From the NCBI RefSeq assembly GCF_017696315.1, contig NZ_JAAORJ010000002.1, positions 1 to 64,000 of the forward strand: DNA of 64,000 nt. The letters are read 5' to 3'. Positions 1-64,000 of this stretch are shown here, piece by piece. Position 1 is the first letter of the stretch. Each line of letters starts with the position of its first letter. The DNA is from Prochlorococcus marinus XMU1412 (GTDB taxonomy: Bacteria; Cyanobacteriota; Cyanobacteriia; PCC-6307; Cyanobiaceae). The position numbers and the translations under genes are program-made. Under the pieces are notes generated by a model, which saw only the letters and a list, made by a program, of their open reading frames with translations, made no database searches and had not been told where the DNA came from.

Positions 1-223
1 TCTTTAGACGTCCTTCAATAACAATATTTTGCCCCTCCTTTAGTTCATCTACCATTTCTTGGGCAATATTTCCCCATCCTATAATCTTGAGATCTCTGGT
101 TGGATCTTCACTACGTAATCCTTTAAAATTAACAATCATTTCTGCAATTGGAGTTTGGTTTTCTTTGGTATACCTCATTTGGGGAGCGCTATTAATGACC
201 GCCTGAATTAAACAATGATTCAT
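1..223 (-). CDS. ssb: Single-stranded DNA-binding protein, N-terminal part (cut by window edge)
   Basis: The reverse strand is open from an ATG at 221-223 to the left edge, giving about 74 residues of an incomplete protein. The reading MNHCLIQAVINSAPQMRYT followed by a stretch containing DLKIIGWGN and an EGQNIVIEGRL segment matches the OB-fold core of SSB-family proteins, which coat single-stranded DNA during replication and repair. The C-terminal acidic tail lies outside the window. The gene is divergent from cobK, with only 28 bp between the two starts, so the promoters must overlap. It could also be an SSB paralogue rather than the main one. Confidence 0.7.
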   Translation of the reverse strand, partial: MNHCLIQAVINSAPQMRYTKENQTPIAEMIVNFKGLRSEDPTRDLKIIGWGNIAQEMVDELKEGQNIVIEGRLK

Positions 224-251
224 TACTTACTATTTAATTAAAGACATACTG

Positions 252-1049
252 ATGCAGAATCAAGGAAATTGCTATAAAAATGTTTGGATCCTATCAGGAA
301 CTTCGGATGGACCTGTAATAGCTAATAGGCTTCTTGAACTTAATTATTCAGTCTTTGCAAGTGTTTTAACTTATAAAGCAGGGCAAGCTTATATTGAGAA
401 TCCAAAGTTACATATCATTACGGGGAAATTAAATAATAAAGATCAAATAATTAATTTCATAAATAAAAATAAAATCACATGCGTTGTCGATGCTACTCAT
501 CCGTTTGCCGTAATAATTTCTAAAAATCTTAATAATGCATGTAAAGAGATTAATATACCTCTTTTACTATTTGAAAGGAAATCTCTAATAAAAAACACTA
601 ATAATTTTTTTTATATTGATCATTTAAAGGATATAAATAATGTTGATATTGAGAATAAGAATATTCTTCTTGCAATAGGATCAAGATTCCTTAACGATAC
701 AGCTAATTATTATATGAATTGTAAAGCAAATGTATTTACAAGGGTACTTCCAGTTTATGAGAGTATAACTAAAGCTTTTGGATCATGTATTAAAAATTCA
801 AACATAGCGATACTTGAACCAAGTAAAAATAATAAAAGCATTTTAGAAAAAAAACTTTGTGATTTTTGGGAGATAGATTATGTTCTATGCAGAGAATCAG
901 GAAGTTATTCTCAGAAAAACTGGGAGAGAATAGTTTCTGGAAGTAAGATGAAGTTATTTTTGGTTAAAAGGCCGAAAGTTAAAAATGATTATTCTTACAC
1001 TTTTGATCAATATCACAATTTGATAAATCATATAATTAAAAAATATTGA
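252..1049 (+). CDS. cobK: Precorrin-6A reductase
   Basis: 265 residues, the usual size of CobK/CbiJ, which reduces precorrin-6A in cobalamin (B12) ring synthesis using NADPH. The N-terminus has the family pattern VWILSGTSDG (residues 11-20), followed by a Rossmann-like half. VVDATHPFA near residue 78 is the second family signature. A C-terminal segment DYVLCRESG is also typical. It starts at ATG 252, just downstream of the divergent ssb start. cutA follows 13 bp later on the same strand, so the two are probably co-transcribed. Prochlorococcus makes its own pseudocobalamin, and cobO lies further along in this window. Confidence 0.88.
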   Translation: MQNQGNCYKNVWILSGTSDGPVIANRLLELNYSVFASVLTYKAGQAYIENPKLHIITGKLNNKDQIINFINKNKITCVVDATHPFAVIISKNLNNACKEINIPLLLFERKSLIKNTNNFFYIDHLKDINNVDIENKNILLAIGSRFLNDTANYYMNCKANVFTRVLPVYESITKAFGSCIKNSNIAILEPSKNNKSILEKKLCDFWEIDYVLCRESGSYSQKNWERIVSGSKMKLFLVKRPKVKNDYSYTFDQYHNLINHIIKKY

Positions 1050-1062
1050 TGTTTAATTCATT

Positions 1063-1368
1063 ATGGAAGTATTAGTTATAATCACAACTGAATCAAGTAA
1101 CGCAAATGCTTTGCGAATGGCTAAATTACTAATACAGAATAAACTTGCAGCTTGTGTTTCGATAAAACAAATTTTTTCAATTTATAAGTGGGATGATGAT
1201 ATTGAAGATACTAAAGAGTTTGAAATCACAATAAAAAGTAAACTAGAATTTAAAGATTGTTTAATTGATTTCGTAAATAAAAATTCCACATATGATGTCC
1301 CTCAAATTATTTACAAAAAATACCATGCTGAGATGAAATATTATGATTGGTTGAATAAGACTATTTGA
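1063..1368 (+). CDS. cutA: CutA1-type divalent-ion tolerance protein
   Basis: 101 residues, the normal length of the trimeric CutA1 family. The N-terminus reads VLVIITTESSNANALRMA and is followed by KLAACVSI and IYKWDDDIED, which are the conserved beta-strand segments of CutA. DVPQIIY near residue 80 is the last family signature. The family is linked to divalent-metal tolerance, but its biochemical role is unsettled. It follows cobK by 13 bp and converges on the kinase gene, whose stop codon is 6 bp away. Confidence 0.88.
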   Translation: MEVLVIITTESSNANALRMAKLLIQNKLAACVSIKQIFSIYKWDDDIEDTKEFEITIKSKLEFKDCLIDFVNKNSTYDVPQIIYKKYHAEMKYYDWLNKTI

Positions 1369-1374
1369 TTAAAT

Positions 1375-2376
1375 CTATTTTATTAACTCTTTAAGATCAA
1401 TATCTGATCTAGATCCTAATTGCGTAATTATTTGCCCCGCACAAATTGAAGCTATCTCTCCGCATTTTTTGAGGGAACAATTGTTTATTAATCCATGGAT
1501 AAATCCTCCCGCATAGATATCTCCCGCTCCTGTAGTATCAATAATCTTGCCCTTCGTTATTGACTCAATTATTTCAACATTATTTTTGTAAACGATCTGA
1601 GAACCATTGCTCCCAAGAGTTACTATGACTAATTCACATAAGGAAGCTAGGTCTTCTTGGCAGCCTGCTAATTTATCATTTTTAAATAGACTTAACACCT
1701 CGGATTCATTACAAAAAACAATATCTACATATTCATAAATTAATTCCAAGAAACTCTCACGATGTCTATCTACACAAAATGAATCAGACAAAGAAAGAAT
1801 TATTTTTGTATTAGATTGTTTTGCAATTTGGGCGGCTTTAATAAAAGCTTTTTTAGCTAATTCGCTGTCCCATAAATATCCTTCTAAATATAAGTATTTA
1901 CTTTCCTTAATTACAGTAAAGTCAATGTCTTTTGGTTCAAACTCTACAGATGCTCCTAGGTAAGTGCACATAGTTCTTTGTGCATCCGGTGTAACCAAAA
2001 TGATTGAATGAGCTGTAGGAGCACCTTCAATAGTAGGTGGAGTATTAAATATAGTTTTACTTTTTTTTATATCGTCAGAAAAGAAATTCCCAAATTGATC
2101 ATTTTTCACTCTTCCTATAAACTGCACATGATTGCCTAATTCTGCTAAAGAAACAACGGTATTTGCTGAGGATCCACCTGAAATTTGTTTGATCACTTTG
2201 CAATTTTCTAACAATCTCTGAGATTCATCAGAATTAATTAGATTCATTGATCCTTTATCCAGATTATTTATCTCAAGAAACTCATCTTCAATATTTACAA
2301 TAATATCTACTATTGCGTTGCCTAGACCAATGAGATCAACTTTTTTATGTTCAAAATGTCTAAAGGATTCCTTCAT
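1375..2376 (-). CDS. PfkB-family carbohydrate/nucleoside kinase (adenosine-kinase-like)
   Basis: 333 residues. The N-terminal glycine motif GLGNAIVDIIV and the C-terminal PfkB signature DTTGAGDIYAGGF (anion hole and catalytic Asp, about residues 280-292) are clear. SGGSSANTVVSLAELG near residue 67 is the substrate-binding loop. The overall pattern resembles the adenosine kinase / ribokinase branch, which uses ATP to phosphorylate a sugar or nucleoside. The exact substrate cannot be read from the sequence. The purA stop is 15 bp upstream of this start; both lie on the minus strand, and a link between adenosine salvage and purA is attractive but inferred. Confidence 0.82.
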   Translation of the reverse strand: MKESFRHFEHKKVDLIGLGNAIVDIIVNIEDEFLEINNLDKGSMNLINSDESQRLLENCKVIKQISGGSSANTVVSLAELGNHVQFIGRVKNDQFGNFFSDDIKKSKTIFNTPPTIEGAPTAHSIILVTPDAQRTMCTYLGASVEFEPKDIDFTVIKESKYLYLEGYLWDSELAKKAFIKAAQIAKQSNTKIILSLSDSFCVDRHRESFLELIYEYVDIVFCNESEVLSLFKNDKLAGCQEDLASLCELVIVTLGSNGSQIVYKNNVEIIESITKGKIIDTTGAGDIYAGGFIHGLINNCSLKKCGEIASICAGQIITQLGSRSDIDLKELIK

Positions 2377-2391
2377 TAATTTGGAACTAAA

Positions 2392-3774
<1,383 letters not shown>

Positions 3775-3783
3775 TGAATTGTA

Positions 3784-4221
3784 TCAACTTTCTCTTAGAA
3801 CCATTTTTTCAGCAAGAGAAAATTCTTTGGTTAAACGCTCTTTAAGTTTATCTGGTAAAGGTCTACTTGCAAAGTTTTTGTAATGACCTGCCATAGCATT
3901 TAATGCTGTTTGCATTGTGGTAAATGATTGCGTTTTATTCACCATCCCTCTATTCCTATATCTGGAAATATAGTCAGTTATGAGTGTAAGGGCTTCACTT
4001 CTTACTTCATCTTTATTTGGAGAATCTTTTGGAGTATCGACAGCTGTTTGTAATGTTTTAACAACTGAAATTGTATCCTTTGTATAGTCCCCTGTCATAG
4101 CGGTTTTTGCCGCTATGGAAGGGGAACTAAATAGTGTAAAAACAACAATTAAGGATATTGCAAAAGATATAGCTTTGGTAAGGTTCTTAAAAAATAATTT
4201 TGATGTCCATTTCAGTAACAT
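3784..4221 (-). CDS. psb27: Photosystem II assembly protein Psb27 (no lipobox cysteine)
   Basis: 145 residues. The N-terminal 35 or so residues form a signal peptide with a hydrophobic core (SFAISLIVVFTLF), followed by a four-helix domain. Segments such as TGDYTKDTISVV, LITDYISRYR and ALNAMAGHY match Psb27, a lumenal factor bound to CP43 during assembly and repair of photosystem II. In most cyanobacteria the mature protein begins at a lipid-modified cysteine. This sequence contains no cysteine at all, so it would have to be cut by ordinary signal peptidase, probably near SIAAKT. It sits between proS and purA on the same strand. Confidence 0.9.
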   Translation of the reverse strand: MLLKWTSKLFFKNLTKAISFAISLIVVFTLFSSPSIAAKTAMTGDYTKDTISVVKTLQTAVDTPKDSPNKDEVRSEALTLITDYISRYRNRGMVNKTQSFTTMQTALNAMAGHYKNFASRPLPDKLKERLTKEFSLAEKMVLRES

Positions 4222-4247
4222 AACTTAGCTCCCAAAAAAAATTAGCC

Positions 4248-6050
4248 TCAAGACTTTCTATTGTACATTATTTTAGATTCGGAAATAAATGTTTCTAATA
4301 ATTTATCAGTACTAATTTTAAGCTTAGTATTATTTGTTCTGCATAAAAGTTCTACTTCTTTATTAATAGAATCTCTGCCAATAATTATCTGAAAAGGAAT
4401 TCCAATTAATTCCGCATCTTTAAATTTCACTCCAGCTCTATCGTTTCTATCATCGAGAAGGACATCAATTTTATTAATTAAAAAGTTGTTATAGATATGC
4501 TCAGTAAGATTACTTTGAATAGGATCTTTTAGGTTTGTTGGGATAATAATAACTTCAAAAGGAGAAATCTGGATAGGCCAACAAATGCCTTTTTGATCAT
4601 GATTCTGTTCGATAGCGGCTTGAGCTATTCTTGTCACTCCTATTCCGTAACAACCCATCCATAAATTTTTTAGCTGACCGTCCTTATCAGAGAACTTTGC
4701 ATTTAATTTTTCACTATATTTTTGACCTAGTTGGAAAATATGTCCAATCTCGATACCTTTTTTTTCTTTAAGTTCTTCATTATCATAAATACTTATTTTA
4801 TCTCCTTTTTTGGCATTCCTTATATCCCCAATTAGATAGTCTTTCGAATCAAAAGAAAATTCTTGAAAAACTTTATGGAAATTAACTTTATTCCCACCAC
4901 TTATAAACTTTGAAAGGTCACTTGCAGAATGGTCAACTATTCTTGTCCATTTTTTTTCCCAATTAGAACTAGCTTTAATAGTTTCATTATCTATATTTGG
5001 CCCTATAAAACCTAAGGGTAAATCAACTAGGTTTTTTTCGATAGTATTTTTGTCTTCAATCTTTTTAAGATTAAGGAGATTGAAGTGATGAAGTTTATTG
5101 ATTAAGTTAAAAAGCTTTACTTCATTAATGTGTTGATCGCCTCTTATGCATGCAAGAATTGGGATATTAAATTCACCTTCGAACTGTGCAAGGAATATGA
5201 CTACTTTAATAAGCTGACTTGGGTCTAAATTGTTATTATCACAAACTTCTAGGATTGTTTTTTGATGAGGCGTTTCCAACCACTCTGCAATATTATCTTT
5301 AAGTGGAATAGGTTGAGAGGGTAGAGAAACAGCTTTTTCGATATTGGCAGCATAAGAACCACTTTGAGTGAACAAAATGGAATCTTCCCCAGCATCAGCA
5401 GTGACCATAAACTCTTTAGATGAAGCACCGCCAATTGCTCCACTATCAGCTTCAACCCCTACTGTCTGCAGTCCACAAGATTTAAAAATATTTTCATAAG
5501 CATTGCCTACCTTTTCATAGAAAGAAGCTAGATCGTTTTCTGAAGAATGAAAAGAATAGCCATCTTTCATTATGAATTCTCTACTTCTCATCAATCCAAA
5601 CCTTGGCCTTATTTCATCTCTAAATTTTGTCTGAATTTGGTAAAAACATTGAGGTAATTGCTTATAGGAGTTGATGGTCTCTGATGCAATACTCGTGATT
5701 ACCTCTTCGTGAGTTGGTGCTAAACCAAATTCCTTACCTTGTCGATCTTTGAGATTAAACATTATTCCTTCACCTGCGGTATATCCTTCCCACCTTTCAC
5801 TTTTTTTCCATAAATCTGCAGGATGAAGTTGGGGTAATAGTAATTTCGTGCAACCAATACTATTAAGTTCTTTATCTATTATTGCCGATATTTTTTCAAT
5901 TACTCTAAGCATTAGTGGCATGTATGCATAAATACCGCTGTTAACTCTGCGAATATACCCAGCTTTTAAGAGTAATTGATGTGAAATAATCTCAGCTTCA
6001 GAAGGTGTGTCACGAAGTGTCCCCAGAGGAAATGAGGTTGTCACGCGCAT
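4248..6050 (-). CDS. proS: Prolyl-tRNA synthetase, bacterial type
   Basis: 600 residues. Class II aminoacyl-tRNA synthetase that charges tRNA-Pro. The N-terminus RVTTSFPLGTLRDTPSEAE and LLLKAGYIRRVNSGIY are characteristic of the bacterial ProS. Motif 2 is visible in FRDEIRPRFGLMRSREF, and motif 3 in GCYGIGVTRIAQAA near residue 467. The middle part (about residues 230-400) is the editing/INS domain of this type, and the C-terminal anticodon-binding domain follows. It starts at ATG 6050, is transcribed leftward, and is divergent from the HTH gene at 6225. Confidence 0.97.
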   Translation of the reverse strand: MRVTTSFPLGTLRDTPSEAEIISHQLLLKAGYIRRVNSGIYAYMPLMLRVIEKISAIIDKELNSIGCTKLLLPQLHPADLWKKSERWEGYTAGEGIMFNLKDRQGKEFGLAPTHEEVITSIASETINSYKQLPQCFYQIQTKFRDEIRPRFGLMRSREFIMKDGYSFHSSENDLASFYEKVGNAYENIFKSCGLQTVGVEADSGAIGGASSKEFMVTADAGEDSILFTQSGSYAANIEKAVSLPSQPIPLKDNIAEWLETPHQKTILEVCDNNNLDPSQLIKVVIFLAQFEGEFNIPILACIRGDQHINEVKLFNLINKLHHFNLLNLKKIEDKNTIEKNLVDLPLGFIGPNIDNETIKASSNWEKKWTRIVDHSASDLSKFISGGNKVNFHKVFQEFSFDSKDYLIGDIRNAKKGDKISIYDNEELKEKKGIEIGHIFQLGQKYSEKLNAKFSDKDGQLKNLWMGCYGIGVTRIAQAAIEQNHDQKGICWPIQISPFEVIIIPTNLKDPIQSNLTEHIYNNFLINKIDVLLDDRNDRAGVKFKDAELIGIPFQIIIGRDSINKEVELLCRTNNTKLKISTDKLLETFISESKIMYNRKS

Positions 6051-6166
6051 ACAGAAAAATCCTTAATAATATTTAATTTTATCAATTAAGATGAAAAAAT
6101 AATTTAAAGTGTCTTGAGTCCCTCAACGCGGCTAGTCTAAGAATATTCTTTCTGCTAACTTCTTCT

Positions 6167-6201
6167 GTAATGAAGCTCAGACTTTTTAAAAAGTTCATTA
6201 C
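6167..6201. promoter_or_regulatory. Nested inverted repeat upstream of the HTH gene
   Basis: Outer arms GTAATGAA (6167-6174) and TTCATTAC (6194-6201) are exact reverse complements. Inside them is the self-complementary CTTTTTAAAAAG (6182-6193). The whole lies 24 bp before the ATG of the HTH gene at 6225, where an operator or leader hairpin could sit. Function is inferred from position only. Confidence 0.35.
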
Positions 6202-6224
6202 TACTTAATCATTTTCTTAAGTTT

Positions 6225-6575
6225 ATGGAAAATATAGATTCCAATATCTCTAGTGAAGAGGAATTAGTAGGTATTGATGAAGTTCAAAAATTCCTTAACA
6301 GATCAAGAGCTTCTGTCTATAGGTATACAAATACAGATTTAAGAAATCTAAACCCTAGCTTTAATCCAAGAAAATTAAATCCCGAATTTAGAACTGATCA
6401 AAAAGATCCTTTAAAGTTTCATCCTAATGAAGTTGCAAGATTTGCAAAGGATATTTTAAGAATTAAGGAGGTTACTGTAGAGGTCTTTAATACACCTTCC
6501 TCCGCGGCTCAAAATATAATGGTACAAATATTAGACGAACTTAAATCTATCAGGTCTTTGCTAGAGAAAGAGTAA
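6225..6575 (+). CDS. Small helix-turn-helix protein, resolvase/MerR-like HTH
   Basis: 116 residues with an acidic N-terminus. The segment LVGIDEVQKFLNRSRASVYRY (residues 14-34) looks like the DNA-binding helix-turn-helix of the excisionase/resolvase type. The C-terminal 25 residues (AQNIMVQILDELKSIRSLLEKE) look like an amphipathic or coiled-coil helix, suggesting a dimer. No catalytic recombinase domain is present, so it is more likely a DNA-binding regulator than a resolvase. It stands alone between proS and a small membrane protein gene. The nested dyad just upstream may be its own operator. Target unknown. Confidence 0.7.
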   Translation: MENIDSNISSEEELVGIDEVQKFLNRSRASVYRYTNTDLRNLNPSFNPRKLNPEFRTDQKDPLKFHPNEVARFAKDILRIKEVTVEVFNTPSSAAQNIMVQILDELKSIRSLLEKE

Positions 6576-6669
6576 TTAAAAAAATACTAATCAATGTTTT
6601 GATTTATTGACATTTTGAATGTAAAATAATGATGTCTATTATCTCCTAAATCTTTCCAATTCAGAGTCC

Positions 6670-6924
6670 TTGAGTTACACGAAATCAAAGCAATTTATTC
6701 AAAGTAAATCAAGCGAAGAATCATCTCATGGTTCTGCTCGAAGTGATTTTGAAAGAGATGATGATGACCCCTTAAGTATAAGGAGTCTATCAATAACATC
6801 TTTAGGTATTATTTTTGCCTGTTTGACAATCTTTTTACCTTCAATAAGCATTTTAATTGGAAGACCTTTATCTCAAGGAAACGAGATAATTCATAATCAC
6901 GATTTTAAAAAAGATGGACCTTAG
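6670..6924 (+). CDS. Hypothetical small membrane protein
   Basis: 84 residues from a TTG start. The first 35 residues are polar and rich in Ser, Glu and Asp (RDDDDP cluster after a run of Ser/Glu). One membrane segment follows at about residues 41-63 (SITSLGIIFACLTIFLPSIS), then a short polar tail. The stop overlaps the start of ppa by 11 bp, which suggests coupled translation. I do not recognise the family. No promoter is obvious in the 94 bp before it. Confidence 0.6.
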   Translation: MSYTKSKQFIQSKSSEESSHGSARSDFERDDDDPLSIRSLSITSLGIIFACLTIFLPSISILIGRPLSQGNEIIHNHDFKKDGP

Positions 6925-7468
6925 CTCAATACCTCCATCTCCAATGAAGGGAATAGTAAATATTGTTGTTGAAATACCTGCAGGGAGTAGGAATAAATAT
7001 GAATATTGCTCTGATGCAGGAATTATGGCCCTAGACAGAGTTTTGCATTCTTCAGTTAGGTACCCTTTTGATTATGGGTTTATCCCAAATACCCTCGCTG
7101 ATGATGGAGCTCCTCTTGATGCAATGGTGATAATGGATGAACCTACTTTTGCTGGTTGTTTAATAAAAGCCAGACCTATTGGAGTTTTGGATATGCATGA
7201 TTGTGGGGCATATGATGGAAAACTTTTATGTGTGCCTATGGCTAATCCTAGACAAGCTAATATAGTTAGTATTAATCAAATTGCTCCTAATCAGCTTGAG
7301 GATGTTGCTGAATTTTTTAGGACAAGTAAAGGACTTGATGGAAGAACAGTTGAAATTGACGGTTGGAGGGATTTTGATGTTGTTCAAAATTTATTGAAAA
7401 GTTGTATACCCCTAAAAAAGAAAAACTTTAAAGTGCTTAAGAAATCAAAAATTAGTAAATTAAATTGA
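6914..7468 (+). CDS. ppa: Soluble inorganic pyrophosphatase, family I, with altered active site
   Basis: 184 residues. Family I enzymes hydrolyse pyrophosphate made in biosynthesis. The fold signatures are present: VEIPAGSRNKYE (residues 19-30), LDRVLHSS, YPFDYGFIPNT, and MHDCGAYDGK (94-103). The central metal-binding motif, usually DGDPLD, is DGAPLD here (residues 64-69), so the Asp equivalent to E. coli Asp67 is Ala66. The Tyr equivalent to E. coli Tyr141 appears to be Ser138 (FFRTSKG). The enzyme may be weak or inactive. The start overlaps the small membrane protein gene by 11 bp, and the stop overlaps the Spx-like gene by 4 bp. Confidence 0.93.
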   Translation: MDLSSIPPSPMKGIVNIVVEIPAGSRNKYEYCSDAGIMALDRVLHSSVRYPFDYGFIPNTLADDGAPLDAMVIMDEPTFAGCLIKARPIGVLDMHDCGAYDGKLLCVPMANPRQANIVSINQIAPNQLEDVAEFFRTSKGLDGRTVEIDGWRDFDVVQNLLKSCIPLKKKNFKVLKKSKISKLN

Positions 7469-7821
7469 AAAAAATAATTTTTTATAGTTATTTAAAATGC
7501 TCTACTTGCAGAAAAGCTGCAAAGTGGCTTGAAAGCAAAGATTTTGAATTCCAATTAATTGATATTGTAAAAGAACCGCCACTTGTTAATTATTTAAATC
7601 TAGCTTTAGAACAATACTCTGATGATAAGAGACGGATTTTTAATACAAGAGGTAAAGCTTTTAAAACTCTTAATCTTGATATTTATGGTTTATCAAGGGA
7701 AGAAATTATTCAACTTCTTTTAAGTGATGGCAAATTAATAAAAAGACCATTTTTGATTTACGAAGGTAAAAAAGTAATATTAGGTTTTAACGAAATTGAA
7801 TATTCCAATCAATTTATATAA
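7465..7821 (+). CDS. ArsC/Spx-family thioredoxin-fold protein
   Basis: 118 residues. The TTG start overlaps the ppa stop in the sequence TTGA. The N-terminus IIFYSYLKCSTCRKAAKWL has the CxxC redox pair (Cys12, Cys15) of the Spx/MgsR branch of the ArsC superfamily. A segment RRIFNTRGKAFK and a later KLIKRPFLI are family signatures. Spx-type members regulate RNA polymerase under thiol stress and others are arsenate reductases; this one could be either. The CxxC spacing favours the Spx/MgsR side. It probably shares a transcript with ppa and lepB. Confidence 0.75.
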   Translation: MKKIIFYSYLKCSTCRKAAKWLESKDFEFQLIDIVKEPPLVNYLNLALEQYSDDKRRIFNTRGKAFKTLNLDIYGLSREEIIQLLLSDGKLIKRPFLIYEGKKVILGFNEIEYSNQFI

Positions 7822-7850
7822 GTTTAAAAAATCAAAACTTTTTTAATTTT

Positions 7851-8507
7851 ATGCATGCTTCTATTAAAAGTTTTTTAAAAGAATGGGGTCTACTAATTTT
7901 ATTAACTTTTTTTGTTTCTTCTTGTAGATCTTTTTTCGCAGAACCACGTTATATACCTTCTGGTTCAATGCTCCCAGAATTACAAATAAACGATAGGCTA
8001 ATTATTGAAAAATTTTCGCTAAGAAACTCCTTACCCAAAAGAGGAGATATTGTTGTTTTTAACTCACCTTACTCCTTTGATGAAAAATTAATTTCATCAA
8101 GATCTAAGCCTCTCCCAAAAAAAAGATATTGTTTTTTCATGAGTTTCCCCCCGATGTCGTTTGTTCCAGGCTTGAGGGATCAAGCTTGCGATGCGTATAT
8201 TAAAAGAGTGGTTGCAATGCCAGGGGAAATTGTTAGTGTAAACAGAAAGGGTGAATTAATAATAAATAATAAATTAATTCCTGAACCTTATGTCTCTTAC
8301 AAGTGCTCATCACCCCTCTTTAATAACTGTGGTAAATTTGAAAATATAAAAGTTCCTGAAGATCATTTTTTAGTTTTAGGTGATAATAGGTCAAATAGCT
8401 GGGATGGTAGATATTGGCCTGGAAATAAATTTCTTCATAAAAAGGAGATAATTGGTAAAGCATATTTTAGATTTTGGCCTCTTAATCAAGTTGGCTTTTT
8501 CAATTAA
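7851..8507 (+). CDS. lepB: Signal peptidase I
   Basis: 218 residues. One membrane anchor lies at about residues 12-28. The catalytic serine is in IPSGSMLPEL (Ser39) and the general-base lysine is in YIKRVVAMPGE (Lys118). The C-terminal signature GDNRSNSWDGRYWP (residues 177-190) is box E. The enzyme cuts signal peptides from exported proteins at the cytoplasmic or thylakoid membrane. It follows the Spx-like gene by 29 bp and converges with the phosphoglycerate-mutase-type gene. Confidence 0.94.
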   Translation: MHASIKSFLKEWGLLILLTFFVSSCRSFFAEPRYIPSGSMLPELQINDRLIIEKFSLRNSLPKRGDIVVFNSPYSFDEKLISSRSKPLPKKRYCFFMSFPPMSFVPGLRDQACDAYIKRVVAMPGEIVSVNRKGELIINNKLIPEPYVSYKCSSPLFNNCGKFENIKVPEDHFLVLGDNRSNSWDGRYWPGNKFLHKKEIIGKAYFRFWPLNQVGFFN

Positions 8508-8534
8508 TAAAGCCTTTTTCTGAAACTGACTTCA

Positions 8535-8551
8535 TTAAAAAAATTTTTTAA
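8535..8551. terminator. Possible bidirectional AT-rich terminator
   Basis: TTAAAAAA-A-TTTTTTAA is a perfect palindrome between the convergent lepB and phosphoglycerate-mutase-type genes. The A and T runs could serve both strands, but there are no GC pairs, so termination is uncertain. Confidence 0.3.
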
Positions 8552-8564
8552 AAAGGGTTTCAAT

Positions 8565-9893
8565 TTAAAGTGCTCCTGAAGCAGTTGAATCAATTATTCC
8601 TCCTAGATGGGTTGTTATGTTTAAAGCGCTAATCGCAGGGGGCTTATTGGGATCATTAAAGAGGTCAATTATAGTTATGCCACCATTACCTTGTTTTATC
8701 ATCCAAATATTTGAATAATTAATCCCAAGGATATTGCAAATTAGGGTTTTATTGACTGCATCATGAGCAACCAAAAGGGTTAGGTCATTATCCTCTTGAG
8801 ATAAACAAATTTTGTCAAAAGCTTCTACGGACCTTTCTGATACATCTTTTATAGATTCACCTTCGGGCATTATTACTTCTTCAGGTTTATCATGCCAATT
8901 TTTTAGTAAAGCAGGCCACTCTTCTCTAATTTCTGCTTCCAATTTACCCTCCCATAATCCGTGACTGATTTCTACGAGTGAATCTATTTTCTCAATTTTT
9001 AAATCTTTGTTATTTTGAAGGATTATTTGTGCAGTCTCATAAGGCCTATGCATTGAACTTGAAAATGCCTTATTGAAAGAAATATTTCTCAAATATTCAA
9101 AAGTCTTTTTAGCTTGATCTTTTCCGTTTTCATTTAAAGGGATATCAATTTGGCCTTGAAATCTTCCTTCTTTGTTCCAGTTAGTTTCACCATGTCTTAT
9201 TAGAAATATTCTGGAATCTCCAATTTTATTTGGAATATTTTTATTAAGATGGGAAGTTTGATTTAAGCATTCAATTTGAGTCTTAAAAGAGTTATCTTTC
9301 TTTGAAATATTGAGTATCGAGAAAGAAGCATTTTCTAATCTTATTTTTCTAAAACCTTGCTTAGGCTTTCCTAATAACAAGAGTATTAAACATCTTAGAA
9401 TTGCATTATGTCCAACAACTAAAATATTTATATCATCTTTGTCTTGATAAAGTTTTAAAATATCTTTTACAAAATCTGTTGCTTGAAAAAATAACTCTTG
9501 AATTGGTTTATAAGTTTTATTGCCATTTCTTTTTAAGATAAGATTTTCTGGATCATTTTTCCATATAGGGTAAATTTCTGGAAATTTCTTTTTTATTTCA
9601 TCAATTTTTAGACCAGACCATTCACTAAGATCTACCTCTAGCAAATTATCGTCGAATATAATATTTTGTTCTTTATTGAAGGTCTTTTTAATTGTTTTTG
9701 CAGTCTCCGCCGCTCTCACAAGTGGGGAGGAATAGATTTTATCGAAGTTTATTTTTGATAATGCTTTTCCTGCTTTTCGGGCTTGTTCGTATCCTTCATC
9801 GGTTAATAATGAATCGTCTGTTCTTCCTTGAATTAATCCTTTTGCATTGAAGCTGCTTAGTCCGTGCCTAACTAAAACTAATCTTATAGCCAT
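8565..9893 (-). CDS. gpmB: Two-domain phosphoglycerate mutase / histidine phosphatase family protein
   Basis: 442 residues built from two tandem histidine-phosphatase domains. The first has the phosphohistidine motif LVRHGLSSFN at residues 8-17 and a second histidine in VVGHNA near 162. The second has LIRHGETNWN at 231-240 and a late VAHDA. Both domains keep Arg-His-Gly, so both may be active. Most family members are single-domain proteins of about 200 residues. The substrate could be a phosphoglycerate, alpha-ribazole phosphate or another phosphate ester; the B12 setting of this genome makes alpha-ribazole phosphatase possible. Symbol given on family grounds only. Confidence 0.8.
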   Translation of the reverse strand: MAIRLVLVRHGLSSFNAKGLIQGRTDDSLLTDEGYEQARKAGKALSKINFDKIYSSPLVRAAETAKTIKKTFNKEQNIIFDDNLLEVDLSEWSGLKIDEIKKKFPEIYPIWKNDPENLILKRNGNKTYKPIQELFFQATDFVKDILKLYQDKDDINILVVGHNAILRCLILLLLGKPKQGFRKIRLENASFSILNISKKDNSFKTQIECLNQTSHLNKNIPNKIGDSRIFLIRHGETNWNKEGRFQGQIDIPLNENGKDQAKKTFEYLRNISFNKAFSSSMHRPYETAQIILQNNKDLKIEKIDSLVEISHGLWEGKLEAEIREEWPALLKNWHDKPEEVIMPEGESIKDVSERSVEAFDKICLSQEDNDLTLLVAHDAVNKTLICNILGINYSNIWMIKQGNGGITIIDLFNDPNKPPAISALNITTHLGGIIDSTASGAL

Positions 9894-10009
9894 TATATAA
9901 ATTTGAAAATTAAGATAATTTAATCATCTCATGGCGTGATTAAAATAGATACATAAATATAAGGAAATTCAATGATAACTAACTATAGTTTTCAAGAATA
10001 TAATAAGTT

Positions 10010-11371
10010 ATGATCTTTAAAAATAGTTCTAAGTCAAAACTCACTTTAGCTTTTATTTCTATCGTCATAACTTTTTTTGTATGGCAACAAGGCTTAAGAG
10101 ACAGTTTAGATAGACCATCTGTTTCATTTGATATTAGTCAAAAAGAGCAAGAAATTGCTGAATTATCTGTCCAATCAATAAATGTAAATCTTAAAAAATT
10201 TTTTATAATTAATGACCCTGTTGATCAAATAAATAAATCACTCTCTGATGTCTCATTTGAAGAGCTGACAGAAAGAAATAAATTAATTCGAATAATCACT
10301 TCAGAATCAAATGATTCTTTAATTTATAAAAATATATCCAAAGATTTTAAAGATAAAAACTTTAAATTTCTGATTGATGAGATAGAAAAGAAATCTAATA
10401 ATAATTCATATCAAGCTAATTCTGATAAATTTGATTTATTTAAAGGTGATAGATTTTTATATCATCTTTTAAGCAGGAAATTTGATTTTGACGATAGTGC
10501 ATTAATAACAAAATCATTTTCAAGAAAAATGTTTTTTAAAATATTAGCCATAAGACTAATTCCACTTTTAACAATATTTATTGGCTCTATTCTGGCTTTA
10601 AAAATATTATGGAAAACCATATCTTTGAAAAAGTTTGGTTGGAAAGAAATTAAATCCTTAGATTTAGAATTAATAGATATGGTTTTATTAATTGCAGGTG
10701 GATTTGTTGTTTTAGGAGAAGTGGTATCCCCTTTATTTTCTATCAGTTTGGTTGAACTTTTTTCTAAAAATATCTCTAATGAATTATCTCAATCTTTAAA
10801 AATTTTCTTTGGATATCTTTTTATGGCTATTCCGCCATTATGGATAGTTTTTTATCAAATTAAATCCTTGAATGGTGAATTTACTTTTAAAAAGGATTAT
10901 TTACAGTTCAATTTCTTGCCAATAAAATATGCAATTATTCAGGGAATTAAAGGTTGGTTAACAATTGTTCCTTTTGTTTTATTGATCTCTCTTATTATGA
11001 ATAGTTTGATCGATAATCAGAATGGTAGTAACCCCTTGCTGGAAATTGTTCTTAATAATAATAATTACGCATCATTTTTTCTATTATTTGTAACAACAAC
11101 TCTATTAGCTCCTCTATTTGAAGAGATTATATTTCGCGGTATTTTACTGCCAACTCTTTCAAGAGATTTTGGAGTAATTTCGGGCATCATAGTTTCAGCT
11201 TTTATCTTTGCATTAGCCCATTTAAGTTTGGGAGAAATGCCGCCATTATTTGTTCTAGGGATTGGATTAGCAATTACAAGAATTGCTTCGGGGAGTTTGT
11301 TTTCCTCAGTGATTATGCATTCTTTATGGAATGGATTGACTTTCTTAAATTTGTTCCTATTGAGGACATAA
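10010..11371 (+). CDS. CPBP-family intramembrane (CAAX-type) protease
   Basis: 453 residues. The first 170 residues are mostly extracytoplasmic-looking after one N-terminal membrane segment. At least six further membrane segments follow from about residue 180. The C-terminal Abi/CPBP domain has all three motifs: FEEIIFRG (two Glu and Arg), FALAHLSL (His) and VIMHSLWNG (His). Members cut prenylated or other membrane peptides, or act in bacteriocin self-immunity. The substrate here is unknown. It lies upstream of the ftsL-like and ftsI genes with an 84-bp gap. Confidence 0.82.
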   Translation: MIFKNSSKSKLTLAFISIVITFFVWQQGLRDSLDRPSVSFDISQKEQEIAELSVQSINVNLKKFFIINDPVDQINKSLSDVSFEELTERNKLIRIITSESNDSLIYKNISKDFKDKNFKFLIDEIEKKSNNNSYQANSDKFDLFKGDRFLYHLLSRKFDFDDSALITKSFSRKMFFKILAIRLIPLLTIFIGSILALKILWKTISLKKFGWKEIKSLDLELIDMVLLIAGGFVVLGEVVSPLFSISLVELFSKNISNELSQSLKIFFGYLFMAIPPLWIVFYQIKSLNGEFTFKKDYLQFNFLPIKYAIIQGIKGWLTIVPFVLLISLIMNSLIDNQNGSNPLLEIVLNNNNYASFFLLFVTTTLLAPLFEEIIFRGILLPTLSRDFGVISGIIVSAFIFALAHLSLGEMPPLFVLGIGLAITRIASGSLFSSVIMHSLWNGLTFLNLFLLRT

Positions 11372-11455
11372 AATATTTAATTTTTACTTGCGAATCAAAC
11401 AAAAAGATGTTTATTTAATTAATAACACTTCTTTTATTTAAAAAATAAATCATAG

Positions 11456-11884
11456 ATGAAACCTTATGGGAATCAACTTAATTTAAAAAAAAAAGTTTCA
11501 TATGAAAGTAAAAAAAACTCTGAAAAAATATATATATTTAATGTCAAATTAATACATCAAATTTTCGACACCATTAATATATCTCTTTTGGTATTAATTT
11601 TCACCTTGTTGTTCTTGTCTTTTAATAGTCAAAGAAAATGGTCAAATACATATAAAAACTTATCTAAAACAAGAGCTATCAATAATAATCTCATTGATTA
11701 TATTTCCAAAATTGAGGAATTTTATATTAGTGAACTTGAGTCTATTAATACTTATACAAAAACTAAACCTAAAGATTTAATCTATCTAGATAAACTTCCA
11801 GAAAAAAAAGAAAGTTTATTTAAGAAAAATTTAAGTAGTTTCATTGAAGGTTTTCTAGATAGCAAATATCAAAGGGGATATTGA
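11456..11884 (+). CDS. Small bitopic membrane protein next to ftsI, FtsL-like candidate
   Basis: 142 residues. A positively charged cytoplasmic N-terminus (about 38 residues, many Lys) is followed by one membrane segment at about residues 39-57. A helical, charged stretch then contains LSKTRAINNNLIDYISKIEEF, which could form a coiled coil. This order and its position immediately before ftsI (stop TGA overlapping the ftsI ATG) match FtsL, the divisome protein that diverges beyond sequence recognition. No sequence motif proves it, so the name is inference from topology and synteny. Confidence 0.6.
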   Translation: MKPYGNQLNLKKKVSYESKKNSEKIYIFNVKLIHQIFDTINISLLVLIFTLLFLSFNSQRKWSNTYKNLSKTRAINNNLIDYISKIEEFYISELESINTYTKTKPKDLIYLDKLPEKKESLFKKNLSSFIEGFLDSKYQRGY

Positions 11885-13635
11885 TGAAAAAATACAAAAA
11901 AATTGTTCGTCTAAAACCACTGGATCAAAGAAGATTTAAATTTCTCTATATTTTTAGCTTACTATTAATATTTTGTTTGTTTGGTAGGTTAGTTCAATTG
12001 CAAGTCTTTAATTCCTCTGATTTGCAAAGGAAAGCAAGATTAATACAGTCTTCTAAAACTAACGCCTTAAAAAAAAGGAGAGCGATTGTTGATAGAAATA
12101 ATAGACTAATTGCTTACGATAAACCGCTCTATAAATTATGGGCCCATCCAAAATATTTTAATTTTCCTGGTGATTCAATTAACAGAGTTCGCAGTATTGA
12201 AGAAGTTACTGAAAAATTGTCGCCCATCTTGGATATAAATGGTGAAATACTCTTGAGTAAATTTAATAATAAAATCAGTGGCATAAAGCTTTTGGATAAA
12301 ATTTCCGAAGAAAAGGCAGAAAAGATTAAAAACCTTCAAATAAGCGGACTTGATTTGTTTAAATATTCGCAGAGATATTATCCACAAGGGGCGATTTACT
12401 CTAATCTTGTCGGTTTTGTTAATGATGAGAATATAGCTTCAGCGGGTTTAGAGCTTCATTTAGATAATCAAATTAAAGTTTTTAATAAGAGTAATTTTAT
12501 AAAAATAGGAGGAGATGGAACTCCTCTTCCGGATAATTCAGCCCCTGGTGATTTTATTTCTGATTACAAAAAATTAGGCCTAACTATAGATTCAAAATTA
12601 CAGAAAGCGTCATTCAATGCATTATCAAAGCAAGTAAGCAAATGGAATGCAAAGAAGGGATTTGCAATTGTTATGGACGTTAATAATGGTCAGATTCTCT
12701 CCTTAGTTTCAGTCCCGTCGTACGATCCAAATAAATTTTGGCAGTATGATTCTGAACTTTTTAGGGGCTGGTACTCTCAAGACTTATTTGAGCCTGGTTC
12801 TACTTTTAAACCTATTAATCTTGCCTTAGCTTTAGAAGAAAAAGTAATCCAGAAAGATGGAGTAGTTGAAGATATTGGAAAAATTAATGTTGGAGGATGG
12901 ACACTTTATAATTGGGACAAAAAAGGTAATGGATATATTGACTATCCAAAAGTTTTGCAGGTTTCAAGTAACGTTGGGATGGTAAAAATAATGCAAAATT
13001 TAGACCCCACAATTTATTGGGATTGGCTAAAAAATTTAGGTATAAATAAAAATTTAGAGACTGACTTATTCGAATCAACTGCTGGCCAACTTAAGAGAAA
13101 AGATTTGTTTGTAAATCAATCAATTGAGCCTGCAGTAACTTCTTTTGGTAAAGGGTTCTCAATCTCGCCACTTAAATTGCTTCAACTTCATGCGGCTCTG
13201 GCAAATGGGGGTTTTGAAGTGACTCCTCATGTAACCTCAACTTTCAAGGAAAGATTTAATAAAAATCCAAAAAAACAACTTTTTTCAAAAGAGGTTTCTC
13301 AAACTGTTCTTGAATGGATGGAGAGCGTAGTTGATAAAGGTAGTGGATCTGGAGTAAAAATCGAGGGTTATAGGATTGCTGGGAAAACGGGCACTTCTCA
13401 AAAAGCCTTAAATGGTTCGTATACAAGCAAAAAAGTTTGTAGTTTTGTCGCGACCTTACCAGTTAATGATCCAAAATACGCTGTCCTTGTAGTCGTTGAT
13501 GAGCCATCTAAATCATATGCATATGGTTCAACTGTTGCTGTGCCAGTTGTGAAAGAAATTATCGAGAGTTTGATAGTAATTGAAAAAATACCTCCTAATA
13601 TCAAAGATCATGGAATGATTGTTAAAAAACCCTAA
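11884..13635 (+). CDS. ftsI: Peptidoglycan transpeptidase FtsI (class B penicillin-binding protein)
   Basis: 583 residues from ATG 11884. A TTG three bases upstream is in frame, but ATG has the better spacing from the GGGG at 11874. One membrane anchor lies at about residues 21-40. The dimerisation domain precedes the transpeptidase domain, which has the active-site STFK (Ser306), SSN (361-363) and KTG (501-503) motifs. FtsI cross-links septal peptidoglycan during division. No C-terminal PASTA repeats are present. It overlaps the preceding small gene by one base. Confidence 0.93.
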   Translation: MKKYKKIVRLKPLDQRRFKFLYIFSLLLIFCLFGRLVQLQVFNSSDLQRKARLIQSSKTNALKKRRAIVDRNNRLIAYDKPLYKLWAHPKYFNFPGDSINRVRSIEEVTEKLSPILDINGEILLSKFNNKISGIKLLDKISEEKAEKIKNLQISGLDLFKYSQRYYPQGAIYSNLVGFVNDENIASAGLELHLDNQIKVFNKSNFIKIGGDGTPLPDNSAPGDFISDYKKLGLTIDSKLQKASFNALSKQVSKWNAKKGFAIVMDVNNGQILSLVSVPSYDPNKFWQYDSELFRGWYSQDLFEPGSTFKPINLALALEEKVIQKDGVVEDIGKINVGGWTLYNWDKKGNGYIDYPKVLQVSSNVGMVKIMQNLDPTIYWDWLKNLGINKNLETDLFESTAGQLKRKDLFVNQSIEPAVTSFGKGFSISPLKLLQLHAALANGGFEVTPHVTSTFKERFNKNPKKQLFSKEVSQTVLEWMESVVDKGSGSGVKIEGYRIAGKTGTSQKALNGSYTSKKVCSFVATLPVNDPKYAVLVVVDEPSKSYAYGSTVAVPVVKEIIESLIVIEKIPPNIKDHGMIVKKP

Positions 13636-13669
13636 AATTTTCCATTTTTATAAATATTTAGTTCATTAT

Positions 13670-13685
13670 CTGATGATTTCATCAG
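13670..13685. promoter_or_regulatory. 16-bp palindrome upstream of tal
   Basis: CTGATGA-TT-TCATCAG is a perfect dyad between the ftsI stop and the tal start, 40 bp before the ATG at 13726. It could be an operator for tal or a structured end for the ftsI transcript. No T-run follows, so a terminator is less likely. Confidence 0.35.
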
Positions 13686-13725
13686 GAATAAAAGCTAGTT
13701 TATGTATATATATGATTATCTAGAT

Positions 13726-14727
13726 ATGAAATCAATTTTAGAACAATTGTCCGCAATGACCGTTGTTGTTGCTGATACTGGAGATTTAGATTCGATAAAA
13801 AAGTTTCAACCAAGGGATGCCACCACCAATCCATCGCTAATTCTTGCTGCTGCCAAGAATCCTGATTATGTGAAATTAATTGATAAAGCTTTAGAAAGTT
13901 CAGAAAATGCGTTGCCCAAAGGATTCTCTGAAATTGAATTAATCAAAGAAACTGTTGATCAAGTTTCAGTATTTTTTGGAAAAGAAATATTGAAAATTAT
14001 TTCAGGGCGCGTATCTACAGAAGTTGATGCAAGACTGAGCTTTGACACCGAAGCTACGGTAGAAAAAGCGAGAAAATTGATCAATCTTTATAAGAATTTT
14101 GGAATTGAAAAGGAAAGAATTTTGATTAAGATTGCTGCAACTTGGGAGGGAATTAAGGCAGCTGAAATTTTGGAAAAAGAGGGCATTAAATGCAACTTAA
14201 CTTTACTTTTTAACTTCTGCCAAGCGGTAACTTGTGCCAATGCAAAGATAACCCTTATTTCTCCGTTCGTTGGCCGTATATTGGATTGGTATAAGGCAAA
14301 AACTGGTAAAACTAGTTTTGTTGGTGCTGAAGACCCTGGTGTTATTTCGGTTACGCAAATATATAAGTATTTTAAAGAAAAGGGATTAAAGACAGAAGTA
14401 ATGGGAGCAAGTTTTAGAAATCTTGATGAAATAAAAGAATTAGCAGGTTGTGATCTTTTAACAATCGCACCAAAATTTCTTGAGGAATTGAAAAAAGAAA
14501 AAGGAGAGTTAGTTAGAAAATTAGATGTAAGTTCCCCAATAAATAATTCTATTGACTACCAATTTGAAGAAAAAGATTTCAGATTAAGCATGTTAGAAGA
14601 TCAAATGGCAAGTGAAAAGCTTAGTGAAGGTATCACTGGATTCAGTAAGGCTATAGAAGAATTGGAAGAACTGCTACTTAAGAGATATTCTGAAATTAAA
14701 AATCATAAATTAATTTCTGCTAACTAA
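13726..14727 (+). CDS. tal: Transaldolase
   Basis: 333 residues from ATG 13726. An in-frame ATG at 13702 would add eight residues (MYIYDYLD) not expected in the family, so the shorter start is preferred. The N-terminal part [11 protein letters not shown] and DATTNPSLI, the catalytic-lysine segment [13 protein letters not shown] and the later NLTLLF are TalA/B signatures. The enzyme moves a dihydroxyacetone unit between sugar phosphates in the pentose phosphate pathway, used by picocyanobacteria at night. A palindrome upstream may be regulatory. It converges with the flavoprotein gene after a 29-bp gap. Confidence 0.95.
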
Positions 14728-14756
14728 ATTTAAGTTTTAATTGAAAAAAAAAGAAT

Positions 14757-15890
14757 TTAACCCCCACTTTTTGTTAAAAGTCTTCTGATAACTCTTTTTG
14801 CAATATCTTCATAATTCATTTCTCCTGATAATATTTGAGCAATACGTTTAGGTGCTGTTTTTCTTTTGACACCTAGTTGGTAACCAGTTCTAGGAAATCT
14901 ATAAAATACTTGGGCTATTCTCTTCCCCCAAGCCATTGATTTTCCCCAAATGTTGTTAATTTTTTTCGTATAAATATTTAAATCATCTACTTTTCCTGAT
15001 AGGCACTGATCTATATATTCTGCAGCATAAAAACTGCTAATTAAAGATGGTCTAATTCCTTCAGCTAAAAATGGATCACATAGAGATGCTGCATCTCCAA
15101 CCGCTAAAACTTTGTCACCATTAATTGCATGGAAGCCATTCCATATTCTCAGTTTCTTACTAATTGTTTTATGAGGAAAATCATCGAAACCGAAGCTTCT
15201 GATTACTTGTTTATTTATAGCTTGATTTTCTAGGAGACCATTATTTATAAAAGTACCTAGACCAATATTTAAGCTTTCTCTTAGGGGGAATGCCCATGCA
15301 AAACCATATTTTATAAATCCAAACTCAAATCTAACTGCATCTCTAGGTATTTCACCTAATCCTTTCAATCTTAATGAGATTGTGTTGGCAAATTTGGGCT
15401 TTCTTGGCCCTAAATTGAAATAACCTGCCCATTTCGATTGGGACCCATCTGCTATTACAAGAAATTCTGTAATATATTTTATTTTGTTATTGCAAGTAAT
15501 TTCCCATTTATCATTTTTTTTTATAATTTTTTCTATCAATAATGGTCTCATTATCTGAGCTCCATTACTCAAGGATGCATCAAGCAATAATTGATCTAGT
15601 TTTTCTCTTTTAACAATCCAAAATGGGGATTCACCAGTCAGATCAGCAGTAACATTATCTGCAGCCTTCCATCTGAATTCAACATTCTTAATTTTTGATT
15701 CTATGCAATCTTCTATATTTAAAGGAAGAAATCTTTGCATTGCAGATGCCATCCCACCTGCACATGGTTTGTAATCTTGGAATTTTTCTTTTTCAATAAT
15801 TAAAACTGAATATCCTTTCTTTGATAGATTTAGAGCAGTGGAAGATCCTGATAAACCACCACCAATTATTACAACGTCAAATCCTATCAA
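14757..15890 (-). CDS. FAD-dependent oxidoreductase, geranylgeranyl-reductase family
   Basis: 377 residues. The N-terminal dinucleotide-binding motif is [16 protein letters not shown] with a following ADP-ribose acidic residue (LIIEKE). PCAGGMAS near residue 42 is the family signature for geranylgeranyl/digeranylgeranyl reductases. [15 protein letters not shown] near residue 266 is the second FAD-binding motif. ChlP reduces geranylgeranyl to phytyl in chlorophyll synthesis, but this protein is a divergent relative and its substrate is not certain. The start overlaps the frr stop by 4 bp, so it is likely co-translated with frr and pyrH. Confidence 0.8.
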
Positions 15891-16435
15891 ACTTTTAGAA
15901 TTTCCTTCTCTTTCTCAGACAATTTAGTTTCTATTAAAGCTATATATTTATCAGTGATTTTTTGAATCTCAGATTGATTATCTCGAGATTCGTCAATAGA
16001 AATAAGTCCATCTTTTTCTTCTTTTTTTTCTTTATCAACAGCATCTCTTCTAATATTTCTCAAAGCTACTTTCCCTTCCTCTGCATATTTAGAGGCTAAT
16101 TTACAAAATTCTTTTCTTCTCTCTTCTGTTAAAGGAGGAACATTTATTCTTATCAATTTACCATCATTATTTGGAGTAATACCTAAATCACTCATAGAAA
16201 TAGATTTCTCTATTGCTTGTAAACATGAAATATCAAACGGTTGTATTGAAATAGTTTGTGAATCAACAGTGCTTATTGTGGCAAGTGATTTGATTGGTGT
16301 TTCTGCTCCGTAGTACTCAACACTCACCCTGTCCAACAATGAGGCATTAGCTCTGCCTGTCCTAATTGTATTAAAGTTTCTTTGCGTGGCTTCAACAGTT
16401 TTATTCATATTTTCTTGAATTTCTTTTTCTTTCAT
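15887..16435 (-). CDS. frr: Ribosome recycling factor
   Basis: 182 residues, standard size. RRF splits the post-termination ribosome with EF-G. Segments [30 protein letters not shown] and [13 protein letters not shown] are the conserved core of the three-helix bundle and hinge. The C-terminal [10 protein letters not shown] end is typical. It follows pyrH by 22 bp on the minus strand, a common bacterial arrangement, and overlaps the flavoprotein gene by 4 bp. Confidence 0.97.
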
Positions 16436-16457
16436 AATTAAAAAAATTAAATGATCT

Positions 16458-17162
16458 TTAACTAATTAAAGAGCCTATTGGCTCACCAGCAACAGCTTTT
16501 GAAATATTTCCTTTTTTGAATATATCAAAAACCATAATTGGGATATTATTATCTTTGCAAAGTGCAATCGCAGTACTGTCCATTACTGTGATTTCATCAC
16601 TAAGAACTTGTTGATAACTAAGAGAGGAATATTTTTTTGCATCTTTAAACTTATTAGGATCACAATTATATACTCCATCAACTTTGGTAGCCTTCATGAC
16701 AACTTCAGCATTTATCTCCGCTGCCCTCAAGGCTGCTGTTGTGTCAGTTGTGAAAAATGGATTTCCGCATCCACCTCCGAAAACTACAACTCTACCTTTT
16801 TCAAGGTGTCTCATAGCTCTTCTTCTTATATAAGGTTCTGCAATTTCCTGCATTTCTATTGCAGTTTGAACTCTGGTTGCAACACCTACTCTTTCTAAAC
16901 CATCTTGAAGTGAAATAGCATTCATCACTGTTGCGAGCATCCCAACATAATCAGCTGTTGCTCTATCCATGCCATCTGCAGACCCTTTAAGCCCCCTAAA
17001 AATGTTTCCACCACCAACAACTATTGCAAGTTGTACATTATTTTCGACTACTTTTGAAACGTCTTCTGCAATTGACTGAACTATGGCAGGATCAATACCA
17101 TAAGGTTTTTCACCCATGAGTGCTTCACCACTAAGTTTTAAGAGAACTCTTTTGTAAGTCAT
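16458..17162 (-). CDS. pyrH: Uridylate (UMP) kinase
   Basis: 234 residues, hexameric bacterial UMP kinase of the amino-acid-kinase fold, converting UMP to UDP. The N-terminus [13 protein letters not shown] and the loop [10 protein letters not shown] are ATP/UMP-binding signatures. [17 protein letters not shown] and [12 protein letters not shown] are also conserved. It is the first gene of the pyrH-frr-flavoprotein run. The cobO stop lies 124 bp upstream of its start. Confidence 0.97.
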
Positions 17163-17286
17163 TCAATAATCGTACTTTTAAGACCTTAGCAAGTAAACGT
17201 ACCAAATTTATTTTTTGTTCAGATATTGCTTGCGTCTTTAAACATTTCTAAACCTGCCTGAAGAAATCAAATAAACATTTGTTTAA

Positions 17287-17979
17287 TTAGTACTCAACGC
17301 ACTTTTGTGCTTTTATTCCTTGCTCTTTAAAAGGATGTCTTATTAGTTTCATTTCTGTAACTAGATCAGCGTAATTGATAATGGAATTAGATGCTCCCCT
17401 TCCAGTTAAAACAATATGATTTTTTCTATTATTTAAGCTTTTTAAAAAAGTGATTATTTCTTCGGGTGCAAGATAACCAAGTTTTGTCGCAATATTAATT
17501 TCATCAAGAATTATAAGTTTATAAGATTCGTTTTGTATATATTTTTTGGCTAGTTTCCAAGCCCCTTGAACTAATTTTTCATCTCTTATTCTGTCTTGTG
17601 TTTCCCAAGTAAATCCCTCTCCTAATGAATGCCAAGATATGTTTGAAGACAAGTTTTTAAGTGCTTTTTCTTCTCCGGTGGTCCAGCCTCCTTTGATAAA
17701 TTGAATTATTGCTACTTTATAGCCATGCCCTATCGCCCTTAAAGCCATACCTAAAGATGCAGTTGTCTTGCCCTTGCCATTTCCTGTAAAAACAATCAAT
17801 AATCCTTTTTTTGTTTTTCTAATTTGTAGTCTTTCGGCTTGAATATCTTTTCTTTGCTGCATTCTTTTTTTATATAAGCTTTCATCGCTATCCGGAGATA
17901 ATTTTCCTCCCATTCCAAGTTTATTTGCTTGATTATCGAGGTTAAATATTTTCTCGGAAGATAAGGGTTTTTCTTGCAT
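17287..17979 (-). CDS. cobO: Cob(I)alamin adenosyltransferase
   Basis: 230 residues. The P-loop GNGKGKTTASLGMALRA (about residues 66-82) and IQFIKGGWTTGE, plus the later LIILDEINIA, identify the CobO/BtuR/CobA type. This enzyme adds the adenosyl group to cobalamin or corrinoid intermediates. The first 60 residues are a polar extension. Together with cobK it shows that this genome carries B12 synthesis steps. It lies downstream of the integrase-like gene on the same strand with a 35-bp gap. Confidence 0.93.
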   Translation of the reverse strand: MQEKPLSSEKIFNLDNQANKLGMGGKLSPDSDESLYKKRMQQRKDIQAERLQIRKTKKGLLIVFTGNGKGKTTASLGMALRAIGHGYKVAIIQFIKGGWTTGEEKALKNLSSNISWHSLGEGFTWETQDRIRDEKLVQGAWKLAKKYIQNESYKLIILDEINIATKLGYLAPEEIITFLKSLNNRKNHIVLTGRGASNSIINYADLVTEMKLIRHPFKEQGIKAQKCVEY

Positions 17980-18014
17980 ATGACCTTAATTTTTATTTTT
18001 ATAATTATAAATCT

Positions 18015-19184
18015 TTAAATATTTTTAGCTCTTTTAACTTTTAAAAGTGCATTATTTACTGCCTGTTGTTGATCTCTTTTAGTAATCCAGTGGTGATAAG
18101 TTTGAGTATGCAAACTAACAGAGTGTCCCATCATTCTGGCGGCCACAGTATCAGGTAAATCATAAAAAATTGTTCTTACTGCCCAAGCATGCCTTAGATC
18201 ATAAGGTTTTATTTGTAAAGAGTAACGCTTAAACTGGTCTGTAATTTTTTTTCCGATATTCTGTAAGGTTGTAATTTTAAGGTCTCTATTAATATTTGGT
18301 AGAAGTTCTGGATTTTCACCAAGTTTTGATAATTCGAACTTTTCAACCCATTCAGGATGAAATGGCCAAACTTGATGTTCCCCAGTTTTAGTCGTAGGTA
18401 AAACTCTAATAATTTTGTCCCCAAAATTAGTAAGAGAACTTAAATCACAAAAAAATACTTCATGATTCCTTAATCCATATGTAGCCATTAGACCAAAAAC
18501 AAATTTCCAAGACTTGTTTGGGATCTTCTCCCACATTTTCTCTATTAATTCGTCTTTTGGTAAATCTCTAAATCCTGCTTTGTTCAGACCATATCCTCTA
18601 GAATTTAATTTCCAATCTTCTGGTAGTTTAATGTCCAAAAACTTAGCCAATACACTTAAAGAAGTAGCGCATTGTTTCCTACTTCTGCTACCTTCCTTAT
18701 AACTTTCAAGAGTTTTTTGAAATATTCTTTCTAGAGCTTCATTCTCATAATCATTATAGATATTTAGGATTCTTTTCATATATGGTTTGTAAGAACTTCT
18801 CCAAGTAGTTTTTCTAGTGCTGGTTCTAAAATCACTTTTATTTTCTTTAAAAAAAAATTCCTCAAATTGATTTAATCTTTTTGGAAATTCAAACCCATCT
18901 TTTATTTCCTTTTTATAAGGCTTGCCTATCCAATTAATCCAATCAAATTGATTCAATTCTAATTGCAAATTGATTAATTGTAATTTTTTTTGGGCCTCTT
19001 CTAATCCAGAAATATCAGCCTTTAAACCAAGAGATATTCTTTGGATTTTAAAGTTATTGTTATCTTCTTTAGTGGGTAGTGAACCACGAATATTTAATTT
19101 ATCTCCTCTTTTCTCAATTTTAAGCTTGCTGCCTTGAGTAGCAAATTTATCATTGACATTATTAATTTCCTGAATTACGTTCAT
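18015..19184 (-). CDS. Stand-alone tyrosine recombinase (phage-integrase family)
   Basis: 389 residues. The C-terminal half is the catalytic domain: ATYGLRNHEVF carries the first catalytic Arg, KPYDLRHAWAVR the second Arg, MMGHSVSLHTQTYHHW the late His and the nucleophilic Tyr. In box II the usual H-x-L-R-H has Tyr in place of the first His (YDLRH). The N-terminal half resembles a core-binding region. No excisionase, att repeats, tRNA or phage genes are next to it; cobO and hemH flank it. It looks like a resident gene rather than the edge of an island. Role unknown. Confidence 0.78.
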   Translation of the reverse strand: MNVIQEINNVNDKFATQGSKLKIEKRGDKLNIRGSLPTKEDNNNFKIQRISLGLKADISGLEEAQKKLQLINLQLELNQFDWINWIGKPYKKEIKDGFEFPKRLNQFEEFFFKENKSDFRTSTRKTTWRSSYKPYMKRILNIYNDYENEALERIFQKTLESYKEGSRSRKQCATSLSVLAKFLDIKLPEDWKLNSRGYGLNKAGFRDLPKDELIEKMWEKIPNKSWKFVFGLMATYGLRNHEVFFCDLSSLTNFGDKIIRVLPTTKTGEHQVWPFHPEWVEKFELSKLGENPELLPNINRDLKITTLQNIGKKITDQFKRYSLQIKPYDLRHAWAVRTIFYDLPDTVAARMMGHSVSLHTQTYHHWITKRDQQQAVNNALLKVKRAKNI

Positions 19185-19249
19185 TTACTTATATAATTGA
19201 CCATATAATGACGTTTTTAATGTTGATTTTCAATCTTCATAAATTTTAA

Positions 19250-20425
19250 ATGGATAAAATAGGCGTCTTACTAATGAATTTAGGAGGGCCTGAACGCATT
19301 ACTGATGTAGGCCCATTCTTATACAATCTTTTTTCTGATCCAGAAATTATCAGGACCCCTTTCCCTGTTTTTCAAAAGCCCCTAGCTTGGTTAATTAGCA
19401 CGCTTAGGAGTACCACTTCACAACAGGCTTACCTTTCTATAGGTGGAGGTTCACCTATCAGAAGGATAACCGAACAACAAGCAAGAGAATTACAATCTAA
19501 ATTAAGGAACAAGGGATTTAACGCTACTACCTACATCGCTATGAGGTATTGGCATCCTTTCACCGAATCAGCAATTGCTGATATGAAAGCAGATGGCATA
19601 GATCAAGTAGTTGTAATACCCTTGTATCCACATTTTTCGATAAGTACAAGTGGTTCGAGCTTTAGGGAATTAAAAAAATTGCGAGATTCTGATGATGAAT
19701 TTAAGAAGGTTCCAATGAGATGTGTAAGGAGTTGGTTTAGTCAAGAAGGTTACTTAAAGTCTATGGTTGAATTAATTTCTGAACAAATTTCACTTTGTGA
19801 ATCACCTTCAAAAGCCCATATTTTTTTCACTGCACATGGAGTTCCTAAGAGTTACGTAGAGGAAGCTGGAGACCCTTACAAACAACAAATTGAAGATTGT
19901 TCTTTATTAATCATTAATGAGTTGGAAAAATGTTTAGGGCATAGTAACCCTCATACCCTTTCTTATCAAAGTAGAGTTGGTCCTGTGGAATGGTTGAAGC
20001 CTTATACAGAAGAAGTGTTAGCTGATCTTGGAAGGTCAAATGTTAATGATCTGATTGTGGTTCCTATAAGTTTCGTTGGAGAGCATATCGAAACATTGCA
20101 AGAAATTGATATTGAATATAAAGAAATTGCTGAAAAGGCTGGTATTAAAAACTTTCGGAGAGTTAAGGCTTTAAATACTCATCCTACTTTTATTGATGGC
20201 CTTAGTGATCTAGTGATTTCCTGCTTGGAAGGCCCTCTTGTTAATTTAGAAGAGGCTTCACAGTTGCCTGAAAAAGTTAAACTTTATCCTCAAGAGAAGT
20301 GGCAATGGGGTTGGAATAATAGTTCAGAAGTTTGGAACGGAAGGGTCGCAATGATTATTTTTCTTGTGCTTTTTATTGAACTTATTTCAGGCTCTGGACC
20401 TTTACATAAATTAGGCATTTTATAA
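19250..20425 (+). CDS. hemH: Ferrochelatase with C-terminal chlorophyll a/b-binding-like helix
   Basis: 391 residues. HemH inserts ferrous iron into protoporphyrin IX to make haem. Signatures include [11 protein letters not shown] at the N-terminus, the catalytic-His segment [12 protein letters not shown] and [12 protein letters not shown]. The last 40 residues carry the motif EVWNGRVAM (about 360-368) followed by a hydrophobic helix, the generic LHC/HLIP pattern seen as a tail on cyanobacterial and plastid ferrochelatases. It anchors the enzyme in thylakoids and may bind pigment. The gene is divergent from the integrase-like gene. Confidence 0.97.
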
Positions 20426-20531
20426 AGAAAAATTGAAATTTATTAAATAGTTTTTAATCTATTAAAAGATTATTTTGAATACATTTCTGACATTACATTT
20501 CTAAATGAGGCAAAAGTATTTAATTAAGTTT

Positions 20532-20550
20532 AATATTTATAGTAAATATT
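20532..20550. promoter_or_regulatory. AT-rich inverted repeat just before ilvB
   Basis: AATATTTA-TAG-TAAATATT is a perfect dyad ending 11 bp before the GTG start of ilvB. It could occlude or shape the start region of the mRNA. All arms are A/T only, so chance is a real alternative. Confidence 0.25.
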
Positions 20551-20561
20551 GAATTTCTTTA

Positions 20562-22325
20562 GTGACTCTTACTTCGAGATCCTTTTCAAAGGGTAGTTCA
20601 AAACATGAAAATCCAGTTTGGATAACTGGTGCAGACGCACTAATGGATTCTTTAAAAATTCATGGAGTAAAAGTTATATTTGGATATCCCGGGGGAGCCA
20701 TACTACCAATCTATGATGCTGTGCATAAGGCAGAACAAGAAGGTTGGTTAAAGCATTATATGGTTAGGCATGAGCAAGGTGGATCACATGCGGCTGATGG
20801 ATATGCAAGATCTACTGGTGAAGTAGGAGTATGTTTTGGAACCTCAGGCCCCGGTGCAACAAATTTGGTAACTGGAATTGCTACTGCGCAAATGGATTCA
20901 GTCCCCCTAGTTGTAGTTACAGGTCAAGTCCCAAGACCTGCTATAGGAACTGACGCTTTTCAAGAAACTGATATTTTTGGCATAACTCTTCCAATAGTGA
21001 AACATTCATGGGTAATAAGAGATCCTTCAGATATAGCGAAAATAGTTTCTGAAGCTTTTTTTATAGCCTCATCTGGAAGACCTGGCCCTGTTTTAATTGA
21101 TATACCCAAAGATGTAGGTCAGGAGTTCTTTAATTACCAAAGAGTTTTGCCTGGTGAGATTATCCCTAAAGGATTTAAAAGGAATGGAGAAATTAATGAT
21201 TCCGATATCAATAAAGCAATAAAATTAATAGAAGATTCTGAAAGACCTCTTTTATACGTAGGTGGTGGGGCAATATCTTCAGGGGCTCATGATGAAATAA
21301 AAACTTTGGCAAAGAATTATCAAATACCAGTTACCACAACCTTAATGGGGAAGGGCGCTTTTGATGAAAAAGACAATTTATCAGTAGGGATGTTAGGAAT
21401 GCATGGAACTGCTTACGCAAATTTCGCTGTTACAGAATGCGATCTTTTAATTGCTATTGGAGCTAGATTCGATGATAGGGTGACAGGAAAATTAGATACT
21501 TTTGCACCTAATGCAAAGGTAATTCATATAGATATCGACCCAGCAGAAGTTAATAAAAATAGACGTGTAGATGTTGCAATTGTTTCTGATGTTTCAAAAG
21601 CTGTTCTTAAAATTAATGAACAATCTCTAAAAAACAAACTTACTTTTCAGACAAAAAACTGGTTAGAAAAAATTGATTTTTGGAAAAATAAACACCCTTT
21701 ATATGATCCGCCTAAAGAAGGAGAAATTTATCCTCAAGAGGTTCTTTTAAAAGTGAGAGAATTTTCACCTGAAGCTTATATAACTACAGATGTAGGACAA
21801 CATCAGATGTGGGCTGCTCAATATCTTAGGAATTCTCCAAGAAAATGGATTAGTAGTGCAGGCTTAGGAACTATGGGTTTTGGATTGCCAGCGGCAATTG
21901 GAGTAAAAGCAGCCTTGCCTGATTCAGATGTAATTTGTATTGCAGGAGATGCAAGTGTCTTAATGAATATTCAAGAATTAGGAACTTTATCTCAATATGG
22001 TCTAAAGGTGAAATTGGTTATTATCAATAATCGCTGGCAAGGGATGGTAAGACAATGGCAGGAAAGTTTCTACGATGAAAGATATTCCTCATCTGATATG
22101 AGTTGTGGCGAGCCTGATTTTGTAAAACTTGCTGAGTCTTTTGGAGTTAAGGGATACTTGATTTCTGATAGAAAACAACTACAGAATGAATTAAAACATG
22201 CGCTTGATTATGACGGCCCTGCATTGATTAATATCCTTGTGAGAAGAGGTGAAAATTGTTATCCAATGGTCCCTCCTGGTAAAAGTAATGCTCAAATGGT
22301 TGGATATGTTAATTGTGAAGACTAA
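20562..22325 (+). CDS. ilvB: Acetolactate synthase, large (catalytic) subunit
   Basis: 587 residues from GTG 20562. The enzyme condenses two pyruvates (or pyruvate and 2-oxobutyrate) in valine, leucine and isoleucine synthesis. The thiamine-diphosphate enzyme signatures are present: [12 protein letters not shown], the catalytic-Glu stretch [16 protein letters not shown], and the C-terminal cofactor motif around [14 protein letters not shown] and [12 protein letters not shown]. There is no small subunit gene beside it. No Shine-Dalgarno is evident before the GTG. Confidence 0.96.
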
Positions 22326-22393
22326 TTTTTTTTAAATTCGTCATTTTAAAAAATTAACTTTAAGATAATTTAAAAAACTTAGATATTTCGAAA

Positions 22394-22744
22394 TTGAAAA
22401 AATTATCAAAAATTTTAATCATAGCCTGCTTGATTGTTCTTAATCCTGTAATAGTTAACTCGGCCGAAATTCTTCAAATTAAAAGTTCAAATACTATTTT
22501 GGTGGGGGATCAAAATAGGAATTTAACGATTGGACTATTTTGTGTAGATGTAAATGAAATTGACGAGCTTGAAGCAACTAATTTACTTAAGAGTGAATTC
22601 CCAAGGGGAAGCAAAGTGAAAATAAAACCTTTTGGTTTCAAAGATAATGTTTTGTTAGCCAAAGTTTTTAATATTAAAGGTACAAAGGAGATGACCGAAT
22701 TATTAGTTGCTAAAGACTTAACTAGTGAAATTTGTCAAAGTTAA
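22394..22744 (+). CDS. Small secreted protein, weakly nuclease(SNase)-like
   Basis: 116 residues from a TTG start. The first 24 residues form a signal peptide (KKLSKILIIACLIVLNPVIV then NSAE). The mature part has a pattern like the staphylococcal-nuclease OB-fold: LTIGLFCVDVNEIDELEATNLL, then GSKVKIKPFGFKDNVLLAKVF. The catalytic Arg/Glu residues are not clearly present, so nuclease activity is doubtful. It converges with the laccase-domain gene with a 6-bp gap. I would call it an exported protein of unknown function. Confidence 0.6.
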   Translation: MKKLSKILIIACLIVLNPVIVNSAEILQIKSSNTILVGDQNRNLTIGLFCVDVNEIDELEATNLLKSEFPRGSKVKIKPFGFKDNVLLAKVFNIKGTKEMTELLVAKDLTSEICQS

Positions 22745-22750
22745 CTATCT

Positions 22751-23386
22751 CTATGAACAAATTAAATTCCATTGTCTCGAGAATGTTTTGCACTTTCTCC
22801 AAGAATTAAATTCATTTTTTAATTTGTATGTGCATAAATTTGAAATGTCTATATTTGTATTAGGAATGTTCTCACATAAAAGTTGTCTATAGGCAGATCT
22901 TTTGAGATCAAGTTGATTTAAGTTTTGCTCTTTGATGTGATTTGAATCACTAAAACAAAGATCTTTTTCAGTTTTAGTCAAATTCACCGTTATTTTTTTG
23001 TTTTCGGCCTTTCTATAAAATTCCTTGAATGTAAATTGATCAACTAGATAATTTTCCTTAGAAATAGCTGGTCCAATGGCAACAAGTAAGTCATCTCTAG
23101 ATGCCCCAAAATTTTCGAAAATTTTAACTAAATTTTTTATTATTTTTTTTTCTAATCCTTTTCTTCCACAATGTAAGGCTGCTATATTTCTTGTCCTTTT
23201 ATCTGCAAAAAATATTGGCATGCAATCAGCTGTATAAATCCACAAGTTTTGATTGCATTTATTGCCAAAAAGACCATCTGCATTAGTCTTATTACCTTCT
23301 TGCGAAAGTGATCCAAGAACTATTTCATTACTGTGAATTTGATTGGAAACACAATTTATGTAATTTTCATTAAAGTGATTTCCCAA
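22751..23386 (-). CDS. YfiH/YlmD-type multicopper-oxidase-like (laccase domain) protein, start uncertain
   Basis: The 211-residue open frame from TTG 23386 has the family metal-site segments: a His in QIHSNEIV, TADCMPIFFAD and ALHCGRKG. The usual HAGWRG is altered to HCGRKG. The family is now linked to purine-nucleoside phosphorylase/adenosine deaminase activity or peptidoglycan editing (PgeF). Normal members are about 250 residues. The same frame stays open upstream to 23563, and its codons encode a plausible family N-terminus (YNFKHAYFTKSSS before LGNH), but no ATG, GTG or TTG occurs there. The true start may be a rare ATT (23533 or 23491). The upstream frame overlaps the Tab2-like gene end. 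Confidence 0.75.
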   Translation of the reverse strand: MGNHFNENYINCVSNQIHSNEIVLGSLSQEGNKTNADGLFGNKCNQNLWIYTADCMPIFFADKRTRNIAALHCGRKGLEKKIIKNLVKIFENFGASRDDLLVAIGPAISKENYLVDQFTFKEFYRKAENKKITVNLTKTEKDLCFSDSNHIKEQNLNQLDLKRSAYRQLLCENIPNTNIDISNLCTYKLKNEFNSWRKCKTFSRQWNLICS

Positions 23387-23555
23387 TAATTGAAGAAATT
23401 TCTCAGAGCTAGACTTCGTAAAATAGGCATGTTTGAAATTATATTTACTAAGGATAGGGGATGAATAATACTCAAATTTTTTGTTCTGAATGAAAAATTC
23501 AGCTTTTGAGAAATATATTTCTTTGTATTGAATAGTTCCAGCTCCTAATCTGAAT

Positions 23556-24461
23556 TTATGAAATTAATTCAATATCTCTCAAGATCCAGAATCCTGCAAA
23601 TTTTTCGATGTATGGCGTTGACTGTATGGAAATAAATTGATAACCAAAAGAATTTTTTTTATTCTCTAAAAATTTGGTACTCAAAATGTTTGCATCTTTT
23701 TCTGGCAAATCAGTTACCAGCCAATTATCGTCTTCTGAAGCTTCAAGTATGAGTTGGTTCTTATTGATGACTAATTTAATAGGCTCTAAACAACTGAACC
23801 ATGCAGAAAGTGCTAAAGATCTATCTTTGCTAAAAAGTCTCAATCCAGGAACTAAGTAATTATTATCTAAATCTTGCTGAATTGGGAAAATATCTCCAAA
23901 TTCTATAGGCCAATTTTCTGCTGATTTTAATTCGCCAATAGATATTTCAGAGATAGTTAAAGCATCGCCCCTTACTGCTTCTGGCAGTGGTTGAGGAGAG
24001 TTTTCCATTTTAGAAGTAAAAGTAGGGGCCAATACGCCTCTTACATAACCTTTTTCCTTTGGATAAATCTCTTTTTCAAGGAATTCGATTCTATCTAATA
24101 AATCGTAAGTTCTCCTACTTACAATAGCCTCAATACTCAGGGCCTCCAGAGATTTCTTAATGATAGATTTCATTGACGACCTCCAAAATCGAACTATTGA
24201 AGGTTTCCCCCAGCCTTGTTTTTTTGCTTCACTTATTGCTTCATCTAGTGCCTTTGTAAGCCATACTGAATTAACTTCATTTGCAGGGCATTTTTTATTC
24301 CAAAGAAAAACACCTTCTGTCTTATAACTTCTTGTAGAGCAAATAATTAACTCCCACCTTTTTTTTCCATTTGATTCAATAATTGGTCTTGAGTAAAAGT
24401 CTAATTCCCAATCTGAAATTTTTAATTTAAGACTAGACTCCATTTCTTTATTTATGTTCAT
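23556..24461 (-). CDS. Tab2/Atab2-family RNA-binding protein
   Basis: 301 residues. The N-terminal WELDFYSRPIIESNGKKRWEL and the segment KPSIVRFWRSSMKSII match the Tab2/Atab2 family (DUF1092). In algae and plants it helps translate photosystem I mRNA such as psaB; the cyanobacterial members are less studied. Its start overlaps the stop of the S1-domain protein gene by 4 bp, so both RNA-binding proteins are likely made from one transcript. The end abuts and probably overlaps the laccase-domain gene. Confidence 0.85.
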   Translation of the reverse strand: MNINKEMESSLKLKISDWELDFYSRPIIESNGKKRWELIICSTRSYKTEGVFLWNKKCPANEVNSVWLTKALDEAISEAKKQGWGKPSIVRFWRSSMKSIIKKSLEALSIEAIVSRRTYDLLDRIEFLEKEIYPKEKGYVRGVLAPTFTSKMENSPQPLPEAVRGDALTISEISIGELKSAENWPIEFGDIFPIQQDLDNNYLVPGLRLFSKDRSLALSAWFSCLEPIKLVINKNQLILEASEDDNWLVTDLPEKDANILSTKFLENKKNSFGYQFISIQSTPYIEKFAGFWILRDIELIS

Positions 24462-25660
24462 TTGTTTTGTTCTTTTTTATCAAAGAGTGCTTTAGTTTTT
24501 AGTGCCCTCTCTGCGGCTTCTTGCATAACCTTTTGCTTATCAATAATTAATTCTCCCGCAGAGTTTTCAAGGAGTGCTGTATTGAGACCAATGCGCCCTT
24601 TTTCGAGGTCAATTTCAGATATTAAAGCTTTTATAATTTCCCCTTCTCTAAAAACTTCTCTTAAAGAACGAATCGATCCATTTGTTAGTGAGGATTGATG
24701 AAGAAGTCCACTAGCTCCACCTAAATCAATAAAAAAGCCATATGGTTTTACAGCTAAAACTTCTCCTTCAATTAGTTGTCCCAATTCTAGACTTGTAAGT
24801 TTAGAGACTAATGATGCTTTCTTTTCAGAGAGAACTAATTTTCTAGATTCTGGATTAACTTCAAGAAACGCTACTTTTAGAGTTTTGCCAACAAATGATT
24901 GATAATCTTGACCATCTTCAAGTTGAGATCTTGGGATGAATCCTCTTAATCCATCTACATCACAAGTAAGCCCACCTCTGTTAAATCCATTAATTAAAAC
25001 GTTAATTAATTCTCCATTTTTTGCGGAACTTGATACTTTCTCCCAACTTTGCCTGAGAATTAATGCCCGAGCACTCACTGTTACCATTCCATCAGCATTT
25101 TGTTCTTTGATAACCAAGACTTCCATTTCTAGGCCCATAGAAAACTTTTCTTTAAAGTTAGTTATGACACCCAAACCACATTCTTTTTTGGGCATATAAC
25201 CAGGTGCTTTTCCACCAATGTCAACATATAATCCATCACTTTCGATTGCTATAACCTTACCTGAAATTGTTTCTCCAGTAGCCCCAATTGGCTCATTTGC
25301 ATTTAAAGCCTCCAAAAAAGCACTTTCATCAAAATCGAATTCATCAACTTTTCTTTCTAATTGAAAATCTGTGTTTTGCTTAGAAAAATTAAGAGGTCTA
25401 TTTAAATCTTGTTGAGGAATATCAAAATCCTTGGTCTTTTCATTACTTTCTTCAATTTCTTTTACTGAATTATCTTTAATGATTTGAGGATTAACTGCAA
25501 TATTCTCTTTTTTAATATCTTCTTGCGAATTTGTTCGCTCATCATGTATTTCTTTAGATTTTTTTTGAGAATCTTTCTTGCTTATGTGAAGTACCTGCAG
25601 AGGTTTTTTATTGCCCTTTGGTTGGATATTATCTTGGGCATTTTTATTACTGACTCCCAT
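24458..25660 (-). CDS. rps1b: S1-domain RNA-binding protein (ribosomal protein S1 homologue B)
   Basis: 400 residues. The first 115 residues are polar, charged and probably disordered. Three S1-type OB domains follow: about 118-190 (GKVIAIESDGLYVDIGGKAPGY), 205-270 (NGFNRGGLTCDVDGLRGFIP) and 290-360 (GEVLAVKPYGFFIDLGGASG). This matches the second, shorter S1-like protein of cyanobacteria (Nbp1). It probably binds mRNA leaders rather than replacing full-length S1. It is upstream of the Tab2-like gene with a 4-bp overlap, and is divergent from the creatininase-family gene. Confidence 0.85.
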   Translation of the reverse strand: MGVSNKNAQDNIQPKGNKKPLQVLHISKKDSQKKSKEIHDERTNSQEDIKKENIAVNPQIIKDNSVKEIEESNEKTKDFDIPQQDLNRPLNFSKQNTDFQLERKVDEFDFDESAFLEALNANEPIGATGETISGKVIAIESDGLYVDIGGKAPGYMPKKECGLGVITNFKEKFSMGLEMEVLVIKEQNADGMVTVSARALILRQSWEKVSSSAKNGELINVLINGFNRGGLTCDVDGLRGFIPRSQLEDGQDYQSFVGKTLKVAFLEVNPESRKLVLSEKKASLVSKLTSLELGQLIEGEVLAVKPYGFFIDLGGASGLLHQSSLTNGSIRSLREVFREGEIIKALISEIDLEKGRIGLNTALLENSAGELIIDKQKVMQEAAERALKTKALFDKKEQNK

Positions 25661-25726
25661 TGTAGGTAAAATAAGAATAATTAATTATTAACATACTCTA
25701 AATGTTAGTACTCAAAATTAAAATTA

Positions 25727-26521
25727 ATGAACCTTAAACCAATACCTAATAAATTTGAATATTTAAATTGGCAAGAAATTGAGAGTATTGCAAAAGAAAA
25801 AAGATCAACAGTGATTTGGCCATTCGGTGCTGTTGAGCAACATGGACCCCATTTACCTCTTGCTACAGATAGTATTTTTGTTGATGAAATCATTAATGAA
25901 GTTTTAAAATTATTCTCTTCCGATATTCCATTAAAAAAACTTCCAACACAATATATTGGTTTTTCACCAGAACATAAGGGATTCGCCGGGACAATTTCAC
26001 TTTCTTCAAATTTAATAACTGCAATGATTAAGGAAGTCGGAGGTCAATTATCTGAAATGGGTTTTAAAAGATTGATATTGATTAATGGACATGGAGGTCA
26101 AATCTCACTTCTAAATACAGCGGCAAGAGAGCTAAGAAGTTTCTCCCCAGGGATGGCAGTTTTCCCTTGTTTCTTATGGAGTGGTGTTAATGGATTAAGT
26201 GAATTGTTAACAAAAACTGAGATCGAGGATGGGCTTCATGCTTCATTAGCTGAAACAAGTTTGATGCTTGCTTTAAAACCAGAATTAGTAGGCGATGAAC
26301 GCCCAAATGAGGGAATTAAAGGAAAGATCCCAGAAGGTTGGAGTCTAGAGGGAAATGCGCCTACTGCTTGGCTTACTGATGACTTTAGTAAATCAGGTGT
26401 TATAGGAGATAGTAGAGGAGCAAATGAGTCTTTAGGGAAAAATTTAAAGGAATTATTGATTAATCATTGGTTCAAATTGATTATGAATCTGATGCAATCA
26501 GATTGGCCAAACAATTCTTAA
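25727..26521 (+). CDS. Creatininase-family amidohydrolase
   Basis: 264 residues. Metal-binding and family motifs are clear: WPFGAVEQHGPHLPLATD (residues 31-48), HKGFAGTISL and INGHGGQ (about residues 119-125), and a later HASLAETSLML. Family members include creatinine amidohydrolase and the FAPy/mycofactocin maturation enzymes, so the substrate here is open. The gene is divergent from rps1b. It precedes the alkane-synthesis genes, separated from ado by 111 bp that carry a separate promoter-like sequence. Confidence 0.85.
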   Translation: MNLKPIPNKFEYLNWQEIESIAKEKRSTVIWPFGAVEQHGPHLPLATDSIFVDEIINEVLKLFSSDIPLKKLPTQYIGFSPEHKGFAGTISLSSNLITAMIKEVGGQLSEMGFKRLILINGHGGQISLLNTAARELRSFSPGMAVFPCFLWSGVNGLSELLTKTEIEDGLHASLAETSLMLALKPELVGDERPNEGIKGKIPEGWSLEGNAPTAWLTDDFSKSGVIGDSRGANESLGKNLKELLINHWFKLIMNLMQSDWPNNS

Positions 26522-26587
26522 ATAAGTTTAAGTAAAAAATGTGACTTAACAATTGAAACTATTTTCATGATATTTAAATAAACTCTC

Positions 26588-26593
26588 TATAAT
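26588..26593 (+). promoter_or_regulatory. Candidate -10 box for ado
   Basis: A consensus TATAAT lies 45 bp before the ATG at 26633. A transcript starting about seven bases on would begin near 26600, giving an untranslated leader of about 33 bases and leaving the earlier ATG at 26606 too close to the 5' end. No good -35 box is seen. Confidence 0.4.
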
Positions 26594-26632
26594 CGTGTAA
26601 TATTCATGCATAATGAGCTAAAGATTACTGAC

Positions 26633-27361
26633 ATGCAAACTCTAGAATCAAATAAAAAAACTATTGAAGAATCGACTAATCCGATTTCTTTAGATTTGCC
26701 CGACTTCACTACAGATTCTTATAAGGATGCATATAGCAGAATCAATGCAATTGTTATAGAAGGAGAGCAAGAGGCTCATGATAATTACATTTCAATAGCA
26801 ACTTTAATTCCAAATGAGTTAGAGGAGTTAACTAAATTGGCTAGAATGGAAATGAAGCATAAAAAAGGCTTTACTGCATGTGGTAGAAATTTAGGTGTAG
26901 TAGCTGATATGGAATTTGCTAAAAAATTCTTTTCTAAATTACATGGTAATTTTCAAATTGCTCTTGAAAAAGGAAATTTAACAACATGTCTTTTAATACA
27001 AGCTATATTAATTGAAGCATTTGCAATCTCTGCTTATAACGTCTACATAAGAGTTGCCGATCCTTTTGCAAAGAAAATAACGGAAGGAGTTGTGAAAGAT
27101 GAATATCTTCATTTAAATTATGGTCAAGAGTGGCTTAAAGAGAATCTATCTACTTGTAAAGAGGAATTAATGGAAGCTAATAAGGTTAATCTTCCGTTAA
27201 TTAAAAAAATGCTAGATGAAGTAGCAGATGATGCATCAGTTTTAGCTATGGACAGAGAAGAATTAATGGAAGAATTTATGATTGCTTATCAAGATACATT
27301 GATGGAAATAGGTCTAGATAATAGAGAAATTGCAAGAATGGCTATGGCAGCTATCGTCTGA
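26633..27361 (+). CDS. ado: Aldehyde-deformylating oxygenase (cyanobacterial alkane synthase)
   Basis: 242 residues from ATG 26633. An earlier in-frame ATG at 26606 is rejected because the shorter start fits the candidate promoter and the family N-terminus. This ferritin-like di-iron enzyme turns fatty aldehydes into alkanes plus formate. All six metal ligands are present: Glu45, Glu73, His76 (MEMKHKKGF), Glu128 (LIEAF), Glu157 and His160 (KDEYLHLNYG). The gene sits directly before aar, the usual cyanobacterial pairing, so acyl-ACP is taken to pentadecane/heptadecane by the two products. Confidence 0.96.
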   Translation: MQTLESNKKTIEESTNPISLDLPDFTTDSYKDAYSRINAIVIEGEQEAHDNYISIATLIPNELEELTKLARMEMKHKKGFTACGRNLGVVADMEFAKKFFSKLHGNFQIALEKGNLTTCLLIQAILIEAFAISAYNVYIRVADPFAKKITEGVVKDEYLHLNYGQEWLKENLSTCKEELMEANKVNLPLIKKMLDEVADDASVLAMDREELMEEFMIAYQDTLMEIGLDNREIARMAMAAIV

Positions 27362-27469
27362 TTACATTTCTAATTATTTAACGATTTTAATAATTAATCA
27401 ATCCTATTTAAGTAGTTACCTCTGTGCTATTGTTCATAACATCGTATAGAAACCATTTATAAATTTTAA

Positions 27470-28510
27470 ATGTTTGGGTTAATAGGCCACTCAACCAGTT
27501 TTGAAGATGCAAAGAGAAAAGCTTCGATGCTAGGCTTTGATCATATTGCTGATGGTGACTTGGATGTTTGGTGTACTGCTCCTCCTCAGCTTGTTGAAAA
27601 TGTAGAAGTTAAGAGTGCTACTGGAATATCTATTGAAGGTTCTTATATAGATTCGTGCTTTGTTCCTGAAATGCTTTCTAGGTTTAAAACGGCTAGAAGG
27701 AAGGTACTAAATGCTATGGAACTAGCTCAGAAAAAAGGGATTAACATTACCGCTTTAGGAGGATTTACTTCTATTATTTTTGAGAATTTTAATCTTCTAC
27801 AGCATAAACAAATTAGAAATACTTCATTAGAGTGGGAAAGGTTTACTACTGGCAATACTCATACCGCCTGGGTTATTTGTAAGCAACTAGAAATAAATGC
27901 GCCTCGCATTGGGATAGACCTTAAAAAAGCAACTGTTGCTGTAATTGGTGCTACAGGAGATATTGGTAGTGCTGTTTGTAGGTGGCTTATCAATAAAACT
28001 GGGATTTCAGAACTTCTTATGGTAGCAAGACAACAAGAACCTCTAGCGCTGTTACAAAAAGAATTAGATGGTGGCATCATAACAAGCTTAGATGAGGCAT
28101 TGCCAAAGGCGGATATTGTCGTATGGGTTGCAAGTATGCCTAAAACTATTGAAATTGATACTGATAACTTAAAAAAACCATGTTTAATGATTGATGGTGG
28201 ATACCCCAAAAATCTTGATGAGAAATTTCAGGGTGAAAATATTTATGTTTTAAAAGGAGGTATAGTAGAGTTTTTCAATGATATTGGTTGGAATATGATG
28301 GAACTTGCCGAAATGCAAAACCCTCAGCGAGAAATGTTTGCTTGCTTTGCAGAGGCTATGATTTTAGAATTTGAAAAGTGTCATACAAACTTTAGTTGGG
28401 GAAGAAATAACATTTCCCTTGAAAAGATGGAATTTATTGGGGCAGCTTCTTTAAAGCATGGTTTTTCCGCCATTGGACTTGATAAGCAGCCTAAAGTATT
28501 AACTGTATAA
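27470..28510 (+). CDS. aar: Long-chain acyl-ACP reductase
   Basis: 346 residues. It reduces acyl-ACP to fatty aldehyde with NADPH, feeding ado. The N-terminal [18 protein letters not shown] is the family signature. A Rossmann motif GATGDIGS lies at residues 160-167, and the catalytic cysteine is Cys292 ([11 protein letters not shown]). The gap after ado is 108 bp and holds an A/T dyad, TAATTATT...AATAATTA (27371-27396), so aar may also have its own promoter. accA starts 4 bp after its stop, which ties the alkane pathway to fatty-acid synthesis in one transcript. Confidence 0.96.
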
Positions 28511-28513
28511 ATT

Positions 28514-29521
28514 ATGGCTAAACGTTACCTCCTTGATTTTGAAAAGCCTCTTGTTGAACTTGAGAAGCAGATAGATCAAATTAAAGAATTAGCTCGAGAT
28601 TCAGAGGTAGATGTTAGTCAACAGCTTCTACAGCTGGAAACCTTAGCTGCTAGAAGAAGAGAAGAAATTTTTAAATCTCTCACCCCTGCTCAAAAGATTC
28701 AGGTAGCTAGACATCCTCAAAGGCCAAGTACTTTGGATTTTGTTCAAATGTTTTGTGATGACTGGATCGAGTTACATGGAGACAGAAATGGTGGCGATGA
28801 TATGGCACTAATTGGGGGGATAGGTTCGATAAATAATAGGCCAGTGTTGATGTTAGGGCATCAGAAAGGAAGGGACACAAAAGAAAATGTAGTAAGAAAC
28901 TTTGGGATGGCAAAACCAGGAGGTTACAGAAAAGCTCTTAGATTAATGCAGCATGCAAATAGATTTTCTTTGCCAATTCTTACATTTATTGATACTCCTG
29001 GAGCTTATGCCGGTTTAAAAGCTGAAGAACAAGGTCAAGGAGAAGCGATTGCAAGAAACCTTCGAGAGATGTTTGGATTGAAAGTCCCAATTGTGGCTAC
29101 TGTTATTGGAGAAGGAGGTTCAGGAGGCGCACTTGGAATTGGTGTTGCAGATAGGTTACTAATGTTTGAACACAGTGTTTACACAGTTGCTAGTCCGGAA
29201 GCATGTGCATCAATTTTGTGGAGGGATGCTGCGAAGGCACCAGAAGCTGCATCAGCACTTAAAATTACAGGTAAAGATTTACTTAAATTAGGTATAATAG
29301 ATGAGGTATTACCAGAACCTTCTGGTGGGAATAATTGGGCTCCTTTAGATGCTGGTTACACACTAAAAGCGGCTATCGAGAAACATCTTAATGCTTTAAT
29401 GCAAATGCCCGAAGACGAATTAATTGAGGAAAGATATAAAAAGTTTAGAGTTTTAGGTAAATTTATCGAAGCAAATAATATTGAAGAGATTTATAGTGAA
29501 ATTCCCCAAAAAACTGAATAA
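28514..29521 (+). CDS. accA: Acetyl-CoA carboxylase carboxyltransferase subunit alpha
   Basis: 335 residues. AccA with AccD transfers CO2 from biotin to acetyl-CoA, making malonyl-CoA. Family signatures are [14 protein letters not shown] near the N-terminus, [41 protein letters not shown] and [16 protein letters not shown]. It begins 4 bp after aar and is followed immediately by the short-chain dehydrogenase. The context implies shared expression with alkane synthesis. Confidence 0.97.
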
Positions 29522-29522
29522 C

Positions 29523-30230
29523 TTGAAACTAGCTTTTATAACGGGTGCTACGAAGGGTATTGGTAGATCTACCGCAATTACTTTCGCCAATGCTGGCTGG
29601 GATTTAATTTTACTCTCCAGGGATATGGATTTAATGGAGAAACTAAAGAGCGAACTGTTCACTACTAAATCAAAAATTAACCTAGTAAAGTGTGATTTAT
29701 CTAATCCTTTAGAAATAGAGCATTGTGTTAAAGAGGCAATTGAGAAGTATGGGTGCCCTTCAGTATTGATAAATAATGCCGGTTGCGCATTTAATGGCCC
29801 TTTAGTTGAAATGGAATTAGATCAATGGGAACAAACTATTCAAATAAACCTCACAAGTGTTTTTCAAATTTGTAGTTTAATAGTCCCTCAAATGAGAAAA
29901 AATGGTGGTTTAGTTATTAATGTTAGTAGTCATGCCTCTTATAATGCATTTCCCCAATGGGGAGCATATTGTATTTCAAAGTCTGCACTAGTTATGTTTA
30001 CTAAATGCTTGAGGGAAGAGGAGAGATCTAATTCAATTAGAGCCTGCACAATAACTTTAGGCTCAGTAAATACTCCTCTTTGGGACTCAGAATCTATAAA
30101 TGCTGATTTTGATAGAACTTCTATGCTCTCCTCAAGCGAAGTGTCAGATACTATTCTCTATATGGCTCAACAACCTGCATCACAACTGATTGAAGACTTA
30201 ACTTTAATGCCCTCCGGAGGAGCTTTCTAA
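29523..30230 (+). CDS. Short-chain dehydrogenase/reductase
   Basis: 235 residues from TTG 29523, which starts right after the accA stop. A longer in-frame start at 29481 lies inside accA and adds residues not typical of the family, so the TTG is preferred. The cofactor motif TGATKGIGRS, NNAG near residue 80, the catalytic Ser in INVSSHAS and YCISK (Tyr and Lys) are all present. This is a classical SDR acting on an unknown alcohol or ketone. An FabG-like role is possible because of its neighbour accA, but is not proved. Confidence 0.85.
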   Translation: MKLAFITGATKGIGRSTAITFANAGWDLILLSRDMDLMEKLKSELFTTKSKINLVKCDLSNPLEIEHCVKEAIEKYGCPSVLINNAGCAFNGPLVEMELDQWEQTIQINLTSVFQICSLIVPQMRKNGGLVINVSSHASYNAFPQWGAYCISKSALVMFTKCLREEERSNSIRACTITLGSVNTPLWDSESINADFDRTSMLSSSEVSDTILYMAQQPASQLIEDLTLMPSGGAF

Positions 30231-30383
30231 ACATTCTTTTTCTTTTCTTAATCCTTAAAAAGTGATTTTTTTTAGGGCTAAGCGAACCCGATTAAACAAA
30301 AGAATGTGATATAGTGTATAAGCAATTAAGCCTTAAGAAGATACAGTTAATTAAGTTGCGTACAATTTTCTGTCAAGAATTTT

Positions 30384-31124
30384 ATGACCTCTACATTACC
30401 CAACGATAATATTAGAAACTTTGACGATCAGATTACTAATAAATTAATCTCCGAAATTATAAGAGACAGAATTAAGAATTCTGGTACAAGATTTAGTGCT
30501 AACGATAATATTTCCGATTTTATAAATCCAGGTGAATTAGAAATTTTAGAAAAAGAAGTAGCCTCAAGAGTTAAAGATTTACTTAAGTCCCTCGTAATTG
30601 ATGTTGAAAATGATCATAATACTCAAGAAACTGCTGAAAGAGTTTCAAAAATGTACCTAAATGAAGTTTTTAAAGGCAGATATCATGAACAACCTAAAGT
30701 TACAAGTTTCCCTAATGATAAGAATCTTGATGAAATTTATACAGTTGGCCCAATTTCGGTTAGATCTGCATGTTCACATCACTTAGTTCCAATTTTAGGA
30801 GAGTGTTGGATAGGTATTAAACCTGGAAATAAAGTCATAGGACTTTCAAAATTTGCGAGAGTTGCTGATTGGGTTTTTTCAAGACCTCATATACAGGAAG
30901 AAGCTGTAATGATACTTGCAGATGAAATTGAAAAACTGTGTGAACCTAAAGGTTTAGGTATTATTGTAAAGGCCCAACATTATTGTATGAAGTGGAGAGG
31001 AGTTAAAGAGCCAAATACAAGTATGATTAATTCTGTGGTTAGAGGCGATTTTAGACACGATTTAAGTTTAAAACAAGAATTTTTTGAGCTTGTAAAACAG
31101 CAGTCTGCTACTAATAATTACTAA
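30384..31124 (+). CDS. folE: GTP cyclohydrolase I
   Basis: 246 residues. It opens GTP to dihydroneopterin triphosphate, the first step of folate and pterin synthesis. Signatures are TAERVSKMYLNEVF, the zinc-site segment SACSHHLVPILGECWIGI and the late GLGIIVKAQHYCMKWRG with the second cysteine. The first 60 residues are a polar extension. A possible -10 box, TATAGT, lies at 30310-30315. The gene converges with trpF, the stops overlapping by 4 bp. Confidence 0.95.
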   Translation: MTSTLPNDNIRNFDDQITNKLISEIIRDRIKNSGTRFSANDNISDFINPGELEILEKEVASRVKDLLKSLVIDVENDHNTQETAERVSKMYLNEVFKGRYHEQPKVTSFPNDKNLDEIYTVGPISVRSACSHHLVPILGECWIGIKPGNKVIGLSKFARVADWVFSRPHIQEEAVMILADEIEKLCEPKGLGIIVKAQHYCMKWRGVKEPNTSMINSVVRGDFRHDLSLKQEFFELVKQQSATNNY

Positions 31125-31777
31125 TTTCTTTTTAAAAATTTAAAAAGATCTTTTGTTTTTTTAATATCTTTTATACCTGGTGATACTTCAATACTACTTG
31201 AAATATCTAATCCATCTGGCTTGAAGTCAGTGAGGATTTCATCAATCCATTCAATTGATATTCCACCTGCCAACCACCATGGTTTGCTAAATTGCAAATT
31301 CTTTAAATAAATAGAATTTATTTTTTTCCCTGAACCTCCATAAGTTTCTTTATTCCAAGAATCAAGTAGTATCGCATCTACAAAATCTTCAAAAGGTTTT
31401 ATTTTATCTATGTCCTTTTCCGTTTTTATTCTGAAAGCCTTCCATAAACCAATATTAGGAATTTTTTCCCTTATTTTTTTGCAATAATCAATATCTTCAT
31501 CTCCATGTAATTGAATTATAGTTTCACTTGGATTTCCTAAGAAATTTTTAATAATCAAGTCTATTGGACAATTTTGTACAACTGATACCCTCTCGATTTT
31601 TGGATACAACCTTTCTAAGGTTGTAAAAATATTTTTCTTAATTTCAGCGGATATATATCTTGGTGACTCTTCTACGGAAATAATGCCGATAGCATGCGCT
31701 CCTAATTTTGCTACTTGAAGAGCTTGTTCTTCTGAAGTTAGGCCACAAATTTTAATTAAAGTATTACTCTTGGGCAT
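31121..31777 (-). CDS. trpF: Phosphoribosylanthranilate isomerase
   Basis: 218 residues, TIM-barrel enzyme of tryptophan synthesis. The N-terminal LIKICGLTSEEQA holds the catalytic cysteine, and IIQLHGDED, ILLDSW and KPWWLAGGIS are conserved strands with the catalytic Asp. GLDISSSIEVSPGIKD near the C-terminus binds phosphate. It is distant from trpA (62.9 kb in this window), so the trp genes are scattered. It converges with folE (4-bp overlap) and is divergent from the S2P-type protease gene. Confidence 0.95.
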   Translation of the reverse strand: MPKSNTLIKICGLTSEEQALQVAKLGAHAIGIISVEESPRYISAEIKKNIFTTLERLYPKIERVSVVQNCPIDLIIKNFLGNPSETIIQLHGDEDIDYCKKIREKIPNIGLWKAFRIKTEKDIDKIKPFEDFVDAILLDSWNKETYGGSGKKINSIYLKNLQFSKPWWLAGGISIEWIDEILTDFKPDGLDISSSIEVSPGIKDIKKTKDLFKFLKRN

Positions 31778-31832
31778 ATAATAATCCTTTATGTAAAATT
31801 AATATTATTGCTTAATATAGCGGAGATTATTT

Positions 31833-33059
31833 TTGAGAAGTTGGCAAATTTTTAAAATATGGGGAATTCCCTTTAAAGTTCATCCTTATTGGTTTGCGAT
31901 TCTCTTTTTATTCTCATGGAGTATAAGTAATCAGGTTAATTTAACTTCAAGCGATATTTATAATATTAAAGAATCTTGGATTATAGGATTTTTAACTTCT
32001 TTTTTCTTATTATCTTCAATAATTTTTCATGAGGTTTTTCATACTTTTGTTTCAATTAATCAGGGTGTAAAAATAAAAAAAATTACTTTTTATTTTCTAG
32101 GAGCAATTTTGCAAATAGATAAGTATTGTCAAACTGCTTTAGGTAATATAAAAATTGCAATTGTTAGACCTCTTCTATGTTTCGCTACAGCATCTATACT
32201 ACTTTTAATTAGTAATAACAGTGCATCTCAAGAACAAATAGCAGTTAATGTAATTTCTAGAGTAGGTATATTTAATTTATTCTTAGGTTTCTTAAATTTG
32301 ATTCCAATTGGTTCTTTAGATGGGGGGAATTTATTAAAAAGTATTATTTGGCATTTCTCAGGGAGTAAAAATAAAGGAAGAAATTTCCTCAATAAAGTAA
32401 ATTTATTTTTATCTTTTTTTGTCTTATTTTTTGGGATAGTTTGTTTATTTAGATTTAACTTTTATTTTGGTTTTATTCTTTCTTGTTTAGGCTTGTTTGG
32501 AGTTAATTCTTCAAAATCTGAAAGTCAATTTTTTAAAATTGAAAACATACTTAAATTTAGTAAAGTTTCTGAGATCAAATTAAAGCCTTTGAGGAAAATT
32601 GAATACGATGCAAATTTCTCAGAATTTAATACATTAATAAAAAATAAAAAAGATGCATCGGATAAATATTTTTTTGTTACTAATAATGGCAGATGGACCG
32701 GTTTTGTTGATGAGAATATTTTAAAAACTGTTTCCTTAAAAAAATGGGAACGGAAATTTGTTGGAGATTTTAAGAAACCAATCGATAGTTTTGAATGTGT
32801 ATCTCATAACGAAAAATTATGGAAAACTATAGAAAGAATTGAAAAAACAAATGAAGGTTCTTTATTAGTTCTCAATGCTGCAGATATCCCTTTGGGGATA
32901 ATTGATAGGTCAAAAATTGGAAACTTTGTATTGAATAAGTTAGGTTTTAATTTGCCTTCAGAGATTATTAACAAATTAAACTTTAAAAATCATTATCCCT
33001 TGGGAATTGAATTGCCAAGAATAATTAATTCAATGAAGCAGAAAGGAGATCTTCAATAA
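31833..33059 (+). CDS. Site-2-protease-type (M50) membrane metalloprotease with CBS-like region
   Basis: 408 residues from TTG 31833. Membrane segments alternate with the zinc-binding HEVFHT (residues 67-72) and the second catalytic motif NLIPIGSLDGG (about 157-167), both typical of S2P/RseP-like proteases. Residues 250-400 form a soluble domain with a pattern like paired CBS domains (FFVTNNGRWTGFVDE, LLVLNAADIPLGIIDR). Such proteases release membrane-bound regulators. The target is unknown. The stop overlaps the lipoate-ligase-like gene by 7 bp on the other strand. Confidence 0.85.
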   Translation: MRSWQIFKIWGIPFKVHPYWFAILFLFSWSISNQVNLTSSDIYNIKESWIIGFLTSFFLLSSIIFHEVFHTFVSINQGVKIKKITFYFLGAILQIDKYCQTALGNIKIAIVRPLLCFATASILLLISNNSASQEQIAVNVISRVGIFNLFLGFLNLIPIGSLDGGNLLKSIIWHFSGSKNKGRNFLNKVNLFLSFFVLFFGIVCLFRFNFYFGFILSCLGLFGVNSSKSESQFFKIENILKFSKVSEIKLKPLRKIEYDANFSEFNTLIKNKKDASDKYFFVTNNGRWTGFVDENILKTVSLKKWERKFVGDFKKPIDSFECVSHNEKLWKTIERIEKTNEGSLLVLNAADIPLGIIDRSKIGNFVLNKLGFNLPSEIINKLNFKNHYPLGIELPRIINSMKQKGDLQ

Positions 33060-33808
33060 TTCTTGTCATTAAAATTTTTTATTTTTTTATTATCTATGGC
33101 AATATTTTTTAAATTTATATTTGATTTATTTTTCAGGAATGAATTTCTCAAATGTTGAACTATTTCATCATTTGTTAGTTTTATATTTAATTTTGGTGGG
33201 GCTTCTTCTTTGAATAATTTGAACCACAATTTTTTTGGAGGATTTGTTTGAATCTCTCCATGTTGAAGGAATGCACCTTTTTTACGAAATTGGGCACTAC
33301 CTATTCTTTTAAACCCATCTTGATCAACTAAATCAGAAATTAATGAAGTCCCAAAACAATTTGTTTTAATGCTTGATTTTCGTAAATTACCATATCGTAA
33401 GTTTAGACCTAATTCTCTAAAACTTTTAATTAACCAATTATTAATCATTTCATAACTTAAGACTTTATAGTAAATTTTTTTAAAAGTTAATGCATATGTT
33501 ATGCCTCCTGAATGCAGAACAGCTCCCCCTCCAGATGGACGTCTAACAATATTAATTTCACCATTTGATGACAAATTTTTCCAATGAAGAGGAATTTCCT
33601 TTTGGTGATAGCCAATTGAAAGCCAATCCCCAGTCCAATAGTAGAACCTCAATGTGAAAATTATTTCAGGATTCGAAATTGTCTGATCTAAAGAATTTAA
33701 ATCTAAAGCCATTTGATCAAATCCAGGTAAATTGTTTGTTGAAAAAATTAAAGCCTGTTTTTCAATTCCCAAAATTAACTTTGTAGGTTTATTTATGATA
33801 ATTTTCAA
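33053..33808 (-). CDS. Lipoate-protein-ligase-A-like protein
   Basis: 251 residues. The biotin/lipoate-ligase fold motif [15 protein letters not shown] (about residues 91-105) and [17 protein letters not shown] (catalytic Lys) are clear. Candidate roles are attaching lipoate or moving octanoyl groups to E2 or GcvH proteins. The first 32 residues before MALDL do not look conserved, so the start could be internal. It is upstream of nothing obvious on its strand and is divergent from psaM. Confidence 0.8.
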
Positions 33809-33909
33809 TAAATTTTTTCTTTCAATTTGTTAATTACGTAACATCATTTTGTAATACTGTTTCAAATCTTCTCTTTTGGGTGGAGAATATAGAAAATAAT
33901 TTTTTTACA

Positions 33910-34014
33910 ATGGAGCCAACTCAAACAATAAATCTAATTGCATTAAGCCTCATAGTTGTTATGCATGCAGGAGTTTTAGCATTAAGACTAGGAATTAGTT
34001 TAGGTAGGAACTAA
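33910..34014 (+). CDS. psaM: Photosystem I subunit XII
   Basis: 34-residue ORF from ATG 33910 to TAA 34012. The reading [18 protein letters not shown] is the start of a single hydrophobic helix ending LGISLGRN, matching PsaM, a one-helix subunit at the monomer interface of photosystem I. The length is normal for PsaM. It is too short for usual gene callers and is easily missed. It lies between the lipoate-ligase-like gene (divergent) and a small membrane protein on the same strand. Confidence 0.93.
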
Positions 34015-34099
34015 AGTCTATTAGAAAATTTAAAATTTATAAGGTAATAATAAAGTAAGACTGAATTGATTTATTCAGTAAAAATATCTAGTACTTAAT

Positions 34100-34447
34100 T
34101 TGTCAAAATCTTTTTATAAAAATAGTATTTTCTACAAAAAATATCTAGGGTCTGTATTTATAAAAAGACAACAGAAACAGGATAATTTTGTATCATTGAT
34201 CTTTTTAATTATAAAAATTAGCTTTTCCCTTTTAGCAATAATAAGCCTGATTAAGCTTGGCTATAGTTCTAAAGTGAGGTTGACTAGATTAAGGGAAATT
34301 GAAGACTCATTTTTATACGAAAAATATAGATTTAATGTTTTAACAGATAAGTTTGATGATTTATTCTCTTCTGAAGGTGAGCAAAGATTTATGAAGGATC
34401 AAGATCAAATAATTTCTAGGGACATTATCAGAGTAATATGGCGTTGA
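34100..34447 (+). CDS. Hypothetical membrane protein between psaM and por
   Basis: 115 residues from a TTG start. The N-terminus is basic (SKSFYKNSIFYKKYLG). One membrane segment lies at about residues 33-52 (SLIFLIIKISFSLLAIISLI). The C-terminal half is charged and helical (SSKVRLTRLREIEDSFLYEKYRF...). I do not recognise the family. It sits in the photosystem/pigment block, 48 bp before por, so a thylakoid-related role is possible but only by position. Confidence 0.65.
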   Translation: MSKSFYKNSIFYKKYLGSVFIKRQQKQDNFVSLIFLIIKISFSLLAIISLIKLGYSSKVRLTRLREIEDSFLYEKYRFNVLTDKFDDLFSSEGEQRFMKDQDQIISRDIIRVIWR

Positions 34448-34495
34448 TAAGGATGATCTTGTATCATTCTACTTTTCATTTTTCAATTAACTTTT

Positions 34496-35506
34496 TTGCT
34501 AGTGAGTAAGAACATCAAGGGTTTAGTCCTAATAACAGGAACAACTTCAGGGGTTGGATTAAATACTCTAAAACCTCTATTAAGATTTGGATGGGAGGTT
34601 ATAGCAGTTAATAGATCAAATAAAAGAGCTATAAAAATAGCTGAGGAATCTTTGACAAAAGAGGAAGTTAAAAATGTTCACTTTATAGAAATAGATCTTT
34701 CTAACTTGGATGATGTGAGAAAAGGTTGCGATGAAATATTAGAAAGATTTAAGAACCCAATAAATTCTCTTATTTGTAATGCAGCAGTTTATAAACCGAG
34801 ACTAAAGAGACCTGAAAGGTCTGCTCAGGGGTTTGAAAACTCTATGGCAGTAAATCATTTTGGGCATTTTCTTATGATAAACCTACTTATGGAAAATATT
34901 TTATCTTCTGAAAGAGAAATTGTTTTAAATGGCAAATTAACTGTATTCAAGCCAAGAATTACGGTATTAGGGACTGTTACGGCTAATTATTCAGAACTTG
35001 GAGGAAGGATCCCCATCCCTGCCCCAGCTGATTTGGGAGATTTATCTGGATTCAAAAATGGTTTTTTATCCCCAATAAGTATGGCGAATGGAAAGAAATT
35101 TAAACCTGGTAAGGCTTATAAGGATAGTAAACTTTGCAATATGGTGACAGTTCAGGAATTATCAAAAAGATATCCTGCAGAAAAGATTATTGTAAATTCT
35201 CTATATCCTGGATGTGTTGCTGATACAAAACTTTTTAGAGATACACCTTGGTTATTTAGATTCCTTTTCCCGATATTTCAAAAATTCATAACAAAAGGAT
35301 ATGTTTCACAAAGACTGGCTGGAGAGAGGGTCGCTCAAGTGGCAACTTATAAAGAATTTGCTAAACCATCAGTCCATTGGAGCTGGGGAAATCGTCAGAA
35401 AACTGGCAGAAAAGCTTTTTCTCAAAAGTTGTCAAAAAGAATAATTGATACGAAGACCTCGCAACAAACTTATGATTTAACAAGCCAATTGGTTGGATTA
35501 GATTAA
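34496..35506 (+). CDS. por: Light-dependent protochlorophyllide oxidoreductase
   Basis: 336 residues from TTG 34496; a GTG at 34502 is an equal alternative start. POR reduces protochlorophyllide to chlorophyllide using light and NADPH. The cofactor motif ITGTTSGVGLNT is at residues 13-24. ICNAAVYKP and the catalytic YKDSKLCNM (Tyr and Lys) are present. GSVN-type residues and the POR loop fit the family. The genome also has the dark enzyme (chlLNB) 1-6 kb away, so both routes are kept. It is followed by a 187-bp gap with no RNA or gene that I can support. Confidence 0.95.
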   Translation: MLVSKNIKGLVLITGTTSGVGLNTLKPLLRFGWEVIAVNRSNKRAIKIAEESLTKEEVKNVHFIEIDLSNLDDVRKGCDEILERFKNPINSLICNAAVYKPRLKRPERSAQGFENSMAVNHFGHFLMINLLMENILSSEREIVLNGKLTVFKPRITVLGTVTANYSELGGRIPIPAPADLGDLSGFKNGFLSPISMANGKKFKPGKAYKDSKLCNMVTVQELSKRYPAEKIIVNSLYPGCVADTKLFRDTPWLFRFLFPIFQKFITKGYVSQRLAGERVAQVATYKEFAKPSVHWSWGNRQKTGRKAFSQKLSKRIIDTKTSQQTYDLTSQLVGLD

Positions 35507-35693
35507 TTAAGATTAACTATACCCTTAATGTGTTAGCCAAACCTATTGGTATCACTAGTTTTAGCTCAATTGAAGATGGTTTTATAAATTAACGCAAAAA
35601 CTTCTTTAACAAATGGTAAAGCCAATCTATTCATTAATAAAATTATTGACAGTCGCTCTAAAATGAAAGGAAATCAGTCTCGCTTTTAAATAA

Positions 35694-36437
35694 ATGTTAG
35701 AGAGTAAATTTTGCAGAGAATTATATGAACTATCAGGTATTCCACCTTCAGAAGCTTTGCAGCTAATTTACTATTGGGATGGCAAAGGTGGTTCGGAGGA
35801 ACAACCTGTTCATTTAAGACCAAAAAATTCAACTCCTTTGTTTAGAGCCGTAGTGGAATATAAACATTGTGCATATGGAATTTCTTATTCAGCTAAAGGT
35901 GATTGGTGGATGCCTGGACATTCAGAAGTGCCAAATACTTTTATCCCATGGGACGAAATTAACCTATTAAAATATAAATCCAAAGGCTTTGGTAATGCGG
36001 AAATTGAGACGGATTACTTTTACTTACTTGCACCTGAAGATTTTTTAGATGAAATTTATACATACTTCGTTCTTTTTTCATATCATGCATCTTTGTTCTC
36101 TGGTAAAGCCCCTCCTTTGATAAAAAATCCAGTAAATAATGGAATTATAATTTCATTAGGTTGGCAAAATTTATTTGAAAATGGATATCCCACTAATACT
36201 ACAAATAATGACTTCCTTTCATTTTGTTATACACTTTTAACCAATAAAAGAATCGATCCAAACTCATTGGATAATGAATCTGAACCTATAACTGAAAGTG
36301 TTCCCGAGGGCGGTAACTATGCTTCTGAAGACAAACTTGAAAAAAAGCTAATAGAGTTGAAAGATTTGAGAGAAAAAGAATTAATATCTGAAGATGAATA
36401 TATCAAATTAAAACAAAAAACTCTTGGATTAAATTAG
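35694..36437 (+). CDS. Conserved-looking hypothetical protein with C-terminal SHOCT domain
   Basis: 247 residues. About 190 residues form a compact domain rich in aromatic residues (YYWDGKGG, KGDWWMPGHSE, FYLLAPEDF) that I do not recognise. A linker follows, then a C-terminal SHOCT-like helix pair: KLEKKLIELKDLREKELISE and DEYIKLKQKTLGL. SHOCT modules occur at the ends of many proteins and may mediate oligomerisation. It lies between por and chlL and converges with chlL, but nothing proves a role in chlorophyll synthesis. Confidence 0.7.
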   Translation: MLESKFCRELYELSGIPPSEALQLIYYWDGKGGSEEQPVHLRPKNSTPLFRAVVEYKHCAYGISYSAKGDWWMPGHSEVPNTFIPWDEINLLKYKSKGFGNAEIETDYFYLLAPEDFLDEIYTYFVLFSYHASLFSGKAPPLIKNPVNNGIIISLGWQNLFENGYPTNTTNNDFLSFCYTLLTNKRIDPNSLDNESEPITESVPEGGNYASEDKLEKKLIELKDLREKELISEDEYIKLKQKTLGLN

Positions 36438-36467
36438 AACATTCAATAAAACCATTGTAAATACTAC

Positions 36468-36480
36468 GTTCTCAGAGAAC
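36468..36480. terminator. Dyad between convergent hypothetical gene and chlL
   Basis: GTTCTC-A-GAGAAC is a perfect 13-bp dyad in the 79-bp gap between two convergent stops. It could be a bidirectional transcription end, but no T-run follows on either strand. Confidence 0.3.
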
Positions 36481-36516
36481 ATTTACTTATGACAAAATGG
36501 GTCGGGTTAGTTAAGA

Positions 36517-37404
<888 letters not shown>

Positions 37405-37452
37405 TTAAAACTTAAAACACATTATTATTTATATTCTTGCAGCGCAAATACA

Positions 37453-37511
37453 CATGAAATATGTTTCTAAACAAATATGTATTTAATTGTATTAAAAGCA
37501 TGAAATATGTT
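37453..37511. repeat. Pair of 13-bp direct repeats upstream of chlL
   Basis: CATGAAATATGTT occurs at 37453-37465 and again at 37499-37511, 46 bp apart. Each copy holds the short dyad ACAT/ATGT or close to it. The pair sits 49-107 bp before the chlL start and could be a regulator binding pair or part of the promoter. Confidence 0.45.
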
Positions 37512-37548
37512 CTTATAACTGAATTTTTAGGATTAAATCTATTGGATT

Positions 37549-37566
37549 ATGAGTGAAAATACTCAT
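37549..37566. promoter_or_regulatory. Hairpin after chlB
   Basis: ATGAGT-GAAAAT-ACTCAT is a perfect inverted repeat 28 bp past the chlB stop, on the chlL side. It may end or protect the chlNB transcript. No T-run follows on the minus strand. Confidence 0.35.
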
Positions 37567-37594
37567 GACTTAATTATAGTTTATTAGTAATTAA

Positions 37595-39166
37595 TTAACT
37601 GAAATATGCTTTAGCATCGTAAAGAGTTTCATCGCTTATCTCTGGTATTCCTCTCAAGATTGCGTATTTTTCAGTATTTGTTTTGACTTTACCTCTTACA
37701 AAAAATGGAACTTTTGTTAATTCAGCTCTACCAGATTCAGTCCAGATAATTCCTTCTTTACTATTTTTTTCTTTTTTTTCGTCGGAATTTAAAAAGTCCT
37801 TTGTGTTTGTCGCTGTATGCCCTAAATGGCTTTGATGGCCATCAATAAACTCAAAGTCATGTTTGAACATATCAATAAGATGCTCTTCTAATCCCATCAT
37901 TAGAGGATGTACCCAGTCATCAAAAATCACATTTGCTCCTTCCCATCCCATTTGAGGGCTGTATCTCGCAGGAACATCTTGAACATGCATTGGAGTACTT
38001 ATTACTGAGCATGGTATGCCGAGTCTTTTTGCACTATGCCTTTCCATTTGGGTCCCTAAAACTAGTTCAGGGGCTGCTTTTTTCATGGCATCTTCCACTT
38101 CTAGATAATTGTTGGTTATCAGAGCTTCTACATTTAGATCTTTTGCAGTAGCTCTTACTTGCCTGGCCATCTCTCTACTGTATGTTCCAAGACCAACTAC
38201 TTCAAAACCCAATTCTTCCTTAGCAATTTTGGCTGCTGCAATTGCATGGGTTCCATCACCAAAAATAAAAACTCTTTTGCCAGTTAGATAATTTGAGTCA
38301 ACTGATTTTGAGTACCAAGGCAGTTTTGATTTATTTTCTAATTCTTTTTTATTCGTCAAAGGAAGATCTAATTTCTTATGAACTTCATTTATAAATTCAA
38401 TTGTATTTTTTATTCCAATTGGAATAGTATTTGTATATTCCATTCCGAAGTTCCGTTTAAGCCACTCACATGAGGTTTCAGCAATTTCCTGATAAAGACA
38501 GATATTTACTTCAGCATCAATTAGCCTTTTAATATCATTAGGACTAGCACCTAATGGAGCAACAACGTTTGTATCTATACCTTGTTCTGAAAGTATACGT
38601 TGAATTTCGATAACATCATCTCTACACCTAAATCCTAGCAATGAAGGGCCAAGTATATTTACTTTTGGTCTTCGCCCTAATTCCTTCCACCTTAAAGGAT
38701 TTATTTTCTCTGAAGAACTTACTTTATCTTTTAAAAGGGTTCTTATTAATTGATAAAAGGTTTCTGAAGCTCCCCAATTCTCTTTCTTGCTATAAGCAGG
38801 TAATTCAAGATTAACAATTGGCATATCATACCCCATTCCCTTTGCAAGAGCTCCTGGTTGATCTTGGATTAGCTCTGCTGTACAACTTTCTCCAACTAAA
38901 AGAGTTTTTGGTTTAAATCGTTCTACTGCTTCCTTAATATTTTTCTTTACTAATTCAGCTGTATCTCCTCCTAAGTCTCTAGCCTGGAAAGTTGTATAAG
39001 TCACTGGAGGCCTTTGACCCCTCCTCTCAATCATTGTGAAGAGAAGATCTGCATATGTATCTCCTTGAGGGGCATGAAGCACATAATGTACATCTTTCAT
39101 TGAAGAGGCAATTCTCATCGCACCGACATGTGGTGGTCCTTCATATGTCCATAGGGTTAATTCCAT
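37595..39166 (-). CDS. chlB: Dark protochlorophyllide reductase subunit B
   Basis: 523 residues. NifK-like partner of ChlN in the catalytic complex; it contributes an Asp ligand to the NB cluster. Signatures are [20 protein letters not shown] at the start, [17 protein letters not shown], and the C-terminal region [10 protein letters not shown] with [17 protein letters not shown]. The last 60 residues are the ChlB-specific tail ([15 protein letters not shown]). The start lies 6 bp after the chlN stop, so the two are co-transcribed. Confidence 0.97.
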
Positions 39167-39172
39167 AGTCTA

Positions 39173-40438
<1,266 letters not shown>

Positions 40439-40586
40439 TCAATAGCTTATAATTCAAGCTTGCATAAACTTTTTAATTTAAGAAAGTAATTAATAAGTTC
40501 TCTTACAAAATGAACACATTTAAAAAACTTATATGAATGTTTAAATACTTAAATGGGAATTATGAAAAAAATTTTTGGGGCGTATT

Positions 40587-40955
40587 TTAATTCCTGTAGA
40601 AGGAATTTCCTTGACTTATTTTTGAAATCTTCCACACATTTCTAGCTATTTTCGTTGCTAATAATCCTGCTCTTTCTAACTTAGATTTCCCGGGCTTTGC
40701 CCCAATTAAAGCTGTCACTTCTGAAGTGGTTAAAGGTGCTCCAGTATTTATTGCTAATTGCGTTAACTCTAATCTGTCTCTAAGGTTCTTAAGATTTACT
40801 TTTTCAATTTTATCTTCTTCTAACCAAGTAAAAGATGGGTCTTTCTGAGCTAGTTTTTGCATCAAGCTTAGGCTAACTAATCCAAGAGTTTGATCAGGAG
40901 TTAATTCTTTTTCAGTCCCAGAAACATTTGGTTCTTTTTTTTGAGAAGTTCCCAT
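40587..40955 (-). CDS. Hypothetical protein between chlN and csoS1D
   Basis: 122 residues. The first 25 are polar, then a compact alpha-helical region (TLGLVSLSLMQKLAQKDPSF and NLRDRLELTQLAINTGAPLTTSEVTALIGAKPG) that looks like a helix-turn-helix or winged-helix pattern, ending ERAGLLATKIARNVWKI. I cannot name a family. It is divergent from csoS1D, with 96 bp between starts, so a regulatory link with the carboxysome is a fair hypothesis but no more. Confidence 0.65.
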   Translation of the reverse strand: MGTSQKKEPNVSGTEKELTPDQTLGLVSLSLMQKLAQKDPSFTWLEEDKIEKVNLKNLRDRLELTQLAINTGAPLTTSEVTALIGAKPGKSKLERAGLLATKIARNVWKISKISQGNSFYRN

Positions 40956-41051
40956 AAAATTGCATATCTTTTCTTGAAGTTATCGTTTTGTGGGCAGCAT
41001 GCAAGTAAATTTAATAGAAAAAATGAACCATTATCCGTTATAGTCGCGTGA

Positions 41052-41822
41052 ATGGAACCAACTTCTAGTTTAAACAGAGGGGAACGAAAAAAAGGCAGTT
41101 CTCTTGTCACAGGATCTGAGGTGCAATCTCAGGCAAGTGGTGCAAGCTGTTTTATTACTACTGATTCAGAAAAGTCCTTGGTGTCCAGACAAGCAAGTCA
41201 AGTTGAGCAAATTGAGTTAAGAACATATGTTTTTTTGGATTCTCTTCAACCTCAATTAGCTGCATATATGGGGACGGTTAGTAGAGGTTTTTTACCTATA
41301 CCAGGAGATTCATGCCTTTGGATGGAAGTTTCACCTGGGATGGCCGTGCACAGAGTCACTGACATTGCATTAAAAGCAAGTAATGTAAGACTTGGTCAGA
41401 TGATTGTTGAAAGAGCATTTGGCTCTCTTGCTCTTTATCACAAAGATCAAAGTACTGTTTTACATTCTGGGGATGTTGTTCTAGATGCTATTGGAAGTGA
41501 AGTTAGAAAGAGAACTAAACCTTCAACAAGTTGGACAGAAGTTATTCGAGCTATTACTCCAGATCATGCTGTTTTAATAAATAGACAAAACAGAAGTGGA
41601 TCAATGATTCAATCTGGAATGAGCATGTTCATATTAGAGACTGAACCGGCTGGGTATGTCTTAAAAGCAGCAAATGAAGCAGAAAAAGCATCAAATATAA
41701 CTGTTGTAGATGTAAAGGCAGTTGGAGCTTTTGGTAGATTAACTTTAGCAGGGAAAGAAGGAGATGTAGAAGAAGCAGCTGCTGCTGCTATAAGAGCAAT
41801 TGATGAAATTTCAAATTATTGA
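41052..41822 (+). CDS. csoS1D: Carboxysome shell protein CsoS1D (tandem BMC domain)
   Basis: 256 residues. Two BMC (bacterial microcompartment) domains in tandem follow a polar N-terminal 50 residues. [20 protein letters not shown] opens the first, and a second set, [18 protein letters not shown] followed by [18 protein letters not shown], fits the second. CsoS1D forms double-stacked trimers with a gated pore for RuBP and other metabolites in alpha-carboxysomes. It lies just upstream of the main cso operon, separated by rdgB on the opposite strand. Confidence 0.92.
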
Positions 41823-41829
41823 GAATTTT

Positions 41830-42414
41830 TTAATTTAAACCAATTTCTTTTTTTAGATAAGGTGACATGATTTTGGCAGCTTTACCCCTGCTTCCTAACT
41901 TACTTAGTTGTGATTGTGAGAGCTCTCCATAAACAGAGTTAGCTTCTTTTACCCAAAAAATAGAATCGAACTCCCCATTTGGATATTTTGGAGTCTTAAG
42001 AATTTCTCCCCAGCATATACCAGTTGTATCCTTCACTAAGTTTCCTGAGGGATCACATAAAACCATACAACTTATAAATCTTGCGCTCCTGTAAGGACTA
42101 TCAGAAAGTTCATTAATTAATTTTTTAATTTTTTCAGCGTTGTTTTTGGCATATCGAGCAGAATATATGCCTGGTCGACCATCTAAGATATCCACTTCAA
42201 GCCCTGAATCGTCAGCTAATGCCCAAGTTTTTGTCTCTAAAGCGGCTGCTTTTGCCTTTAAAAGTGCATTCTCAAAATATGTGTTTCCAGTCTCTTCAAT
42301 ATTTAAATATTCTGGTTGCTTCTGAACTCTTAAAGACAAAACATCGAGCATTTCCGAAATTTCAGAAACTTTATTTTTGTTGCCACTCGCAATAGTTAAA
42401 ATTGGATGGTTCAA
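41830..42414 (-). CDS. rdgB: XTP/dITP pyrophosphatase (RdgB/HAM1)
   Basis: 194 residues. It removes non-canonical purine nucleotides. The N-terminal TIASGNKNKVSEISEML, ADDSGLEVDILDGRPGIYSARYA and the C-terminal SQSQLSKLGSRGKAA are the nucleotide-binding signatures. It is transcribed away from the cso operon. The stop is only 7 bp from the csoS1D stop, so the two are convergent. The 327-bp gap between its start and csoS1 contains the carboxysome promoter region. Confidence 0.95.
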   Translation of the reverse strand: MNHPILTIASGNKNKVSEISEMLDVLSLRVQKQPEYLNIEETGNTYFENALLKAKAAALETKTWALADDSGLEVDILDGRPGIYSARYAKNNAEKIKKLINELSDSPYRSARFISCMVLCDPSGNLVKDTTGICWGEILKTPKYPNGEFDSIFWVKEANSVYGELSQSQLSKLGSRGKAAKIMSPYLKKEIGLN

Positions 42415-42465
42415 AATAATAAATAAATTAATTGAGAATATTATCTTACTTCAAAGCTAGATACG

Positions 42466-42515
42466 GAGACAGGAAAGGTTGAACATTCCACACCTGTGTA
42501 GACAGGGCCTGTCTC
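42466..42515. promoter_or_regulatory. Overlapping dyads upstream of the carboxysome promoter
   Basis: GAGACAGG (42466-42473) is the exact reverse complement of CCTGTCTC (42508-42515). Its right arm overlaps a second dyad, GACAGG-G-CCTGTC (42501-42513), so the two stems would exclude each other. The stretch is more GC-rich than its surroundings. It could be an operator or a small structured RNA; neither is proved. Confidence 0.4.
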
Positions 42516-42723
42516 GTACGGAAATAACATAATGTAAATTTTTTCTTAACACAACAGTATGTTTTGATGCACTAACTAATTTGCATAAGTATTGACATAT
42601 CAATAGTACCAAGGGTGATAAGTTTAACTTATGAATGATAGAAAAAACATTAATGGAGATTTTATCGAAAACGCTTGACTTATAAGTACTTAATGAAGCA
42701 TTCTTCGGATTGAACATTCCACA
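42479..42723. repeat. 14-bp direct repeat flanking the carboxysome promoter
   Basis: TTGAACATTCCACA occurs at 42479-42492 and at 42710-42723, 231 bp apart start to start. The second copy ends 18 bp before the csoS1 ATG. A perfect 14-mer with mixed composition is unlikely by chance over this short distance in AT-rich DNA. Confidence 0.7.
42592..42621 (+). promoter_or_regulatory. Candidate promoter of the carboxysome operon
   Basis: A consensus -35 TTGACA at 42592-42597 is followed after 18 bp by TGATAA at 42616-42621. The -35 lies inside the dyad TATTGA-CATA-TCAATA (42590-42605), and the -10 overlaps the dyad ATAAGT-TTA-ACTTAT (42618-42632). This would give a leader of about 110 bases before csoS1. 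Confidence 0.45.
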
Positions 42724-42741
42724 TTTAGTAATTAGTAGACA

Positions 42742-43053
42742 ATGGCTACAGAAACAATGGGTATCGCTCTCGGCATGATCGAGACACGCGGACTTGTACC
42801 TGCAATCGAAGCAGCTGATGCAATGACAAAGGCTGCAGAAGTTCGCCTTATTGGTCGTGAATTCGTAGGTGGCGGTTATGTCACAGTATTGGTTAGAGGC
42901 GAAACAGGCGCAGTTAACGCAGCTGTAAGAGCTGGTGCTGATGCTTGTGAAAGAGTTGGTGACGGTTTAGTTGCAGCTCACATTATTGCTCGTCCTCATA
43001 GAGAAGTTGAACCTGCTCTTGGTAACGGTGAATTTCTTGGTCAAAAGGACTAA
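42742..43053 (+). CDS. csoS1: Major carboxysome shell protein CsoS1 (BMC-H)
   Basis: 103 residues, one BMC domain forming hexamers that tile the alpha-carboxysome facets. The start MATETMGIALGMIETRGLVPAIEAAD and VRLIGREFVGGGYVTVLVRGE are the family signatures, and HIIARPHREVE lies near the end. There is one csoS1 copy here. It is the first gene of the operon. Codons are visibly richer in G and C than neighbours, as expected for a very highly expressed gene. Confidence 0.98.
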   Translation: MATETMGIALGMIETRGLVPAIEAADAMTKAAEVRLIGREFVGGGYVTVLVRGETGAVNAAVRAGADACERVGDGLVAAHIIARPHREVEPALGNGEFLGQKD

Positions 43054-43062
43054 TTAAGTAAA

Positions 43063-43082
43063 GCAAAATTTATAAATTTTGC
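43063..43082. promoter_or_regulatory. Palindrome between csoS1 and cbbL
   Basis: GCAAAATTTATAAATTTTGC is a perfect 20-bp palindrome, 9 bp after the csoS1 stop. As RNA it would fold into a stem of about eight pairs. No T-run follows, so it is more likely an RNA-stability or processing element than a terminator. Confidence 0.5.
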
Positions 43083-43122
43083 ACAATAATTATTTTCCCT
43101 ACACAGACCTAAATTTATCCTT

Positions 43123-44538
43123 ATGAGTAAGAAGTATGATGCAGGGGTAAAGGAGTACAGAGATACCTACTGGACTCCTGAATATGTACCCCTAGACACC
43201 GATTTACTAGCCTGTTTCAAATGTACAGGTCAAGAAGGTGTCCCCAGAGAAGAAGTCGCAGCAGCTGTTGCCGCTGAATCTTCAACAGGTACTTGGTCAA
43301 CAGTTTGGTCCGAGTTACTTACAGATTTAGAATTTTATAAAGGACGTTGTTATCGAATCGAAGACGTTCCTGGAGATCCTGAAGCTTTTTATGCTTTTAT
43401 TGCATATCCTTTAGATCTTTTTGAAGAAGGTTCTATTACAAACGTATTAACATCTCTAGTAGGAAACGTTTTTGGATTTAAAGCTCTAAGACACCTACGT
43501 CTAGAAGATATTAGATTCCCAATCGCTTTCATCAAAACTTGCGGTGGTCCCCCAAATGGAATCGTAGTTGAAAGAGATCGTTTAAACAAATATGGAAGAC
43601 CTCTTCTTGGTTGTACCATTAAACCTAAATTAGGATTATCTGGTAAAAACTATGGTCGAGTTGTATATGAGTGCCTTAGAGGTGGTCTTGATTTAACGAA
43701 GGATGACGAGAATATAAATTCTCAGCCATTCCAGCGTTGGAGAGAAAGATTTGAGTTTGTTGCAGAAGCAGTTAAGCTTGCTCAGCAAGAAACTGGAGAA
43801 GTTAAAGGTCACTACCTAAACTGTACTGCCAACACTCCTGAAGAACTTTACGAAAGAGCTGAATTTGCAAAAGAGCTAGATATGCCAATCATCATGCATG
43901 ATTATATAACTGGCGGTTTTACTGCAAATACTGGATTAGCAAACTGGTGTCGTAAAAATGGCATGCTTCTACATATTCATAGAGCGATGCATGCTGTTAT
44001 TGATAGACATCCAAAACACGGTATCCATTTCAGGGTTCTAGCAAAATGTTTGAGACTCTCCGGAGGAGATCAATTACATACTGGAACTGTTGTTGGAAAA
44101 CTAGAAGGTGATCGTCAAACAACTCTTGGTTACATTGACAACTTAAGAGAGTCATTTGTTCCCGAAGATAGATCAAGAGGTAACTTCTTTGATCAAGATT
44201 GGGGTTCAATGCCAGGAGTATTTGCTGTCGCATCAGGTGGTATTCACGTATGGCATATGCCTGCACTCCTAGCAATTTTTGGAGATGATTCTTGTCTTCA
44301 GTTCGGTGGAGGAACACATGGTCATCCATGGGGTTCAGCTGCTGGAGCTGCAGCCAACAGAGTCGCTTTAGAAGCTTGCGTAAAAGCACGTAATGCTGGT
44401 CGCGAAATCGAAAAAGAGAGTAGAGACATTCTTATGGAAGCTGCTAAACACAGTCCTGAATTAGCTATTGCTCTTGAAACTTGGAAGGAAATTAAGTTTG
44501 AATTTGATACCGTCGACAAATTAGACGTTCAAGGTTAA
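43123..44538 (+). CDS. cbbL: RuBisCO large subunit, form IA
   Basis: 471 residues. Fixes CO2 onto ribulose bisphosphate inside the carboxysome. Active-site stretches are [11 protein letters not shown] (catalytic Lys), [12 protein letters not shown] (carbamylated Lys and metal ligands) and the phosphate-binding [11 protein letters not shown]. The sequence [19 protein letters not shown] at the start and its place in a cso operon mark form IA, the type acquired by marine picocyanobacteria with alpha-carboxysomes instead of the usual cyanobacterial form IB. Confidence 0.99.
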
Positions 44539-44552
44539 ACCAGATTTCAAAA

Positions 44553-44577
44553 TTGAGGAGATTATTCTTCTCCTCAA
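44553..44577 (+). promoter_or_regulatory. Hairpin between cbbL and cbbS
   Basis: TTGAGGAGA (44553-44561) and TCTCCTCAA (44569-44577) form a 9-bp stem with a 7-base loop in the 93-bp gap. No T-run follows, so an intercistronic stabiliser or processing site is the likelier reading. Confidence 0.55.
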
Positions 44578-44631
44578 ACTTCTACAAATCTCGTTCTATT
44601 ACGAGTAATTTCATTCACATTTAAATTAATT

Positions 44632-44973
44632 ATGCCTTTCCAGAGCACAATAGGCGACTATCAAACAGTTGCAACCCTGGAAACATTCGGTTTCTTACCA
44701 CCGATGACCCAGGAAGAGATATACGATCAAATTGCATACATAATTGCTCAAGGCTGGAGTCCTGTTATTGAGCATGTTCATCCTAGTGGAAGTATGCAAA
44801 CTTATTGGTCTTATTGGAAGCTCCCATTCTTTGGGGAAAAAGATCTTAACTTGGTTGTAAGTGAATTAGAGGCATGTCATAGAGCATACCCTGATCACCA
44901 TGTAAGAATCATCGGATACGATGCTTACACTCAAAGCCAAGGAACAGCTTTTGTAGTTTTCCAAGGACGTTAA
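44632..44973 (+). CDS. cbbS: RuBisCO small subunit, form IA
   Basis: 113 residues. Signatures are TFGFLPPMTQEEIYDQIAYII near the start, WSYWKLPFFGE and VRIIGYDAYTQSQGTAFVV near the end. It caps the L8 core. It follows cbbL by 93 bp, with a hairpin in the gap, and is followed by a strong terminator-like hairpin before csoS2. Confidence 0.98.
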   Translation: MPFQSTIGDYQTVATLETFGFLPPMTQEEIYDQIAYIIAQGWSPVIEHVHPSGSMQTYWSYWKLPFFGEKDLNLVVSELEACHRAYPDHHVRIIGYDAYTQSQGTAFVVFQGR

Positions 44974-44995
44974 ATCTACTTTATGTAGTAAATAT

Positions 44996-45029
44996 CTTTC
45001 TCCAAAAAATATTTTTGGAGAAAGTTTTT
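44996..45029 (+). terminator. Terminator-like hairpin between cbbS and csoS2
   Basis: CTTTCTCCAAAAA (44996-45008) and TTTTTGGAGAAAG (45012-45024) are exact reverse complements with a 3-base loop, giving a 13-bp stem. Five T residues follow at 45025-45029. This has every feature of an intrinsic terminator but lies inside the operon, 26 bp before the csoS2 ATG. It would reduce transcription of csoS2 onward or protect the RuBisCO mRNA 3' end. Confidence 0.75.
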
Positions 45030-45054
45030 CAAAAGAGTTTCACATTTGAAGATT

Positions 45055-47352
45055 ATGTCAAAAAAAACCAGTAGAGAGATTGCACTAGAAAGAAGAAAGG
45101 CGATGAGTGATAGCGGCAAAAAAGCTGCTGCTTATTCTTCAAATACTAAAGATAGAGTTCGGTCTTCTCAAGATATACAGATTTCTGGTACTCAGTCTTC
45201 TTCTAATAATCAAAATTTTTCTAAACCATCTACAAAACATATTCCAAAAACTCAGATAAATAAAAAGTCTTCTCCTACACATTTATCTAGTAAAGAGTTA
45301 GTAATAGAGAGAAGAAAAGCAATGTCTACCCATGGCAAATCAGCTATAACTTCATCCGATAGAACTCGTACTGATGTTAAAAAAGAAAGTCCTGTAAATA
45401 CAGTCAAAACTACCACAAATAAAAATCAAGAAGTTCAAACTTCACATAATATAGAAATTAAAACATCAAAACCAAACGTTAAAAGAAGAATTAAACAGAA
45501 GAGAAAGCCTATTACTAATACAAGTAGAGATATTGTTTTGGCGAGAAGAGAAGCTCAATCTAAGCATGGTAAATCTGCAACTAAACAGAATACCAGTGCA
45601 GCTTCTTTAGCTAGAAGGGGAGACCCAGATTTAAGTAGTAGAGAAATTTCTCAGAGAGTGAGAGAGCTAAGAAGTAAAACTGGTGCCACAGGCAAAAAAG
45701 GTAATGGTAAATGTAGACCATGTGGTCCAAATAAAAATGGAGCCAAACAAAATATTGCTGATGCTAGCTGGAAAGTTGGTAAAAGTGAAACTGATTCAGG
45801 TCAATTAGTTACTGGAACACAAGCGAATAGATCTGTAAAAACTACAGGTAATGAAGCAAGTACATGCAGAACTGTAACTGGTACTCAATACATGGGAGCA
45901 GAAGTGATTGACCAATTTTGTCAAGATAGACCAAGTTATAAACAACCTCTTAGATCTACTGTTACCACTACAACATCAGGTAATAAAGTAACTGGAAATG
46001 AAGTCGGTAGATCAGAGAGGGTCACAGGTGATGAGCCAGGGACTTGTAAAAATCTTACAGGTACTGAATATGTATCTGCTAATCAATCACAGAAGTATTG
46101 TGGTGATGTTCCAAAAAATCCTTCAAAGGTTAAACATAGTACTACAACTGATGGATTAAAAGTATCTGGATCACTTCCGGGTAGATCAACTCTGGTTACT
46201 GGAGATGAATCAGGTTCTGGACATCAGTTAACTGGAGATCAATATCTTGGCTCAGAGCCAAATCCAAAAGGTAAAGCATTTGAAAAAGTAGGTAGTTATA
46301 ACACTCTTAATGGGAATAATGTAACTGGTACTGGGGTAGGAAGATCAGACCATATGACAGGCAATGAACATGGGAGTTGCAAGAATGTAACTGGTGATGA
46401 GTACATAGGATCTCAACAATATGAGAAGTTTTGCGGTTCAAAACCAAAACCAGAAGCTAGAAAAGTAGGTTTAAGCCTTTCTTCAAAGTCAAATTTAATA
46501 AGCGGGACTATGACAGGACGATCAAAAATAGTAACTGGAGATGAACCAGGTTCATGCAAAGTGCTAACAGGAACACCATACGCAGGCTTAGATCAGATTA
46601 ATGAGAATTGTAATAATGAAACTTCTGAAGATATGAAATCACGAGCAACAGTTAATTCTGGAAATAATTCAAATGCCAGACTTACAGGACAACAACCAGG
46701 CATTGGCGGAGTAATGACAGGTGCTAAGAAAGGTGCTTGTAAAAACCTAACAGGGACTCCTTATGTTGGTGGAGATCAGTTCTCACAAGCATGCGATAAT
46801 TCTCCACATGATACTGCTTATGCGAATCCGGAAAAGTCATCAGGTAACCCTTGGAATGAATTCTCTGTTGAATCACCATCAAGAGACAAATATTCTGAAA
46901 AAAATACTCAAGGTGTTACGGGAAATAAATATGAAAATGGTTCAAAGGTAACAGGACCTTTTGATATGGCAGTTGATAAGGTCACTGGTACTGAAAAATT
47001 TAGATTTGAGCCGAATAAAAATATTACTTATAAACAAAAAATGGAAATTGAAGAGGCAGACCGTGCTGCAAAGACACCAGAAAAAAGAGTTGCATCAAGG
47101 ATTACTGGTGAAGGACAATCAGTGGGAAACGTAACTGGTGATGATTGGGATCGCGGTGATAAGGTGACAGGTACAGAGGGAGCTTCTTCTAGAAAGCGAA
47201 ATCCATCAAGAGCAGGATTTATGAGCGCAATGCCCCCTATGGAAGTTAAAAGAAATGAGGAAACAGAAAAACCAGATTTCTTGATAACTGGATCTAGTGG
47301 AAATACTCGTGAAGGACAACTTGTTACCTTTTCAGGTGGTGCAAGAGGTTAA
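45055..47352 (+). CDS. csoS2: Carboxysome assembly scaffold CsoS2
   Basis: 765 residues from ATG 45055; a TTG at 45046 is in frame but not needed. This disordered scaffold links RuBisCO to the shell. The N-terminal region has repeated helices of the type ALERRKAMSDSGK, VIERRKAMSTHGK and LARREAQSKHGK, which bind RuBisCO. The middle has six or so repeats built on VTGDEPGTCKNLTGTEY and similar, with conserved paired cysteines and VTG motifs. The C-terminal region carries ITGEGQSVGNVTGDDWDRG and ends LVTFSGGARG, which anchors to the shell. No ribosomal slippery site was evident, so one full-length product is expected. Confidence 0.97.
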   Translation: MSKKTSREIALERRKAMSDSGKKAAAYSSNTKDRVRSSQDIQISGTQSSSNNQNFSKPSTKHIPKTQINKKSSPTHLSSKELVIERRKAMSTHGKSAITSSDRTRTDVKKESPVNTVKTTTNKNQEVQTSHNIEIKTSKPNVKRRIKQKRKPITNTSRDIVLARREAQSKHGKSATKQNTSAASLARRGDPDLSSREISQRVRELRSKTGATGKKGNGKCRPCGPNKNGAKQNIADASWKVGKSETDSGQLVTGTQANRSVKTTGNEASTCRTVTGTQYMGAEVIDQFCQDRPSYKQPLRSTVTTTTSGNKVTGNEVGRSERVTGDEPGTCKNLTGTEYVSANQSQKYCGDVPKNPSKVKHSTTTDGLKVSGSLPGRSTLVTGDESGSGHQLTGDQYLGSEPNPKGKAFEKVGSYNTLNGNNVTGTGVGRSDHMTGNEHGSCKNVTGDEYIGSQQYEKFCGSKPKPEARKVGLSLSSKSNLISGTMTGRSKIVTGDEPGSCKVLTGTPYAGLDQINENCNNETSEDMKSRATVNSGNNSNARLTGQQPGIGGVMTGAKKGACKNLTGTPYVGGDQFSQACDNSPHDTAYANPEKSSGNPWNEFSVESPSRDKYSEKNTQGVTGNKYENGSKVTGPFDMAVDKVTGTEKFRFEPNKNITYKQKMEIEEADRAAKTPEKRVASRITGEGQSVGNVTGDDWDRGDKVTGTEGASSRKRNPSRAGFMSAMPPMEVKRNEETEKPDFLITGSSGNTREGQLVTFSGGARG

Positions 47353-47359
47353 GTAAATA

Positions 47360-48889
47360 ATGCCTTTAAGAGGACTGGCTAAAGCCAAGAACTTCACATT
47401 GGGGCCAACCGCTCCAATGAAAACTTTTACTGAAAATATCCATAATCAAACTAAAAATTCAAATAATTTCCAAAATTCTGGAAAGTCTCATAAATTAACC
47501 AATAATATTCAAAATGAAAATCTATTTAGGTATGAAAGCAAAATAAAAAGTGATTTTGACGAAATTGTTCCAACTCTCAAGGAAATTGCTCGAATTCAAC
47601 ATCACGAAGATTTTATAAATAAGGCTCAGAAAATATCAAGAAAAAATTTAGGAATAGATTTACCCCTCCATGTATTAGATAAATCTTGGGTTAAGCCTCT
47701 TGATATGAGAGCTTTATATGCATGGTGTGCTTTTAAACAGCATGAGAAACTTAGCGACAATTTTTTTAACAATGATCCACTTGAAGGTGCTGCTGGAAGT
47801 AGGGATGCGGAAGATTTTGAAAAATTTCTCTTAGATTGTGGAATTCATTTACTTGATATAACTCCTTGTTCAGATGGAAGATTAGCTCATTCAGTTGCTT
47901 ATGTAATGAGAATACCTTTTAGTTCCGTAAGAAGAAGATCCCATGCTGGAGCACTCTTTGATATTGAAAATACTGTTAATCGATGGGTAAAAACTGAACA
48001 TAAAAGATATAGAGAGAATGTTCCTAATGAAGCTCATAAAGATACCAGGTACTTAAAAGTTGTAACTTATCATTTTAGTTCAGTAGATCCTTTACATCAG
48101 GGATGCGCAGCTCATGGGAGTAATGACGAGTTAGCTGCAGCAGAAGGTAGAAATAAATTATATGCTTTCAAAGAGGCTGTAGAGAATAGCTTTTGCTGCG
48201 GAGCTTCTGTGGATTTAATGTTAATTGGACTTGATACAGACACTGATTCATTGAAAATACATTTATCAACTAGTGATGGCGGTATAGATTTAGAAAAAAC
48301 TATTTCTACATTAGAAATTTATAATTCAACAATAAACTTTTCAAAAGAGGATGCGGAAAGAGAAATTTGCCAGACAATTTCTAATCAATCTTCAAAAGAT
48401 AAACTCAGTGGACTGGAAAAATTTACGTATAAATTAATTGTCAATAATATTTCTCAAATTGATTATGTTAAGAGTTTTCATAATGGTTCTTATGAAGATA
48501 TTGGACATGCAGAGAGGTTTATTGGAGTAGGTATAGGTTTCAAAGAAGTACATCTCAGAAATTTAACTTATTTTGCTCATTTAGATACAGTCGAAGAAGG
48601 GGCTCCAGATTTAGATGTAGGAGTGAAGATTTTTACTGGATTAAATGTTTCTCAAGATCTACCTATTCCGGTAGTAATAAGATTTGATTACTCTGGAAAA
48701 GTACCCGGCGCAAAAGAGAGGGCAATAAATGATTGTGAAAGAGTTAATAATGCGATATCAATTAGATATAAAAATTTAGTTGATCAAGGTTTGTTACATA
48801 CTTGCTCTACTATTAGAGATAGGGACAACATTCATTCCGCCCAAATTATTGGAATGTCTTTAGATAAAAAAACAGAGGAGGCTCACTAA
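47360..48889 (+). CDS. csoSCA: Carboxysomal carbonic anhydrase CsoSCA
   Basis: 509 residues. It converts bicarbonate to CO2 inside the shell. It is a highly divergent beta-type enzyme with an N-terminal extension of about 80 residues, a helical domain, the catalytic domain and a degenerate C-terminal duplicate. Zinc-site signatures appear in DITPCSDGRLAHS, and HQGCAAHGSNDE in the middle. It follows csoS2 by 7 bp. csoS4A starts 2 bp after its stop. Confidence 0.95.
   Translation: MPLRGLAKAKNFTLGPTAPMKTFTENIHNQTKNSNNFQNSGKSHKLTNNIQNENLFRYESKIKSDFDEIVPTLKEIARIQHHEDFINKAQKISRKNLGIDLPLHVLDKSWVKPLDMRALYAWCAFKQHEKLSDNFFNNDPLEGAAGSRDAEDFEKFLLDCGIHLLDITPCSDGRLAHSVAYVMRIPFSSVRRRSHAGALFDIENTVNRWVKTEHKRYRENVPNEAHKDTRYLKVVTYHFSSVDPLHQGCAAHGSNDELAAAEGRNKLYAFKEAVENSFCCGASVDLMLIGLDTDTDSLKIHLSTSDGGIDLEKTISTLEIYNSTINFSKEDAEREICQTISNQSSKDKLSGLEKFTYKLIVNNISQIDYVKSFHNGSYEDIGHAERFIGVGIGFKEVHLRNLTYFAHLDTVEEGAPDLDVGVKIFTGLNVSQDLPIPVVIRFDYSGKVPGAKERAINDCERVNNAISIRYKNLVDQGLLHTCSTIRDRDNIHSAQIIGMSLDKKTEEAH
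48875..48881 (+). promoter_or_regulatory. Strong ribosome-binding site of csoS4A
   Basis: GAGGAGG lies inside the csoSCA 3' end, 10 bases before the csoS4A ATG at 48892. Clear Shine-Dalgarno sequences are uncommon in this window. Confidence 0.6.
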
Positions 48890-48891
48890 TT

Positions 48892-49143
48892 ATGTTAATT
48901 TGCAAGGTTGTAAAACCACTTGTTTCTACCAATAGGATTCCTGGTTTTGAACATAAACATCTGCAGGTTGTATTAGATGGTTCTTCTAATAAAGTTGCAG
49001 TTGATGCTGTTGGCTGTAAGCCAGGAGATTGGGTGATTTGTGTTGGAAGTTCTGCTGCTAGAGAAGCTGCAGGTAGTAAATCTTATCCAAGCGATTTAAC
49101 GATTGTTGGAATTATTGATCATTGGGATCCTGACAAGTCATAA
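48892..49143 (+). CDS. csoS4A: Carboxysome vertex protein CsoS4A (BMC-P)
   Basis: 83 residues of the EutN/CcmL/CsoS4 family, which forms pentamers closing the twelve shell vertices. Segments LICKVVKPLVSTNRIPGFEHKHLQVV, VDAVGCKPGDWVICVGSSAAREAAG and the end VGIIDHWDPD match. It is a paralogue of csoS4B next door. Translation may be coupled to csoSCA, whose stop is 2 bp away. Confidence 0.96.
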   Translation: MLICKVVKPLVSTNRIPGFEHKHLQVVLDGSSNKVAVDAVGCKPGDWVICVGSSAAREAAGSKSYPSDLTIVGIIDHWDPDKS

Positions 49144-49151
49144 AAAGGAGG
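49144..49151 (+). promoter_or_regulatory. Strong ribosome-binding site deciding the csoS4B start
   Basis: AAAGGAGG follows the csoS4A stop directly. It is 9 bases from GTG 49161 but 18 from the in-frame ATG 49170, so GTG is the more likely start. Confidence 0.65.
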
Positions 49152-49160
49152 ATATAAATT

Positions 49161-49409
49161 GTGGAAATTATGAAGGTATTAGGAAGGATGGTATGCACTC
49201 AAAGAGTCGCTGGCTTAGGTCATATGAATTTACGAATTTTAGAAAATAATAAAGGAAAGAAATTAGTTGCAGTTGATCCTGTTGGAGCTAGAGAAGGTAA
49301 TTGGGTTTTTACTGCTAGTGGCTCTGCCGCTAGGTTTGCATGCCCTAATCCAGAAGTTCAAACCGATTTAACAATTGGCGGTATTATTGATTATTGGGAG
49401 AGTGACTAA
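49161..49409 (+). CDS. csoS4B: Carboxysome vertex protein CsoS4B (BMC-P)
   Basis: 82 residues from GTG 49161, chosen because of the Shine-Dalgarno spacing; ATG 49170 is an alternative. The body VLGRMVCTQRVAGLGHMNLRI, VDPVGAREGNWVFTASGSAARFA and the end IGGIIDYWESD identify the second pentameric vertex protein. It is usually less abundant than the shell hexamers. It follows csoS4A by 17 bp. Confidence 0.95.
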   Translation: MEIMKVLGRMVCTQRVAGLGHMNLRILENNKGKKLVAVDPVGAREGNWVFTASGSAARFACPNPEVQTDLTIGGIIDYWESD

Positions 49410-49483
49410 GAATTTTATCTTCAAAAATTTATTGATAAACTTTGTTGAAGGTATAGTGTAATTAGTCTTGTATAAAGAATGTA

Positions 49484-49723
49484 ATGTGGCAAGAAAGAGA
49501 ATCACCTTTGAGGATTGAAAAAAGATTTGAATTTGATCAATACTCAAAAATTAGTAAATTCATGGGGGAAATTGAGAAATTATGTAAAGAAAGGGATATC
49601 TATCCAAATATCAGCTTCGGAAAGAATTTTGTAAGTCTTTCAATATTTTTAGACAATAAAGAAATATCGGACAAGGAAAAAGACTTTTCAATGGATATTG
49701 ATAAATTTTATTTAGAAGATTAG
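49484..49723 (+). CDS. acRAF: RuBisCO assembly factor acRAF (PCD-like)
   Basis: 79 residues. The sequence WQERESPLRIEKRFEFDQYSKIS and the ending IDKFYLED fit the pterin-carbinolamine-dehydratase-like fold of acRAF, a chaperone for form IA RuBisCO assembly found at the end of many alpha-carboxysome operons. The catalytic histidines of real dehydratases are absent here, in line with the chaperone role. A 74-bp gap after csoS4B could hold a separate promoter. It converges with the small gene at 49730. Confidence 0.88.
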   Translation: MWQERESPLRIEKRFEFDQYSKISKFMGEIEKLCKERDIYPNISFGKNFVSLSIFLDNKEISDKEKDFSMDIDKFYLED

Positions 49724-49729
49724 TCTTTT

Positions 49730-49957
49730 TTAATAATTATTTGGCTTTGCAATATCTCTTTTGATAAGAGCCATTAAATATGTTGGTGCTTTATATCTAC
49801 CAGGTAGACATCTATTTAAAGTTTCAAGATGACTCCAACACACTGTCTTTTCTATATCTTTAACTGAGTTTCCTTTTAAAATTAATAGTCTAAGAGCTTT
49901 GCAAAATAAAGGATAACCTGCTTCTAGTTCATCTATATTAAGCTTTGCTGCTGACAT
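49730..49957 (-). CDS. Small hypothetical protein, DUF3136-like
   Basis: 75 residues. A conserved-looking core (ELEAGYPLFCKALRLLILKG, then VCWSHLETLNRCLPGRYK) and an end rich in Lys and Pro. I recall a picocyanobacterial family of unknown function (DUF3136) with this pattern, but cannot check it. It converges with acRAF, the two stops 6 bp apart, and lies downstream of the RidA-like gene on the same strand. Confidence 0.65.
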   Translation of the reverse strand: MSAAKLNIDELEAGYPLFCKALRLLILKGNSVKDIEKTVCWSHLETLNRCLPGRYKAPTYLMALIKRDIAKPNNY

Positions 49958-50042
49958 AGATCAAAGATGAATTATCAACTAATAATCTATACAACTATGG
50001 TGCACAATTGGTTCATATTTCAAATTTCTCAATAATTAGAAA

Positions 50043-50435
50043 TTAATCTAGAAATGCGACGCAATCTATTTCAACTAAAACTCCTTTTGGAAGAGATGAA
50101 ACTTCCACACAGGCCCTTGCTGGAGGATTCTCAATATTAAAAAAATCACTATATATTTTGTTGACAATTTGAAAATTACTTAAGTCCGTTAAGTAAATAG
50201 TTGTTTTTATTACATCATCTATTTTGGCTCCACCAGCTTTAAGAACTTCTGCGAGATTTTTTAAAACTTGAATAGTTTCCTTTTCTATATCACCTAAACA
50301 TGTTATTTCATTTAAAGCTGGGTCTATAGCAATTTGACCAGAACAATAGATAAAATCCCCAGCTTTTATTGCTTGATTATAAGGTCCAACTGGATCTGGA
50401 GCATTTGGTGTTTTAATTACTTGTTTGGGGGACAT
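50043..50435 (-). CDS. RidA-family (YjgF) enamine/imine deaminase
   Basis: 130 residues, the standard size of trimeric RidA proteins that hydrolyse reactive enamine/imine intermediates made by PLP enzymes. Signatures are APDPVGPYNQAIKAGDFIYCSGQI, LKNLAEVLKAGG and the C-terminal RACVEVSSLPKGVLVEIDCVA, which includes the conserved Arg. It follows gloB on the minus strand by 24 bp. Family identity is clear; the substrate range is not. Confidence 0.93.
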   Translation of the reverse strand: MSPKQVIKTPNAPDPVGPYNQAIKAGDFIYCSGQIAIDPALNEITCLGDIEKETIQVLKNLAEVLKAGGAKIDDVIKTTIYLTDLSNFQIVNKIYSDFFNIENPPARACVEVSSLPKGVLVEIDCVAFLD

Positions 50436-50459
50436 TTGTTTAAGAAGTTACCTATCTAT

Positions 50460-51200
50460 TTAAACCCATAAATCTTTATTTGCTCTTAAAAAAGTAAATT
50501 CTTCTAAATTTTTTGCTCTTAAGAAAAGGTTTATTTTCATCTCTTCATCAAGTAAAAATGGAATTGTCAATTCATTAAGAGAAATTTTTCTTTCAACTTC
50601 CGAAAGTTTATTTTTTATATCTTGATCTTCTGGCCTGAGATTCAATGCCCACAATATATTTGCCTTTGTATATTCATGTGCACAATATATGAGAGTATTT
50701 TGTGGTAAAGATTTGATTCTTTCTAGTGAAGAATACATTTGTTGATAAGTTCCCTCAAAAATTCTTCCACAGCCTCCAGAAAATAATGTGTCACCAATAA
50801 AAAGAACAGGATTTTCTCCATCCAAAAAGAAGGCAATATGTGAGCTTGTATGTCCTAATACTTCAATTATTTTTACTTCTTCACCTAAAATACTCAAAGT
50901 TTCTCCATCCTCTACAGATACATTTTGAAAAGGTATTCGCTTTTTTTCTTTAGAAGAAGCAATCACTTTTACATTTGGCCATCTTTCAATAAGAGTCTTC
51001 GTCCCTCCAATATGATCTGAATGATGATGAGTTTGCAAAATAGCTTCTAAGTGAAAATTGTTTTCATTTATATATTTAACAACTGGTTCGTGAACAGATG
51101 GATCTACAACCACAACTGATTTATCTTTTACCAACAACCAAATGACGTTATCACTTAAAACTCTAAGTCCGATTATATTTCGAGCTTTATTAAATTCCAT
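50460..51200 (-). CDS. gloB: Hydroxyacylglutathione hydrolase (glyoxalase II)
   Basis: 246 residues from ATG 51200. A longer frame upstream to 51371 overlaps hisG on the other strand and is not part of the family, so the internal ATG is chosen. The metallo-beta-lactamase motif [10 protein letters not shown] (residues 57-66 or so) binds the di-metal centre; [27 protein letters not shown] and CAHEYT give the other ligands. It completes methylglyoxal removal with glutathione; gor is also in this window. It is divergent from hisG, with 40 bp between starts. Confidence 0.93.
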
Positions 51201-51240
51201 TGTTAACTTAGAATGAAGAATCCTTGGAAGAAATTGATCT

Positions 51241-51879
51241 ATGTTTACTATAGCTTTACCAAAAGGAGCTCTGTTAAAAGATTCAATTTCAACTTTTAAA
51301 AGAGCTGGGTTAGATTTCTCAGATGCGTTGGACGAAAATAATAGATCATTAACCTTTGAATCAAATTGCAAACGGGCAAAAGCTTTGTTAGTAAGAAATG
51401 GAGATGTGCCTGTTTATGTAAGTTATGGTCAGGCTGATATGGGTATTGTTGGGTATGACGTTTTACGAGAATCTGAATTAAAAGTGGCAAAGTTATTAGA
51501 TTTAGGATTTGGTGGTTGTCATATGTCGTTGGCGGTTAAGAAAAATAGCAATTATTCAAAACCAACTGATCTTCCAGCGAATTGTAAAGTAGCAAGTAAA
51601 TTTATTAAAACAGCAAGATCTTATTTTGAAGAATTAAATATTCCTGTAGAAATAGTTCATTTGACAGGATCAGTCGAGCTTGGTCCTATTACAGGTATGG
51701 CAGAAGCAATAGTTGATTTGGTTGCAACCGGAAAGACTCTTAAAGAGAATGGTTTAATTAAAATAGATGATCTTTATTACTCGACTGCAAGACTAATTGG
51801 AAATCCTTTATCTATGAGGTTAGATGATAATCATCTCAGAGATACTATTTTATCAATAGAATCAACTAATGCTTTATAG
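51241..51879 (+). CDS. hisG: ATP phosphoribosyltransferase, short form
   Basis: 212 residues. First step of histidine synthesis, joining ATP and PRPP. The short form lacks the C-terminal regulatory domain and normally needs a HisZ partner, which is not in this window. Signatures are [24 protein letters not shown] and the PRPP-binding [18 protein letters not shown]. The ABC exporter gene follows by 12 bp. Confidence 0.95.
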
Positions 51880-51891
51880 AAGATTAGCTAA

Positions 51892-53688
51892 ATGTTTTTT
51901 AAAGATTTTAGAAGGATTAAAAAGTTAGGTAAATATTTAACTAAAGATAAAAAAACAATCTATCTAATCTTGATAGTTTTGTTACCTGTTTCTTTCTCTG
52001 GAGCAATTCAACCATTATTAGTTGGTCAAGCCATTACTATCTTAAAGAAAGAAACTACAGATGTTTGGCTAAGTAAAACTTTCTTTGGGCAGTCAATAAA
52101 TGCCATAATTCTAACTTTATTTATAACTGTATTATTTAGATTAGTTCTGCAGGGATATCAAACTTACAATATCCAAGCAGTGGGACAACGTTTGACAGCA
52201 AGAATAAGAAGAGAACTTTTTGAACATTCAATATCTTTATCTCTTAAGTATCACGATAAAATGCCTGTAGGGAAATTATTAACGAGATTAACAAATGATG
52301 TTGATGCTTTAGCCGAGGTTTTTGGTAGTGGGGCAGTTGGAGTCATTGCTGACTTCGTCAGTCTGATAGTAATTTCTTTAACAATGCTATCAATTGATAG
52401 AGGGCTTGCCATTATATTACTTTTGACTCAAATCCCAGTTTCATATTTTATTATTTGGCTTCAAAAACGTTATAGAAGAGCCAATTATCAAGTAAGGGAA
52501 GAATTGTCTCAACTCAACTCTGATTTTCAAGAGAATCTTCAAGGTTTAGAAGTCGTTCAGATGTTCAGAAGAGAGGCTTTTAATAGCAAGAAATTTTCTA
52601 AAACTGGAGTCGCTTATAAGAAAGCAGTTAATGGAACAATATTTTATGATAGTAGTATTTCGGCATTTATAGAGTGGATTTCTCTTGCCGCAGTTTCCTT
52701 GGTTTTAGCAGTTGGAGGTTATCTTGTTACTTCTGGAAATATTGGTTTAGGAACATTAACAACTTTTATTTTATATTCCCAAAGACTTTTTGAACCTCTT
52801 AGACAGCTTGCAGAAAGATTTACTCAAATACAAGGAGGTTTAACAGCTGTAGAAAGAATAAACGAATTATTGGATGAAGAAATACAGATTAAGGACTCTA
52901 CTGCCGCAAATCATTTTTTAGAAAATGCTAAAAATGTAAATAAAAAATTTAAGGGCAAAATTGAGTTCAAAAATGTTAATTTTTTCTACAACGAAGGAGA
53001 ACACATTATAAAGAATTTATCTTTCAATATCAATCCAGGAGAGCATGTGGCCTTTGTAGGACCAACTGGTTCAGGTAAAACCACCATAATAAGATTATTA
53101 TGTAGATTGTATGAGCCTCAGTCAGGACAAATTTTAATTGACGACATAGATATTAAAGATATTCCTATTGCAACTCTTAGAAATATGTTGGGTGTGGTTT
53201 TGCAAGATACCTTTATCTTTAGTGGAAATGTCGCAGATAATTTAAAACTAAATTCCAATGTAGACAATCTTGAATTAGAAAATCTTTGTAACCAATTAGG
53301 GTTAGATGCTTTATTACAAAAATTACCAGAAGGCTTGAACACCTTACTAAGAGAAAGAGGGGGAAATCTCTCTTCCGGAGAGAGACAACTTCTTTCAGTA
53401 GCTCGAGTAGCGATTAGAAATCCTGTTGTTTTAATAATGGACGAAGCAACAGCGTTTATGGATCCCTCTACAGAGGCTACTTTGCAGAAAGATCTTGAGA
53501 GAATTCTGTCAAAAAGAACAGCATTAGTAATAGCTCACAGATTAGCAACTATTGAAAGTTCTGATAAGATTTTAGTCTTAAAAGGGGGATCATTAGTTGA
53601 AGAGGGAACACATAGTGAACTGAGATTGAAAAAGGGTTTATATTTTCAGCTCTCTGAGCTTCAACAAAAAGGATTCGTGAATTTTTAA
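51892..53688 (+). CDS. ABC-type exporter, fused membrane and ATPase domains
   Basis: 598 residues. About six membrane segments occupy residues 20-310. The nucleotide-binding domain follows, with Walker A GPTGSGKTT, the signature LSSGERQLLSVAR, Walker B VLIMDEAT and the H-loop VIAHRLATI. It is a homodimeric half-transporter of the MsbA/multidrug type. Its cargo may be lipid, drug or peptide. The stop overlaps the ATG of the GNAT gene by one base (TAATG), so the two are translationally coupled. Confidence 0.93.
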   Translation: MFFKDFRRIKKLGKYLTKDKKTIYLILIVLLPVSFSGAIQPLLVGQAITILKKETTDVWLSKTFFGQSINAIILTLFITVLFRLVLQGYQTYNIQAVGQRLTARIRRELFEHSISLSLKYHDKMPVGKLLTRLTNDVDALAEVFGSGAVGVIADFVSLIVISLTMLSIDRGLAIILLLTQIPVSYFIIWLQKRYRRANYQVREELSQLNSDFQENLQGLEVVQMFRREAFNSKKFSKTGVAYKKAVNGTIFYDSSISAFIEWISLAAVSLVLAVGGYLVTSGNIGLGTLTTFILYSQRLFEPLRQLAERFTQIQGGLTAVERINELLDEEIQIKDSTAANHFLENAKNVNKKFKGKIEFKNVNFFYNEGEHIIKNLSFNINPGEHVAFVGPTGSGKTTIIRLLCRLYEPQSGQILIDDIDIKDIPIATLRNMLGVVLQDTFIFSGNVADNLKLNSNVDNLELENLCNQLGLDALLQKLPEGLNTLLRERGGNLSSGERQLLSVARVAIRNPVVLIMDEATAFMDPSTEATLQKDLERILSKRTALVIAHRLATIESSDKILVLKGGSLVEEGTHSELRLKKGLYFQLSELQQKGFVNF

Positions 53689-54218
53689 TGATTTTTAGAA
53701 ACCAAGGATCGTTAATAAAAAAATCAAACACTTTATCAAGGGAAGAGCTGATAGATCTCTATGGTTTAAATTCTTATGAGTTCACTCAAACAAATAAAGA
53801 AGAAATATTTGTATGTAGTAAAAATAAGGATTTAGATCTTATTGAACTAGATCAACTTTTGCAAACTGTTGGTTGGAGCAGAAGACCTATAAGGAGGGTA
53901 AAAAGAGCTTTGGATTTCAGTATTTTGGTGGTTGGGTTATGGCGTCATGATGATAAATTCCCTAGACTTGTAGGATTTGCAAGATGCACTGGCGATGGAA
54001 TTCTAGAAGCAACAGTTTGGGATGTGGCTATTAACCCTGTCTATCAAGGACTTGGATTGGGGAAAGAGTTAATGAAATATGTCCTAAAAGAATTGAAAAA
54101 TATTGGGATTTCTAAAGTAACCCTTTTTGCTGATGCCGAAGTGGTTTCATTTTATAAAAGACAAGGTTGGACATTAGAACCTAGAGGCTCTAAATGTGCT
54201 TTTTGGTATGCAAATTAA
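53688..54218 (+). CDS. GNAT-family N-acetyltransferase
   Basis: 176 residues. The acetyl-CoA-binding motif is in VWDVAINPVYQGLGLGKELMKYV (about residues 108-130), where QGLGLGKEL is the signature loop. VTLFADAEVVSFYKRQGW is the second conserved part. The first 60 residues differ from small GNATs. The substrate is unknown; coupling to the ABC gene (one-base overlap) suggests expression together. It converges with a glycosyltransferase gene, whose stop is immediately adjacent. Confidence 0.88.
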   Translation: MIFRNQGSLIKKSNTLSREELIDLYGLNSYEFTQTNKEEIFVCSKNKDLDLIELDQLLQTVGWSRRPIRRVKRALDFSILVVGLWRHDDKFPRLVGFARCTGDGILEATVWDVAINPVYQGLGLGKELMKYVLKELKNIGISKVTLFADAEVVSFYKRQGWTLEPRGSKCAFWYAN

Positions 54219-54902
54219 TCATTTTTTGTAGTAGTCAGAATATATAGATTTTAACGATTCGCCTTCTAACCATCTTCTTCTAAATTGCCAGTTCTTCATT
54301 GCTTGGAGAAAAATATTAGTTCTTTCCCATTTTCTTGAACTTATAAAAATAGGTAAATTTAATTGTTTTAAATCTTTTTTTTTGTTTAATCTCCTTAAAA
54401 AATCTACATCTTCCATCAAAGGTATCTTTCTAAAACCATTATTCTTAAAGTAGGTACTTCTATGAATTATCAACCCTTGATCACCATACGGTTTTTTAAA
54501 AAATTTACTTCTAAAATTCACGAGAATTTCTAGAACTCTATAAATTATCTTTTTGTTATTAATTTTGAATTCAAAATAGTAAATACTATTCTTGTTTCCC
54601 TTTAAAAATGGATTAATTTTTTTAAACCAATCATAAGTTAATCTTGTGTCTGCATGTAAAAATATGAGCCACTCTCCTTTTGAATTTTTAGCTCCAATAT
54701 CTAATTGTAAACCTCGATTCCTTTCTTTGGATATAAATACTTTCGCTCCATAAATATTTGCTATATCTATAGTTTTATCTTCACTTCCACAATCAACAAT
54801 TATGATTTCGCCCTCTTTCTGAATACTTGACAAGTCTGAAAGCAATAATGGCAAATTACTAGCTTCATTAATAGTTGGAATGATAATTGAAATTTTTGAC
54901 AA
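54219..54902 (-). CDS. Family-2 glycosyltransferase, arsenosugar-type (TIGR04283-like)
   Basis: 227 residues. The GT-A nucleotide-sugar-binding start is ISIIIPTINEASNLPLLL. IIIVDCGSEDKT and the metal-binding DxD-like LHADTRLTYDWF are clear. A late MEDVDFLRRL is the catalytic-acid region. It lies 5 bp after a second glycosyltransferase-type gene, the same pairing seen in putative arsenosugar clusters of cyanobacteria. The arsenic link is inferred from family names only. Confidence 0.82.
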   Translation of the reverse strand: MSKISIIIPTINEASNLPLLLSDLSSIQKEGEIIIVDCGSEDKTIDIANIYGAKVFISKERNRGLQLDIGAKNSKGEWLIFLHADTRLTYDWFKKINPFLKGNKNSIYYFEFKINNKKIIYRVLEILVNFRSKFFKKPYGDQGLIIHRSTYFKNNGFRKIPLMEDVDFLRRLNKKKDLKQLNLPIFISSRKWERTNIFLQAMKNWQFRRRWLEGESLKSIYSDYYKK

Positions 54903-54907
54903 GTCGA

Positions 54908-55543
54908 TTACTTTATATTTTCAATATCAATAATTGTATCTATATCTATTTTTTTATTTAAAAACTTATATTTTAATTTTTTAGAAGCAAAATTATCAAT
55001 TGTATTTTGAAGAACATTTTCTCCCCCCCACTTTATGTTGATGAAAGGTAAATATGTATGTGATAACATTATTTTTTCTGATAAACCAATAAGCCAATAT
55101 CCTCCATCGTTAGATGGTCCTAAAATAAGATCATTATGTTGAAGCTCTTTTAGAGTATTCAATAAGTCTTGATGGCATAAATCTGGAAGGTCAGTGCCAA
55201 TAAAAATAATATTTTTGATCTTATGTCTTGCACAATATTTTTTGTTGATAATTATTTGCCGTTTCATTTTTTCTCCCAAGCAGCCTTTCCCCTGCAAATT
55301 AAATTTGTTGATGCCTAATTTTCTAGACCATTTTCTACAATTTCCTACTCCCAAACCAGTTATGGCAATAGAAATATCAATCAGTTTATTTTCTTGAAGA
55401 AATTTTGCGACTGAAATTGTGTGTTTAGTCATTACGCTTTGTACTTTCGCCGAATTACTTTTACCTATGTCTTTTGATAATCTTGTTTTGCATCTTCCAA
55501 AACCATGCCATTTCGCCATGATAATAAGTAATGCTTTATCCAA
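54908..55543 (-). CDS. DUF2064-type glycosyltransferase-like protein (TIGR04282-like)
   Basis: 211 residues from TTG 55543. A longer open frame to 55684 gives 47 extra residues of AT-rich, unconserved-looking sequence close to the dnaA start, so the TTG, which puts ALLIIMAKW near the N-terminus, is preferred. Signatures are MAKWHGFGRCKTRLSKDIG, IIFIGTDLPDL and ILGPSNDGGYWLIG, all typical of the family. It is upstream of the family-2 glycosyltransferase and probably co-transcribed. An arsenosugar role is suggested by the pair but is not shown. Confidence 0.75.
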   Translation of the reverse strand: MDKALLIIMAKWHGFGRCKTRLSKDIGKSNSAKVQSVMTKHTISVAKFLQENKLIDISIAITGLGVGNCRKWSRKLGINKFNLQGKGCLGEKMKRQIIINKKYCARHKIKNIIFIGTDLPDLCHQDLLNTLKELQHNDLILGPSNDGGYWLIGLSEKIMLSHTYLPFINIKWGGENVLQNTIDNFASKKLKYKFLNKKIDIDTIIDIENIK

Positions 55544-55712
55544 TAATTTAGTGAAATTTAAAATAATTATATGCCTATTAAAAAATATAAAATTTATTTT
55601 TATAAATTTAGTCGATACTTTGTTAAATAATTTTAAATTTGTCGTGATCTTGTGATTTGATAATGGCCAATTATTAAATTCCAACTAGATTAATAATCTA
55701 GAGAATAAAACT

Positions 55713-57107
55713 TTGCAAGCAACTAATCCTATTTGGGCGGAAGTTCAACAATCACTTCAAAAAACTTTAAGTAAGCCTTCATTTGAGACATGGATAAGGC
55801 CTGCTAAATTTAATTGTTTTGAAGATGGCTTATTAACTTTAATCGCTCCAAATACATTTTCTAGTGATTGGTTAAGAAAGAATTATTGTGAAACTATTGA
55901 AAAAGCTGCAAAGGAAATCTGCGGTCATGATGTAAAAGTTGTTTTTAAATCTGAAACGAATAACAGCAGCGATTTAACAAATGAAGATAAACCTAACGAA
56001 CAGAACTTTCATCATAAAACAAGATCTTTTTCTAGTAATAACCAAAATAATTCTACAAAAAATCAATTCAAAAATCCTAATGGTTTAAATTTACGCTACG
56101 TATTTAAAAGATTTGTTGTAGGTCCAAATAGTAGGTTGGCTCATGCCGCGGCTTTAGCCGTTGCCGAATCTCCTGGGAGAGAATTCAATCCATTATTTAT
56201 TTGTGGAGGAGTAGGTCTTGGTAAGACTCATCTAATGCAGGCAATAGGTCATTATCGAGTAGAAATAGATCCAGAAGCAAAAGTTAAATATGTATCTACA
56301 GAGACTTTTACAAATGATGTTATTAGTGGTATTCGTAGAGATGGAATGACAGCTATTCGAGATAAATATAGGAATGTAGATTTGATTTTAATAGACGATA
56401 TACAGTTCTTAGAAGGCAAAGAGTATACACAGGAAGAATTTTTTCATACTTTTAATGCTCTTCATGAATCAGGAAGTCAAATAGTTATTGCAAGTGACAG
56501 ACCACCAAATCAATTGTCGGGAATTCAAGAGAGATTAATTTCTAGGTTCTCAATGGGTATGACCGCAGATATTCAACCACCTGACCTTGAGACGAGGACA
56601 GCCATCCTTCAAAAAAAGGCAGAACAAGAGAGGATGAGTCTCCCAAGAGATTTAATTCAATTTATAGCAGGAAGATTCACTTCGAATATTCGAGAGTTGG
56701 AAGGAGCATTTACTAGAGCTGTTGCATTTGCATCAATAACAGGATTGCCAATGACAGTTCAATCAATTGCTCCAATGCTTGATCCTAATAGTGTTGGAGT
56801 AGTTGTTACTCCAAAACAAGTTATTAATAAAGTGTCAGATTTCTTTAAAGTTTCTACTGATGAATTGATCAGTTCAAGTAGGAGAAAACCAGTAAGTCAA
56901 GCTAGACAAATAGGTATGTATCTTATGAGACATAGTACGGATCTAAGCTTACCAAGAATTGGAGATGAGTTTGGGGGTAAGGACCATACAACAGTTATGT
57001 ATGCTATTGAGCAAGTTGAAAAAAAATTATCTATTGATCCAAATATTGCAAGTCAAGTTCAAAAAATAAGAGATTTACTTCAAATAGATTCAAGAAAAAA
57101 TTTATAG
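55713..57107 (+). CDS. dnaA: Chromosomal replication initiator DnaA
   Basis: 464 residues from TTG 55713. Domain I occupies about the first 90 residues, a polar linker follows to about residue 130, and the AAA+ domain carries [14 protein letters not shown] (Walker A), [13 protein letters not shown] (Walker B) and [10 protein letters not shown] (sensor region). The C-terminal DNA-binding domain has [11 protein letters not shown]. No cluster of DnaA boxes, and no dnaN or rpmH, is adjacent, so this is not clearly the replication origin. It is divergent from the glycosyltransferase-like pair and converges with the GST-like gene. Confidence 0.97.
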
Positions 57108-57112
57108 TTTTA

Positions 57113-58345
57113 CTAATAACTAGAAACGAAATTTATAGGATCTTGATCATATCTATGCCTGAAAGGTATCTTATCTATTTCATTGATATTACTAAGCGAT
57201 TCAATCTTATTTAATGATTGCCTTAATAACCTTGCTGAAATAATTGGCATATCTCTTGGAACTGAGATTCTATTTTTTAAGTATCTAAGAGAAATTCCTG
57301 AGAGTTTTTTAGGGATTAATACTTCACCTGTGATCATGTGGGTCAAAGCTGATCTCAATGATTCGTCAAATGATTCTTTATTGTATGGGTTTACCTTTAG
57401 TAAATTGTCTTTATGCTTTATCACTCTTTTAAGAGCAATTTTTGCGAAATATTTTGACTCATAATTTTGATTTAGTTCATAATTGCCTAGACCCTCCCCA
57501 TTATCTATTAGCTTAGAGAAAGTAATCTGTTGTTCATTGCTTTCTTTATAGCATCCTCCCATTTGTGGGGGTAAATCATGAGAATGAGTATGAAAATCTC
57601 CTTGAGTGCCTCTATAAGCACTTGTCCCTTCAAAAAGGGTAAGCCAGTTATCTAAATGACGGTAATTAGATCTTAAATTAAACCCTTTATAATAAATCAG
57701 TGATGCATTCATTCTCTCCATATAGGGAATAAAAATTATATCTCCAACACCAGGCTCTATATCACCCGTATTAGAAACTGATGGATCAACAAACCCTGAT
57801 TTTGACCTAGTTAAGATTTCATCAAATTTAGAAATGGATTCTTTAAATCTTTTTTTTCTAAAAGAGTTATCTATAAAATTAAAGCTTTCTCGGCAGAGCC
57901 AATTACACCAGGATCTGAAAATTTCTCTTTCTAACTCTCGAATTTTGATAAGGTGACTAGATGTTATAAAAGATCCAAGTGCTCCAAATTCATTTTCTAA
58001 AAAAGCTATGATATTGTCGCTTTCAGTTATAACTTGCCCTTTAAATTCAATTGCAGGTAATTTCCCAGATCTGACTTTTTCAAGGAACCAACTTTCCTTT
58101 TGCCCGTAGCAAAACATATTTATTTTCTTGACTCTGTATGGAATTCTCTTAAATTCAAGCCATAACCATATCTTCTGACAGTAAGGACACCAAGAATGCC
58201 TATCCCTATAGAGAGTAACTAATACATCATTTTCACTATGTCCAAATAATCTTAAATTTGCGTAGGAATTATTTATACCATGGACTCTATTAAGATCTTC
58301 AACCTCAAATTTATCTAAATCATCCCATGTCAAAATCCCATTCAT
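57113..58345 (-). CDS. Glutathione-S-transferase-like protein
   Basis: 410 residues. A thioredoxin-fold domain lies at about residues 36-110: LVTLYRDRHSWCPYCQKIWLW has a CxxC pair, and LPAIEFKGQVITESDNIIAFLE is the glutathione-binding loop. The rest is helical and longer than standard GSTs (about 200 residues), so an extra C-terminal domain is likely. It may act in redox or detoxification and sits beside gor, which could supply reduced glutathione. It converges with dnaA with a 5-bp gap. Confidence 0.8.
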   Translation of the reverse strand: MNGILTWDDLDKFEVEDLNRVHGINNSYANLRLFGHSENDVLVTLYRDRHSWCPYCQKIWLWLEFKRIPYRVKKINMFCYGQKESWFLEKVRSGKLPAIEFKGQVITESDNIIAFLENEFGALGSFITSSHLIKIRELEREIFRSWCNWLCRESFNFIDNSFRKKRFKESISKFDEILTRSKSGFVDPSVSNTGDIEPGVGDIIFIPYMERMNASLIYYKGFNLRSNYRHLDNWLTLFEGTSAYRGTQGDFHTHSHDLPPQMGGCYKESNEQQITFSKLIDNGEGLGNYELNQNYESKYFAKIALKRVIKHKDNLLKVNPYNKESFDESLRSALTHMITGEVLIPKKLSGISLRYLKNRISVPRDMPIISARLLRQSLNKIESLSNINEIDKIPFRHRYDQDPINFVSSY

Positions 58346-58397
58346 TATTTGAATTAAAGCTATAAACTAACGTTATAATAATTGATTAAAAAAAGTC

Positions 58398-59762
58398 TTG
58401 GAATTTGAATTTGATTTAATTGTTGTTGGCGCTGGATCTGGAGGACTCGCGGCAGCTAAACGTGCGGCTAGTTATGGAGCAAAAGTCGCAATCATAGAAG
58501 CAAAGCAAATAGGAGGAACTTGTGTGATAAGGGGATGTGTACCTAAGAAATTGATGGTTTATGCAGCTAAAAGTAAAAATAATATGGATTTTTCTGAAGG
58601 ATATGGATTAAAAAATGAAGGTATTAATTTTGAATCAAACATTTTATTGAAGAATGTTAGGGAGGAGGTTTCTAGATTAAGTAATTTACATAGAAATTCT
58701 TTAAAAAAGTTGAATATAACTATTTTTGAGGGCTTAGGAAGATTTATTACTCAAAATGAATTAGAAATTATTTGTCCAAAAACAAAGAAAACTAAAAACA
58801 AAATAAGTTCAAAAAAAATTCTTATTTCAGTTGGAGGAAAACCAAAGAAATTAAATATTCCCGGGATAGATTTGGCATGGACTAGTGATGATATTTTTGA
58901 ATTAGAAAAGTTTCCCAAATCAATATTAATAGTAGGAGGAGGATATATTGCTTGTGAATTTGCTTCTATTTTCAGAAATTTAGGTACTGAAGTAACTCAA
59001 TTAATTAGAGGTCAACATTTACTTAATGGTTTTGATGAGGATCTTTCTTCATGCCTAGAGGAATCACCTACTTTTACTGAAATCAATATAATATCCAATG
59101 CTCAATTAAAGTCTATCAAGAGGGTAAATGGAAATCTGGAATCTACCCTAGACTCGGGAGATGAACTCCTAACTAATAATATCCTTATTGCTACAGGAAG
59201 AGAACCAAATCTTTTGCCTTTAAATTTAGATTTTTTAAATCTAAAGATGGATGGCAAATATTTAGATGTTGATGAAATTAATCAAACAAGCAACGTAAAT
59301 ATTTTTGCAGTTGGCGATATCATAAATAAACCAAACTTAACTCCAGTAGCAATAGAACAAGGGAGAGTTTTTTCGGATAATTTTTTTAATGGCCAAAAAA
59401 GAATAGTAAATTATGAATATATACCTAAGGCCGTTTTTACTATTCCAGAAATTTCAACAGTTGGCTTAAGTGAGAAAAGAGCTAAAGAGATTTACTCTGA
59501 AAAAAATATAAAAATTTTCAAATGCAAATTTACCCCTATGTCTAATACTTTTAAAAAGAATAAAACAAAATGTATGTTGAAGATTGTAGTTCATAAGCTA
59601 ACTGACAAAGTCTTAGGATGTCATATGTTTGGAGAAACAGCGTCTGAGATTATTCAAATGGTATCAATTGCATTAAATGCTGGGATAACAAAAAAAGACT
59701 TTGATGTTACTATGGCTTTGCACCCAACAATCTCAGAAGAATTTGTGACTATGTATGGATAA
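58398..59762 (+). CDS. gor: Glutathione reductase
   Basis: 454 residues from TTG 58398. It reduces oxidised glutathione with NADPH. The FAD motif is VVGAGSGGLAAAKRA; the redox-active disulphide is in GGTCVIRGCVPKKL. The NADPH-binding ILIVGGGYIACEFASI is near residue 176, VFAVGDI-type NIFAVGDIINKP near 303, and the catalytic His is in ALHPTISEEF. Trypanothione or other disulphide reductases are alternatives, but the glutathione context (gloB and a GST-like gene) agrees with this call. Confidence 0.93.
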   Translation: MEFEFDLIVVGAGSGGLAAAKRAASYGAKVAIIEAKQIGGTCVIRGCVPKKLMVYAAKSKNNMDFSEGYGLKNEGINFESNILLKNVREEVSRLSNLHRNSLKKLNITIFEGLGRFITQNELEIICPKTKKTKNKISSKKILISVGGKPKKLNIPGIDLAWTSDDIFELEKFPKSILIVGGGYIACEFASIFRNLGTEVTQLIRGQHLLNGFDEDLSSCLEESPTFTEINIISNAQLKSIKRVNGNLESTLDSGDELLTNNILIATGREPNLLPLNLDFLNLKMDGKYLDVDEINQTSNVNIFAVGDIINKPNLTPVAIEQGRVFSDNFFNGQKRIVNYEYIPKAVFTIPEISTVGLSEKRAKEIYSEKNIKIFKCKFTPMSNTFKKNKTKCMLKIVVHKLTDKVLGCHMFGETASEIIQMVSIALNAGITKKDFDVTMALHPTISEEFVTMYG

Positions 59763-59764
59763 AA

Positions 59765-60844
59765 TTATGAATTAAAAAATTTTAATTTTTCTTGAACAAT
59801 CAGAAACACTATAAGTAATGCAAAGTAAATAAATAAACCTATCCTTAATTCAGAAAGGAAGTTAAATCCATTCAGGAAAAGTATTTTATCGAGAATGTAG
59901 AAGATATAAAGATTAAGCAAAATAAATCCTTCAATTCTTGTGATTTTCCCTTTGCTCCAGAAAATTGGTAAGCATGCAAAGGTAGTTAAAACCATAAAAG
60001 GTAAGTCAACTTTTATTAGACTCTGTTCAATTACTAATCCTTTAAATCCTGAAAAAATAGTGCAACTTCCAAGGATTAAAAGTTGATTGAGTAAATTACT
60101 TCCTATTACATTCCCAATCGCAAGATCTGTTTTGCCTTTAAATGCAGCAATTATTGAAGTTACTAGTTCAGGTAAAGATGTCCCAGTTGCGACGATAGTT
60201 AAACCAATAACAATTTCATTTACACCCAAAAGAGTAGCAAGGGTTTGAGAACCATTTACTAAAATATTTGAACCAAGGCTTAAAAGAAATATTCCCAATA
60301 TCAACTTTAGTAAAATGTTAAGCTTCCCTTTATAGTTATCTTTTAATTCTTCTATCTCTGGTTCAGCATCTTTTGTCTCCTCTCCTTTCTCATTGATGGT
60401 ATTTATTTCCCATATTGTATTTAAGATTAAACAAAATATTAGAAATACCCCTGCTTGAAATGTTAATAATCCTGTTGATGACATAGCCCAAACTGCACAA
60501 GAAATTGCCATTAAAAGAGGCACATCTCTTCTGACTATTCTGCTTTTTACCTTAAGAGGTGTTATCAATGAACTTATACCTAAAACAACGAGAACATTAA
60601 AAATATTGCTTCCAATTACATTGCTTGCCGCAAGGGAATCACTGCCTTTTAAAATTGAGCTCAAACTTACCAATAACTCAGGAGAGCTTGTTCCAAGAGA
60701 AACAACCGTTAAACCAATTACTATTTGAGGTATTCCTAAAATTAAAGATAAAAATATAGCTCCTTGAATAAATAACTCTCCTCCAGCATAAAGTAGAACT
60801 ATGCCTAAAACTATTTCTATTATTGGAAATAAAAAATCACTCAT
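59765..60844 (-). CDS. Ca2+/cation antiporter, CaCA family
   Basis: 359 residues, about ten membrane segments in two inverted halves. Each half carries the alpha-repeat of the Na+/Ca2+ exchanger family: GLTVVSLGTSSPELLVSL (about residues 44-61) and GLTIVATGTSLPELVTSI (about 217-234), with SNVIGSNIFNVLVVLG and GNVIGSNLLNQLLILG after them. A charged loop around residue 155 separates the halves. It likely exchanges Ca2+ for Na+, K+ or H+. It converges with gor, and pyrC is divergent from it. Confidence 0.93.
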   Translation of the reverse strand: MSDFLFPIIEIVLGIVLLYAGGELFIQGAIFLSLILGIPQIVIGLTVVSLGTSSPELLVSLSSILKGSDSLAASNVIGSNIFNVLVVLGISSLITPLKVKSRIVRRDVPLLMAISCAVWAMSSTGLLTFQAGVFLIFCLILNTIWEINTINEKGEETKDAEPEIEELKDNYKGKLNILLKLILGIFLLSLGSNILVNGSQTLATLLGVNEIVIGLTIVATGTSLPELVTSIIAAFKGKTDLAIGNVIGSNLLNQLLILGSCTIFSGFKGLVIEQSLIKVDLPFMVLTTFACLPIFWSKGKITRIEGFILLNLYIFYILDKILFLNGFNFLSELRIGLFIYFALLIVFLIVQEKLKFFNS

Positions 60845-60919
60845 ATTTAGGCTTTTATTTAGATAATAAAAATTTTCATAATTGGTTAATAACTATCCTC
60901 GAATATCTATAATTTATTG

Positions 60920-60946
60920 TCAATTTTAATTTGCTGTTAAAATTGA
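60920..60946. promoter_or_regulatory. Inverted repeat in the pyrC leader
   Basis: TCAATTTTAA (60920-60929) and TTAAAATTGA (60937-60946) are exact reverse complements with a 7-base spacer, 16 bp before the TTG start of pyrC. A consensus TATAAT lies upstream at 60908-60913, so the dyad would be at or near the transcript start. It could be an operator or leader hairpin. Confidence 0.45.
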
Positions 60947-60962
60947 TTAAATAGAAAAAATT

Positions 60963-62012
60963 TTGAAGACTTTAACCATAATAAAACCTGATGATTGGCA
61001 TTTACATTTAAGAGAAGGTCTTGTATTAAAAAATATTATTCATTTTACTTCAGAATATTTTGGAAGAGCCATTGTCATGCCAAACACTAAAAGTCCCATA
61101 ACATCAATCAATAACGCTATTTCTTATAAGAGATCTATTGTTGAAGCTTTACCAAAAAGCTCTAAGTTTGAACCACTAATGACAATTTATCTTACAGATG
61201 AGACTGATAAAGGGGAACTAATAAATGGTTTTAAAAATAATGTTTTTTTCGCAGCAAAACTATATCCTGCTAATGCCACAACTAATTCCATTCATGGAGT
61301 TAAGAAAATAGAAAATTTATATAATATCTTTGAATTAATGCAAGATTCTGGAATGCCTCTTTTAATTCATGGGGAAGTGACTGATTCTGAGGTAGATGTG
61401 TTCGATAGAGAAGAAGTATTTATAGATAAAGAACTCTCTCAAATAACTAAAAGATTCCCAAAATTAAAAATCGTTTTAGAACATATAACTACCTCTTATG
61501 CAGTGAAATTTGTTCAAGAAAATAATATTGGAGCTACTATCACTCCACATCATTTGCATATAAATAGAAATGCAATGTTTTTTGGAGGCTTAAATAGTGA
61601 TTTTTACTGCTTACCAGTTGCTAAGAGGGAAAATAATAGACTCGCCTTAAGAAAAGCTGCAACAAGTGGGGAAAAATGTTTTTTCTTGGGAACTGACTCT
61701 GCTCCACATCTTAGGAAGTGGAAGGCTTTTTGTGGATGTGCAGGTATTTTTAATTCGCCAGTAGCAATAGAGAGCTATTTGACGGTATTCGAAGAGGAGG
61801 ATGCTCTAGATAATTTTGAAAAGTTTGCAAGTTTGAATGGCCCTAATTTTTATAATTTGCCTCCAAATAAAGAAAAATTAAAATTAGTGTCAAGACCTAA
61901 TAAAATTAAGGAATTTATTGATGTTGTTGAAGAAAAAAATATTGTCGGACAAATAAAACCATTTCATGCAGGTGAAACTTTACAATGGCAAGTAGAAGGG
62001 AATGTAAATTAA
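60963..62012 (+). CDS. pyrC: Dihydroorotase, class II type
   Basis: 349 residues from TTG 60963. It closes carbamoyl-aspartate to dihydroorotate in pyrimidine synthesis. The metal ligand motif is KPDDWHLHLREG (two His) at residues 8-19. AKLYPANATTNS holds the carbamylated Lys, LIHGEVTD and LEHITT supply His ligands, and FLGTDSAPH the catalytic Asp. The size and motifs fit the E. coli-type PyrC. A leader dyad and the TATAAT box at 60908 lie upstream. tRNA-Leu follows 100 bp after its stop. Confidence 0.96.
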   Translation: MKTLTIIKPDDWHLHLREGLVLKNIIHFTSEYFGRAIVMPNTKSPITSINNAISYKRSIVEALPKSSKFEPLMTIYLTDETDKGELINGFKNNVFFAAKLYPANATTNSIHGVKKIENLYNIFELMQDSGMPLLIHGEVTDSEVDVFDREEVFIDKELSQITKRFPKLKIVLEHITTSYAVKFVQENNIGATITPHHLHINRNAMFFGGLNSDFYCLPVAKRENNRLALRKAATSGEKCFFLGTDSAPHLRKWKAFCGCAGIFNSPVAIESYLTVFEEEDALDNFEKFASLNGPNFYNLPPNKEKLKLVSRPNKIKEFIDVVEEKNIVGQIKPFHAGETLQWQVEGNVN

Positions 62013-62112
62013 AAAATTAGATTTAAGCTGACAATTAAAAGTGTAAATATTCCAATTTTTCTTGGTTAAATGGGTTGCTTTCAGCTACGATTAAATAGCG
62101 CAAATTCCTTTT

Positions 62113-62198
62113 GGGAGTGTGGCGGAATTGGTAGACGCGCCGGACTTAAAATCCGTCGAGCGATTTAGCTCGTGGGGGTTCAAGTCCCCCCACTCCCA
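62113..62198 (+). tRNA. trnL-UAA: tRNA-Leu (UAA)
   Basis: The 7-bp acceptor arm GGGAGTG/CACTCCC encloses a D arm (GCG...CGC), an anticodon loop CTTAAAA giving anticodon UAA, a long variable arm (CGAGCGATTTAGCTCG) typical of class II tRNA-Leu, and the T arm GGGGGTTCAAGTCCCCC. The discriminator is A. CCA is not encoded. The gene is uninterrupted: the group I intron found at this anticodon in many cyanobacteria is absent. The first anticodon-stem pair looks like C-U. Confidence 0.97.
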
Positions 62199-62276
62199 TT
62201 ATTTAATTATTTCTTTTTAGTTCTGACGATAACTTCTAATAGTTGTTATGTTTTAACTAAGCAACCATAAATCAAA

Positions 62277-62510
62277 ATGGAAAGTTTTTTCAATAATTCA
62301 TTCGCTACTTTAATTGCTTACATTGGAATTATTTCTACCTATTTATTGGTTATTCCGTTGTTACTATTTTACTGGATGGATAACAGATGGAATATTATGG
62401 GCAAATTTGAAAGATTAGGAATTTACGGTCTTGTATTTCTTTTTTTTCCAGGTCTAATTTTATTTTCTCCATTTTTAAATCTCAGACTTAAAGGAAGTGG
62501 TAAAGGGTAA
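62277..62510 (+). CDS. ndhL: NAD(P)H-quinone oxidoreductase subunit L
   Basis: 77 residues, two membrane segments (about 10-31 and 46-66). The sequence [21 protein letters not shown] followed by [18 protein letters not shown] matches NdhL, a small membrane subunit specific to the photosynthetic NDH-1 complex that works in cyclic electron flow and CO2 uptake. It is followed 4 bp later by the DUF3007-type gene and then trpA, the usual cyanobacterial order. Confidence 0.93.
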
Positions 62511-62514
62511 ATAA

Positions 62515-62835
62515 TTGACTAAAGGTAAAGTTATACAAATAGGTTTATTTATTTCATTAATAGGATTAATTAGTTACAAATTTGCGCCACAAATCGGTAT
62601 CGACAATTTTACAGCCACTACTCTCTCAAGTTGTATCTTGATTTTGATTGTTATTACTTGGGTAACATCTTATGTTTATAGAGTCGTAAATGGAAAAATG
62701 ACTTTTATGGAACAAAGGAAACGTTATAGAAAAGAGTATGAAAAAGTTGTTAGTGATAAACTAGAAGCCAAATTCAACTTATTGTCAAAGGAAGAGCAGC
62801 AAAAACTAATGGAAGATTTAGAGAAAAATCCATAA
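62515..62835 (+). CDS. DUF3007-type small membrane protein
   Basis: 106 residues from TTG 62515. Two membrane segments lie at about 7-23 and 36-56, followed by a charged C-terminal helix (EQRKRYRKEYEKVVSDKLEAK and LSKEEQQKLMEDLEKNP). This layout matches the DUF3007 family often beside ndhL in cyanobacteria. Function unknown; a role near NDH-1 or thylakoids is guessed from the neighbour only. Confidence 0.8.
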   Translation: MTKGKVIQIGLFISLIGLISYKFAPQIGIDNFTATTLSSCILILIVITWVTSYVYRVVNGKMTFMEQRKRYRKEYEKVVSDKLEAKFNLLSKEEQQKLMEDLEKNP

Positions 62836-62862
62836 ATTTTTATAGAAAAATATCTATTAATC

Positions 62863-63705
62863 ATGAAAGATAACAAAATGCAAATTTCTAACAATGAATC
62901 ATCATCTAAGGTAGATGAGATGTTTTACGAGTTAAAAAATAATAAAAAATTAGCTTTGATGCCTTTTATTATGGCTGGGGATCCCAATATTGAAATAACC
63001 TCTGAGATCTTATTAAAGTTACAAGAAAATGGAGCTGACCTTATTGAATTAGGTATCCCTTATAGTGACCCACTTGCGGATGGACCTGTTATTCAGTTAG
63101 CTGCCTCTCGCGCCTTAAAGTCAGGTACTAACCTAAGAAAAGTAATTGAACTTTTAGAATCTTTAAAAGGTAAATTAAATATTCCCATCATCCTTTTTTC
63201 TTACTTAAATCCATTACTATGTTTTGGCTTTGAAAAGTTTTGTGAGATGGCATCTAATGCTGGAGTCTCTGGACTAATAGTTCCTGATCTCCCTCTTGAA
63301 GAAGCTTATAATTTTTCTAAAATAGTTAGTAACTATTCTATGGACTTAATTTTATTGGTAGCTCCAACTACTCCTTTTGATAGAATGAAGCAAATATCAA
63401 ATCATACAAAAGGATTTACTTATTTAGTAAGTGTTACAGGTGTCACTGGTGAGAGAAACAAAATGGAAAATAGAGTAGAAAATCTTATTGCTAAATTAAA
63501 GGATGTAAATAGTAGCCCAATTGCTGTTGGTTTTGGAATATCCACTCCAGAACATGTTAATAAAGTTCGTGAGTGGGGAGCAGATGGAGTAATTATTGGG
63601 AGTGCATTTGTAAAACGAATTTCTGGTTCAAGTGAAAAAGATGTTGTCGATCATGTTGGTGAATTTTGTAAAGAAATGCGCTTAGCAGCTGATCAAAAAA
63701 AATAA
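62863..63705 (+). CDS. trpA: Tryptophan synthase alpha chain
   Basis: 280 residues. TIM barrel that releases indole from indole-glycerol phosphate for the beta subunit. Signatures are LMPFIMAGDPN, LIELGIPYSDPLADGPVIQ (catalytic Glu and Asp), SGLIVPDLPLEE and the phosphate-binding VGFGISTPEHV with DGVIIGSAFV. The first 25 residues are a polar lead; an internal ATG at 62878 is an alternative start. trpB is not in this window. It converges with the AbrB-like gene at the right edge. Confidence 0.96.
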   Translation: MKDNKMQISNNESSSKVDEMFYELKNNKKLALMPFIMAGDPNIEITSEILLKLQENGADLIELGIPYSDPLADGPVIQLAASRALKSGTNLRKVIELLESLKGKLNIPIILFSYLNPLLCFGFEKFCEMASNAGVSGLIVPDLPLEEAYNFSKIVSNYSMDLILLVAPTTPFDRMKQISNHTKGFTYLVSVTGVTGERNKMENRVENLIAKLKDVNSSPIAVGFGISTPEHVNKVREWGADGVIIGSAFVKRISGSSEKDVVDHVGEFCKEMRLAADQKK

Positions 63706-63720
63706 ATACAAAGATAATTT

Positions 63721-63738
63721 ATTAATTAAAAAATTAAT
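63721..63738. terminator. Possible AT-only terminator between trpA and abrB-like gene
   Basis: ATTAATT-AAAA-AATTAAT is a perfect inverted repeat in the gap between two convergent genes. It lacks GC pairs, so this is a weak call. Confidence 0.25.
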
Positions 63739-63772
63739 TAAAAATGATTTATCCAATATATTTTTGTTGTTT

Positions 63773-64000
63773 TTAAGATTCTTCTGTAGGTAATAATCTG
63801 ATTTGTTTTCTTCCGAGCTTAATTTCAAATTCATCACCTGCTTTTAAATCAAGAAGTGCTGTATATGCTTTCCCAATCAGAAGATTTCCATTGCCTTGAA
63901 CTGTAGCTATATAACTAAGTTTTCTTCCACCTTTCCCAATACCTGCAACTCCAGAATCGCCAAGATTAACCCCTTTTGCTTCTAAAAGTGCTTCATAAAA
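63773..64000 (-). CDS. Cyanobacterial AbrB-like transcriptional regulator, C-terminal part (cut by window edge)
   Basis: 75 residues from the right edge to the TAA at 63773-63775. The reading FYEALLEAKGVNLGDSGVAG, then GNLLIGKAYTALLDL and KAGDEFEIKLGRKQIRL, matches cyAbrB proteins, in which the DNA-binding AbrB domain is C-terminal. They regulate carbon and nitrogen genes, including inorganic-carbon uptake, in cyanobacteria. The N-terminus and promoter are outside the window. It converges with trpA. Confidence 0.85.
   Translation of the reverse strand, partial: FYEALLEAKGVNLGDSGVAGIGKGGRKLSYIATVQGNGNLLIGKAYTALLDLKAGDEFEIKLGRKQIRLLPTEES

Follow-up and report, generated by a model that had tools for sequence, protein, structure and literature searches.

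A conserved hairpin after cbbS in the carboxysome operon of Prochlorococcus and its relatives, a probable 3'-end boundary element of the RuBisCO mRNA

The csoS1-csoS3 segment and the hairpin of the window

The window, i.e. the whole stretch of 64,000 nucleotides of Prochlorococcus marinus XMU1412 DNA analysed here, contains a carboxysome gene cluster on its + strand; the genes, which we take from their proteins and their order to be csoS1, cbbL, cbbS, csoS2 and csoS3/csoSCA, are followed by further carboxysome genes on the same strand. The relevant features, all on the + strand, are listed with the evidence on which they rest:

42742..43053, +: csoS1, major shell protein (ORF; operon order as in PMC4499774, excerpts)
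43063..43082, +: weak A/T-rich palindrome in the csoS1-cbbL gap, not clearly functional (sequence)
43123..44538, +: cbbL, RuBisCO large subunit (ORF)
44553..44577, +: conserved 9-bp hairpin in the cbbL-cbbS gap, without a T tract on the + strand (sequence, conservation)
44632..44973, +: cbbS, RuBisCO small subunit, stop codon 44971-44973 (ORF; relatives)
44996..45024, +: intercistronic hairpin; 5' arm 44996-45008, loop 45009-45011, 3' arm 45012-45024 (sequence, folding, conservation, covariation)
45025..45029, +: T5 tract adjoining the stem, putative U-tract of a weak terminator (sequence)
45055..47352, +: csoS2, scaffold protein (ORF; operon order; ATG and N-terminus common to relatives)
47360..48889, +: csoS3/csoSCA, carbonic anhydrase, 7 nt 3' of csoS2 (ORF; position)

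The start of csoS2 was set at the ATG at 45055 (an in-frame TTG is present at 45046). No sigma-70-like promoter was recovered on the + strand between 41045 and 47416, nor just 5' of csoS1, and the scan gave fewer hits than shuffled sequence; since the region upstream of csoS1 was also blank and the hits were fewer than in shuffles, the scan is uninformative about an internal csoS2 promoter.

The hairpin between cbbS and csoS2 (44996-45024) reads CTTTCTCCAAAAA-ATA-TTTTTGGAGAAAG: all 13 positions of the stem are paired (four G-C pairs), and the loop comprises 3 nt. It begins 22 nt past the cbbS stop (44973), and its calculated energy of -13.9 kcal/mol, reached with only 4/13 G-C pairs, corresponds to the stable stem of an intrinsic terminator. 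The 111-nt region folds at -23.7 kcal/mol compared with a shuffle mean of -13.4 (z -3.78; 0/200 shuffles as good). According to a combined hairpin and T-tail score, the site ranks first on both strands of the 64-kb window; rank 2 is taken by the cbbL-cbbS hairpin as read on the opposite strand. The original prediction had described a perfect 13-bp stem, a 3-base loop and a T5 tract in this gap, in agreement with the sequence at 44996-45029; its placement 26 bp before csoS2 was close, the exact distance between the T tract (45029) and the csoS2 ATG (45055) being 25 nt. A terminator serving the opposite strand was also considered and dropped, as the T tail is absent on that side of the hairpin. 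The motif is present at a single place in its own genome, unlike the many copies of a REP-like element.

Conservation and compensatory change across relatives

For comparison, cbbS-csoS2 gaps were drawn from the best 80 of 432 relatives in the genome collection, from a 300-genome sample of the family (272 matching; 30 loci and 100 stretches, seven being repeats) and from 30 of 45 additional genomes of the family draw. The first 212 rows, window included, resulted in 165 unique gaps, 164 of which were scored; "low-light" and "Synechococcus-like" were assigned as labels by stem class and relatedness rather than by taxonomy. Excluded from the 164 were L007, L015, L139 and L174, in which the csoS2 start was not found, and the mis-trimmed 36-nt spacer of L113/L114; by eye, each of these rows contains a hairpin, and L007, L015, L113 and L114 have the stem end of the window clade followed by T5-T6.

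The hairpin was present in 164/164 scored unique spacers, window included: 70/70 of the window clade, 64/64 of the other Prochlorococcus-like (low-light-type) genomes and 30/30 of the marine Synechococcus-like genomes. Its energy ranged from -8.8 to -16.8 kcal/mol (n=70), from -13.2 to -23.7 kcal/mol (n=64) and from -10.8 to -21.0 kcal/mol (n=30), respectively, and it started 17-24, 9-24 and 19-35 nt past the cbbS stop, both the start distances and the 164-spacer scan being confined to 5-45 nt past that stop. If this limit was lifted and loops were restricted to at most 14 nt, the best hairpin was positioned elsewhere in 14/70 window-clade and 3/30 Synechococcus-like spacers; with loops of up to 11 nt, -9 kcal/mol was reached by 57/70 window-clade spacers. 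The original prediction had named loss of the stem in close relatives as evidence against it; such a loss was looked for, and the stem proved to be kept. The exact pattern including TTTT was found in 148/266 genus genomes (65/87 of the good ones), once in each; at least some of the other genomes, among them G264, G179, G220 and G229, miss it by a single base that belongs either to the foot of the stem or to the T run. The element shares two traits of the stem-loops of selective RNA processing and stabilisation (SRPS): its position between cistrons, right after a presumably abundant one, and a structure that is kept across species regardless of a U run.

In the distant group, a hairpin of at most -9 kcal/mol was present in 27/30 gaps if one mismatch was allowed and in 25/30 with perfect stems, often of the GGTCCCG/CGGGACC type (L250 and L251 were trimmed to 19 nt by the start-codon rule; in L234 and L259 no start was found). 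A perfect-stem control gave shuffles as stable as the real gap in 113/700 cases for the window clade, 3/640 for the low-light-type, 6/300 for the Synechococcus-like and 23/280 for the distant genomes (for these shuffle counts, as for the -9 kcal/mol and terminator-score counts, L113 was placed in the "LL" group). The high value of the window clade arises because this control under-scores mismatched and large-looped stems; the distant hairpins are weaker evidence, because their gaps are G+C-rich and 23/280 shuffles were as good.

The stem sequence itself differs between the groups: It is CTTTCTCC/GGAGAAAG in the window clade, mostly TAGCCTCGA/TCGAGGCTA or TTAGCCCTGA/TCAGGGCTAA in the other Prochlorococcus-like genomes and GAGCCCTGA/TCAGGGCTC in the Synechococcus-like genomes. 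The covariation alignment comprised 75 of the 100 hairpins extracted outside the window clade; left out were the 23 distant hairpins as well as L176 and L180, for which the second hairpin described below had been picked instead. Among these 75 hairpins, 99.2% of the 785 cells were paired and changes on both sides were observed at 11/13 pairs, i.e. the compensatory changes that the original prediction had proposed to look for are present. The number of cells changed on both sides was 98, compared with 23.8 in shuffles (0/500 as high), and sliding the arms by 1-3 columns lowered the pairing to 28-46%. In the cbbL+cbbS tree (190 tips), the window-clade stem is confined to one clade, the sole odd row, L113, containing the same hairpin in mis-trimmed form. 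Within this clade, the lower eight pairs are near-invariant, and the upper stem and the loop vary in length.

Between the first hairpin and csoS2, a second hairpin was detected in 46/64 low-light-type and 29/30 Synechococcus-like spacers (e.g. L175, L179) and in 0/70 of the window clade, as a raw count of perfect stems of at most -4 kcal/mol.

The hairpin of the cbbL-cbbS gap is conserved as well. Energies of at most -9 kcal/mol were obtained in 75/75, 68/68, 26/27 and 23/30 unique gaps of the four groups (window clade to distant genomes), an adjacent T tract followed in 1/75, 1/68, 0/26 and 0/26, and shuffles were as stable as the real gap in 0/750, 7/680, 1/270 and 72/280 cases; with the last value, the hairpin of the most distant group does not appear convincing. 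Hairpins of the csoS1-cbbL gap were mostly weak (at most -9 kcal/mol in 0/48 of the own clade, 5/59 and 3/30), and only 29/480 shuffles were as stable as the palindrome of the own clade. Each RuBisCO cistron has its own hairpin 3' of it.

The T tract and terminator strength

An adjacent T run, defined as T4 or longer and no more than one base away from the stem end, was present in 66/70 window-clade, 2/64 other Prochlorococcus-like and 0/30 Synechococcus-like unique spacers; the U-tract is thus not kept at the homologous sites of the other groups. Looser stem ends changed these values to 65/69, 3/64 and 6/30, with 2/28 in the distant genomes, so that the counts vary with the chosen stem end (Synechococcus-like: 0/30 or 6/30). 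At a greater distance, 27/30 Synechococcus-like spacers have a T4+ run 2-12 nt past the stem; in 52/64 low-light-type spacers none is present within 12 nt. In the high-light clade the adjacent run consists of 4-8 T and holds its place while upper stem and loop differ in length. A/T-richness alone cannot account for it, because the cbbL-cbbS hairpins of the same genomes are followed by an adjacent T4+ in only 1/75. In G024 (L174), whose spacing is unlike that of the main groups, a run of eight T is positioned 11 nt past the hairpin, close before csoS2; by eye, a tandem TTTTTTAAAGAG-like unit directly 3' of the T tract was seen in some high-light gaps (L015, L031, L036).

Terminator strength was scored with a formula after d'Aubenton-Carafa 1990, which is calibrated on E. 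coli. The window site scored -3. In another high-light genome, the sites downstream of psbA, psbC and pcb reached 26, 14 and 36, and all pcb, psbA and psbC sites tested ranged from 14 to 53. The medians were -2 in the window clade, -20 in low-light-type, -34 in Synechococcus-like and -25 in distant genomes, and values above 0 were reached by 24/69, 8/64, 1/30 and 1/28 spacers, respectively. Taken together, the scores and T-run counts point to a marginal terminator in the window clade and, by the standard of the psbA, psbC and pcb sites, to none in most other genomes. The "full" intrinsic terminator of the original prediction was accordingly overstated: stem and T5 are there, with 4/13 G-C pairs, a T run of only five and the score of -3.

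T-tailed terminators are present elsewhere in these genomes; the names of the genes concerned (pcb-like, psbA, psbC, pcb) are presumptive, those in G264 resting on peptide ends. The low-light-type genome G056 has a hairpin with a directly adjoining T5-T10 after each of five pcb-like genes (L219 6868-13908), its own cbbS hairpin (L140) being without a T run, and the Synechococcus-like genome G204 has a handful of T-tailed terminators in 100 kb. In the high-light genome G264, several of the best sites are positioned 15-21 nt past the stop codons of psbC, pcb and the two psbA copies:

L264 15266-15290 and 17219-17243; L276 4639-4661 and 18159-18179: psbA, psbC and pcb terminator sites of the high-light genome

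In a 564-kb sample, scanned on both strands, 19 terminator-like sites reached -10 kcal/mol or below, the window site being among them and a few overlapping genes, and a single shuffled set contained 0; by energy alone the window site ranks fifth among the 19. A preliminary view that high-light genomes are without intrinsic terminators, based on 164 kb (window plus 100 kb of G264) with no excess over shuffles, was overturned by this sample. Canonical terminators are rare in the high-light genome, and several of the best ones follow psbA, psbC and pcb.

Function of the hairpin and its alternatives

The question behind the element is how a single operon supplies RuBisCO in large excess while scaffold, carbonic anhydrase and vertex proteins are made in smaller amounts, in alpha-carboxysomes including those of Prochlorococcus. 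The reading that we favor, at a probability of roughly 0.55, is a conserved boundary element that protects the 3' end of the cbbLS mRNA in all groups and to which a weak, leaky terminator was added in the high-light clade. It is preferred because the T tract is clade-limited, the second hairpin is present elsewhere, and the cbbL-cbbS gap keeps a hairpin that has no T tract. The last point weighs most in favor of a common 3'-protecting role: as cbbL and cbbS are required in equal amounts, termination between the two would do harm, whereas a 3'-protecting hairpin behind each of them is reasonable. In all groups, the hairpin thus probably bounds or stabilises the 3' end of the RuBisCO mRNA, and it probably matters for the amount of RuBisCO relative to the other carboxysome parts. 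The original prediction is affected in both of its parts: A leaky terminator is plausible for the window clade (adjacent T4+ in 66/70 spacers) and not as the general function (2/64 and 0/30 elsewhere, T-less cbbL hairpin), and protection of the cbbLS 3' end, offered there as the alternative, fits the comparative evidence better than termination in that general role.

According to the favored reading, the stable hairpin that is usual about 20 nt past the cbbS stop in Cyanobiaceae-like genomes would shield the 3' end of the RuBisCO segment; if the RNA downstream is cut or decays, csoS2-csoS3-csoS4 would be lost sooner than csoS1-cbbL-cbbS. A like effect would be expected of the hairpin after cbbL, and since csoS1 is located upstream of cbbL, one hairpin after cbbS could favor csoS1, cbbL and cbbS jointly. 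In most genomes outside the window clade, the RNA may be cut between the first and the second hairpin: two hairpins with a single-stranded linker are the expected anatomy of a cut RNA, and the second one could protect the 5' end of the processed csoS2 mRNA. In the high-light clade, which would have acquired its stem by a single replacement, there is no second hairpin and a T run adjoins, so that a fraction of the transcripts would also end here; judged by this anatomy, the T tract would stand in place of the two-hairpin arrangement. Any termination must be partial, because csoS2 and the later genes belong to the same operon.

It is rather unlikely that a leaky intrinsic terminator sets the ratio alone in every clade, the cyanobacterial polymerase requiring no adjacent U-tract or accepting one slightly further on. 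The adjacent T4+ of the window clade, the runs 2-12 nt past the stem in 27/30 Synechococcus-like spacers (6/30 adjacent with looser stem ends) and the positive scores of 8/64 low-light-type spacers are compatible with this view, for which the cpc operon of S. elongatus with its 6:1 ratio via a partial terminator is a precedent (PMC3219970, excerpts); it conflicts with the 52/64 low-light-type spacers that lack a T4+ within 12 nt, with G056, where the pcb-like genes have T5-T10 tails and the own cbbS hairpin has none, and with the T-less hairpin between cbbL and cbbS. We consider it unlikely, too, that every clade uses the element for nothing but 3' stabilisation or processing and that the high-light T run is a by-product of the A/T-rich genome: although the hairpin is kept without a T run elsewhere, and a window-clade median of about -2 (above 0 in 24/69) would be in line with this, just 1/75 of the cbbL-cbbS hairpins in these A/T-rich genomes is directly followed by a T4+, and the T run stays in place despite a varying upper stem and loop length. 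A quite improbable variant is a translation-tuned switch, in which the ribosome trailing on cbbS blocks the terminator and permits readthrough into csoS2, and weak cbbS translation cuts csoS2 off; if true, scaffold supply would track RuBisCO synthesis inside one operon. About 20 nt from the cbbS stop is a distance at which a trailing ribosome can block a terminator. For tR2 of E. coli, almost full repression at short distances, an efficiency of about 0.9 beyond 30 bp and, for two sequence series, values of 0.12 and 0.8 at 17 and 18 bp are described (PMC4824070, excerpts). Against a special meaning of about 20 nt, the psbA, psbC and pcb terminators of the high-light genome are positioned at 15-21 nt.

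Translational control of csoS2, with the hairpin or its 3' arm hiding or presenting the ribosome-binding site, is very improbable: the GGAG in the 3' arm (45017-45020) is 34 nt from the ATG, beyond the ordinary Shine-Dalgarno range, and is absent from the 3' arms of the other clades listed above. A riboswitch, an attenuator or a repeated palindromic element, as a T-tailed hairpin in untranslated sequence might suggest, is hardly to be expected either; no Rfam family reached its gathering score between 40000 and 50000, the best match being a microRNA model (E 0.71; 24.2 bits versus a cut-off of 90), and the motif occurs at one place per genome, both in its own and in the 148 matching genus genomes. 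The ratios could also be set by translation or by a small RNA: In MED4, pull-down data identify csoS1 and csoS2 and, according to the excerpts of PMC6778093, no further operon gene as targets of the small RNA Yfr10. These targets correspond to csoS1 (42742-43053) and csoS2 (45055-47352) of the window, and Yfr10 could represent a second, independent layer acting on a similar gene split.

Several published observations bear on the balance between termination and protection. S. elongatus, which forms beta-carboxysomes, belongs to a different cyanobacterial lineage from the Prochlorococcus of the window. Cyanobacteria are without Rho (PMC13289151, excerpts; for two species also PMC3219970, excerpts), and in S. 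elongatus 22% of the transcription units end like canonical intrinsic terminators; there, readthrough is lower the more consecutive U are present, and its baseline is higher at ends that lack a U-tract (PMC13289151, excerpts). In E. coli, U-tract-less hairpins are read as trimmed, stabilised ends; as a counterpoint to a protective role, stabilising structures at ends without U-tracts are said to be largely absent in S. elongatus (PMC13289151, excerpts). For MED4, 337 3' UTRs were reported, with 11 termination signals predicted among those longer than 10 nt, and, as a further counterpoint, the operon map includes the cso cluster, a break within it being unmentioned in the accessible parts of that paper (Wang et al. 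2014, PMC3898218). Half-life tables for MED4 are contained in the supplement of PMC2897979 (main text in excerpts), and no cbbS/csoS2 RNA ratio was found in the accessible parts of PMC2942843, PMC2663038, PMC5607370 and PMC2897979.

Comparable elements and significance

Hairpins between cistrons are already known to set the stoichiometry of operons. In the cbb operon of Ralstonia eutropha and the puf operon of Rhodobacter, the most abundant cistrons are reportedly followed by a hairpin that lifts their mRNA above that of the distal genes; premature termination reportedly occurs after cbbLS in the former, and the hairpin is said to be located between pufBA and pufLM in the latter, these cases differing from the present one in lineage and genes. 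In Halothiobacillus neapolitanus, whose cso operon is proteobacterial and has a different gene order, unequal cso transcripts have reportedly been observed, and secondary structures in the operon are said to have been proposed in 2008 as part of the cause. The protein ratio of rubisco:CsoSCA:CsoS2A:CsoS2B in H. neapolitanus is given as 13:1:2:2.5 (PMC12918739, excerpts). The cpc operon of S. elongatus PCC 7942 resembles the present case in that a hairpin inside a cyanobacterial operon separates abundant from scarce parts of one assembly, incomplete termination resulting in an mRNA ratio of about 6:1 (PMC3219970, excerpts); it differs in that the RNA drop was measured there, whereas the cso case is known from sequence and most hairpins outside the window clade are without an adjacent U-tract. 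The cip-cel SRPS stem-loops in the cellulosome operon of Clostridium cellulolyticum are likewise intergenic and located at the 3' ends of cistrons that encode abundant parts of a multi-subunit complex; most of them lack a U run, and they are orthologous but differ from species to species. Of the stem-loops, 28/33 at intergenic processing sites have no U run, and stability tracks the transcript ratio (PMC4423207, excerpts). Here the differences are the other phylum, the processing sites mapped there, and the T tract of the window clade.

Within the literature searched, the compensatory conservation across the relatives examined, the hairpin that follows cbbL and, in one clade, the substitution of a T tract for the second hairpin are new; no published report of the cbbS-csoS2 hairpin was found in open-licence PubMed Central, a scope to which subscription papers, Cai et al. 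2008 (Arch Microbiol 189:141) among them, do not belong. The analysis thereby names a short element of the carboxysome operon that relatives have kept through compensatory change. It is predicted that hairpins with a U-tract (high-light) and without one (low-light, Synechococcus) should differ in readthrough and, if the favored reading is true, the element would be a ready part for tuning carboxysome operons that are moved into other hosts.
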